From NCBI GenBank assembly GCA_963978895.1, contig OZ022242.1, positions 19,144,977-19,208,976 on the forward strand: 64,000 nucleotides of DNA, given 5' to 3'. The DNA is from Erpobdella octoculata. Lineage: Eukaryota; Annelida; Clitellata; Hirudinida; Erpobdellidae. Each line of letters opens with the position of its first letter. Position 1 is the first letter of the stretch. The position numbers and the translations under genes are program-made. The notes under the pieces were generated by a model. That model did not search any database, was not told the origin of the DNA, and was given only the letters and a program-made list of their open reading frames with translations. Positions 1 to 64,000 of this stretch are shown piece by piece.

Positions 1-420
1 GCCCTTTTACCAACATCAGACAAGTTTTTAGATGTCAACGACCTTAAACCGTTGACGCAACTGCTAAAACAAGACAGGCATGACGATGTTGAAAAATATA
101 TTGCAGACGAGGCTCTCATTACAAGTAGGTTTCTAAAAAACAAATTTCAACCAGGCTACAGTCTCCAGGAAATGATGGATTTTATGCTGGACTATAAAGA
201 TGCATTTCCTACTATAAATTGGCACTATTCAGCTGCAATGACTCTCGGCATCTCGATTGCCACTTGTAAAAATTCATTTTATTGTCTAACACGAGTACTA
301 CAACCACAGAGAAGATCAATGTCCCATGAGAGAAAAAGCAAACTTGTACTTCTGGCATTTGAAAAATCGCTCTGTAAAGCAATTGATATGGATACCTATC
401 AAATACCAAGAATGCAATAA
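1..420 (+). CDS. hAT-family transposase, C-terminal fragment (open at window edge)
   Basis: The frame is open from base 1 to the TAA at 418-420, so the gene starts outside the window. The end of the protein resembles the C-terminal hAT dimerisation region found in hAT transposases and ZMYM-like domesticated relatives. In that region a conserved block with a small residue, Ser-Phe and a Leu (here NSFYCLTRV) is followed by an 'RRSMSHERKSKLVLLAFEK' type helix. No catalytic residues are visible because they lie upstream. A hAT transposase cuts and pastes its own element. The last codons lie inside an inverted repeat (see 395-1050), which suggests that the 3' end of the element is rearranged. It could instead be a domesticated hAT gene; the remaining frame is undamaged, so I cannot call it a pseudogene. 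Confidence 0.6.
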   Translation, partial: ALLPTSDKFLDVNDLKPLTQLLKQDRHDDVEKYIADEALITSRFLKNKFQPGYSLQEMMDFMLDYKDAFPTINWHYSAAMTLGISIATCKNSFYCLTRVLQPQRRSMSHERKSKLVLLAFEKSLCKAIDMDTYQIPRMQ

Positions 421-1050
421 AATAAAATCGGATTCAAATAATTGTCTTGACAATGATCAAACCATATTATAATGAAATGGACTTTTTAGTTTAGTTTCTC
501 ATTTCAAGTAACTAAACATCCATTCCTGTTTTACACATGAAAATTGTCATGAGTTTCATAATCAGTGCTTGGACGTAGTCTTAAAATATTATAATAACTT
601 TAATCTTACAGTTTTAGAACAGAGAAAGAAGCTAATTCAGTTTAGCTGACAAACTTTGGCTTTTGATTTTTGAATGACTCTCAATAATTAAAACTATTTT
701 CATAATTTAGTATTTTTTAGTGCTAGTCTGACACTGCAATACTATTGACCCCAATATTCTGAACTGATTAATTCAAAGAAATAATTTAAAGCTTACTGTC
801 AAACCACACAATCTTTTCAACAATATAAGTTTAATGATAGACTTGATATATAATCTAATCTTCTATTTAGATTGTTTAGAAACTGATGACAAGTTTTATG
901 GGTAACACATGAATGGATGTTTAGTAAGTATTAGTAACTTAAAATGAGAAAGTAAACTAAATAGTACATTTTATTATAATGTGGTTTGATCTTTGTCAAA
1001 ACAAATATTTAAATCCAATTTTATTTTATTGATTTTTTGGCATTTGATAC
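395..1050. repeat. Fold-back: imperfect inverted repeat at the 3' end of the hAT gene
   Basis: Bases about 395-565 match the reverse complement of about 880-1050 over roughly 150 bp with scattered mismatches. Shared blocks include AAACATCCATTC, GATCAAACCA and AATAAAATAAAAT. The left arm contains the last codons and stop of the hAT frame; the right arm carries a mutated antisense copy. The 300-bp spacer shows no gene. Confidence 0.7.
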
Positions 1051-1944
1051 AGATTTACAAGTTTTTATCAAAAATAAAATAAGTAAGTTATTGTATTGTG
1101 GACTATAACGGTTGTCTTAATCAATAATTAAATTTGGAAAATTTGATTCAGTGCTGTCATCCCAGTGGTGTGCCATGCACGCATCAAAAATCAAGATTGT
1201 GGATAACAACAAGCATACTGTTATTTGACAAAATTGCCTGTGGAAATTGTTAATTTTTGTTATTACGAGCAACATATTGCAACTCTTAAAAAATCTAAAA
1301 TTAAATAATAGGATATCCAAAATTGGATGCCATTTTTTTGTCAAATGCTACAAAATGCTTTGGCGAATCTCCTTATCGCGAGGGGCTTCGCACCTGCGGC
1401 GCTCGCGGTCAGGCTTCTTCGGTGCCTTCGTTCATCAGTAGCCCCCCTACTAATTTCCATAGCCCCCCCCACTCACTAAATCCTGGCTACGGGCCTGAGC
1501 AGAACCGATTTGTAAATCTGGCTATAATGAGCACAGTATCAGATATACTGCACAAATTGAAACTCAGTGGCCTCATCAACAGCTTTGCCGCTCACAAATC
1601 AAGAAAAGTGTTTAAACCATAATGATTATAAGGGATGTCACGGATACCCGGCCAGAGCCCAAAGTTCGGTACTGTTCGGTCTTTTTTGGACACCGAAACT
1701 CAAACTTTTTTAAAACGTGAAACCCGAACCCAAATTTTGAAAAAATTGAAGTCCAAACCAGAACTTTCTAAAAGAAAAAAAACTTGAACATGTCCCAAGC
1801 CCGGTGTTTTTATGCAGTATTTCTTAACTTAAAGTAATCAATTTACAATTATGTTACTAGATTGTGGTGTATGCAATAAAGGGAGTTCGTAAGAGGGCCT
1901 GCTTTTGGAGTTGGCCCCAGGTCTCTCACCATTTTTCATGGGTG
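1051..1944. other. Intergenic repeat debris
   Basis: A GC-rich patch (about 1360-1510) and a degraded segment (about 1636-1800) stand out from the AT-rich background and look like transposon remnants. Their open frames are short and match no family I recognise. I see no gene. Confidence 0.35.
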
Positions 1945-2312
1945 GAATGAGTCCATCATAGACTTATACTATATATCTAGACATGCAATGCATGCAAATT
2001 GCGCGATGCAAGTTAAGATGGCATTTTCACTAGGGCCAAGGCTGGGTATAAAGAAATATATCCTGATTCACTTGACCAATTCATTTTTTTTATTAAAATA
2101 TTTGAAACAAATATTTTGGTAATTTTAAAATAAAAAAAAACTTTCTAAAGATTGCTGTGCTTGTGGTATAAACCTAAAACGCATTGATCACGTGGTACTA
2201 GGGCCATACAATTTTGCTTTGATTTAATTGTCCTCGCTACCATAAGCACATACGATGCATTGCGTGTCTAGGTATATATAGTATAAATCTATGGAGTCCA
2301 TGAGCCCAAAAG
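1945..2312. mobile_element. MITE-like element with ~45-bp terminal inverted repeats
   Basis: The left end (about 1945-2000) and the reverse complement of the right end (about 2245-2312) share TTATACTATATAT, TAGACA/TAGACAC and GCAATGCAT with small indels. The ~370-bp body has no coding frame. I could not find a clear target-site duplication, so the superfamily is open. Confidence 0.6.
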
Positions 2313-2806
2313 TCAAAGAGGTCATATAAGTTTCAAGTGAATTTTTTATTAAATTTATTTGTTGATAAAAATATATGTTTTTATAAAAGTAACTATGACT
2401 AGCGCCCTCCCGTCATCAGCTATTTTTGTGAAAAAAGTGTAATGCGGTTTAGAGAAATTTGACAAAAATACCTCCCTTTTCCCCGTCATCAATTATTTTG
2501 GAAGAAAAATGTGTATATAAGGTTTAGAAAACTTTTGGAAAAATAGCCACAAATACCAACAACCTCTCCACCGGTCATCAGCCATTCTGAGAAAATTTTT
2601 TTTCAAAGGTCCCAGCCAGCCCGAGTTGTTACGCCACTGCCTCCAAGCCTCCCACACGCATTGTCCGACTCTGTATCGGAATAATCGAAATCTGCCAAAC
2701 CTTTCATTATACCAGAACTGTGAAGGTGGCAAAGATAGTATACTCATTTTACCAGCTAATAAAAAAACTGATTTGATGCGTCTTGAACCCACATCTTGTC
2801 TTGTAG

Positions 2807-3137
2807 GCACCGTAGCACAGTGGTGAAAGCAGTTATGCTATCATCCTGCCGTCGTGGGTTCAAATCTCAGTCACGGCGAGGCGTAATTCCGTTGAGCAAG
2901 GAATTCACTTACACTGCTCAGGCCAACTCAGCCTTTCATCCTTCACTGGTCGATGAATGAGTACCAGTTTCACAACTGGGATGTAATAGGGTTCGGGGCA
3001 TTCCGATTTCGGAGACACGTGCGGGTGGCAGGTAACACTGTGTGATCCCATATGCACTAGCAGTTCCCGGCGCTGCTGGGGTATTAATTGATATACTAAG
3101 TAGCGCCCTAATGTTATACATTTACATTTACATTTCA
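2807..3137 (+). mobile_element. tRNA-derived SINE, family 1
   Basis: The head resembles a tRNA gene: a box A-like TAGCACAGTGG near 2813 and a box B-like GGTTCAAATCT near 2858. After it comes a core with GAGCAAGGAATTCACTTAC, then a unique body and a tail of repeated ACATTT. The order (RNA polymerase III promoter, core, simple-repeat tail) is that of a SINE. It codes for nothing. The core is shared with the second SINE family at 46068, 51757 and 52935. Confidence 0.75.
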
Positions 3138-3817
3138 CATCGTGAGTCGGGCGCATGATCGCTCAGTTACAATTTCGATGTCACAAACTTATCCTAGCTA
3201 TATTCAACACATGTGTAATCATTTCTGGCTAGAATTAAAATAAAATAATTTATAATAAATTAAATGTTACTAAAAGGTACCCACTCAGATTAATTTTTAG
3301 ACCGGAAAAAATATTTGTAGAACACAACACTGTTTAGTAAGACAATCTATTTTGCTTCGGGTGGATCGGCTGCTGAATTAAAGAGCATTTAAATTGCAAA
3401 TTCAAAACATGTGGGTGATATATGTTGTTTTCTTTAGCTAGGAAAATAAAAACTTGTATATATGGTGTTCATTTTTCATTATGACATACAAACACAAAAC
3501 AAAGATAATAACAAACAGAATCAGGCAGGGTAATGCAGAATGCAGATTATTTAATTCTTATGTACTGATAAGATAATGAGATAATGTTCATATTTTTGAA
3601 TGCAGATCAATTAGTTACTAATTATTAGTAATTATTAGTATGTATAAAATAAGATAAGATCTCCGTGGGGATTATTATTTAGAAAACTTATTGGAGATAA
3701 ATGCAAAAAGAGGTTATTTTCTTGAATGGAGGGGTATCTTTTTATTGAGTTTATTCAGAACCGGCGAGTATGTTAAATTATTACTATTTCTTTTGCAAAA
3801 TAGAAAAAGATTCAACA
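3138..3817. other. Upstream region of the G alpha-o gene
   Basis: AT-rich sequence between the SINE tail and the first coding exon. It should hold the promoter and 5' UTR. No TATA box or initiator could be singled out among the AT-rich runs. Confidence 0.3.
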
Positions 3818-5359
3818 ATGGGTTGCAGTGTGAGCTCAGAAGAAAAAATAGCACAAGAGAGGAACAAGGTTATTGATAAAGCTTTGAAACAAGATGGAAT
3901 TCAGGCTGCAAAAGATATTAAATTACTTCTTCTTGGTAAGACATTTGTTTTGTTTATGTTATTATAAATTTAGCAAGAAGCTCTTCTACAGAAAGAAATG
4001 GAGCAGTTTGAATGCACCTACTCCCTATTCCCAACTAAATGAAAATAAGGACTACTAAGGTCTCATGAGGTCAAGCATTTTGTATCAACTAGAATGCACC
4101 TACTCCCTATTCCCAACTAAATGAAAATAAGGACTACTAAGGTCTCATGAGGTCAAGCATTTTGTATCAACTAGAATGAGGATAAGGACTGATCTGAGAC
4201 CACTGACTGTAAAATCTAATTCAATTTTTTTAAACTGTTGTTGAATAAAACTTTCTTTGGTCTTTGTGAACCAACCTGGTTTTCCAGTTATATTACTGAC
4301 TACAATTGGTTTAGTATTATATTGTTTGTACAGATAAATGTAAGCTTCTTTTTTATTAGATGGTTAGCAGCTGTGTGCAATTAAGCAATACAAACTTTTA
4401 TTATAGAAAATAATAACTTCTATTATAGAATATAAAGAATTTTTTGTATTTTTGTCTATTTTTATCAACCGAATGCAATCAGGTGCTGGTGAATCAGGAA
4501 AGAGCACAATAGTGAAACAGATGAGGTTAGTTCTTTTTTATCCCGCAACAACAATCTATCGGAGAATGGTTTGGTTGATATGTTCGTTTCAATCAGGATA
4601 ATTCACGAAGGAGGTTTTACAAGTGAGGACAACAGGCAGTGTAGGCCCGTCGTGTTTAGTAACACTATCCAGTCTATGGTTGCCATTGTTAGAGCTATGA
4701 AATTTCTAGAAATACCCTATGAGGATCCTAGTTTGGAGGTGGGTGGGTGTGACCTTTACCTTGTCTCTTTGTGTTGGATTCCATCATTATCATTGTCATC
4801 AACACGAATTGCAGCTCGACTCCAGAATAGTGACGGACACTTTGCTGAAGATGGAAGACACAGAACCTTTTTCAGATGAACTGCTACGTACGATGAAGAG
4901 GCTTTGGTCGGATGCCGGTGTGCAACAGTGTTTCGCAAGGTCAAACGAGTTCCAACTCAATGATTCGGCAAGATAGTAAGAAAAAATTTTATACTTACAG
5001 TGGTGGTAATTATAATAATGTATGTTGTGATGGTCATAATTATTAGTGTGAGAAAGGAGTGTGTTGTGATGTTGGTAAGAAAGGTGGGCAGGTAGCTGAT
5101 TTTATTTTTACCTACTATATTTTCATGAACTGTTTTTTTGTCACATTTATTATAATAATTTGTGTCAATGAGTCATCATATATTGAAATAATAATTAAAA
5201 AAAAAACAATGTTTTTATTATAAACTAGAGTTTGGTTGGCACAAGCACCTGTCTTTTTTTTTAATCTAGGCTAGATAATTATGAAATAATTAAATAACAC
5301 CCATGCTGAATTTACCCAATAATCAACAGGTGAGATTCTACACACACACACACACACGC

Positions 5360-5397
<38 letters not shown>

Positions 5398-8184
5398 ACA
5401 CACACATATACACAACTATATAAACAATTCAACAAGTTCAGAAAAAAATTTGACTACACTATAAAAACATACACACACTGACTATTTTCAACTTATTCCA
5501 TAAAAATTAACTCAACTCTAACCAATAAACAAAGTAATTCACAAGCTATTAACAACTCAGAAAACATTATATAAAAAGATGTTGAAAATCATTGCTAGAC
5601 AGCTTGTTGATTACATAAGGATGAGTCAGCGTTCAAGACCCAGTGAGTGAGTGAGTGAGCGAGGCTGGGACATTACATAAGTAGATACTTTAATTGAAAA
5701 ATCAATTCTTTTGCTTTCTTTGAATGAACTTGTAAACTTTATTTCTTTGAGGAAAATTTGTAATGTTTAAGTCCTCTTTATATTAACTCCACCTTGTCTG
5801 CTTGCTTGCTTGCTTGCTTGAGCCGTACGTTGAGACCCTTTGACGTTTACAAAAAAACAAACTTTCCTATATCCAATCATGCTGCCATTTTATGGCTTTA
5901 TTTGTCGTCATGCACTGAACATTTTTATTGAATTTGCAGATCGATTGAGCAAAATTTGAATGAAATATAAAATACAAATTTAAAAAATTACAAAAACTTA
6001 CAAATTTGTAGAGAGAAATAAATGGTTCAATAGTTTTTAAGTTGTTTAAAAGCGATATTTAATTTTTTAATTTAAAAATTTATAATAAAATATTTGTTTA
6101 TTCTATATTGATTCAAAAGTTTCAGATATTTTCAATTCTCACATACTGCACACATCAAGTACTTAGTCAATGTTTTCCTATTTTATAGACTTACTATCAT
6201 TAAAAATAATTTGCAAGTAATTATTAACCACCTAATTGCAAAATTATAAAAAAATTAAAAAAAACAAAGTTTTTTATGGTTCACTTGTTAGAAATTTCAA
6301 TTAAGTTTTTTAATTACAAATAATTTTTTATGGTAATCAAATATTGATCTGAAAAATTAAGCTTGGCTCGATCACTGCAAGTATGTTTTTAAGCATCAAA
6401 AGATTCCGCCTCATTCAATCGAGCAAACACAGTGAAGTTAATTTAAGGGATTTGATGATATTATTCGTTAGAATAGAACCACCGTGTATCCTCCTGTGCG
6501 TGTCGTAAAAGGCGACTAAAGGAAGGTTCACAGGAAGGGCATCCGGGTAAAACTTTGCTCCAAATTCCATATGGGTAACAAAACAAAGAATTTCATGCCG
6601 GCTCGGACGTCGCCCGGTTAAACAAGGTCCGCGCTTCCTTTTCTGGGCCTAGACGGAAGTGAAAAGTTAGCTATGGGCTTGAAGAAGAATTTATGAGCTT
6701 GGCCTGAAGCGACAGTCTGCCCTGTATCGTGACTTATGGAGGGGCCTGATATGGAAAAAACGTTCAACCCTAGCATAGCGTGGAATAGGGACGTTTCGAA
6801 AATAAATGATGATGATGATGATGATGATGATTATTGAACAATGATTAATTTGTTTTTATATCAATAAATCAAATTAAAAAGTTATTTTAAAGAAATTTTT
6901 TAAGGTTTTCAAAATTTGAATTTAGCTTCCTGGAAAGCTTGGAAAGAATCGGTTCAAAAGATTATTTTCCTACTGAGCAGGATATTCTAAGGATCAGAGT
7001 CAAGACAACGGGAATTGTTGAAGTTCACTTCAATTTTAAGAATCTTAATTTCAAGTTGGTATCATTTATTTGTACATTGGTGCTGATGATCTGTTGTTTG
7101 GATTTCACGGTTGGTACCATTTATTTGTACATTGGTGCTAATGATCTGTTGTTTGGATTTCATATGATTAATTGGCTTCTTTATTCACTGATTGCTTTCA
7201 GGGCTTATTTAATAAAATTCACTTATTATTATTATCTATTAATTTATCAGTTTTCATGGGTTTATTTGTGCATGCTCATTAAGTCATCAGTTTATTCATT
7301 TTCTTTTTCAGGCTGTTTGATGTGGGAGGTCAAAGATCAGAAAGGAAAAAGTGGATTCATTGTTTCGAAGACGTAACTGCCATCATCTTCTGTGTTGCCA
7401 TGAGTGAGTACGACCAAGTTCTGCATGAGGATGAGACCACGGTAAGTATGAATGGAAGTTTTGTATTTTTATTCAAATTTATATAATATAATAACTTAGA
7501 ATTTTTATGTTTTGGTTTATTGAATTTCCTTATTTCTGAGTCATTATTCTTTTTTGTGTGTTTTTTTTTATTTGTTGATTTTAATATCTATTGGAACATT
7601 TTAATCTCGCCAAACTTTAATCTTTTCTTCTCCATCAATCTCATTTCATTGCCACTTTTATTTGTTTCCATCGATTTTCCTTTTACTCCTTCTATCCATC
7701 CATCAATTCGTTCATTCATCAATTTTTTTCCACTTCAGAATCGAATGCAGGAGAGTTTGAAATTGTTTGAGAACATATGTAACAACAAGTGGTTCACAGA
7801 CACTTCCATCATTTTGTTCCTTAACAAGAAAGATCTCTTCGAGGAGAAGATTATCAAGTCGCCGCTCACTATCTGTTTCAGAGAGTACACAGGTTGTATA
7901 GCTGGTGTTTCTTATTTACTGATTTAATCGAGTAGCTTATTTTTTTTTTATAAAATCATCATCGTTCCTACTAACTTTCTCGATTCATGCTTACAGGCAG
8001 GCAAACATATGACGAAGCTGCTGCCTACATTCAGCTGCAGTTTGAATCAAAGAACAAAAGCACAAACAAAGAAGTCTACTGCCACCAGACTTGTGCCACA
8101 GACACCACCAACATCCAGTTCGTCTTTGACGCAGTCACGGATGTCATCATTGCTAACAACCTCAAAGGTTGTGGCCTTTACTGA
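3818..8184 (+). CDS. GNAO1-like: Guanine nucleotide-binding protein G(o) subunit alpha
   Basis: Eight exons: 3818-3935, 4483-4525, 4597-4738, 4815-4975, 6926-7054, 7312-7441, 7739-7892, 7997-8184. They join to 1065 nt, 354 aa plus stop, exactly the usual G alpha-o length. All introns are GT-AG and the phases agree. The membrane-bound GTPase relays signals from G protein-coupled receptors. Visible motifs: MGC start (Gly2 myristoylation, Cys3 palmitoylation), P-loop GAGESGKST (aa 40-48), switch I Arg179 and Thr182, switch II DVGGQ with catalytic Gln205, NKKD (270-273), TCAT. The C-terminus GCGLY marks the o class rather than Gi, and Cys351 is the known pertussis toxin ADP-ribosylation site. The least conserved stretch is the start of exon 4, in the helical domain. 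Intron 4 (1950 bp) holds most repeats; introns 2 and 3 are only 71 and 76 bp. Confidence 0.96.
4011..4174. repeat. 82-bp tandem duplication in G alpha-o intron 1
   Basis: Two near-identical 82-bp units (from 4011 and from 4093) lie end to end, followed by a partial third beginning GAATGAGGATAAGGAC. There is no coding content. Confidence 0.85.
5341..5405. repeat. (CA)n microsatellite
   Basis: A CA-dinucleotide run with a few CG interruptions in G alpha-o intron 4. Confidence 0.9.
5930..6345 (+). repeat. Unclassified interspersed repeat, copy 1
   Basis: AT-rich ~400-bp block that recurs diverged at about 24000-24240, 53070-53460 and, reversed, 41000-41140. Shared landmarks are GCGATATTTAATTTTTTAAT, CATATTGATTCAAAAG and TTATAGACTTA. 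It lies in G alpha-o intron 4. Confidence 0.6.
6475..6836 (+). mobile_element. Non-LTR element 3' end or SINE with (TGA)n tail
   Basis: A GC-richer block begins near GTGTCGTAAAAGGCGACTAA and ends in a (TGATGA)n microsatellite at 6812-6836. A simple-repeat end of this kind is usual for the 3' tail of RTE/CR1-type LINEs and their SINE partners. It has no coding frame and is inserted in G alpha-o intron 4. Confidence 0.5.
7055..7163. repeat. 55-bp tandem duplication spanning a splice donor
   Basis: Two ~55-bp units start right at the intron 5 donor. Each begins GTTGGTA, so the second unit carries a decoy donor at about 7110. Confidence 0.8.
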
Positions 8185-8465
8185 TGCTTGACACAATCAG
8201 GTTTTAAAATCTGACCTTAATTACACCTTGAAAAGTTTTAATTTGATCAGTTAGACCCTACTCTCTGAAATTTTTTCCCCTCCCCCTTAGGCCTTTATAG
8301 GTCGGTCGTTTGAGCGTTAAGTCGTTCATCATCTTATTATTATTGTTGTTTTATTTATTTTTTATTTAACCTGGTTTTTTGACCCGGTTTGTCAATCTTC
8401 ACTTGGATCTACTTTGTATGTGTGCACGTTCAAAAAGTTAATCTCTTTTTGTGTCACTGTTGACT

Positions 8466-8592
<127 letters not shown>

Positions 8593-10426
8593 CAATATGT
8601 TTATTATCGACATCTGGTCAGTTTTATGTTTATGTATGTGTTTTCTCCATCCACCGTTGTAGCCAGAGATGACATACATTTCTGTGATTGGTGGACAATG
8701 TCTTTAAAAACTTGATGTTTTTCCTTCTTCGGAAACAAACTTGCATTACTTTTTTATTGGTGTTTATAAAAATGACTTTGTGTTTTCTAGTTATTAGTTA
8801 ATCTGGTCTCAATTTCATGAGATGATGATGATGTTTCTGTTTGAAATCACTTGTAAGCCAGTTTGTTATTATTTGTTCTTAAAAAGAGGTAATTTCTTGT
8901 TTATTTATTTTATTATTATGAATGGTAATACTGGTGTCAGATCCATTTGTCTTATCATTTATGTTATTGTTTTGTTTATGTGCTTTATTTGTGATGACCA
9001 TTTCTTAACGTATTTATTTGATGAAATCGTGCTATTAATAACAAATGTTTGTAAAACAAAATCTGTTTATTTACTTTAATTATTATTTAATTGTATAATT
9101 ATAAAATCAACATTTGTTTTAATCTGAGAATACTTTATAAAACAAAATCATATGTTTGTGAATGCCTGTTTTTTGGGTTTTTTTTCAATTGTTTTCTTAT
9201 TAAGGGCCAAAGACAATAATTTTGTATATACAAACCACAATATATCTCTGGTCCATCTAAGTTTCTAAATTGTAATAGAATTTGTTTTTGTGAACGTATA
9301 GTTCAATGTTAAGAAAATGGTGGTTTGTAAATAAATATTAATGCTTTTGAAACAAATTTTATATAATTATTTTTCCTTGTGACTAAATTCTGTTTTATTA
9401 TTGTAATTCTCGTAATTGTACATGGGATGTGCTTTAAGTATATTTTGATGGTTTTTGTGTGTTTTCCATGTGATTTCTGTTTTGACTAAACAATTTCTCC
9501 TGAAAGAGCCATTGAAAAGCTTCGATTGGTGTTTGATTTGAATTTGCCATTTTTCATGTTTTTAAAACTTTGTTAATGTTTTATAATCATTTTATGTTTA
9601 TAATCATTTTTTAAAAATTTCTGATTATATAAATATCTAATAATTGCTTACAGGTTTTTTTCTAAATGTGTTATGTTTTGATGATTTAAAAGGCTGCTTA
9701 AGTTTATTGAACTTGTAAAGATTCAGCTGCATTAAGCACTTAATAATTTTAACATTTTTTTTTATTGTAATAGCGTTGTTGTTTTGTTTGCTGATTGTCG
9801 TAGTCGTCACTTATGACATTTTTTCATCAATCTCTCAATAGCAAGGAATCTCTGAGTCGTAATATTTTCGTTTTTTTCCATAGAAGCTATTTATTTTGTT
9901 CTTTTTTAAATTTAGTTTATTTGAATACATTATTTTAATTTATTTATAAATTTGTTTTAAACTGGTTATTTCGTATTTTGTTGATGTTACTCTTAAAGCA
10001 TCTGGTCACATCTTGATTCGACTGTTTCTTCACATATTTGTTTTGATGATTTATTATAGGCTACTAAAATATTCTTTATTTTATTCAACATAAATTTTTT
10101 AATGTTTTCAATCTCATAAAATGAAGATTTTTTCTTTTGGATTTTTTGAAGTCTGGATAAAAAATGCACGTTCATAAGGTATTTTAACTGCTTATACCCT
10201 TGTTGTTATATGAGACAACTGTTGTCATCTAGTAGGATTTTATTTCGCAAGTCAGATTTAGTATTGCATCTTTCGTCATCTTAAATTTAGAATTTTTTTT
10301 ATTTACTATAATTCTATCTCATTAGTTATCAGCATACCTGCTGTGTATACAAATGATTTCAAACAATTTCTTCTGAAGATAGTTACTTGCAAGAGTTTTC
10401 AAGTCATCAAATAATTTTTTTGTCAA

Positions 10427-10547
<121 letters not shown>

Positions 10548-10883
10548 GTGTGCCAGTTCATTTTATATCGTTCTTCAAGGTTCTCATTTCAGCAACTTCT
10601 CTTCTGCATTTCACTTTTATTTTATAATTATCAGTATAATTGATTCTCGTTCAATTGAGTAATTCAGTTTAAATAATTGGTTATTTTAAATCGTTTTATT
10701 CATAAATTCTATTTATCTAAGTGTTTATTTAAAGCAATTTAAATTTTTAATTAAATTACTTAAAATTTATTATAAACCATTTCTTTAATTATTTTATTTA
10801 ATTAAACTTTTTTAAGAAATTTATATAACAATTCGTAACTCTTAATGAATGTGAATGTTTATAATCGTAGACGATTGAGAATT

Positions 10884-11045
10884 TTTTTATATGTGTAAAA
10901 TTGTTACTTTTTTCATATGTGTAAAATTGTTACTTTTTTTATATGTGTAAAATTGTTACTTTTTTTATATGTGTAAAATTGTTACTTTTTTTATATGTGT
11001 AAAATTGTTACTTTTTTTATATGTGTAAAATTGTTACTTTTTTTA
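10884..11045. repeat. 26-bp tandem repeat, six copies
   Basis: The unit contains ATATGTGTAAAATTGTTAC plus a T-run. The period is exactly 26, judged from the GTAAAA at 10895, 10921 and 10947. Confidence 0.9.
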
Positions 11046-11619
11046 GGTTTTGTCCAATTATGTTTAAGAGTTTAACTATTAATCAATTAATTATTTGATT
11101 GGAAAGGTTAACATATTTATTTAAAATTTAATGCAGATTTTAATGACTTTTCTCCAAAATATTAGATGTGGTGGTGATGATGATGTTAACTTGTTTAAAA
11201 TTTGCAGTTTGATTTTATTATTTGTAGAGGTATTTAAATTTTGAATTTAATTTGATGTGAACTGCTTTGTTTATTTAATCTATAATCAACCAATTAAGTG
11301 TATCTTCAAACCCGATCATGGAGCGATGATTGCCAAATTTCGTTCAAATTGGTCCAGCAGTTTTGATTTGCTTAAAAGACAAACAGTCATTTCCATATAT
11401 ATATATATATATATATATATATTCCGCAGCTTATGCACAAACAGTGATGGGTAAGTTATACCCAGCAGTGAAAAGCTTAAAACACATTTTTATAGGTCAC
11501 AATTTTAACCTAAAAATGCTAAAATATTGAATTAAGGTAATTCTAACATCATTACTTGATAATAGTTTATAGGTCTTTGTACAAGGTGTTTTAAAATTAA
11601 TATATCAGTATATGTAATA

Positions 11620-13218
11620 CTAGCAGTGCCCGTAGCGGCTTCGCTCGCATGAAATTAGAGAGTTTGAACCGTGCATCCATAGTAGAGATCATTTTTTTAG
11701 GTCTCGGCTCGGCCCGTCGACAAATTAGCCCAGCCCGTTTTAAAAACCCAAACTCCTGGCCCGGCACAGCCCGTCTGAATTAGGCCCGGCCCATTTTTAC
11801 AGGCCTAGAAGTTTTATATACTTGATGAAAAACTTCGGCCCGTCCCACCTTGACCTCAGGTTTGGCCCGGCCAAACTGAAGACCCTAAAATCACTAAAAT
11901 ATCTATATACTTGGTGAAAAGCCTCGGCCCGTCCCACTTTGATTTAAGGTTTGGCCTGGCCCGTGTGAAGACTCTAAAATAACGGCTTGGCCCGGCCGAT
12001 GATAAACTGGACTTAGCTACTTTTAACCGGCACAAAACTTAAAAATACTAATTTTTACATTTGTAGCACTTACAGTTTGTGAGTAGCAGTTATTTTGAAA
12101 TCAAATAACCCTTATTTCCACCCCACATTTGAGGTCCTGGAAACCAAATTTTCAAAAAATGCTAAAACACGTATTTCATTATTTTTGGAGTAGAAACTAA
12201 ATACTAATTTTTAATTCTGTAGCATTAACAGTTTTTGAGTAGCAGCTACTTTAAAAACCAAATAACCCAAAAAATGATGAAACACGTATATCTTTTTTTT
12301 TGAGTAGATACTAAGTATTAAATTTTACATCTGTGGCAATTACCTACAGTTGTTGAGTAGCAGTTACTTTAAAAACCAAATAACCCTATTTTCCACCCCA
12401 CATTTGAAGTCCTGGAAACCAAATTTTCAAAAAATTGTGAAACCCGTATATCATTATTTTTAGAGTAGAAACTAAATTCTAATTTTTACTTTTGTAACAT
12501 TAACAGTTTTTGAGTAGAAGCTACTTTAAAAACCAAATAACCCAATTTTCCAACCCACATTTGAGGTCCGGGAAACCAAATTTGTAAAAAATGGTGAAAC
12601 ACGTATATCTTTATTTTTAGAAAAGAAACTAAATAATAATTTTTACATCTGTGGTATTTACTGTTTTTGAGTAGCAGTTACTATAAAAGACAATTAGCCC
12701 TATTTTCCACCCCACATTTGAAGTCCTGGAAACCAAATTTTCAAAAAATGCTAAAACACGTATTTCATTATTTTTGGAGTAGAAACTAAATACTAATTTT
12801 TACTCCTGTAGCATTAACAGTTTTTGAGTAGAAGCTACTTTAAAAACCAAGTAACCCAATTTTCCAACCCACATTTGAGGTCCGGGAAACCGAATTTTCA
12901 GAAAATGGTGAAATACGTATCTTTTTATTTTTTAAAAAGAATCTATATACCAAATTTCAAAATCTCCTCATTTTTGGTTTTCGAGATATACATTGTTTTA
13001 GAAAAAAGTTTGTTTTCCAGTTTTTTCCCCTCAGGAGCAAAATTTTCAAAAATCCTTTCTTAGCGGATGTTTACGCTATAAAAGTAATATAAGTTCCAAA
13101 TTTCACGTTCCTAGGATGAGGCGTTTGAGCTCGGCGTTGATTATCAGTCAGTCATCTGTCAGTCAGTCAGTCAGTCAGTCAGTCAGTCAGTCAGGAAATG
13201 TTCTTTTATATATATAGA
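11620..13218 (-). mobile_element. Non-autonomous Helitron, family A, copy 1
   Basis: On the minus strand it starts TCTATATATATAAAAGAACA (from 13218) and ends with the hairpin AGCG-AAGC-CGCT followed by ACGGGCACTGCTAG (to 11620). It sits between an A and a T. These are the hallmarks of a Helitron, a rolling-circle transposon: 5' TC, short 3' hairpin, CTRR end, AT target, no target duplication. Next to the 5' end is a CTGA microsatellite. The body is about six diverged ~157-bp tandem units, followed by a GC-rich 3' part. There is no Rep/helicase gene, so it depends on another element. Length is 1599 bp. Confidence 0.85.
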
Positions 13219-13939
13219 TATATCGAAGTATCCTGTCAGGAACTCCGCCTTGCATTTGCAAGCCAGTCCCAAGCCTGGAGAAAGGAGGAGGGAAAAGTTA
13301 AAAAGAATAAAATTATGATCCACGACAGGAAGTACTTAGGTGCTTCCTACATACAGCCATTTCAGTCTTAAAACACCTGGTGTAAAGGACTATAAACTAT
13401 TATAAAAAAAAAAAAAAAAAAATATCCTGTCATGGATCATAATTTTATCTTTTTTTATCCTCTTCTATCTGGGCTGGGACTGGCCGCAAAAGTCCTGTAA
13501 TATCGGGGGAACGGACATTCCCCCCCCCCGGGGTAGAGTTAAAGTTCACGTTTTTCTAGCAAAAACACATTTTTAAAAGATTTAACATTTATGGTTTATA
13601 TTTAATCGAATATTATTAATTCAGTAGGGTGTTCAAAGTTTTTTTTGTTTTCTCGGCGTGCAGCCCAGGACGTCCTTTCAGCAAAACTTTCGGGGGAAAG
13701 ATGTTTTAAGGGCGTAGCTAGGATCTTCTGCGCCCGGGGACAAAACACAAAATCTGCGCCCCTGCATAACATTTTTTGCCTTTTTCTCCCAAAAAACCTG
13801 ATGGGGGGGAGGTAGTTGGAACCTCTTTTCAAAAATTTTTTCGAAACCCTCGTTTTATTTTTCCTCCCAAAAAACCTGATGACCGGGAGAAGTTGGAACC
13901 TCTTAACAAAAATTTCGAAATCCTCGTTTTATTTTTCCA
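13219..13939. other. Transposon fragments
   Basis: A piece near 13250-13310 (GCAAGCCAGTCCCAAGCC and flank) looks like a non-LTR remnant. An inverted partial copy of the motif with ATCCTGTCA lies around 13420-13450. An ~85-bp direct duplication with CTCCCAAAAAACCTGATG covers about 13776-13940. No gene is supported. Confidence 0.45.
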
Positions 13940-14420
13940 ACTTAGGTGCGGTGGACCACTCAAGAGCGGGGAGCCCACTTAAGTGCGGGGCCATTTTAAT
14001 GCCGGGAAACCCACTGAAAAGTCCGGGAAGGGCCACTTAAAGGTCAGGAGAGGCCCACTTAAGTGCAGAGGCTCGATCATGTAAGAGCGTGGCCCATTTC
14101 AGTGTGTGGGGCCCACTTTAGTGCCGGGGGTCCCTTCAAGTGCGTGGGGCCCACTTCAGTGCCGTGCCGGAAGCTCTATTAAGTGCATGGGACCCACTTT
14201 AGTGCCGGGTGTCCTCTTAAGTGTGTGAAGCCCACTTTTGTGGGGGCTCACTGAAAAGTCCTGGAAGGGCCACTTAAAAATCAGGAGGGGCCCACATAAG
14301 TGCCGGGAGCCCACTTAAGTGCGGGGGGCCACTTAAGAGCGAGGGCCTACACTTAAATGCGTGGGGCCCACTGAAAAGTCAGGGGGCGATCGCTCCTCCT
14401 GTCCCCTTAATTGACGTCCC
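13940..14420. repeat. GC-rich degenerate tandem repeat
   Basis: Many variants of GCCCACTTAAGTGCGGGG follow one another at irregular 25-40 bp spacing. ACTTAAGT is itself palindromic. The GC content contrasts sharply with the flanks. No coding frame or known family is recognised. Confidence 0.7.
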
Positions 14421-14505
14421 TGATTGGACACTTCTGTTACATCTGACCAATCTATAAATGTGCACCTACGAAAAAAGCCTGCCAGCCTTCTTTGACGTTA
14501 GTTAT

Positions 14506-14822
14506 TTAACATAACATAACATGACATAACATAACATAACATAACATAACATAACATAACATAACATAACATAACATAACATAACATAACATAACATAAC
14601 ATAACATAACATAACGTAACGTAACGTAACGTAACGTAACGTAACGTAACGTAACGTAACGTAACGTAACGTAACGTAACGTAACGTAACGTAACGTAAC
14701 GTAACGTAACGTAACGTAACGTAACGTAACGTAACGTAACGTAACATAACATAACATAACATAACATAACATAACATAACATAACATAACATAACATATA
14801 TAACATAACATAGCATAACATA
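14506..14822. repeat. Pentanucleotide array with an inner variant block
   Basis: (ATAAC)n from about 14506 to 14615, then exactly 26 copies of GTAAC (14616-14745), then (ATAAC)n to about 14822 with a few variants. Overlapping open frames through it exist only because of the 5-bp period. Confidence 0.97.
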
Positions 14823-14939
14823 ACGTTTATTTAAAGTGAATCAGAACAAGTAATTGTGTGTGAGATCCACTATCATACATTTAAAAACCATATTTAGATA
14901 ATTTAATTTTAAATTCAGTTGCAGCATTCACGACTTCAT

Positions 14940-16850
<1,911 letters not shown>

Positions 16851-18237
16851 AAAACATTTAATACAACAAATTTTAATAAAAATTTAGTTTTTAATTAATT
16901 GTACAAAATAATTGTTTAAGAAATAATAACTTTTTTATAAGTAATTTTATTTTCAAATACTGGAATGAAATAGTTATCTTTGGACCTGCACGTTTATGGT
17001 CAATTAGTTTTGTTGTTGTTATTGTTTTATTTTCGTTCTCGTATTGCGTGTTGTATTATGAAATGTAATTAAAGTTTTTGCAATATTGAAATGCGAGTTA
17101 TTTTTGGTTTATGTTTTTTTTTCAATATTCTATTTTGCAAGGTTCTACGTTTGTTTCTGAACTCAGAAACGGGTTCACAAATAAAACAATGTATTGTTCA
17201 TAATATATTTGTGACGGTAAATAACTAACTAAATATGCATCAGACCGATAATGTAAAAAATCAGGCTTATAGGACAGGCATCGAGTCCATGGTTTTACGG
17301 CGAAGAAAGCTAGATTTTCCTAAACAGGACCTATTACGAACCCCGTACACGGCGTACATAAAATAAAAGGTTTACAGAATTTGGAGTAGATATTAAGTGC
17401 AACATTTATTCTGTATCTAGTTTTAAAAGGTAAGAATGACACAAATTTGGAGGCTCGCATGAAAAAACATGAGAAAGAATAAGCAGAGTTTTTTGAGAAA
17501 AAAGAAGCAAGGAAATAAAGATTAAAATGTAAATCTACCGAACGACTAAGTTCGGATTTAAAAAACCAGGCATCAATTGAAAGCTGTTTTCATGTAACGG
17601 AACACAAAAATGACAAATAGGCTCGAATGCATATAATAAGGCTGTCCATGCTATTGCCTCAGCAGTGGCTGCAAACAGTTTGTCGTAGCTTTTTTATTGA
17701 AGATTCTTCCATTTAAGAAAATGTTTGCAGATGTCGGCATAATTTAGGTGATGACAAGCTGTTAGCTTGTTAGCTGAAGTTTTCTATAAATTCAATTACA
17801 AATTTTTTTACTTGAATGAATTAAATAAACATATTTGTATTACAAAGTGACTTTTTATTATCAATTTCTTGGTAGTTTACCTAAAAATATTTTGATACAA
17901 TTGTATCAAACTGTAACTAAAACTTAATCATTAAAGATTCAGTCAACTGAAACGGAATATTTTTTTTCAAAACTGTAACAACCCTACTTATGAGCCAGTA
18001 GTGAGGATTTTTCACAAGGGCCTCCTGAATTTAAAATTTTTCGGACCTAATACTGAATGCATCAAGCTTGTATTTTAATGCATCAGACACAATACAACGC
18101 ATGTAAGATATCGAAACTGTTACCAAAAGCATCTGACATGTATTTCAACGCATCGGACATAACCCAACTGTATATTTGAGTTTGAATTATTTATTTTGAA
18201 TAAAACATTAACATATTAAAACTTGATTTTTTTTAGA
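16851..18237. other. Gene-free interval before KRI1
   Basis: AT-rich sequence that should contain the KRI1 promoter and perhaps an untranslated first exon. Repeated GCATCAGAC/GCATCGGAC motifs near 17235, 18078 and 18150 look like element remnants. No coding frame is supported. Confidence 0.4.
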
Positions 18238-27833
<9,596 letters not shown>

Positions 27834-28385
27834 ACAAGTACTTGTATGATTGATTGTTTCAGCATTAGCTTGGGAAGGAATTTAGCCGGTTTTGTAAATT
27901 TGATAATCATAATAAAATTCTTATCTTTACGAATTGTTTAGTGACATAGTTACGACGAACCTATGCTGTAGTCTGCAGTTCTGCAGGTATTTCAAGCAGG
28001 GTTACCTGGAGTTGTTAGAGGTTTTCCTCTCGTTTCTTTCTTGTTTTTTCTCTCTTTCGTTCTCCCTCAGGCTGTTTTGTGTGGCTTTATGTTTCTTTTG
28101 TTTAAAAGAATTAGGGAGTGACTCATTACTTTTTTTATTCATGTGGAACTCGGTTGTAAAATCCAGATTTTAGGTAGATAATCTTACAGCAAGATTTGAG
28201 TTTAGTATAATACACACAGCTTTAACTAGAGATCCAAGCTTAGGCGACCGTGCTGAGGCATATATGAGTTAAATATCTGCCAAATATCAGAACTATTGAT
28301 TTAAATTTACTATATATAAAGTCTCGGGATACAGACAAACAGCTAAGAAAAAATTTAATTTTACAATTTTTTTTTAAAACAACCA
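27834..28385. other. KRI1 3' UTR and flank
   Basis: The 3' UTR begins after the TAG. A decayed copy of the family B Helitron 3' end (GGTTACCTGGAGTTG, TTAGAGGTTTT) is visible at about 27997-28030. Nothing else is supported. Confidence 0.5.
27911..27916 (+). promoter_or_regulatory. Polyadenylation signal AATAAA of KRI1
   Basis: First canonical AATAAA after the KRI1 stop, 78 nt downstream. Confidence 0.65.
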
Positions 28386-29107
28386 AAGGCGGGCGCACAC
28401 GAACAACAAAATTGTGCAACTCGAGTTGCGCAGCCATTGGCTCGTGTGCGCGTCATGAGTTGAGCAACTTTTTAAGTTGTCAACTCAGTTGCCCAACTAG
28501 TTTAGTTTTCAAATTCGTTTGAAATCTTTGGACAACTTTTAGCCACCCGTCTTTCTGTAATTAGTTAAATAGTTCTTTTTATAAGAAAAATAGAATGAAC
28601 CAGCGATTCTGTTATGAATTTGATAAATTTTAATAAAATTTTTTATTAATTTACACGAAGTTTTTTTACTTGATTATCGAATAAAATACAAAACTTGCGA
28701 GAAAAAATTGTGACGGAATTTTATTTAATGTAATAAATTAATTTATTAGAGAACTAGCGGGGTTACCCGGCGTTGCCCGGGGTTTTTAGAGGTTTTTCTA
28801 ATGTTTGTCCCTCTCGCTCCCGTTTCCTTCTCCACTTTCCCGTTTTCGTCGCGTTCCCGGTCGCTTTTACGCTCTCGGTCGTTTTCCAGCTCCCGGTCGC
28901 TTTCCCGCTCAGAAGTTTTGTTATCGATTTTCTCTCTTGCTCGCGTTTCCTTCCAAGCTTGCTCTCCCGATTCCAGTCGCTTTCCGCGTTCCAGGTCGCT
29001 TTCCGCGTTCCCGGTCGCTTTCCCGTTCCCGCTCACGCTTGCTCTTCTGTTCCCGGTCATGCTTGCTCTCCCATTCCCGGTCATATGAATGTTTGTGGGT
29101 TAGTTTG

Positions 29108-29338
29108 TCTATTATAGAAACGGGAAAGCGACCCGGAACGGACAGCGAGTGGGAGCGGGAATGCGACACGGAACGGACAGCGAGCGGGAGCGGGAATGCG
29201 ACCGGCAGCGGGAAAACGACCGAAAACGGGAAAGCGAACAGGAGTGGGAAAGCAGGTGGGAAAGGAAACGGGAGAGAAAGAGACAAACCTCAGAAAAACC
29301 TCTAAAAAAACCCGGGCAACGCCGGGTATCTCCGCTAG
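29108..29338 (+). mobile_element. Short family B Helitron, opposite orientation
   Basis: Begins TCTATTATAGAAACGGGAAA and ends with CCCGGGCAACGCCGGG then TCTCCGCTAG (29338) followed by T. The body is the same GGGAGCGGGAATGCGACC-type minisatellite. The base before TC is G, so the 5' end is less certain. It faces away from the minus-strand 3' end at 28754, so the pair forms an inverted structure. Confidence 0.6.
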
Positions 29339-30415
29339 TACATACATAAACACAGACACACATACATGCACATACACATACATACATACACACATACATA
29401 CGCACATACATACATATATATATATAGTTCCCGCTCGCTCACCCGCTCCGCTCCGCTCATTTTGTGACGGATTTCAAAAAAATTTTTTCTATATTTGATT
29501 CCCCTTGACTCTCAAGATTGTGTGAAAATTTCATTACGATCGGATAAATGGTGTAGCAATGCATAAACGCCATTAACATATATACATACAAACATTCATC
29601 TATATATATAAAAGAACATGTCCTGACTGACTGACTGACTGACTGACTGACTGACTGACAGATGACTGACTGATAATCAACGCCGAGCTCAAACGCCTCA
29701 TCCTAGGAACGTAAAATTTGGAACTTATATTACTTTTATAGCGTAAACATCCGCTAAGAAAAGATTTTCGAAAATTTTGCTCCTGAGGGGAAAAAACTGG
29801 AAAACAAACTTTTTTCTAAAACAATGTATATCTCGAAAACCAAAAATGAGGAGATTTTGAAATTTGGTATATAGATTCTTTTTGAAAAATAAAAAGATAC
29901 GTGTTTCACCATTTTTTGAAAATTCGGTTTCCCGGACCTCAAATGTGGGTTGGAAAATTGGGTTATTTGGTTTTTAAAGTAGCTTCTACTCAAAAACTGT
30001 TACTGCTACAGGAGTAAAAATTAGTATTTAGTTTCTACTCCAAAAATAATGAAACACGTGTTTTAGCATTTTTTGAAAATTTGGTTTCCAGGACTTCAAA
30101 TGTAGGGTGGAAAATAGTGCTAATTGTCTTTTATAGTAACTGCTACTCAAAAACAGTAAATACCACAGATGTAAAAATTATTATTTAGTTTCTTTTCTAA
30201 AAATAAAGATATACGTGCTTCACCATTTTTTACAAATTTGGTTTCCCGGACCTCAAATGTGGGTTGGAAAATTGGGTTCTTTGGTTTTTAAAGTAGCTTC
30301 TACTCAAAAACTGTTAATGTTACAAAAGTAAAAATTAGTATTTAGTTTCTACTCTAAAAATAATGATATACGGGTTTCACAATTTATTGAAAATTTGGTT
30401 TCCAGGACTTCAAAT

Positions 30416-30602
30416 TGTTAAATTAATTTGGTTTTAATGAACTCTTTGTTACAACGATTTATAATTAATGCTCTATGTTCACTTCATGTTCACTTTTAGT
30501 TTTATCTCTTTCCTTTCCGTTGTTATCTTTTGTCAATAAAGTCGAATCAACTATTGTCGATTAGTTCCGATTATACACTGCGTTTAAGTATTGTTTCTAA
30601 CA
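30416..30602 (+). repeat. 5' LTR of copia
   Basis: 187 bp, TG...CA ends. AATAAA at 30535-30540. Confidence 0.96.
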
Positions 30603-30620
30603 GGTTATGGGCCCAGAACC
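30603..30620 (+). promoter_or_regulatory. Copia primer-binding site
   Basis: GGTTATGGGCCCAG directly after the LTR. Copia elements use this word to pair with a cleaved half of initiator tRNA-Met. Confidence 0.75.
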
Positions 30621-30753
30621 CAATTTTAGGAACAAGTGAATAAATCAAGTTTTTTCGGAACATTTAACGTTCGGTTCAAGATTTTATAAAGAACATTCGT
30701 TGTGAGCGATAAAGGTTAACCACGCTACATCGAGTAATACAATTGTTGAACTG

Positions 30754-33186
30754 ATGGCGGATGCAACGTTAAGAATCGCAAAGTTGAACGGCAGTAACTA
30801 CCAGACATGGAAGTTTAAAGTTGAATTGTTGCTCGTTAAAGAAGATCTCTGGGAAGTTATTTTTCAAGATCAAGATTCATCATCGGAATGGCGGAAAAAG
30901 GACAGCAAAGCCAGAGCAACAATAGGTCTACTCCTGGAGGACAACCAGTTGAACCTCATCAGAAAATTGACAACAGCAAAGGAAACGTGGGAAGCATTAA
31001 GAAATTACCACGAAAAGTCAACCTTATCAAATAAGGTAAGTTTGTTAAAGAGGCTTTGTGGGATCAGATTACATGAAGGTGGGGATATGGAGTCACATCT
31101 TGCTAAGATGGAAGACATAATTGACCAGTTATCGTCCTTGGGGGAAACTATTGGAGAACAGTTAAATGTTGCTTTCTTTCTCAGTAGTTTGCCAGACAGC
31201 TATAGCACACTGATAACAGCATTAGAAACAAGACCCGAAGCCGACTTAACTGTTGAATTGGTCAAGAACAAACTGATCGAAGAATACAAAAGAAGAAGTG
31301 AAAACTCAGCAACTTACGATGGTCAGGAACAGCAAGCTCTAAAGGTAAATCATCCAGGTACAAGGTCTACGGATAAGAATGTAAAAGCCAACAGTTACGA
31401 AAAGACTTCCACAGTATGTTTTTTCTGTAAGAAACCAAACCACATAAAGAAAGAATGCAGAAAATACTTAGAGTGGAAAAGAAAGAACTCAGACCATAAA
31501 GCTCAAACAATTCAACAATGTGTAGAAATAGCAAGCACTTATGACCAGTATGCTTGTTTCAAGGCTGGTGAAAGCAATTCAGGAACTACATGGTATGTTG
31601 ATTCAGGTGCAAGTTCTCATATGTGTAACAATAGAAATTTCTTTGTTAACCTTGATGAACAACAGAAGGGACAAGTTGTCCTAGCAAATGGTCAAAGGCT
31701 GACAACTTCAGGTATCGGAAGCGGCTACCTCAAATGTCAGGAAAAGGTCATAAAAATCATAGGTGTACTGTATGTACCGCAGTTGACAGGTAACTTGATT
31801 TCTGTTAGAAAATTAACTGATGGGCAGTTCAGGGTCATTTTTGAAAAGAATGTATGCAGGATTATGCGGAATAATGAACTGCTGGCGCAGGCTTCAATTC
31901 GGAACGGGCTGTATGAATTAGATTCATTGGAGCATGCATTGATGTCTAATGTTAATGATGGATGCATACATGTTTGGCACAACAGATTAGGGCATCGAGA
32001 CCCCAATGCCATAAAGTTATTGGAACAGCAACTAGATAACTTCCAGATCAAGCCATGCCAGATAAAGAAAGTCTGTGAATGCTGTATTCAAGCAAAGTTA
32101 ACGAAACAACCACTACCCAAGAAATCAGAATCCAGATCAAGTAAGCCACTAGAGTTGATTCACACAGACGTTTGTGGACCGATGCAGACAATCACACCAA
32201 GCGGAAACAGGTATTTTATGACAATGATCGATGACTTCAGCAAATACACTGTTTTGTACTTGTTAAAAAATAAGTTTGAAGTAACAGATAAAATTAAAGA
32301 ATATGTAAAGCTTGTCCAGACAAAATTCAAAAGCACACCTAAAGTGATAAGATCAGATCGTGGCGGTGAATATGTCAATGAAACATTAAAGAAATTCTTC
32401 AAGAGCGAAGGTATAACATCTCAATTTACTGTTCCGTATACACCACAGCAGAATGGAGTAGCAGAAAGGAAGAACCGCTATTTAGTTGAAATGACCAGAA
32501 GCATGTTAATCGACTCGAAGCTACCAAACAAATATTGGGGCGAAGCGATCAACACAGCAAACTATCTGCAGAACATTCTACCGACAGCAGGTGAGATGAA
32601 GACACCACATGAAAGGTGGGAAGGTGTGAAGCCCAGTGTGACCCACATAAAGCAATTCGGATGTCAAGCCTACTCAGTTGTTGCAGCCGAGAAAAGACAG
32701 AAGCTTGATAAAAAGTCAGAAAAACGAATTTTCGTTGGTTATGCAGAAGGCACAAAAGGTTATCGTTTGTTAGACACAGTGACTGAGAAAATCAGCATCA
32801 GCAGGGATGTGAAATTCATTGAAGGTGACCCACATTGGATTACAATATCAGCCGACAGTCAAGAAAGCAGTCAACAGGAACAGCCCATTGAGGTTGAGAT
32901 CGAGCTGAAGACAAATACAGATCAATCGGGAGACAGTGGTGAACAAACTGAAGATCAGATGGAATTGAGAAGGTCAACTAGAATAAAGAAACGACCAGAG
33001 AGACTAATTGAAACGGCTAGTGTTGCAAATGAAATGGTCGAACCAAAGTCATTCACAGAAGCAAACAACTGCAAAGAATCAGCCGTATGGAAACAGGCTA
33101 TGATGTGTGAAATGAGCAGCCTGAAGCAGAAACCAGTGGAAGCTGTTAAACTTAGACATTTATGTTGTGCTATTGGTTTAACTTAA
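30754..33186 (+). CDS. Copia Gag-protease-integrase polyprotein (RT/RNase H deleted)
   Basis: 810 aa without a stop. Order: Gag (UBN2-like) N-terminus; CCHC zinc knuckle at aa 222-235; aspartic protease DSGA at 283-286; GAG-pre-integrase HxxLGH at about 409 with a CxxC motif; integrase catalytic D472, D535, E571 (D-x62-D-x35-E); then an FVGY segment. After CEMSSLKQ, where the reverse transcriptase domain normally begins, the frame passes near 33129 straight to KPVEAVKLRH, a match to the usual C-terminal end of copia Pol. The whole RT and RNase H are therefore missing in frame. It could package and integrate RNA but not copy it, and must be mobilised in trans. Confidence 0.93.
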   Translation: MADATLRIAKLNGSNYQTWKFKVELLLVKEDLWEVIFQDQDSSSEWRKKDSKARATIGLLLEDNQLNLIRKLTTAKETWEALRNYHEKSTLSNKVSLLKRLCGIRLHEGGDMESHLAKMEDIIDQLSSLGETIGEQLNVAFFLSSLPDSYSTLITALETRPEADLTVELVKNKLIEEYKRRSENSATYDGQEQQALKVNHPGTRSTDKNVKANSYEKTSTVCFFCKKPNHIKKECRKYLEWKRKNSDHKAQTIQQCVEIASTYDQYACFKAGESNSGTTWYVDSGASSHMCNNRNFFVNLDEQQKGQVVLANGQRLTTSGIGSGYLKCQEKVIKIIGVLYVPQLTGNLISVRKLTDGQFRVIFEKNVCRIMRNNELLAQASIRNGLYELDSLEHALMSNVNDGCIHVWHNRLGHRDPNAIKLLEQQLDNFQIKPCQIKKVCECCIQAKLTKQPLPKKSESRSSKPLELIHTDVCGPMQTITPSGNRYFMTMIDDFSKYTVLYLLKNKFEVTDKIKEYVKLVQTKFKSTPKVIRSDRGGEYVNETLKKFFKSEGITSQFTVPYTPQQNGVAERKNRYLVEMTRSMLIDSKLPNKYWGEAINTANYLQNILPTAGEMKTPHERWEGVKPSVTHIKQFGCQAYSVVAAEKRQKLDKKSEKRIFVGYAEGTKGYRLLDTVTEKISISRDVKFIEGDPHWITISADSQESSQQEQPIEVEIELKTNTDQSGDSGEQTEDQMELRRSTRIKKRPERLIETASVANEMVEPKSFTEANNCKESAVWKQAMMCEMSSLKQKPVEAVKLRHLCCAIGLT

Positions 33187-33213
33187 TGAGAGACAGGTTC
33201 TAAAGATTAAATC

Positions 33214-33225
33214 GTTGAGGGGGAG
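33214..33225 (+). promoter_or_regulatory. Copia polypurine tract
   Basis: GAGGGGGAG immediately before LTR2, the expected plus-strand primer. Confidence 0.8.
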
Positions 33226-33412
33226 TGTTAAATTAATTTGGTTTTAATGAACTCTTTGTTACAACGATTTATAATTAATGCTCTATGTTCACTTCATGTT
33301 CACTTTTAGTTTTATCTCTTTCCTTTCCGTTGTTATCTTTTGTCAATAAAGTCGAATCAACTATTGTCGATTAGTTCCGATTATACACTGCGTTTAAGTA
33401 TTGTTTCTAACA
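33226..33412 (+). repeat. 3' LTR of copia
   Basis: 187 bp, no difference from the 5' LTR by eye. Followed by the duplicated CAAAT. Confidence 0.96.
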
Positions 33413-34278
33413 CAAATGTGGGGTGGAAAATAGGGTTATTTGGTTTTTAAAGTAACTGCTACTCAACAACTGTAATTGCTACAGATGTAAAAATTAATAC
33501 TTAGTATCTACTCAAAAAAAAAGATATACGTGTTTCATCATTTTTTAGGGTTATTTGGTTTTTAAAGTAGCTGCTACTCAAAAACTGTTAATGCTACAGA
33601 AGTAAAAATTAGTATTTAGTTTCTACTCCAAAAATAATGAAATACGTGTTTTAGCATTTTTTGAAAATTTGGTTTCCAGGACCTCAAATGTGGGGTGGAA
33701 ATAAGGGTTATTTGATTTCAAAATAACTACTACTCACAAACTGTAAGTGCTACAAATGTAAAAATTAGTATTTTGAAGTTTTGTGCCGGTTAAAAGTAGC
33801 TAAGTCCAGTTTATCATCGGCCGGGCCAAGCCGTTATTTTAGAGTCTTCACACGGGCCAGGCCAAACCTTAAATCAAAGTGGGACGGGCCGAGGCTTTTC
33901 ACTAAGTATATAGATATTTTAGTGATTTTAGGGTCTTCAGTTTGGCCGGGCCAAACCTGAGGTCAAGGTGGGACGGGCCGAAGTTTATCATCAAGTATAT
34001 AGAACTTTTAGGCCTGTAAAAATGGGCCGGGCCTAATTCAGACGGGCTGTGCCGGGCCAGGAGTTTGGGTTTTTAAAACGGGCTGGTCTAATTTGTCGAC
34101 GGGCCGAGCCGAGACCTAAAAAAATAATCTCTACTATGGATGCACGGTTCAAACTCTCTAATTTCATGCGAGCGAAGCCGCTACGGGCACTGCTAGTTTT
34201 TATATATATAGATTACAACAAAAAATACCTACTGTTACTCTAAATTGCTCAAATTTGTTGTTCGTGTGCGCCCGCCTT

Positions 34279-35141
34279 AAGGGAAAAGAACTCGGATCCT
34301 GAATCCGCCGCTGAAATAAAATAGAAGTCGACTTTTAAACCAGCCATCATTTAAACTGGTGGCTTCTGTGAGCAATCTTCATTAAGTTAAGATCTACGAA
34401 AATTGAAGTTTTTTCTGGTATTTTGCTTTAAAAGTATGTTAAAAACATAAATTTAAAAATTATCTCAGTTATCGGTAAAGAACTCATGCTGTCTTTAAAT
34501 TCTTCTAATAGAAACAACAATTTCGCAAATTGGGATTTCCAGCATCGAAAGCTAGCATAGGTTTGCTGGCGGGTTTTTACACTTTTTTTTACCAATCGTT
34601 GATTACAAATCGATTTGTTTACAAATGATATGGCATTTGATCAACTGCCGAGTAAGTTGGCTACATTGTGGGGCTCCAGGACAATCGCCAGACGTAGACT
34701 CGGACTGGAGATCGAAGTTGAAGAATTTTTTTATACAGATGGAGGCCAAACTGGCGGTACCTTAGCTCCATCTGATAGAGCGTTTGAATTGCAAGACGGT
34801 GAAGATGTTCGTCAGAGGGCTGCCTGCATGGAAAAAAAGAGACTCTTATTGTATGATTATGTATTTTTTAAATTGATATTATTTTGGGTCTAATATCAGC
34901 TGTAAATAATATTAAAATTGCGAAAAGTTAAAAAGGTGAAACATTAAAAGTGATGCTAAGAAAAAACAAAAACCTAATAACTTAGTAATCTACAGTTCCA
35001 TTCAAAGCAAAATTTTTATCAATATTTTAGCATTCAATTCATGCATTTTAATTCTAGAGCGAATAAATAATCTCTAGGCCTAGTGCATATATGTGGAGTA
35101 GCAGGACCGATTTAGTCCATCCTTAAAAGTGGGGAACTGTA
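34279..35141. other. Interval with an orphan exon candidate
   Basis: Apart from the candidate exon at 34630-34850 this AT-rich stretch holds nothing I recognise. Confidence 0.4.
34630..34850 (+). CDS. Candidate first coding exon, possibly of the TMC gene
   Basis: An ATG opens about 73 codons of mixed, gene-like composition (start MAFDQLPSKLATLWGS, many acidic and basic residues). They stop being coding-like at a possible GT donor (34851, GTATGA, phase 2). The codon usage is less AT-biased than the surroundings, as for exons of the other host genes. I do not recognise the peptide. TMC proteins have variable, charged cytosolic N-termini and the next gene downstream lacks its N-terminus, which makes that link possible. 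The phases do not connect directly to the 40265 exon, so another exon would be needed. It may also be chance or an unrelated gene. Confidence 0.35.
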
Positions 35142-35180
35142 GGTTTATTGACAATTGTGATTTTATCGACTCAACTTAGA

Positions 35181-35260
35181 AAGTCGATAAACTCGCAAAG
35201 AAGTCGATAAACTTGCGAAGGAGTCGATAAACTCGCGAAGGAGTCGATAATGCCGCAAAG
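35181..35260. repeat. 20-bp subterminal repeat, four copies
   Basis: Exactly four 20-bp units of the AAGTCGATAAACTCGCAAAG type. Related words recur near the right end. Such arrays are often transposase-binding sites. Confidence 0.9.
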
Positions 35261-35544
35261 AAGACTAGCGTCTAATTTACAAGCGAAGAACATCACGTGA
35301 CTTCCTCATGGATATGCATTAACAACATTCCAAGGCTCGGCTTAACAATTTCGCAGTTTGCTGTTTACCTGCCACATCATTTTTGTTTTAACCATAGATT
35401 ATCGAGCAGAAGTTATTATTTTGTTATTTTAGTTCAAAATGTTTATGGATATGGAATCTGTTTAATATTTTTGCAGTTTTGAAATAAATTGACAGGGTGT
35501 GAACAAACATTTCAAATTTTTTTACTTACACAATTTACAGTTAC

Positions 35545-37817
35545 AGTCAGTCCATGTCCAAGTTGCTCTTCACCATCCAGCAACCTCAAGCCCATGAAAC
35601 TTGCAGGATTTGCAATAAGCAGTTTAAGAACAAAAAAGTTGTGAATCGACATAAAGAAGAACCGTTACCTGATCCAATCAAATGTACAGTTTAGTGCTCT
35701 GTGTCAGTTCGCATTTGAAAACTTGAGTCAACTCATGAATCATTTATTTGAAAACCATCAAGTGAGCACTGATGTAACTAACTTAGAATTTGATTCTGTT
35801 GAAGCTTTAAAAGCTTGGAAGGAGGAAACTGAACTTAATACTGGATCATTTTATTTGAGTAAATTATACACATAAAAATTAAACTTCTACTGTAACAAAT
35901 TATATTTGCAATAAAAGTTGCTCTTATGTTTCTAAGTCTACAGACAAAGTTTGTGAAAATAAGATTAAAGGATTTCATAGATGTGTGAAAATATGTCAAG
36001 CCCATATAACTCTTGTCAAATCAATCGAAGCTAACTGTAAATTACAAGTGTCTTTCTGTAAGACACATGTTGGACATTCTAAAGATGTTGGCCATCTGAA
36101 TTTGTAAAAATCAGCATGACAATCTCTGGCTGGTCAACTGTTGCAGGGAAGAACAAAGCATAAATTCCTCTCTAAACGTACAGACAATTTTATCCCTAAT
36201 AAAAGATTATATTACAACACAAATAAAGATCTCAAAAACATCTGTTAATCATTTAATCTGATGAGTGAATCAATAATGCTGTAAATGTTGATATATTTGT
36301 GAACAAGTTGAAGGAAAATCCAATTTTGTTTTACAAACCTCAGGGGAAAAAATCTGATGATTTTCCAGAAATTCAAAGAGATGATTTTTCATTAGGTTTC
36401 ATGAATAGAGCCCAGCAAGAACTGTTCCAAATGTATGGCAACGACATTGTAATGATTAATTCCACTTAAGGAACTAACATGTACAATATAAGATTGACAA
36501 CAGTTATGGTAGCAGACTCAAATTATGAAGGCTTCCCTGTTGCATTTTTGTTCACAATCACAGATACTGAGAATACTTTAATTCATTTTTTTCAGCAATA
36601 AAGGAACGTCTTTCATGTTTAATGATGCACCAGCCCACTGCAATGCCTGGGGCAAAGTTTTTAAAAATGCACCACAGAAGTTATTGTGCACTTGGCATGT
36701 TTTAAAAAACTTAAACCAAAACCTGAACAAAATTTCAGTTGTTGAGATACAAAAATAGGCCAAAGATCAAGTGTTGGATCTTGTGCATGAATTGGATGGA
36801 GTGACTTTTAAAAAACTGATGGGAGTCACAGTTTCAGAATTACTAAATGATGATTTAACTCGAAACTACGTCCAATATTTTGTCAATCATTATGCTCAAC
36901 GTCCCATGCAGTGAGCATATTGTCACTGCAAAGGAGTAAAAAGAAATACAAATATGGCCCTTGAAAGGTGGCATAAAGAATTAAAGCACAATCCAGATAT
37001 TGGAGGAAAATGGCAGCAATGTCTGGATGCCACTTTTCATAATGTTTTACGTTGTCTGAAAGACAAGTTTATGAATCGCCTTGTTTCATTAACACATGGA
37101 AAGATGCCAAGAAAATTAAATGATCTGAGGCGAAGGCACAAGCCACAAAGCAAGTGCATTATTGAACAATGATGGTGTGATAGTCATTGAAGAAGGCAGA
37201 TTGTGGACCGTACCATCTTCCCGCAATATCATTGGTTAAGTTGCTCTGGTTAATGAGTACTGTTGTTGCATAATTCGATGTCATGATTGCCAAGCATGCA
37301 TTCATAACTTCACTTGTCAGTGCCAGGATTACTCCATTAAATTCCAGATGTGCAAGCACGTCCATTTGGTGTGCCACTTGTTTCGAGTGAAAAAGGATCA
37401 AACCAAAAACTCTGATAGTGAAGAGAGCACTAACGAGTTACACATTGATTAATCTGTAATAGTTAATGCTTCAGAACATGAAGATATAACTCGCCAACTG
37501 CAAACAGACATGATGGAAAATGGCATTACTCGAGACCCTCTTGAAAAAAGAAAACAAGAACTTATTGATGCATTTACGACTTTAGTCAAAAGCTGTAACT
37601 CCAATGAGGGGCTTGAATCAAGCTGCTTGATGCTATTGCTAGGAATAATGCTCCATTGGGTCCAGCATTGGCAGTTGTTAAGCTTTCATACAAACCATCT
37701 ATAGTACCAGTTTCAGCAAGAGTTCCTCCAAATAAAAAAGCCCAACAACAAAACCGATTGAAACTGAAAAAAATGAAACAAAAGACAAAAGCTAATGAAT
37801 GTAATGAGCCTTGTTAA
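35545..37817 (+). pseudogene. MULE transposase pseudogene
   Basis: Read through several stops and frameshifts, the order is: a Cys2-His-rich segment (CRICNKQF, then LMNHLFENHQ), an ALKAWKEE helix, a HxxxVKICQAH...CKTHVGHSKD segment, the DDE catalytic start MINST followed by TNMYNIRLTTVMV and GFPVAF, then DAPAHCNAW and CTWHV, and a C-terminal SWIM zinc finger (CQCQDYSIKFQMCKHVH at about 37318-37365). This is the animal MULE transposase order. In-frame stops lie at about 36466, 36757 and 36913, and frameshifts near 36595 and 37170. It cannot make active protein. The last stop-free tail (KKAQQQNRLKLKK) ends at about 37817. Confidence 0.85.
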
Positions 37818-37844
37818 AATAATACATTGACTGCACTAAATATG

Positions 37845-38425
37845 TTTCTCAAATAAGTGGTTTTTTAATTTTGTCTTTCAATTTCTGTTTGCTATTATTA
37901 AAATCCTATCGTGCTTTGTATATTATGTAAATGTCTGGTAGTATTTTTTCAAATAAGTGTTTTTTAAATGCTATTTCATTATTTCCGGTTTATGTCATTA
38001 AAACCACATCATGCTTTGTAAATTTTGTAAATAATGAACAATACTGATAGTGTTTAAATATATATATTTTAAATCAAATGTTTTTTAAATGCTGTTTTAT
38101 TAATTTCTTTTTTGCCATGTTTTATTAATTTCCTTTTGCCATTGAGACCATCATGCTTTGTATATTTTTTATATTATTTTTATGTTATTTTTTGGATACT
38201 TTTTTTCAAATTAGTGTTTTTTAAATGTTTCATTATTTCCTGTTAGTGTCATTAAAACCCCATCATGCTCTGTAAATTTTTTATATAATAATGTCTGGTA
38301 GTATTTTTTTCAAATAAGTGTTTTTAAATGTTATTTCCTTATTTCCTGCTTATTTCATATTTTGTAATGAACAGAGTATTATTTTAAATAAAATGTTTTT
38401 TAAATGCTGTTTTATTAATTTCTGA
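37845..38425. repeat. ~125-bp degenerate tandem repeat
   Basis: About five diverged units, each with CAAATAAGTGTTTTTTAAAT, TTTCATTATTTCC, a CATCATGCTTTGTA word and GTCTGGTAGTATTTTTT. Lies between the MULE transposase and its right end. Confidence 0.8.
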
Positions 38426-38558
38426 TATCATATTTAAAGTGTTTACGAGGAAAGAAATAAGATATTTCAATATGGTTCAACTACTAACTAACTAATCCGT
38501 CGCAAGTGTTACATTACAGTCTTTGTTTATATTACGTCTGTGCTATGACTGCATTTGA

Positions 38559-38561
<3 letters not shown>

Positions 38562-38617
<56 letters not shown>
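38562..38617. repeat. (TA)n microsatellite
   Basis: Perfect TA run inside the MULE. Confidence 0.95.
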
Positions 38618-38620
<3 letters not shown>

Positions 38621-38744
38621 TATTCACGAGAAAATCATGTGACTTGTTGAGTCCATTCTTGCATATTAACGATGACACCACGTGATGTTCCTCGCATGTA
38701 AATTAGACGCCAGTGCAAAGAGGACGATAAACATGCCAACAAGT

Positions 38745-39965
38745 CGCACACGGCCTGATGGATATAAGTATATTAACCTATACGACCATTTAATCAATTT
38801 AAGTTTTCTGGTTCACATAAGCAAAGCTGAGTTTTCACTCGGTGGTGTCTCGATCTAACTCTTGAATGAAAACAGTATTTTTAATAACAGTGACCCTTGT
38901 AGAATAAATGCAACGCAACCAAAAATTGCAAGTTTTATTTTGTTGCAAAATTGTAGATAACATAATATAAAAAATATTAAATTGCACATTTAAATAAAAT
39001 AACAAAAACTGTACAGATTTTATAAGTAGTTAATATATGAACAATTTCAGTGTGGAGAATCTGGATATTGATTACTTTCTGTTTAAAAGCTAACCAGATT
39101 TCCCACACTTTCTCATCCTTCTCCAAGTCGAGTTTTTTTGGCTGTCTGAGCAGCTGTCCGGTTGCAAGGTAATCTTCCTCTACTGGAATAGCTTGGGCTT
39201 TATTGAAGAGAATACCAAAAATTTCCTAAAAGATTGTACCATCCTTCAAACTCTTGTTGAGAGAGCTGTGTCATCCCTCTATGTCATTGTTGGTTTTCAG
39301 TTCAACCATATACAAACTCTTCTATTTCAAAATACACAACCATCCAAGTGTTTTTTATGTACTCTACAAACCTATAGAAACACAAATAAAATGTTAATAA
39401 AAAAACGTCATTTACTATATGAGAAAAAGTCTTAGTACAAACCAAGCAAGTAAACAAACACGAGATCGATTAAACTATAACATTTAACATAACAAAAGAC
39501 TATTTTTTTAATCATATCTCATTATATCCTCAAAAAATAGCCTATCAGCCAGTAAAAGTTATGACAGAAAGCAAAAAAGAATTAACACAGCTAATAGTAG
39601 ACTATGAATAATCATTTCATTAAACAATATGAATAATTATAAAGCGCCTCCCTTCACTTCCATTGTGTGCCTGTGGGTATATACAGAAACTTGCCTACGG
39701 TCATCTAGCGTGTTACTCTAGCGACAAAACTATTTTCAAAAAATAAAATTACAAACTCTTAGTTCAAACTTCAGAACTTTTGTACACATTTTATAATTGT
39801 GACACTTTATTCAAGAACTGATTTAAATGTATTTAGCATATAGTCTTATGTCAAGACATCACCGAGTGAATATATAGCTTTGCTTAAGTAAACCATATGA
39901 GTGCTACAAGGCGATGGTCATTTAGATTATTATACTTCTATCAATCCACACGTAAGCGACCCGTT
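38745..39965. mobile_element. Inverted-repeat segment inside the right MULE arm
   Basis: The left part (38745-38870) and the reverse complement of the right part (39840-39965) share TAAGCAAAGCT, TCACTCGGTG and AGTATA blocks over about 120 bp. This segment separates the inner and outer parts of the MULE right end. It may be an independent element or a duplicated end. No coding frame is recognised. Confidence 0.55.
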
Positions 39966-40264
39966 GGGATTTTCATCGACTTCTTCGCAAGTTTGTCGAC
40001 TTTCCAAGTTGAGTCGATAAAGTCATGATTGTCGATAAACCCTCATAGAATCATTAAAAGTATCTCCATATTAAAGCACCAGTAACATACAGAGTTGATA
40101 CGGGGATTGGAATAACCATCAGTCCTGATGTGTAAGATGAAGAAAACAGCTATATTGTTGATCAGTGGATAGTTAGAAATTTTAAAGTCAACACAGTGCA
40201 TCAGATTTTTAATTCAAGAATATATTTTTAATAAGTTCTAAATTTACAAGAGGAATAGAAGCAG

Positions 40265-40344
40265 TTTCCAAAAACCAAATTTTTAATGAGAATGCGAAGA
40301 TCGTCTCACGAAAAATCAGAGGGATGAGACGAGCAGATGCAAGT
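40265..40344 (+). CDS. Candidate upstream TMC exon
   Basis: An 80-nt segment after a CAG acceptor and before GTTAAG. It ends in phase 0, as the next exon (40663) requires. It encodes a basic stretch (KIVSRKIRGMRRADAS), like the charged region just before the first membrane segment in TMC proteins. No donor in phase 1 was found upstream, so it is only a candidate. Confidence 0.4.
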
Positions 40345-40662
40345 GTTAAGTGATTAAAAATGCGTGGCAATGATAATTCAATCTGTTTTGTTCAGGAATA
40401 AATACAACAACAGTGATTCAGCTAAGAGCAAAAGGTTACAAGTTTCTACTTTTCCAATTGTTAGTATTAGTCTTAATAGTTCAAACATTTAGATATGTTA
40501 TTATATGCTTTTATTCAATTTTATAATATTATTTATAAGTTAATAAACAGATGTTACTTTGCAACTCATTTTAGTTGAAAACCTTCTGATAATAATTATA
40601 ATAATGTGTTGAACATTTTGTGTTATATATGTGTTGATAGTTTCTACTTACAATCATTTCAG

Positions 40663-43600
40663 ATTTCCAAAAAGTACTTCAAGAATCTCTACAGCTCAGT
40701 ATTAAGTAGGATTAACATAATAGAAAAATATCTTAAGAAAATTGAGGGTCAGTTTTTTTTAAGATTTTGTTTTGTTTGAAAATGACATTGTTATTTACTT
40801 TAGGTAGGGCCATAGCTAACATGTCAGTCCTGGGGTATAACTGTCCCATTTGACAGACAAAGTTCTAAGTCATTTTTTAAAAATAAATTATTACTTTTTA
40901 TATATATTGTATATTTTGAAAAAAAAACCTTAAGTTGGGTATTACTGCCATCCTAATGTGTTTGTTGAATTTTAAGCAAATTTGTTACAAACTAAGATGA
41001 ATAAGTCTATAAAACAGAAAAACAGTTTTCCAGATACTCGATGTGGAAATATGTGAGGATGGAAAATATCAGAAACTTTCAATAAATCGATATGGAAAGA
41101 AAACAGTTTTATTATAAATTTTTTAAATAAACTAAAAAATTACAAAAGTAATCGTTTGATATCGAAGGAACTTCAGCGCATTTTCGGCTAACGCATTAAC
41201 ATGCTTAGCCCTCCTTTATTTTATAAATAATTAAAATTTAAAAATATTTTAGTCATTTTTACAGTTAACATTTTACAATTAAAAAAGACTGATAAAACAT
41301 ATTTTTAGTTTATAATAATTGTGGGAGACTCAAAAAAGATTGAAAATAAATTATTGGTATTTAGTATTTAGACTGGTGGAAATTAAAAACTTTTATTGAA
41401 AATTTAAGCATAAGGACCTTTGACAAAACATCACTTGTTTAAAGAATTAGAAGATCAAACTCGCTTTCAAAGCTAAAAACTTTAACGAAATTGTAGAGAT
41501 GTTAATTATACCGATAATTATAAAAAAAAAAAAAAAAAAAATTATATTAATATACTTAATTGGTGTACAAAACTTTATTTTTTAAAGATATCATTTCGTT
41601 TATGATAATTATGAGACAAATAAAATTTAATAGGGCGGACAATATAGCCGAAAAAATCCCAAATGGACGCCGAGAACCCAGAAAATGTTATCGGTGCATT
41701 ATTTAAATGTAGATCAACTTGTTTGGATATTATTTAACTTATGAAGGCGTCTTCCATACTGTAGCCGAAATCTTGATGGATAAACCAGTTGCATTTGCAG
41801 ACATACATGGTATGATGGGAATGTTTCACTGGGTTAAAGTACTGCTCAAGTGTACTGGACGATATTTGTTGGGGTCTGGTATTGAAAATGGTTTGATTGA
41901 GACAGAGGTGTTTGGCAAGTTGACGCTAAATTCTGTTTTAGAAGGTACTCATTATGTTAGATCTTTCCAAGGCATAACAATTGTATCAGATGTCATAAGT
42001 TCCTTGATGTGGGAGGCATTTCAGCTGTGGGTCACTGAGCACGAAGTTGAAAAAAAAAACTAATGATGTGATGTCGTGTGCAGTTGAACTTAGAACAGCT
42101 CTGTGTGTTAAAAACAAAGACAAATCAACGGCGAAATTTGTAGAATTGCTTGAGAAATCAGACCATATTCAACAAATGTTCCTGTTTTTTGTGAAAGAAT
42201 GTGAATCAAAGTCAGAAGTTTGCCAGTATTGGGGTGTCTTTCAGCCGATGGCCTTGATTGTCAAACATCTCATTTCTTCTGATCGTGAAGGAAATTTTGC
42301 ACTTCACGTTGCATCTGTAGACAAGTCACTTCCAATCTTCAGAGAAAGTGATTGTTTGAACTACCTCCGATATGGTACTTTCTACCGTGAAAGTATAAAC
42401 AAACTAGAACATACTAATCCAGATGTCTTTCGCCGATTTGTGTGTGGCCAATTTGTTGTTAAAGACCGTGTTGGTTCTTTCAACGCTGTTGCACCAGACA
42501 TGAAACTAGAGCAGTCTATACAGAAAGCATCCAAAAGCAAGGGTGGAATTGTTGGCAATACACGAAACACGGCTGTTGTTGTTGAATGGCAGCTTATTTT
42601 TCATGAAATTTTGCTGATTTCCAACAACTTGAGAGAGATGACAAAAGACAATTCAATGAACCATAGTGAATCTGTACAGGTACACCATGATTTGGTAAGT
42701 CGGAAAGCAAATTATCTTAACAAAAATGTGGCACAACTGCTTGACTTCGTATGCAGCAGCGGAAATCCGTTCATTATTCAATCGCCTGGAATCAAGTTGC
42801 ATAATTTCATCACTAAGGAGATAGCTCATGATGAAGTGTCTCTGCGTCTTTGCCAGGCACTTAGGAACGGAGAAAGCTGCTTCAAAGAGTTTTACAAAGA
42901 AGGATAAAACAAAGAAACTGTTGGCCACAATTTTCAAAAGAAACCTGCTTGTAATGGACTATAAGCCACCGACAACTACCACAGATTCTGTTACTCCTTA
43001 TTCACAGAAGGTATTAGCTGCAGCTCAGCGCAACATCGATATCTTGATACAACGTGGTATGCCAATGGCAGAAATCTACTCTTATGATGTTTTGCCAGAT
43101 TCAATCATTTTTGGCAGTAATTTTGCATCAAAACCAGAGAAGAGTAAACTCGTGACTGAAATTGAAAAACTATTAGTGCCTGAAGAAATGGTTTTTCAAC
43201 ATTGGGATGCAGTTGTTATAGTTGATTTCATGTCGAAAATTAGCTTGTTTCCAAATTTGTGGTCGTTTGGCACATTTGGAAATGCTATTATATGGGTGCT
43301 GTCTGCAGGCCAGTCTATGTGTTGCAGAACAAGTTTCCATTTTATCTTCGACAGCTATATCGAATCGTCAATTGAAAAGCGGTGAAAGAAGTTGGCGTTC
43401 AGCTGGCACATCAGCAGTTTATATGACCGTCATAGGTCCTGATGCACCAATACTAAAACAGATGGACAAGTTTTGGACATCTCCAAGCAATAAGACTAAT
43501 TTACAGCTTTTAACTTGCCTGCTTGCTAGAGAACAGCAATCAATTCATCCCACCATACTCAGTGGGTGCTTTATTGATAATGACATTGTGCCAGCTGAGT

Positions 43601-46600
43601 TCATAAAATCACAGAGACAGTCGGATGACTCGTTTCAGCCAGTGCCTATTAAATCCCTTACAAGCCGTGTAGAAAAAGCGGATGATAGAATATTGCTTCA
43701 TTGTGCCTGGGAGGTGACTCGAGGCAGCAAGAGGCTTATGATTATATCATATGACACAGGTACACTAGTACGGCTATTGCGATTTGTCAACGACTGGAGA
43801 CACCTTGGACTGCTTGAATTGTGGATAGAATTTGGATCTGGGGAACATAAGCGACATCTCCCTGTCCATATTCTTGCTGATAGACTTGGCATAGATTTGC
43901 GTAGGGTTCTTGTAAAAGTGCATGTGCTGACTGGAGATGATGCTCTCAGCAAAATTGGAACTAAACATGCTGCATTTACGTGTGAGCCTCAAAGATACCT
44001 GAACAATTTTGCTGAGTCTACTGGATTGAGTGATGAATCATTTAAGTCAGCTGAAAAATACCTCGTTCGTGTGTGGATTGGAGCAGGGTGCAAGACTTCT
44101 TGTCAAACATATGACCAGGCACGATTTGAAAGTCATATTAATAGTGGTATGCCAAAGACACTGGCACAGTTGCCACCAATCTCAAGTGTCATTATGAATC
44201 ATATACAGCGAGCTTTTTACATCATACTGAATGTCCTCACTATCTTGATTGATGATGCTCCAATTCTCAGTGCAATAGATTATGGCTGGTTTTTAGATGG
44301 TACCATATTTCCTGTTGAAGGTCTTAAACCAATTCCAGAAAATATGCTGATTTTGTGCAGATGTGGTGGTAAATGTGACACCAACCGGTGTTTGTATGCA
44401 AAAGGAGAACTTCTATGTGTTATATATTGTCACATATTACATTCAGTCTCAGATTGTCACAACAAATAATTTATAGGCATTATATCTGCAAATGAAGTGC
44501 TTTTGGCGAAGTCATACCAGTTTATTATTAATATTATTAATGTCATAACATTATTAAATATGTTTTATTATTACCTTCACTGGTGACTTATAACAAACGG
44601 TATGCGGACTTTTCATCAAGGGACTGTTCATCAAGGACTTTTCATCAAGGGACTATTCATCAAGAGACTATTCGTCAAAGGACTATTCATCAAGAGGACG
44701 GTTCATCAAGAGGACGGTTCATCAAGAGGACGGTTCATCATAAGGACTGTTCATCTAAGACTATTCATCAAGAGGACTATTCATCAAATTTGGAAGCCAC
44801 TCCTCCCAAGATATTTTCAGCGTAAAGTAATTTGATGTATTTTTAAAAGACAGTTCTTCATTTTTGATAATATAAATTTTAAACATATCAAATAATTTTT
44901 AAAAAATAGTGATGGTAACCAGGGTTGTTAAGAGCGGTACAATTGGTTGACAAAATCGTTGATGACAGCACCGCTACATTTTTTTAGCTGTTCTCAGCGC
45001 TATTCGCTACCGCAACTTTTATTAAAAAACAAAAGAGGTTTTTTATATCAATTAAATGAGTTCCAATGTATTTAGTTTTTATTTGAAGTATGCATGAAAT
45101 CTGAATCTGGTTGATTGATCGACAAGCGTAGGTGTCTCTTTGAAATGTGGAACCTTTCATGACCTTGCTAAAGCGAGTGTGTGCGTCTCGTTGAAGTGTG
45201 GCAGAAGTGGTATACCGGATGTTAGTGATGTTTTGAGATGTATAGTATCCGGCTGTTTGAGTGTGTATATACTTACAGTTTGTACGAACAGTTGAAGGCA
45301 GTTTTTTTAAACTTGTTATTCAATTGTTTTTTGCTCGTTTGATCTTAAGATCTTGACGTTATTTCATGTCCAGTTGTTTTATTTACTGTATGTGACGAAT
45401 AAAATTGTTGTATATTACAACCATGTCTTCTACAAACTTGTTGATTGCTCGAGGCATAAGTGTCTTTGAAGCGTGGTCCCTTGGTGTTAAACGACCGATG
45501 CCAGATTTGACATAGCGGGCATGTGTGATGCTTTGACGTGTTTGTGGCCTTTGGTAAATGTGTACATATATGGTTTACGAAAACAGTCGAATTTAGTTTT
45601 TCTGGTGCTGTGACCGGGAGCGAAAGCGGGAGACAAGCGGAAGAGAGAGCGACCGGGAGCGTGAGAGCAAGCGGGGAAGGAAACGGGAGCGAGAGAAAAA
45701 CGACCGAAAAACCTCTAAAAACCCCGGGCAACACAAGGTACCTCACTAGTTCTATTATAAAGAATAAAGTATTTGGATGCAAGCAGAGTAGCACTGTAAA
45801 CTTGATATAGATTGCCCTACATTTTGGTAACATATTTTGGGTTGAAAATAACATCTTAAACAATTTTATTAAAATTTTTTGATAAATAGTCCGCTCGATG
45901 AATAGATGAACAGTCCTTATGATGAACCGTCTTTTTGATGAATAGTCCTCTGATGATTATTCTTTTGATGAATAGTCCCTTGATGAATAGTCCTTGATGA
46001 ACAGTCCTTTGATGAATCATCCTTTGATGAACAGTCCTAGAATCATAACAAACAATTTATCTTGTCATTGTTGGTGCGCTGGTGGCAGAGCGGTTGAGCA
46101 GAGGCGCTGGTGGCAGAGCGGTTGAGCGCTCGCCTGTCGATTGTTAGGTCGGCAGTTCAAGCCTCACCGGCGTCACCAGCGTAACTCCCTTAAGCAAGGA
46201 GTTCACTCGCATTGCTAAAGGGGTAGGCGCCTATAAATGGCTGCCTCTGCAAAGAACCCTTCAGTGGCCTTGAAGTCCTTTAGGATTTACGCCACTCTAA
46301 ATATTGTCAAACATTATTATTATTATTATTATTCTCATTGTTAAAAAATAAATCATACTTTATTAACAACATTTTCTCTGTTTTCGGCAGCCATTTTTGA
46401 TTTTGTCGGCCATATTAAATTTTATTTGTCTCGTAATTATCATAAACGAAATGATATCTCTAAAAAAATAAAGTTTTGTACACCAATTAAGTATATTAAT
46501 GTTGCCTGATTTAAAAATTTTCTTTATAATTATTGGTTGCCATTTTGAAAATTCAAGATGGCCGACTTATGCCACATTTTTGGTAATTCCACATAGTGCC

Positions 46601-49600
46601 GTTTTACAACTATATGAGTCTGCTACTCGAAAAAACATTCAAACTCCGTCCTTTTGAAAGTGTATGCGGGTCTGTATGGCAGGGCCAGGACTATAATAAA
46701 TAAAATAAGGTAACCATTGACATCATAAAATTGTCAGCAGCAAATAAATAATGAGAACGACAAGCCCTAAAAAGCAGTCAAGGGGCAAAAACAAACCATA
46801 ATAGCAAAGCAAAGGCAATCGCCAAAAAATAAAGTTAACCAAGAATACCGAATAGTAGTGAAAGAACAAAAACGCACATCAATGTACTGACGAAGTCAAC
46901 TCCCCAACAATTTTTGTAAAACATTTTTTGCACAAAAGGAATTAATTTTTTTGGAAAAATTTCCTATGACTACCAACCCCCATGGTCATTAACTATTCCT
47001 GGTATTTTTAGAAGCAAAAGTTAAGCATTTTATAAAAAAAATGTTTAGCTATTTACTTCTTTTGTGGTTTTGTAAACGTTTTATGACTCCATGGTTTTGC
47101 TGAAATGACCCTCCTGAATGTACTGACTATTTTTTCCTAAATCACATATACTTTGTTTTTAAAATTTTTAAAGTAGCTAGTTTTGAAAATAAGAATAAGC
47201 ATGCTGGATCCCACAACCAGTGTACAAAAAAAACTTTGTGCATTGGGGTTGATCGTTAGAAAGAATTTAAAAAATGAAATATAATGGTGTAAAAATAAAT
47301 TTAATATTGTAAAAAATAAAAAAAAATATAGGTAAAAAATTAGCTCTTTCGTTAAGTCACAGTTCAGTGTCATGGAAAGTACATCCATGTTTATTTTCAC
47401 ACATATAAACTACTTTAATCCCAACCTCTAACCCCTCCCTTGACATCTACTACTTTCACTGTGCAACATGTTATCTCAATTTGTTATACCTCACCAAATC
47501 ATCCACACAATTAATTTAATCATCTAAATTATTTTATACTTATTTGTTTAAAAGGAAAATTTGGCTTCACAGTTCTCTCATATTTTCACTTCATTTTGTG
47601 GCTTTTTTTGTCAAATGTTTTCCTCTCGTTGTTCATTTTACTTTTCCTTGTTCTCCCACAAATTGCACTTTCTCCAACGGATTTTCTGGATTTCTGCCCC
47701 GATGGATCTTTGGCTGAAAATTGTAAATTTGTGTTTTTTATATTGTTTTTATTATATTACTTTTTAAATTATTTATTCTAAATTTTCTTTTATAAATTTA
47801 GCAATTCAACTCAGGTGAAATGGTAGCTTATTATTTTATACAATTTCAGCTTATTCAGAGATAAATAACTTTACAGAAGAAGCTTGCAATTTAACTCGTG
47901 ACTACTATAGAGATGTTATTCGAAGCATTAACAATGAAAATCTGTTAATCTCTAGTAAACAAGGCTTTCTGGATTTTCTGCAGGGAACGGTTTGTGTTGA
48001 TGATGATACTTTTGGTTATGGTGTAACTAAGTAACTACATTTAAGATACATGTTAACATGAATCATTTAAACAGTTAAATACACAAGATTTAATCTAGGA
48101 TTATAACTTTGTAGTTTATTAATAAAAATTAATATTGAACATAATGATAATAATAATAACAATGTATGAAAAAATGTTCATAATTTAAATAAAGATAAAT
48201 AGTGTTTATTTATATAATTCAACTAATCAACTCTTATCATAAAATTGACTGTAAAATGAGTTTATTAAAAACAAGAGTTATTAATAAAATGCTAATTTCT
48301 TTTACATAAGATGTGTTCATTTAAATTCTTAAAAAAATGTCTATGTTTATTTGTCCCAGCTTTTGAATATCATGTAGGTTATGTATGCATAGCCACTGCA
48401 TTATTTGAAGTCATTTAAAGAGTAAAATAAATGAATTTATGTAAGTTTTGAACTTTTTATTTTCTTTAATTATTTTTAAATTTATTTTTTCCAACCAGGG
48501 TTGGATGGAAGGAACAATCATGTTTTATGGAAGTTATTTCACCAAAACCATCCCTTCTTACTACAACATGGCTCTTGCATTCATTCTCACTACAGGCTTC
48601 TACTTTCTCACTTTTCTTGTCATTATTGTAGCTTAGTGAGTATGTTAATTAAATTTATTATTATTCATCTTGTGTTTATTATTATTTTTTTTATTTTTGT
48701 TTAAATAACTAGCAGCACCTGTGCAGAGCGTCTCTGCATCTAGAACGTACGAAGTACTTTAGTTTTAGTGAAATGTACGATGTAGCTTAGTGAAATATAT
48801 GTGACAATTAGTTTGACAATAGAATCTTATTTGAAATTAATATCAATATTAATAATTTACTTCTTTTTGCTCATCGCAAAGTGGAATTTGTAATAATTTG
48901 TAATAGAAAAAAAAAGCTAAAGATTTTGGTAAAAAAATATAGGTACTGTAAAAGTCCTCTAGAGCAGCACCCTCAGGAGCAGCTGTTAAGAGCAACGAAC
49001 ACTTTTGCTTGGAAAGGAATTTTTTAATTTCTATCTGGCATATAGTAGCTTACCCCTGAAGAACAGACAGATACGAGAAGCAAACAGTTTTGCTCTTCCC
49101 CGGGGTGTCTGTTTTTCAGGACTTTTACTGTATTATTGTACCTGTTCTGATGTGGGATGCAGTACTTATTAAATTTTTTAATTTTCTTCAACATGGGTGT
49201 TTCTTTTGTCTCAAATTGCATTTGATTGACAATTGTAGCTCAGCGAGCAGCATCAAACAGAGGATGCTCACCTATAAGAAGCTTTCTAATCTTTCTCCAA
49301 GCCATATTCCCACTCTCCCATTGGCTGAGAAATTGTTCTGTGGGTGGGACTTTGCCATAACAGATGGAAATCAAGCAGCTTATCGGCACACAAACATTTT
49401 TAAAACTATTCAAGTAAGCATAACGGCCATTGCTTCTTATCTTTTTATTTTATTCAAGTCATTTTCATATTAAATTTTTTATGATGTCGTTTTTATTTTC
49501 TACTCTTTTTATTCATACTAGATTGGTTTTATGTATTTTCATTCTTCAGTGGGCACATGTAAGGCCGCCATGCTTATGCATGCATAAGAGGAATGAGAGT

Positions 49601-52600
49601 CTAAAAATGTACTAGGTGCAACAGGGCAGTTCCAAAATTTAGAGTTTGTTGCATACATGATATATATATGGATGGCCCTTAATCTAGAGTTGATCGTTTT
49701 CTTCATATTAAGCTCCTGTACAAGTCATTGTTTCGAGCAGACTTCCGCTTCAGTCCAATCACATTGATATGCTGTTTAACACATTCCCACCAAGTTTTAT
49801 TGACCCTGTTCGTACTGAATTGGGTCCTGCCCAGCCCATTTTCACAGGTCTAAAATCCCTATACTTGTCACAAAAACCTTGACCCAGTCTGTGCAATATT
49901 CTTATACCCTTATATTAAAACTGGAGTCAAGCTAGCAGGCGCTCGTAACATAGGAAATGTGCAGTAAAATGCATGTGTCAAGCTAACAAGCGCTCAAAAA
50001 AATTAAAAAAAAAAATATAAAAAAGTATCGGTATTTATTAAGCAACTCAAAATAACTACGTTTCATTAATTTTTATTATGAAAACCCCGAAATTTTCCTC
50101 AGAAAACCTATTTTAAATTTCTCCAAATGTAAACAAAATGACTGGTAATGTAGCGTTTGGCTTAGGCTTAATATCTCTGGTAGAAACTAATTTTTAAATA
50201 AAATCAAAATGCCATTAAATAGTAAATATGGGCTACTAAAACATATTACAAATTCAAAACTGAAAACTCCACCAAAATGTGTTACGGAACTATAAAAACT
50301 CAACAAATATTTCTCGATGTCCCAAAAATGTAATTCGCCTAAAGCAGATATCTCAAAAACTAGCCAAATGTTGATAACAAGCAAGGTGTCATTTTAAAGT
50401 TATTATGTGTTTCTATAACATATCAAACTTTCAAAATGAAAACCTAAACCAAAATATATAGCAGGCGCTCACAAACATGGTGTTTTTTCACACGAATGCT
50501 CTCATCCCATCAGTGAGTGAATAAAGCGTCTCTAAGCATAAAGCGTATATCTCAAAAACTAGCCTAATGCTGATAACAAGCAAGGTGTCATTTTAAAGCT
50601 ATTATGTGTTTCTATAACATATCAAAATTTCAAAATGAAAACCTAAACCAAAATATAGTTTTTGAGATATACGCTTTATGCTTAGAAGCGCTTTATTCAA
50701 TATTGTGAACTTGAGACCTGAGGCTCAAAACTCAATTTCACTCGAGACTTTGAAGCTAGTGTCGTAGTCTCGAATTAAAACCTAAGAGTTTTAGTTCTTT
50801 TGGAATAAAACTGTGAAATAGATTATCCATGATTTTTTTCTCCACCCATTCATTGTAAGTAGAATTCTGTTGTATCATCTTCTATGATTTCTTTCAGTGG
50901 AATGAATATTCATTTTTCTAACAAAACTTATTTTATGTTTGTTTTACTTTATTATTTTTAAGAAAGAAAATGATTTTTAACTTTTTTATGACTTGCCTAA
51001 TTTTCTGTTCTGTTTAGCAAAATATAAAATAGCAAGATTGAAATATTGCAGAAAGTAAATTTATATTGCCAAATGTTATCATAATAAATTAAATTATAAC
51101 TTTTAAAATCAAAATATTCCAGGAAGCCTGTCGTGAGATACAGCATCGCAGAAACAAAAAACCTCCAACAATCAAAGAGATTGTCCAATTATGGCTAATT
51201 CGCATCTTCATTAATATCCTTGTACTTTTTTTAATTGTACTTTCAATGGCTGGGATTGTTGCCTCTATTGTCACACAACCTAAGGTGAGTTATCCAAGAT
51301 CTTGAAAACATGACAGTTCTGTATGTCCATACAGATGTGTGTGACCATGCACCTACCTATGTTACATGCATGATTAGGGGTGTGCCATAGTTTCATAATC
51401 TGCTTCCAATTTTAATCTGTTATGGGTTTTTTTTTTCAAATTTGAGATTTAGGTCCCTAAATTAAAATTGTGGGCAATAAAATATTTGAAGGTAATTAAG
51501 CAGATTTATATAGGAAAATAAAATTTTTATGTATGGAAATGACTGTCTGTTTGTCCTTTATGTAAATTTGAACTGCTGGAGCAATCTGAATAAAATTTGG
51601 CATGGAGATAGTCCTTAAGAGGAAATGATTTTTATTGTTGATTTTAATGCACTGTAAGAATTGGAATAAATAATAATACTGATAATAATACAATCTATAG
51701 GGAAGGTTAAAAAATGATGATTTTATAAACTTTTTGGGCCTTATTGTATACTTTAGAGGCGCTGGTGGCAGAGCGGTAGAGCGTTCGCCTGTCGATCGTT
51801 AGGTCGGCAGTTCAAACCTCGCCGGCGTCACCAGCGTAACTCCCTTAAGCAAGGAGTTCACTCACATTGCTTAAGGGGTAGGTGCCTATAAATGGCTGCC
51901 TTTGCAAAGAACCCTTTCTCGCCTTTGTGCAAGACTTTGTCTTGCACAAAGGCGTGTGCTAAATCATAATAAAAAAATAAAAAAAAACTTCTTGGATTAT
52001 ATATCTCTATGAATGTTTATATAAATTGAATGCTAACCTGGGGACAGTATCGCTGGAATGCAGCTCACATGTGTTGTTAAATTTTAGGTTTTTCTTTGCC
52101 TTGCCTGATTTTATTCGAATTTTGTGATTTATTGTAGATAAGTGTGATTATTCATGTTAGAAATTCGGTATAATTCTGTTAAGGATTTAATTTTATATTT
52201 AATAAAAATGCAAATTATATTAAGCACAACCGTTGTGGGAACCAGTTTAAATAGTTTTATACAATCAGCATTATTACCAATGTCAACATTATTTTTGACT
52301 ACGTTTTGTTCAAAATAAACGTGCACGATATTTATTGGATTGTCACTTGGTCACATGGCCCTTCTCTCTTCTCAGAACTTTCTAGAGGCTGAACTCTGCT
52401 TGATAATATTTTAATAAAAGTTGTAATTGTATTCTCTCGACCAATGATTCTCAATTTTTTATAGCTGAAAATTCGTTATTTTGATGTGTTTTTTCAATGT
52501 GATAGTTTAGCTTGTTTGAGAGTACCTTTATACTGTACTGATCGTGTTGAATCGGGCTCTAAAGTTGTGATATGTTTGACAACTTTGAGATAAGAAGCAA

Positions 52601-55600
52601 ACAAAAATGTTATGCCGTATGTCTTTGGAGTCCTAATCATGTATGAAAAGTACTCACCAGAGACACAGCTCAATCTTACGTTGCTTAGGTTTGTTGATTG
52701 GTATTACAGGTCAAAATTGATGATTTGTTGATATTGGTCACAGTGTTTATTCAATGAAACACTGTTTAACAAAATGTCAACTTATTTATGAGGCTATAAA
52801 ATTTATTTAAGGAATGATAAATAAAAGATAATGCTTTGTAATTAAAACAAAAAAATAACATGAGCATTTTCAGAGGCAAATGGTAGATACCCAAACTCGA
52901 TGTACTCTTCTTTAAATTTTTGCTTGATTCATTTAGCAATGCGAGTGAACTCCTTGCTTAAGGGAGTTACGCTGGTAACGCCGGTGAGGCTCGAACTGCC
53001 GACCTGACAATCGACAGGCGAACGCTCTACCGCTCTGCCACCAGCGCCTCTATTGCAGACTTTACATTCTTTTAAACTTTCAGAACGATTGGACAAAAGT
53101 TCAGTGAATTATAGCATAAAATCGATTAAAACTTTTAAAATTTTAAAAAAGTTACAAATTTTCTGTAGAGAAATGAAGCATCAATTTTTAGTTTATTGAA
53201 AGAAAGCGATATTTAATTTTTTAATTTAAAAATTCATAATAACAAATTGTTTTTTTCCATATTGAATGAAAAGTGTCTTATATTTTAAATCCTCATATAC
53301 TTCCCATATCAAGTATTTAGAAGACTGTGGTCAATGATTTTTTATTTTATAGGCTTATTATCATTAAAAAATAATTTGTAAACAATTAGTAGCCACCGAA
53401 TTACAAAATTATAAATGAATTTTTCAAAACAAAGTTCTACGGTTCACTTGTTTGTCAACTTATTGCAGCTAAAAACACACAAAATTACAAAACTCTAACA
53501 ACTGAAAATCTACAAAAACAGTTGGTATCGCCTGCTAATTTGAAAATCTGATAATAAACACTGATACGTCACAAACTCTAACAATTCATATTGCTTCATC
53601 AAAAATTCAGAAATTATTTCATAGTTTAAAAACGTCACCAATTTCAAATACTTCTCAAAAATCTCGTGGCACACCTAAAATCTTTCATAGCACACAAGCT
53701 GAGAATCACTGGTCTAGATGAGTTGTGTCTGCTTCTCAACAGTCGCAGATGTTGGTGGAGTGCGTGATATCAAGTTTTATTATTTCAAACAAATTTTATG
53801 CAATGAAATAATAATGCTTTTAGAAGTGTCAACTTGTTAATTAATGACACCAATGAAAAGTTTTGGACCACCATGTCTGCCCGGTTACAGACTTGTATGT
53901 GTGTGAAGAAATTCAAAAATCAAAGTTCTGAAATTTGAAGTTGAAACTGGGACACCCCAAGTTACCATAGAACTCTGTAATTGTAATAGATGTGTGTAAC
54001 CATGAAACTATGTGACAGATGACTGTTATGTTGAGTTATATTTAAATAAGGAATATTTATAATAATTTAAATTTAAAAAAATTTTTAGCTCCTCTTGAAT
54101 GACAGTGTAAAAAACAGTGGTGCTTTGAAGCTGTTGATCTCATTCATTCCTCCAACTTCAGTAGTTTTCTTCAACTTTGTTATGCCGTATGTCTTTGGAG
54201 TCCTAATCATGTATGAAAAGTACTCACCAGAGACACAACTCAATCTTACGTTGCTTAGGTTTGTTGATTGGTATTACAGGTCAAAATTGATGATTTGTTG
54301 ATATTGGTCACAGTGTTTATTCAATGAAACACTGTTTAACAAAATGTCAACTTATTTATCAGGCTATAAAATTTATTTAAGGAATGATAAATAAAAGATA
54401 ATGCTTTGTAATTAAAACTAACAAATTGTGCAAATAAGTTAATTATCGACTGCAGGTCAGTTCTCATCAACTTGACATCAATATTGACCCTCGTAATAAC
54501 AATCGGTACTCAACTCATTTGTGGTAAAAAGCAGCCATGTATTACGACCGTTCCTGTTAGGAAATATTTGTTTATTATGATTAATTTTTATTTATTGTTT
54601 CAGTTGTTTTTTTATACAAAGTATTATGTTTTGTTTTAAATTTTTTTATTTGAATAATGATTAATAATAATTACAAGGATTATGGTAATTTAGTTTAGTT
54701 TTTAAATTTATATTTTAGTGTTGGGAGACTTATGTCGGGCAACAGCTGTACAAGTTGAGCCTCATTGATTTTGTTGTTGATATTGTGTCCACATTTCTTG
54801 AATTTGTTAGGAGGTGAGTAGACAGATGGATGAGAGTTAAATATGAGTAATTAAATATCGTTATTGAAAAGAACATTGAATAATATTTTCTAATTATAAA
54901 TATCTGTAACAATAATAATTTTCAAAATTTTTCTTATGTAAAAAATTACAAATTATCCTTCCTCTCTTTACTTAACTAATATAATAAAAAGTCCTTGTAA
55001 GTCTGTTTTTAGATCTTCTTCTCCTAATCACTCTTGTATTTTTTCTCTTAAGCATTCCTCTGCTAAACACTCTTTTTCCTACTCGGGTTTTTTTCTCTGG
55101 AAATCTTTTCTTTCTTCTTTTACTAACTCTATGCTACTCACTGTATTTTTTCATCGGTCGAAAACATTCTTTTTCAATCAGTTCGTGACCGAGCGAACTT
55201 GCACGCTCTGTAAATAGTGCTTAACAAACACCAGTGATTGATTAATCGATTTAAACAGATTATAGCAGAATTTGGAAGTTATGCATGATTGAATTTGTTT
55301 AATTTTTATATTGAAGAAAACTGGTAGACAGATTTCAAGAAAAAAAGTTTATAAAGTGGCTGGGATATCAGTCATTTGATGTACCAAAGAATATCATTGA
55401 TGTTGTGTACAAACAATCTATTTGCTGGTTGGATTTTTTTTTCAACTTTTATAGGCAGCCATTTTATTATTAGTTTGATGAACTTTAGTGTTTAAAACAT
55501 TGTAGTTACCTAAAATTATTTAAAAAAAAACATCTTTACCACTTTTTGTTCTAACACTTGACAAGAGGATAACTTTAGAATTACTAATAAAAGAACCAAA

Positions 55601-58600
55601 TATAGATTTTTCTTGACACCTTCATTAGGGTGGGTTGTTTTCTAACTGTTTTTGAATATTGACATTGGACAAGTTGAGATAGTTGTTATTTACCTTCATA
55701 ATGATTTATTCAACATTGTGTACACAGACAGTCATTTAAGGTGCCTGCTTTCCAACACCCCTATGGTTGCTGATAGGATTCAAACAGCCCTCTCGTTTAG
55801 GCCAACAGGCGATCACTTTACTGTGATACCACCAGCACCATTTAATTATAAAAGATAAGATCTTCCAGTCCAGAGATACTTCAATCTAGAGACTATTCAG
55901 CCATCTTGCACAATTTAATAAGCCAATTCTCCATTCAACACATTTTTGGTCTATTTTTCCAGTGAAAAGTCCGAGCATGTGTTCCGTGAGCAGTTTATTA
56001 ATCTACAAGCAATTGTAATAGAACTTTTTTATTCTATTAAGAACTGCAAAACAGTTCTATAAGAATGTTTGTTTTGATTACTACCACTGTTACAAGAGCT
56101 CTTTCACAAACAGTTTTTGCTTTTGTGTTGTCTTCAATGGTTCTAACACTACTAAACTCATAAAAAATGCTAGCAGTTGCTTTGCTGAATACATTCCCAT
56201 TTTCACTTGTTAGCAGAATTGCTCTTTGGGTCAGATAAACTCTACTGTCATGTCCAGATTCTTTTCTGGAATTCAGATGGTGTTTTTTCTTGGTTTTGTT
56301 GTTTCATTTAACTTCTTTGTAAATCACACCTCTAATCAATTTAGTCATTTACACCAATGTAAACTAACGTTTCTCTACATGATGCATAATATATCTTCAC
56401 ATTTTAATTTTAGGCTTGTTTTTTTCTGTCTTTTTTTATATTTCGTATGTAAAGTTTATTTGACTTTTTGACATCAACATCAGGTTGTCTAGCAAAATTT
56501 GTCATCACCTCTAATCAGTTCCATAGCACATCTTGGCATTTTAAATGAGCTGTTTGGTGCTGTCAAACAAAGAATAAACAAAACCTCAGTTATAGACAGA
56601 ATTTAAACAATTATTAATTAAATTATTCTAAAATAAGGAAAAATAGAATATTCTCATTAATTTTTTGCTTAGAAAATTAACTGCAGGTCACTGACTGATG
56701 TTAACACATTTTGAGCTTTCACAATGCGCGAAAGTAAAATCTGTATCTACAAATATTAATAAAAAAAAACTGTTTACACAAAAAGTCTTAAACTATGAAC
56801 ATGCATCTTTTTTAACTTGTCCAACAACTGGATTCCAAAATCAATCCACCTTAACCTTTACTATACATAACTATTAATACAGTGAGATAAGAATAAAGTG
56901 AAATATGGATTGTGTATGTAATTTAATTTAACCATTCAGTTTTAGCTCTAATTTTAAGAACTGCAGTTTAAAAACAGGTTTTAATACATAAAGAAATAAT
57001 ATTTGCATTTAAGAAAAAATTTGATAAAATATTCATGGAGCTTGTTGCCACATGGGTAATATAAACATGACCTCAATTAAATAAAAAATTTTAAATATGT
57101 TTATGTTATTTTTTGAAGTTGTTATAAGTCCATGAGGTCATGGAATTTTCAAGAATTCTAATAACTGTTAAAATTCATTTATTTTAAGGCTTGGCATATT
57201 TGTAGCGCCTATGATATCTGTGATCACTGCACTCAAGTTCCTTGTTCTTTTTGCTCTAAAGACAGTAAGTATGAGTTTATAATAATTTGAATACATAAGA
57301 ATGAATTTATAATAGTGTTATTACATAAATAGTGTTATTACATAAATAGTGTTATTACATAAATAGTGTTATTACATAAATAGTGTTATTACATAAATAG
57401 TGTTATTACATAAATAGTGTTATTACATAAATAGTGTTATTACATAAATAGTGTTATTACATAAATAGTGTTATTACATAAATAGTGTTATTACATAAAT
57501 AGTGTTATTACATAAATAGTGTTATTACATAAATAGTGTTATTACATAAATAGTGTTATTACATAAATAGAAGTTACTAGTCCATAAGAAATTATGGATT
57601 TTTAAAAATATCATTTTTATATTATTTTGTGATTGCAGCACAAACATTCTGATCTCTAAAGACTAACAGTGTAGAATTGCATAATAACTTTTATTACATG
57701 CCTACACCAAGGATATCTTGATATAACAACTTGATCCACGCAATACTATAGTAGGCCTATATAATACAACCAATTACATCATAATTATATCAAAATCTTT
57801 ATAGGTATGATATAACTACTGACACGTTTGTAGTTTGTTACATGACTTTATTCATAATAATGATATAATAAGTGATAAAACAGCAAAAAAAACCGTAGGC
57901 TTAGCCTACTAAAGTAGGTTGTGAATCCAGTAGTTATAACAAGATATTATTGGCCTGCACACACTAATTTTATCAACAAGTGACCCTGCTGACTGCCACG
58001 TTATACACAAACATGAATTTATTATAGGTTTTATGCAAAAATACGAATTTATTATGTTTTATACACAATTATGAATTTATTATAATTTTAATATATAAGT
58101 ATGAGTTTGTTATATACAATTGGAATAAATAACAACTTAATTTTCAACATTTAATAAATATTATAGATGTCATAAAGATAAATAAATAACATATTTATCA
58201 TGAAATTTTATAAATGACATATATTAATCAACATACATAATTTCCGATGTCTGTATGCATGTATGTTAGTAGTTTTGTAATTTTGCATAACGCGGTGGTC
58301 AGCAGTCGATCAAATTAGTGCACAGAGGCATGTAGTAAAAGTTATAAAATTGTACACTGCCAGCCCTAAAAATCAAAAGACGTGGCGCTGCAAACGAAAA
58401 ATGATATATAATGAGATTTAAAAAAATCCGTCATTTTTGATAGTCTATCTCTTGTCAAGTAATATTTTCATGTCATAAAAACTTATGACAAACTTAAGTT
58501 TACAGCTCTGATCAACTGCAAACCATCGGGATCTGAGCAGAGGACATTTGAATCTCGTTATTTCTTTGCTGTACTTCTATTGCTTACTCTTTTTTTCTGC

Positions 58601-61559
58601 TCTTCATTGAATGCATTTGCTGTTGGAAGGCTGGTTAAACGTTTTTTTTTATTAAATATATTGATAGATTTAAAAATAAATAAAGGTCATTGTAATTATT
58701 ATTCTAAATATTTAGGGGCGCCATTGGGGAGGCAAGATTTTTAAAAAATTGAAGAAAAAAGGGAAGAATATTTGGAAAAAGTACCTGCAACTATACCCCT
58801 AATTATCAGCTATTTTTTATGGAAATTTAAGTTTAGTAGGTATTTAAAATGTTTTGGCATTTGAAAATTTTGCCCCCCATGGTTTTGCTGAAATGATGCT
58901 CCTATTAATATTATTATATTATAATTTTCCATTATGTAGCACTATAAAAATGTGACAACTCCAAACAAACCTCGTATCCAACAGTCATTGAGTTATGAAA
59001 ATTTTAGAATGATAAAATAAAATGTTATTGATAACTAGAAATGATCTTTTTGATAGGATTCTACCATCTCAATCCTGTGGGCCTTTTCGCATATTTACCA
59101 AGGACAATCATTATATATACACAGCAATGACAGACAACATTGCCACCTTCTCCTCTTCTATACAAACCTTTATTTGGTTTCTTGAGACGTGGATGTTTTT
59201 CATCATTTTCACCATTCTTCTCAGGTGTGTTAACTAGTGAATTGTTAAATGAGTGTTAAGTGAAAAATCAATTAGATTTTAACTTAGGTTGGTGGGAGAT
59301 TGGATTGATGAGATAGTTAGTTAGTTAAAGGATAAATTAATGAAAAGTAAATGAATAAATAAACCGTTTTTATTATTATGATATTTCTTAATATTCATAG
59401 AGAACAGTGCTTTTTAAGTAACTTTGATGTTCAGCATTTCACAATTTTTTTTCATGTTTGAAGGTATTAGTCAAACTTCATTACCAATCTGTAGCAAGAG
59501 GGCATTGAAAATGAAAACTCTGAAAACCAATTTTTAACATGAAAAATCACTGTTTTGCCTCTATTTTAGTCAACTTTGCATAAGTTTTTGTACACGTGTT
59601 GCTGCAATGGCAAAAGAATTCTTGAAATTTATTTGTTCAGTTAAGATTTACTCATCTACGTGATGAAAATATGTTTTATAGTATTTTATTTATGAACTAG
59701 CGGGGTACCCGGCGTTGTCCGGGGTTTTAAGAGGTTTTTCTAATGCTTGTTTTCCCGTTCCTGGTCGCTTTCCCGCTCCCGGTTGCCTTCATGCCTATAA
59801 ATTGTTCCTGCTCGCTCTCCCGCTCCGCTAAGCTCATTTGTGACCGATTTTAATTTTTTTTCACAAAAACTCCCCCCATTGACTCTCAAGATTGTGTGAA
59901 AATTTCATTATGATCAGATGAATGGTGTAGCAATGTATGAGTTACATACAGAAAACCTCATTTATATATATATATATATATTTTTCAAATAATTAGGAAC
60001 AAGATGTTCTTTCAAACACGCTTTATTAAAGACTATGGCCCATTTCTTATTACAAACTTTTTCTATCAAACGTGAAACTTTTCGAAAATCGGAAATACCA
60101 AGACACTTTTGAACAAACTGGTATATATTTTTATTAATGTTATGGTCATGAGCTGACCTGCAGGTTTCGGCTTTATTAGCCATCATCAGAACTCATAAAA
60201 CTAATTTACAGCTACAACGAAAATATATAAAGTGGTGTGGCGAGACATATCAGATATGTTTACACATCAATCGAGGTCAAAGTACAAAGAAGAGTAAAAG
60301 CAAATTATGAAAACCGCTAAGAAACAACCAAAAAATTTTTGCCTCGGAGTAAATAAATAAACAAAAAATAAGAAAAAATAAAAAATTACATGTGTTAAAA
60401 TATACAACCAAATTAAGTAGTAAAATATAACTATTAAAAGAAAATTACTAATAAAAGCAAAGAGGTAAAATAATAAAATAAGAATTTAAAGCTACAATTC
60501 AAAGATAATAGGATATCGATAAAATTGAGAGTTTAATTAAAAGTTGAAAATGATCAACGTCTACGTATAGTAATATTACAGTTATCGATCAAATGCGGAC
60601 ACATCGCACCAGTCCCATCACCATCACACAGGTCAGCAGTCTCGAGGCCTCGAGGAGGTTGGCTCATGGCTGACAAACCAGTGGAGCACTGCTCGACCGC
60701 GTCCAACGCTTCAATATGGTTGGTAGATGGAGGAAAGGAAACAGGACCACAAACTGGGCCGTTGTCGTATTGGTCGCAAGGATGATCATAACTGTGATAA
60801 GATACATTTGTAGTCTTGGTTGGCGAACTCCTAGTACGGAGTTCAGATAAATCAGAAAAGGAGATGCGAGGTGTAACAAAAGGAGAATGCGGGAGGACAG
60901 TGAATAGCGGAGTCCTTGGCATGTCGGCAGGGCACAATTCGGTTGCATTTGGAACATCGATACAGTTGGTAGGGTCTATTTCGTTGGCAGCGTTGTAGCT
61001 GTAAATTAGTTTTATGAGTTCTGATGATGGCTAATAAAGCCGAAACCTGCAGGTCAGCTCATGACCATAACATTAATAAAAATATATACCAGTTTGTTCA
61101 AAAGTGTCTTGGTATTTCCGATTTTCGAAAAGTTTCACGTTTGATAGAAAAAGTTTGTAATAAGAAATGGGCCATAGTCTTTAATAAAGCGTGTTTGAAA
61201 GAACATATATATATATATATATATATATAAATACTTTTTAATCTAGTTAATATTTTATTTCAGTCTCTTTATGTTGTATTACCTCTCACTTGTTGCTGGC
61301 AACAAGAAACTGGCAAAGAACTTGGAAGATCAATTGATTTCTGTAAATCTCTTAATTTATTGAATTTATTTCTTTAATATGTGTTGATTTTGTTGTTGTA
61401 TTGTCTGTTTTGGTGTGCCTAAAAATATGTTTATTAATTTTTTAATGTCTAACAACTTGTACCCAATAAAATTATTTACAGATGAAATCTGACAATCAAC
61501 AGTACAGGAAAGAAATCCTGGCTCTGAAACAGAGGCTTAATAGACAGAAGAACATGTGA
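40663..61559 (+). CDS. TMC (transmembrane channel-like) protein, N-terminus missing
   Basis: Fifteen exons: 40663-40747, 47555-47722, 47850-47989, 48499-48635, 49239-49413, 51123-51284, 54089-54258, 54456-54555, 54719-54813, 55317-55427, 57189-57264, 58499-58629, 59057-59224, 61264-61342, 61482-61559. Joined 1875 nt, 624 aa, frame continuous. TMC proteins are ten-pass membrane proteins of the TMEM16/OSCA fold; TMC1/2 form the hair-cell mechanotransduction pore. Landmarks: KFGFTVLSYF at TM1, CGWDF, LIRIFINILV, the family signature CWETYVGQ (54719), FDVPKNIIDVVY, CGPFR, and LYYLSLVAGNKK before a Lys/Gln-rich tail. The paralog cannot be named. The intron after 58629 would use GC rather than GT (AG/GCTGGT); all others are GT-AG. 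Intron 1 (6.8 kb) contains a 5-kb transposon-like element. Confidence 0.92.
41000..41140 (-). repeat. Unclassified interspersed repeat, copy 3 (reversed, partial)
   Basis: Its reverse complement shares TTCTTTCCATAT, TTTCTGATATTTTC and ATAGACTTATTC with the copies at 5930, 24000 and 53070. In TMC intron 1. Confidence 0.5.
41663..44467 (+). pseudogene. Broken PIN-like nuclease-domain gene of a repetitive invertebrate family
   Basis: Four overlapping frames (to 41737, 41719-42063, 42047-42907, 42828-43385 and 43222-44469, the first short) together give about 900 codons. The frame changes lie at about 41720, in the A-run at 42048-42058, near 42900 and near 43330. I recognise the order from large multicopy proteins of many invertebrates: an RYGxFY...SKGG region; a VVDFMS and IFDSYIESSIEKR block (start of a PIN/FEN-like nuclease fold); a DDRILLHCAWE...ISYDTGTLVRLL block (acidic residues of that fold); VHVLTGDDALSK; LIDDAPILSAIDYGW; and a C-terminal Cys-rich CRCGGKCDTNRC. 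The biochemical role is unknown. The frameshifts make it a pseudogene. Confidence 0.65.
45110..45600. repeat. ~330-bp diverged direct duplication
   Basis: 45110-45310 and 45440-45600 share TTGATTG, AGTGTCTTTGAA/GTGTCTCTTTGAA, a GATG-TTTTGA word and a GTACGAACAGT/TACGAAAACAGT word in the same order. They lie between the fold-back arms. Confidence 0.5.
45600..45749 (+). mobile_element. Family B Helitron fragment, 3' end
   Basis: CGGGAGCGAAAGCGGGAG-type minisatellite, then CCCCGGGCAACACAAGG (decayed hairpin) and CTAG at 45749 followed by T. The 5' end is not identified. Confidence 0.6.
46068..46330 (+). mobile_element. tRNA-derived SINE, family 2, copy 1
   Basis: Box A TGGCAGAGCGGT and box B CAGTTCAAGCC in a tRNA-like head, then the core TTAAGCAAGGAGTTCACTCG, a body ending GCCACTCTAAATATTG, and a (TTA)n tail. 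The first ~28 bp of the head are duplicated in tandem. Confidence 0.85.
46540..47554. other. Rest of TMC intron 1
   Basis: AT-rich, no coding frame that fits the gene. About 46880-47110 contains words (GCATTTTATAAA, CCCATGG) partly shared with 58800-58900, a probable old repeat. Confidence 0.35.
48709..48780 (-). mobile_element. Helitron-like 3' end (fourth type)
   Basis: On the minus strand the hairpin GCAGAG-ACG-CTCTGC is followed by ACAGGTGCTGCTAG (end 48709), with A on the + strand before it, as expected for an AT target. The rest of the element is not delimited. In a TMC intron. Confidence 0.5.
49900..50720. repeat. ~200-bp repeat cluster with hairpin
   Basis: 50341-50456 and 50544-50660 are direct copies (ATATCTCAAAAACTAGCC, AACAAGCAAGGTGTCATTTT, AAAATGAAAACCTAAACC), with a more diverged copy near 50155-50290. 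50520-50570 and 50655-50700 form an inverted repeat around AGCATAAAGCGTATATCTCA. GCAGGCGCTC words recur at 49935, 49990 and 50462. Confidence 0.7.
51757..51990 (+). mobile_element. tRNA-derived SINE, family 2, copy 2
   Basis: Same head (TGGCAGAGCGGT, CAGTTCAAACC) and core as 46068, diverging after AAGAACCC. It ends in a perfect hairpin (51919-51953) and an A-rich tail. Confidence 0.85.
51919..51953. repeat. Perfect 16-bp stem hairpin in the SINE tail
   Basis: CGCCTTTGTGCAAGAC, a TTT loop, and its exact reverse complement. Confidence 0.9.
52609..52848 (+). repeat. Duplicated half-exon of TMC
   Basis: 240 bp almost identical to 54179-54418 (two differences seen). It copies the 3' half of the 54089-54258 exon, its GT donor and 160 bp of intron. 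It lacks the acceptor half, so it should not be spliced in normally. Confidence 0.95.
52935..53050 (-). mobile_element. SINE family 2, copy 3, 3'-truncated
   Basis: Reverse complement of the tRNA-like head and start of the core only. It lies between the two copies of the TMC half-exon duplication. Confidence 0.85.
53070..53460 (+). repeat. Unclassified interspersed repeat, copy 4
   Basis: Longest match to the 5930 copy: GCGATATTTAATTTTTTAAT, CATATTGAAT, ATAGGCTTATTATCATTAAA and GGTTCACTTGTT in the same order. Confidence 0.65.
55428..57188. other. Long TMC intron
   Basis: 1.76 kb without an identified repeat or coding frame. A more GC-balanced stretch at 55650-55860 may be a decayed insertion. 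Confidence 0.4.
57310..57568. repeat. 17-bp satellite, about 15 copies
   Basis: Perfect repeats of TTATTACATAAATAGTG in a TMC intron. Confidence 0.97.
59697..59960 (-). mobile_element. Family B Helitron fragment
   Basis: Minus strand 3' end CTAG at 59697 with A before it on the + strand, hairpin CCGGACAACGCCGGG-like, minisatellite (59745-59800), then the conserved inner part shared with 29427-29598 (GACTCTCAAGATTGTGTGAA). The 5' side runs into a TA array where the Penelope remnant starts. Confidence 0.7.
60148..60196 (-). ncRNA. Hammerhead ribozyme (type I), minus strand
   Basis: Exact inverted copy of the motif at 61014-61062. Self-cleavage expected between 60155 and 60154. Confidence 0.8.
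60554..60993 (-). pseudogene. C-terminal remnant of the Penelope-like ORF
   Basis: An open frame enters from the right pLTR side (AANEIDPTNC) and stops after about 145 codons (DNCNITIRRR). It is rich in Pro, Ser, Thr and Cys and has no domain I know. Its position before the sense-oriented left pLTR fits the protein tail of the element. It could also be an unrelated passenger. Confidence 0.4.
61014..61062 (+). ncRNA. Hammerhead ribozyme (type I)
   Basis: Stem I ATGAGTT (61014-61020) pairs with AGCTCAT (61056-61062), one G-U. Core CTGATGA at 61021-61027. Stem II GGC/GCC with a 7-nt loop (61029-61041). GAAA at 61042-61045. Stem III is CC/GG with UGCA loop closed by A-U (61045-61054). Cleavage is expected after C61055. 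All conserved core bases are present; the extra U at 61028 before stem II is the one deviation. Confidence 0.82.
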
Positions 61560-61764
61560 AGATATATATGTGCATATATCTCTTAATTTTTTATAGAAAT
61601 TCATCTTTTATATGGGTTATCTCCAGTATGTATATAAATATATCAAGCTGTGCACAAACTTGTGATATTTATTCATGTAAGTGCAGTTGTGGTGAGCATG
61701 ATACTCTCAACAATTGTGAATGCTAATGAACTGACGTTTCAAGCACTACATCAGTGTATGTTAA
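61560..61764. other. TMC 3' UTR
   Basis: Short AT-rich stretch from the stop to the Helitron. No clear AATAAA is seen before 61764. Confidence 0.4.
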
Positions 61765-62939
61765 TCTATATATATAAAAGAACATGTCCTGACTGACTGA
61801 CTGACTGACTGACTGACTGACTGATGACTGACTGATAATCAACGCCGAGCTCAAACGCCTCATCCTAGGAACGTGAAATTTGGAACTTATATTACTTTTA
61901 TAGCGTAAACATCCGCTAGGAAAGGATTTTTTAAAATTTTGCTCCTGAGGGGAAAAAACTGGAAAACAAACTTTTTTCTAAAACAATGTATATCTCGGAA
62001 ACCAAAAATGATGAGATTTTGAAATTTGGTATATAGATTCTTTTTGAAAAATAAAAAGATACGTGTTTCACCATTTTTTGAAAATTCGGTTTCCCGGACC
62101 TCAAATGTGGGTTGGAAAATTGGGTTGTTTGGTTTTTAAAGTAGCTTCTACTCAAAAACTGTTAATGCTACAGGAGTAAAAATTAGTATTTAGTTTCTAC
62201 TCTAAAAATAATGAAATACGTGTTTTAGCATTTTTTGAAAATTTGGTTTCCAGGACTTCAAATGTGGGGTGGAAAATAGGGCTAAATGTCTTTTATAGTA
62301 ACTGCTACTCAAAAACAGTAAATACCACAGATGTAAAAATTATTATTTAGTTTCTTTTCTAAAAATAAAGATATACGTGTTTCACCATTTTTTACAATTT
62401 GGTTCCCAGGACCTCAAATGTGAAGTGGAAAAAAGGTTATTTGATTTTAAAATAACTGCTACTCAAAAACTGTAAGTGCTACAGATGTGAAAATTAGTAT
62501 TTTGAGGTTTTGTTCCGGTTAAAAGTAGATGAGTTCAGTTTATCACCGGACGGACGGGCCAAGCCGTTATTTTAGGGTCTTCACACGGCCCTGCCCAATC
62601 CTTAAATCAAGGTGGGACGGGCCGAGATTTTTAACTAAGTATATAGACATTTGAGTGATTTTAGGGTTTTCAGACGGACCGGGCTAAACCTGAAGTCAAG
62701 GTGGGACGGGCCGAAGTTTTTCATCAAGTATATAGAACTTCTAGGCCTGTAAAAACGGGCCGGGCCCATATTAGACGGGCCGTGCCGGGCCAGGAATTTC
62801 GGTTTATGAAGCGGGCTGGGCCAAGTTGCCGACGGGCCGAGCCGAGACCTAAAAAATTGATCCGTGTAGTACTCTACTATGTATGCTCGGTTCAAATTCT
62901 CTAATTTCATGCGAGCGAAGCCGCTACGGGCACTGCTAG
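61765..62939 (+). mobile_element. Non-autonomous Helitron, family A, copy 3
   Basis: TCTATATATATAAAAGAACA start at 61765 after A, CTGA microsatellite, about three and a half ~157-bp units, GC-rich 3' part, hairpin AGCG-AAGC-CGCT and TGCTAG end at 62939 before T. 1175 bp, shorter than copies 1 and 2 only by fewer tandem units. Confidence 0.87.
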
Positions 62940-63419
62940 TTTATAGATATAGTTGTGACAAAAAATAGAAAAAATTGTGACAGATTGTGATTGAGAAACT
63001 TTTGAAACAATCCCATTTTTTATTTAATATGTTAATTCTCATGATGATATAGTTGTTATACTCTTCTGGTTTGTCGCAGTTCTTGTTCTCATGAAAGTAC
63101 TTAAGGATCTTCGGGAATAAAATTTGTTGCTGTAGGAGCAATAGAAGGGCATGGGTATTTTTTAGTTTTTTTATGACCAAAAAACTTTCCAGGTCAAAAG
63201 TGCCTATTTACGAACATTAAAGGTTACTGTCAAAATTCAAATTTAGTTCACGTAAAAACGTTTGAAAATTTCAAGCAACATTTAGCCAGTCTATTTCACG
63301 TTTATGGACTAAAAAAAAGTTAGGAAAGTGGAAGATGAAAAGTGAGCGGGAACGGGAAATTGACCGAAAGCGGGGAAGGGAACAGGAGCTTCCAACGTTT
63401 ACAATTATACGGCTTGACG
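62940..63419. other. Gene-free interval
   Basis: AT-rich. A short GAGCGGGAACGGGAAATTGACC minisatellite-like patch (about 63341-63395) is the family B Helitron repeat. Nothing else is recognised. Confidence 0.5.
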
Positions 63420-63765
63420 GACCTCGTTGCCGACTGGTTTTGGTCATACCTATAAAGTCGCTTGTTCTACGTTTGATACGGCAATTCATCATATAACTGC
63501 GGTGTCCCACAGGGCTCCGTCCTAGACCCACTCCTCTCTACGCAAATGAAATCGCGCAGGTGTTCGACAACCACAACATGCACTACCGTCTCTACACCGA
63601 CGACACGCGGATCTATGGGCATTGCCTACCCGACCAGATTGTTGATCTCTCTGCACGAATGTCTGCTTGCGTCACTGACATTGGTCGTTGGCTGTTGGCA
63701 AATCGGCTACAGTTCAACCCAGATAAAACAGAGGCCACGTGGAGTTCATCTAGGCATCTTCTGCC
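63420..63765 (+). pseudogene. LINE reverse transcriptase fragment (different family)
   Basis: With frameshifts the stretch reads GVPQGSVLDPLL, then FDNHNMHYRLYTDDT (the catalytic box, usually YADD, here YTDD), DLSARMSACVTDIGRWLLAN and RLQFNPDKTEATW. This is the middle of a Jockey/CR1-like reverse transcriptase, unlike the one at 14940. Stops at about 63465 and 63478 and missing flanks make it a dead fragment. Confidence 0.8.
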
Positions 63766-64000
63766 ATTATTATTTTTTTCATGGTACAAAACATTTATTC
63801 AAGGTAAAAATTGTTAATTAATAAAATGTTCCCAAAGTTACATGCATGATATATAATTTGGGAGAAAAGGCAAGCTGTGTCGACTTTATGAAAGACTAGG
63901 AAAGTCCAATTCATCAGCAACATTGGGGACAGCTGACACTTTTGGATCAACCTTTCTTTCAAAATTATCTCTCATCTGGAATCCACCCCTACCTCTTCTA
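63766..64000. other. Window end
   Basis: No gene or repeat recognised. Confidence 0.4.

Follow-up and report, generated by a model that had tools for sequence, protein, structure and literature searches.

In the twin priming of LINE-1 elements, two primers act on one insertion and give an inverted structure, with the second start variable and internal. The insertion described here has a similarly inverted structure, but both of its putative starts are fixed and lie ~24 nt apart. Minimal type I hammerhead ribozymes of Penelope-like elements (PLEs) and Terminons are reportedly the subject of Cervera 2014 and Lunse 2017. Such ribozymes have a minimal self-complementary stem III and a predicted dimer fold (PMC7761336), as do those of our locus, where reading the DNA places one ribozyme on each strand of an intron. 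Metazoan retrozymes are likewise mobile and bear a type I hammerhead but are short repeats of 150–450 bp (PMC7229834); since the present unit is 3.83 kb long and codes for a reverse transcriptase, we rejected a noncoding retrozyme as its identity.

The Poseidon PLE PAc of Anolis carolinensis shares with our element a ribozyme where the frame starts (in PAc the frame begins at stem II), a tandem organisation, an AT-rich target and two internal reverse-transcription start sites, putative in our case, that delimit an optional tail (PMC11167929). The main PAc start lies 111–118 nt into the frame, whereas the ends reported here lie at about 177–180 and 201–204 nt. In vitro, two start sites of the lizard PLE were seen and both strands were cleaved and extended, in line with the scheme proposed here; section 3 of that report does not describe how start sites are paired within one molecule or insertion (PMC11167929). 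Pen2 and other Penelope elements of the rotifer Adineta vaga are, like our copy, 5'-truncated with inverted pseudo-LTRs (~212–218 bp), and the optional 31-bp tail on one of these resembles the long and short ends found here, but their copy number is low, unlike here (PMC3846280). Hammerheads are not mentioned in the rotifer paper, which attributes the inverted pseudo-LTRs to self-priming; palindromes at the inverted junctions led its authors to propose that this occurs on an antisense template (PMC3846280).

The window, a 64,000-nt stretch of the Erpobdella octoculata genome, contains two arms (60004–60219 and 60991–61206) that are 771 nt apart and 100% reverse complementary over 216 nt. Each arm reads, in order, stem I 5' side, CTGATGA, stem II, GAA, ACCTGCAGGT, C and stem I 3' side, with stems I, II and III of 9, 4 and 3 bp. 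The core pattern matches twice in the window against 0.04 matches expected, and a stricter scan for the core and three stems found only the two arm motifs in the window and none in 60 dinucleotide shuffles. Judged by these scans, the arms carry the conserved core and three stems of the minimal type I, PLE-kind hammerhead, confirming a sequence-only reading that had placed two complete hammerheads in identical, head-to-head inverted repeats. The right-arm ribozyme is predicted to cleave after C61055, the same position as in that reading. The features of the locus are collected in Table 1.

Table 1. Features of the insertion and of its host gene (window coordinates)
Feature	Position	Strand	Basis or remark
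TMC intron with insertion (2039 nt)	59225–61263	+	GT/AG and reading frame, by eye
Exons flanking the TMC intron	59058–59224 and 61264–61342	+	read by eye
Last exon of TMC-like gene	61482–61559	+	
TA tract (target), left end of insertion	59960–59981		
TA tract (target), right end of insertion	61207–61228		
Putative first reverse transcript, long end at 3' side (left)	59982–60993	-	alignment to L031 unit
Putative second reverse transcript, in inverted orientation, with short end on 3' side (right)	60991–61206	+	100% to unit over 216 nt
Junction of the two putative transcripts	60991–60993		3-nt overlap; not palindromic (perfect arms up to 4 nt)
Hammerhead motif, left arm	60148–60196	-	core-pattern scan, stem scan, comparison of ten ribozymes
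Hammerhead motif, right arm	61014–61062	+	core-pattern scan, stem scan, comparison of ten ribozymes
PLE frame start, left copy (MANKAETC...CLKEHLVPNYLK)	59982–60183	-	ATG overlaps ribozyme core
PLE frame start, right copy (ends CLKEH)	61027–61206	+	
Part of element separating stop codon from arm	60220–60553	-	adjoins arm in other copies
PLE frame, last part, 5'-truncated (ends NCNITIRRR)	60554–60990	-	ending same as L031 1150-codon frame

A covariance-model check, proposed in the same reading, did not bear the motif out: Rfam gave no hammerhead match in the window at the curated (gathering) threshold, and in a permissive run both arms matched Hammerhead_HH9 at 15.4 bits (threshold 52, E = 2), alongside four sub-threshold matches to unrelated families. 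A search with RF00008 found nothing in this genome and nothing in control genomes either, and is thus uninformative. With nothing above threshold, we no longer took the hammerhead families of Rfam as proving the motif, and an above-cut-off match is not something by which we would define the minimal PLE-kind hammerhead. Comparison of ten ribozymes of the genome, including that of the window, offers better support: the fold appears to be kept while the stems change, nine of the ten stem positions showing two to four pair types, in a set for which the scan itself required pairing except for one member (L010).

The insertion lies in an intron of a gene that its sequence identifies as TMC-like, as had been claimed. 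PF07810 was matched at 2.2e-13 by a query made of two coding stretches further upstream, one near 54719 and one near 57172, that were chosen by eye and then joined. The last three exons matched transmembrane channel-like protein 1 (E = 0.0027, or 0.0066 once more stretches were included), and Pfam found no TMC family in them. Because the intron is on the forward strand, the sense pre-mRNA would carry one sense and one antisense ribozyme, again in agreement with the sequence-only reading.

That reading had also suggested a Penelope-like origin, and intact copies elsewhere in the genome back it, since they carry a reverse transcriptase frame. The insertion (~59982–61206) is apparently a young, 5'-truncated PLE copy. 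Its left part, which has a long tail past the arm, aligns in a single piece to the tandem unit of another locus (L031; 98.0%, 16 gap columns), and the middle of this part is 99.9% identical to a further copy (L045). For the window's own frames, one of 158 aa in the middle and one of 61 aa in the arm, Pfam reported no family; they were identified only via intact copies. The L031 units are 3829/3830 nt long, and intact tandem units contain two open frames of 1150 codons that begin within the ribozyme and share their ending with the 158-aa frame. In such a frame Pfam reported RVT_1 at 1.5e-8, and 512 of 7993 scored sequences were homologs at E<=1e-10; the 120 homologs listed bear mostly RVT_1, PF28514 and PF26215. 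PF01541 was not reported by Pfam for the 1150-codon frame at E<=1, yet the frame is 44% identical to a homolog that bears PF01541 (P0109) over 625 aa, a span that takes in the GIY-YIG region (YIGQT...RR). Both a single frame with a PLE-type reverse transcriptase and pseudo-LTRs in tandem or inverted arrangement, with an optional tail on one, were thus found in this family.

The 386-Mb genome contains 370 occurrences of the hammerhead core, and the arm was 100% identical at all 40 places scored. Given this abundance, arm identity points to youth and not to selection; it is what a young copy would be expected to show. The ribozyme itself would serve, as a dimer, in processing the tandem element RNA.

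To see where copies end, we used the window and 34 genomic regions picked for a full 216-nt match. Among their 45 ribozyme cores, 4 were internal, 35 led to a long end and 6 to a short end; the 41 ends are all confined to two stopping places ~24 nt apart, in a sample whose selection kept ends further upstream from appearing. The two places are the codon of a conserved glutamate (Glu-59) and a position ~24 nt further on; the short right end of the window copy lies at most 3 nt from this codon, which ends at 61203. All 41 ends abut A/T-rich DNA, with at least 17 A/T in the next 20 nt. Every one of the six short ends has an opposing long end, with which it makes up an inverted pair. A motif search yielded ten further ends, from other PLE sequences; each lies at one or other of these two places, and a second PLE family contributes an inverted long-short pair (L010) made up of two of the ten.

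A census of C1–C7:11.70M, using patterns that require a TA tract and cover only the two known end positions, found 29 short ends (at most one mismatch) and 177 exact long ends (no mismatch). Of 18 outward-facing pairs within 8 kb, 16 were long-short, two long-long and none short-short; 20,000 label shuffles gave a mean of 4.4 long-short pairs and never reached 16. No exact long partner was found within 8 kb for 13 of the 29 short ends, in a census that misses partners with an altered tail (244 exact long ends compared with 330 at one mismatch). The two copies of inverted pairs stop at different positions, and none of the eight junctions examined is palindromic (perfect arms 3–5 nt).

This pairing of ends favours two target-primed reverse transcriptions, one for each DNA end and start site, over self-priming. 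We estimate a probability of roughly 70% that the window copy was made by two reverse transcriptions, one on each cut side of the TA tract, from two fixed RNA start points. The endonuclease would make a cut in each strand; two subunits of the protein, on RNA of the same kind, would then each use one 3' end to prime one cDNA, one per start site, and the cDNAs would stop at unrelated points before being joined end to end. The alternative proposed for rotifer Penelope elements, in which a nascent transcript or cDNA doubles back to serve as its own template, could account for the two long-long outward pairs, of which the one examined (L065) is a true inverted copy. It predicts that the two ends are equally long and that the junction is palindromic, whereas the ends are unlike in 16 of the 18 pairs, the two copies stop at different positions and the junctions have no perfect arm longer than 5 nt. 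We consider self-priming unlikely.

Less probable still are two independent insertions of the same family, in opposite orientation, into one TA tract. A/T-rich DNA is a common target, and the four inward-facing long-long pairs of the census resemble such events. Independent insertions would be mostly long-long, because 177 of 206 ends are long, and in the pairs read the two copies adjoin directly or are separated by no more than a few extra bases. The paired copies are also nearly identical: the two putative cDNAs of one insertion differ by 0–1 substitution in 6/6 loci compared, a difference likewise seen between different loci in 3–5 of 25 sampled pairs, and the arms of L043 differ by two gap runs. 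We therefore rejected this explanation.

It is in our view an even bet that PLEs in general use twin target-primed reverse transcription at a fixed offset to insert, through a protein dimer with one start site per subunit. The lizard PLE counts against offset priming, as no difference in start site between strands was seen in vitro (PMC11167929). If true, twin offset priming would yield inverted copies with one long and one short end, explain the long-known optional tail and account for the near-invariant FNxxCLKExLxPxY motif, whose codons would be the start sites. The 16 long-short pairs and the pair of the second family point to two priming events per insertion and provide a clear single-molecule prediction. 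This high-copy, very young family offers hundreds of places with readable ends, which makes the priming question testable from sequence. What we put forward as new is the pairing of long with short ends; the literature surveyed contains no statement of two start sites shared one per end and no paper joining 'twin priming' with 'Penelope-like elements', though either may have appeared in print earlier.

The intron itself could be read as a functional self-cleaving or double-stranded RNA regulatory element of the TMC gene, held under selection, given its intact core, the sense ribozyme in the pre-mRNA and the 216-bp hairpin. We regard this as very improbable: youth explains the identity of the copies at the 40 scored places, and the minimal PLE-kind hammerhead is thought to work as a dimer (PMC7761336). 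In the predicted fold of the intron, all 216 right-arm bases pair with the left arm, including 49/49 ribozyme bases, in line with the earlier proposal that the arm-arm duplex would block the ribozyme fold. The ribozyme is thus predicted to be locked inside the 216-bp duplex and, being of the minimal, dimer-acting kind, is not expected to cleave the intron. The idea that the intron is special or likely to self-cleave is not supported, as the motif has a minimal 3-bp stem III and the predicted minimum-energy fold of the monomer is not a hammerhead. The lizard PLE ribozyme cleaved only when protein was added (PMC11167929). A perfect ribozyme in an intron is not necessarily a regulatory device.

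Long exact inverted repeats adjoining TA might suggest a DNA transposon or MITE with a chance ribozyme match, but the probability of this is negligible, as an inverted partner was seen, within the stretch examined, in 6 of 34 regions plus the window, whereas such an element would have inverted ends in most copies and a transposase, the ribozyme motif recurs with changed stems, the insert codes for the end of a reverse transcriptase frame, and intact tandem units with the complete 1150-codon frame refute it.

As the sequence-only reading had claimed, the arms of the insert are identical and inverted, and a hammerhead core lies in each; its stems I, II and III measure 9, 4 and 3 bp. Scanning the 64-kb window for the core pattern returned two matches, both in the arms, versus 0.04 expected; a three-stem descriptor found the same two motifs only, and none in 60 shuffles. 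The covariance-model check gave nothing above the Rfam cut-offs in the window and a weak match to HH9 (15.4 bits against a cut-off of 52).

Features of the window and their coordinates
Feature	Position	Strand	Remarks
TMC-like gene intron	59225-61263	+	exons on both sides, read by eye
5'-truncated element copy	59982-60993	-	98.0% to a unit of L031 (a fetched genomic region), 16 gap columns
Left arm of insert	60004-60219		exact reverse complement of 60991-61206, the other arm
Second, inverted stretch of element	60991-61206	opposite to first	100% to unit; overlaps the first stretch by 3 nt where joined
Reverse transcriptase piece	15615-16064	-	RVT_1 1.4e-9; non-LTR type by eye
Copia-type gag-integrase frame	30706-33186		open, 826 codons; Retrotran_gag_2 9.8e-40, rve 7.2e-14
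Three overlapping long frames	42008-44469		299, 186 and 415 codons; two of the three tested, no Pfam family over cut-off; could be a single gene or element with frame breaks
GACT repeat	~61790-61830		by eye; flanks the 157-bp repeat
157-bp tandem repeat	62022-62502		~3 copies, ~80% identity
89-bp repeat	62566-62736		flanks the 157-bp repeat

For the host gene, Pfam reported PF07810 at 2.2e-13 in two stretches upstream of the intron. The last three exons matched transmembrane channel-like protein 1 at E = 0.0027, and a Pfam search of these exons gave no TMC family.

In the genome containing the window (386 Mb, 94 contigs), the 216-nt arm occurs at no fewer than 40 places, with 100% identity in all 40 scored (481 first-look candidates); two of these are the window's own arms, and the remaining 38 were fetched as 34 regions. 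The ribozyme core was found at 370 genomic places with ≤3 mismatches, and a reversed-pattern control gave 0. On contig C1, three successive arms spaced 3829 and 3830 nt accompany two intact open frames of 1150 codons, both of which begin inside the ribozyme, with the ATG overlapping the core, and share the ending of the window's middle frame. The frame matches RVT_1 (1.5e-8), and 512 homologs score E ≤ 1e-10. One homolog, P0109, which bears PF01541, aligns with the frame at 44% over 625 aa, a stretch running through the GIY-YIG region; Pfam did not report PF01541 for the frame itself at E ≤ 1. Based on RVT_1, the homologs and the P0109 alignment, we class the element by sequence as a Penelope-like element (PLE), and the tandem copies agree with the origin proposed earlier.

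The arms had been suggested to pair over 216 bp and block the ribozyme, and the predicted whole-intron fold agrees: the left arm pairs with 216/216 right-arm bases and 49/49 ribozyme bases. The ribozyme of PAc, the Poseidon PLE of the lizard Anolis carolinensis, cleaved only once protein was added, according to PMC11167929. Two copies of the 49-nt motif are predicted to form a dimeric hammerhead (-36.9 kcal/mol), and a single copy is predicted to favor another fold (-11.9 vs -8.1 for the hammerhead). Minimal PLE hammerheads are proposed to act as dimers (PMC7761336). Self-cleavage of the TMC intron, also raised from the sequence, would thus not be expected.

The hammerhead descriptor picked out 11 distinct sequences from the 191,986 nt of the 34 regions, while 25 shuffled sets averaged 0.08; two belong to the window's PLE family and nine are different, two of the latter being one base apart. 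We compared ten ribozymes, including one from region L010 located via its reading frame. The ATG sits at an identical core position in 10/10, 9/10 stem positions show two to four kinds of base pair, and the stem III stretch is self-complementary in 8/10. Because the scan itself required pairing except in L010, the 100/100 paired cells are no evidence, and the variety of pairs is what counts. Hammerheads with differing stem sequences, the ATG overlapping the core in each, lie in L034, L040, L047, L054, L056, and L060; they likely come from other PLE families.

The element ends in the fetched regions and the window fall at two positions. Among 45 ribozyme cores (≤3 mismatches) in the 34 regions and the window, 35 have a long end, 6 a short end and 4 continue into the frame, in a set picked by full 216-nt match and thus excluding ends farther upstream. 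Beyond 41/41 of these ends, at least 17 of the next 20 nt are A/T. The short end lies ≤3 nt past the Glu-59 codon and the long end ~24 nt further, 24-28 nt past that codon, given as a range because A/T letters are common to element and target. Genome-wide, at ≤1 mismatch, there are 43 short ends (control 1) and 330 long ends (control 0; exact, 133 + 111).

All six short ends of the regions and window (window, L032, L043, L046, L057, and L063) lie opposite a long end, as does a seventh in L039, which lacks a ribozyme. The pair count covered C1 to C7:11.70M, the stretch with a complete list of exact long ends (29 short ends at ≤1 mismatch, 177 long). Outward pairs, in which two inverted ends within 8 kb face away from each other, comprise 16 long-short, 2 long-long and 0 short-short; these 18 pairs represent 17 loci, C3:927xxxx entering twice. 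With shuffled labels, long-short pairs averaged 4.4 and reached 16 in 0/20,000 trials. Contrary to the rule, 13/29 short ends lack an exact long partner, and L065, the fetched one of the two long-long pairs, is a true inverted copy. Inward pairs are long-long in 4/4 cases (C3:11705223/11707090, C3:11856121/11861576, C2:30959367/30959792, and C6:13614046/13614443) and look like separate neighboring insertions. The outward long-short pairs C5:19494002/19494263 and C5:25958782/25959051 are spaced only 261 and 269 nt, so both cDNAs would stop within the arm, and these would be very small inverted copies.

Where the two cDNAs of one insertion overlap, they differ by 0 substitutions in the window (213 columns) and L043 (782 columns, two gap runs) and by one each in L032, L046, L057, and L063. 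As a control, we sampled 25 between-locus pairs for each of three lengths: 3-5 of 25 were also 0-1 apart, most others had 2-8 substitutions, usually with 2-4 gap runs, two stood at 17-18, and 5-7 of 25 gave large values, taken to be copies ending short of the compared length. The two cDNAs of each pair reach unequal upstream extents. At 8/8 junctions (window, L032, L039, L043, L046, L057, L063, and L065), perfect inverted repeats extend to arms of 3-5 nt at most. Identity, extents and junctions fit two priming events that used RNA of the same kind. Inverted copies are ascribed to self-priming in a rotifer paper (PMC3846280), but such fold-back copying does not fit the unequal extents and the short junction arms.

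From the observed arrangement, end positions and pairing statistics, we favor twin target-primed reverse transcription with the two start sites divided between the two DNA ends. Both DNA strands would be cut, a protein dimer would take part, and the cDNAs would be united by end joining. For the lizard PLE, PMC11167929 describes both strands as cleaved and extended, with two start sites bounding the tail and the strands alike in bulk; pairing inside a single molecule would not be visible in bulk data. In the rotifer paper, one of a pair of inverted pLTRs bears a tail (PMC3846280). We met no statement of the one-long-one-short rule in the portions of the published literature searched; it is possibly the new part, the window's insertion itself being a known kind of element copy.

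Two residues are invariant in an alignment of the 1150-codon frame with 40 of 120 listed homologs: Glu-59, at the short start site, and Pro-63, which falls before the long one. Either the protein itself or a start signal in the RNA could account for this. A scan for FN..[C/S]..E codons over 358,214 nt of fetched sequence, which counts overlapping loci and the window, gave ten further PLE ends, six at the long and four at the short position. They adjoin a TA tract or A/T-rich DNA, least clearly in L047, which has a short TA run only. Two of the ten form an inverted single-family pair in L010 with 62-bp arms, the left end long and the right short. This pair, at 690-1459 of L010 (C4:32359009-32362224), represents a second PLE family, has a hammerhead-like motif and directly adjoins a first-family copy.
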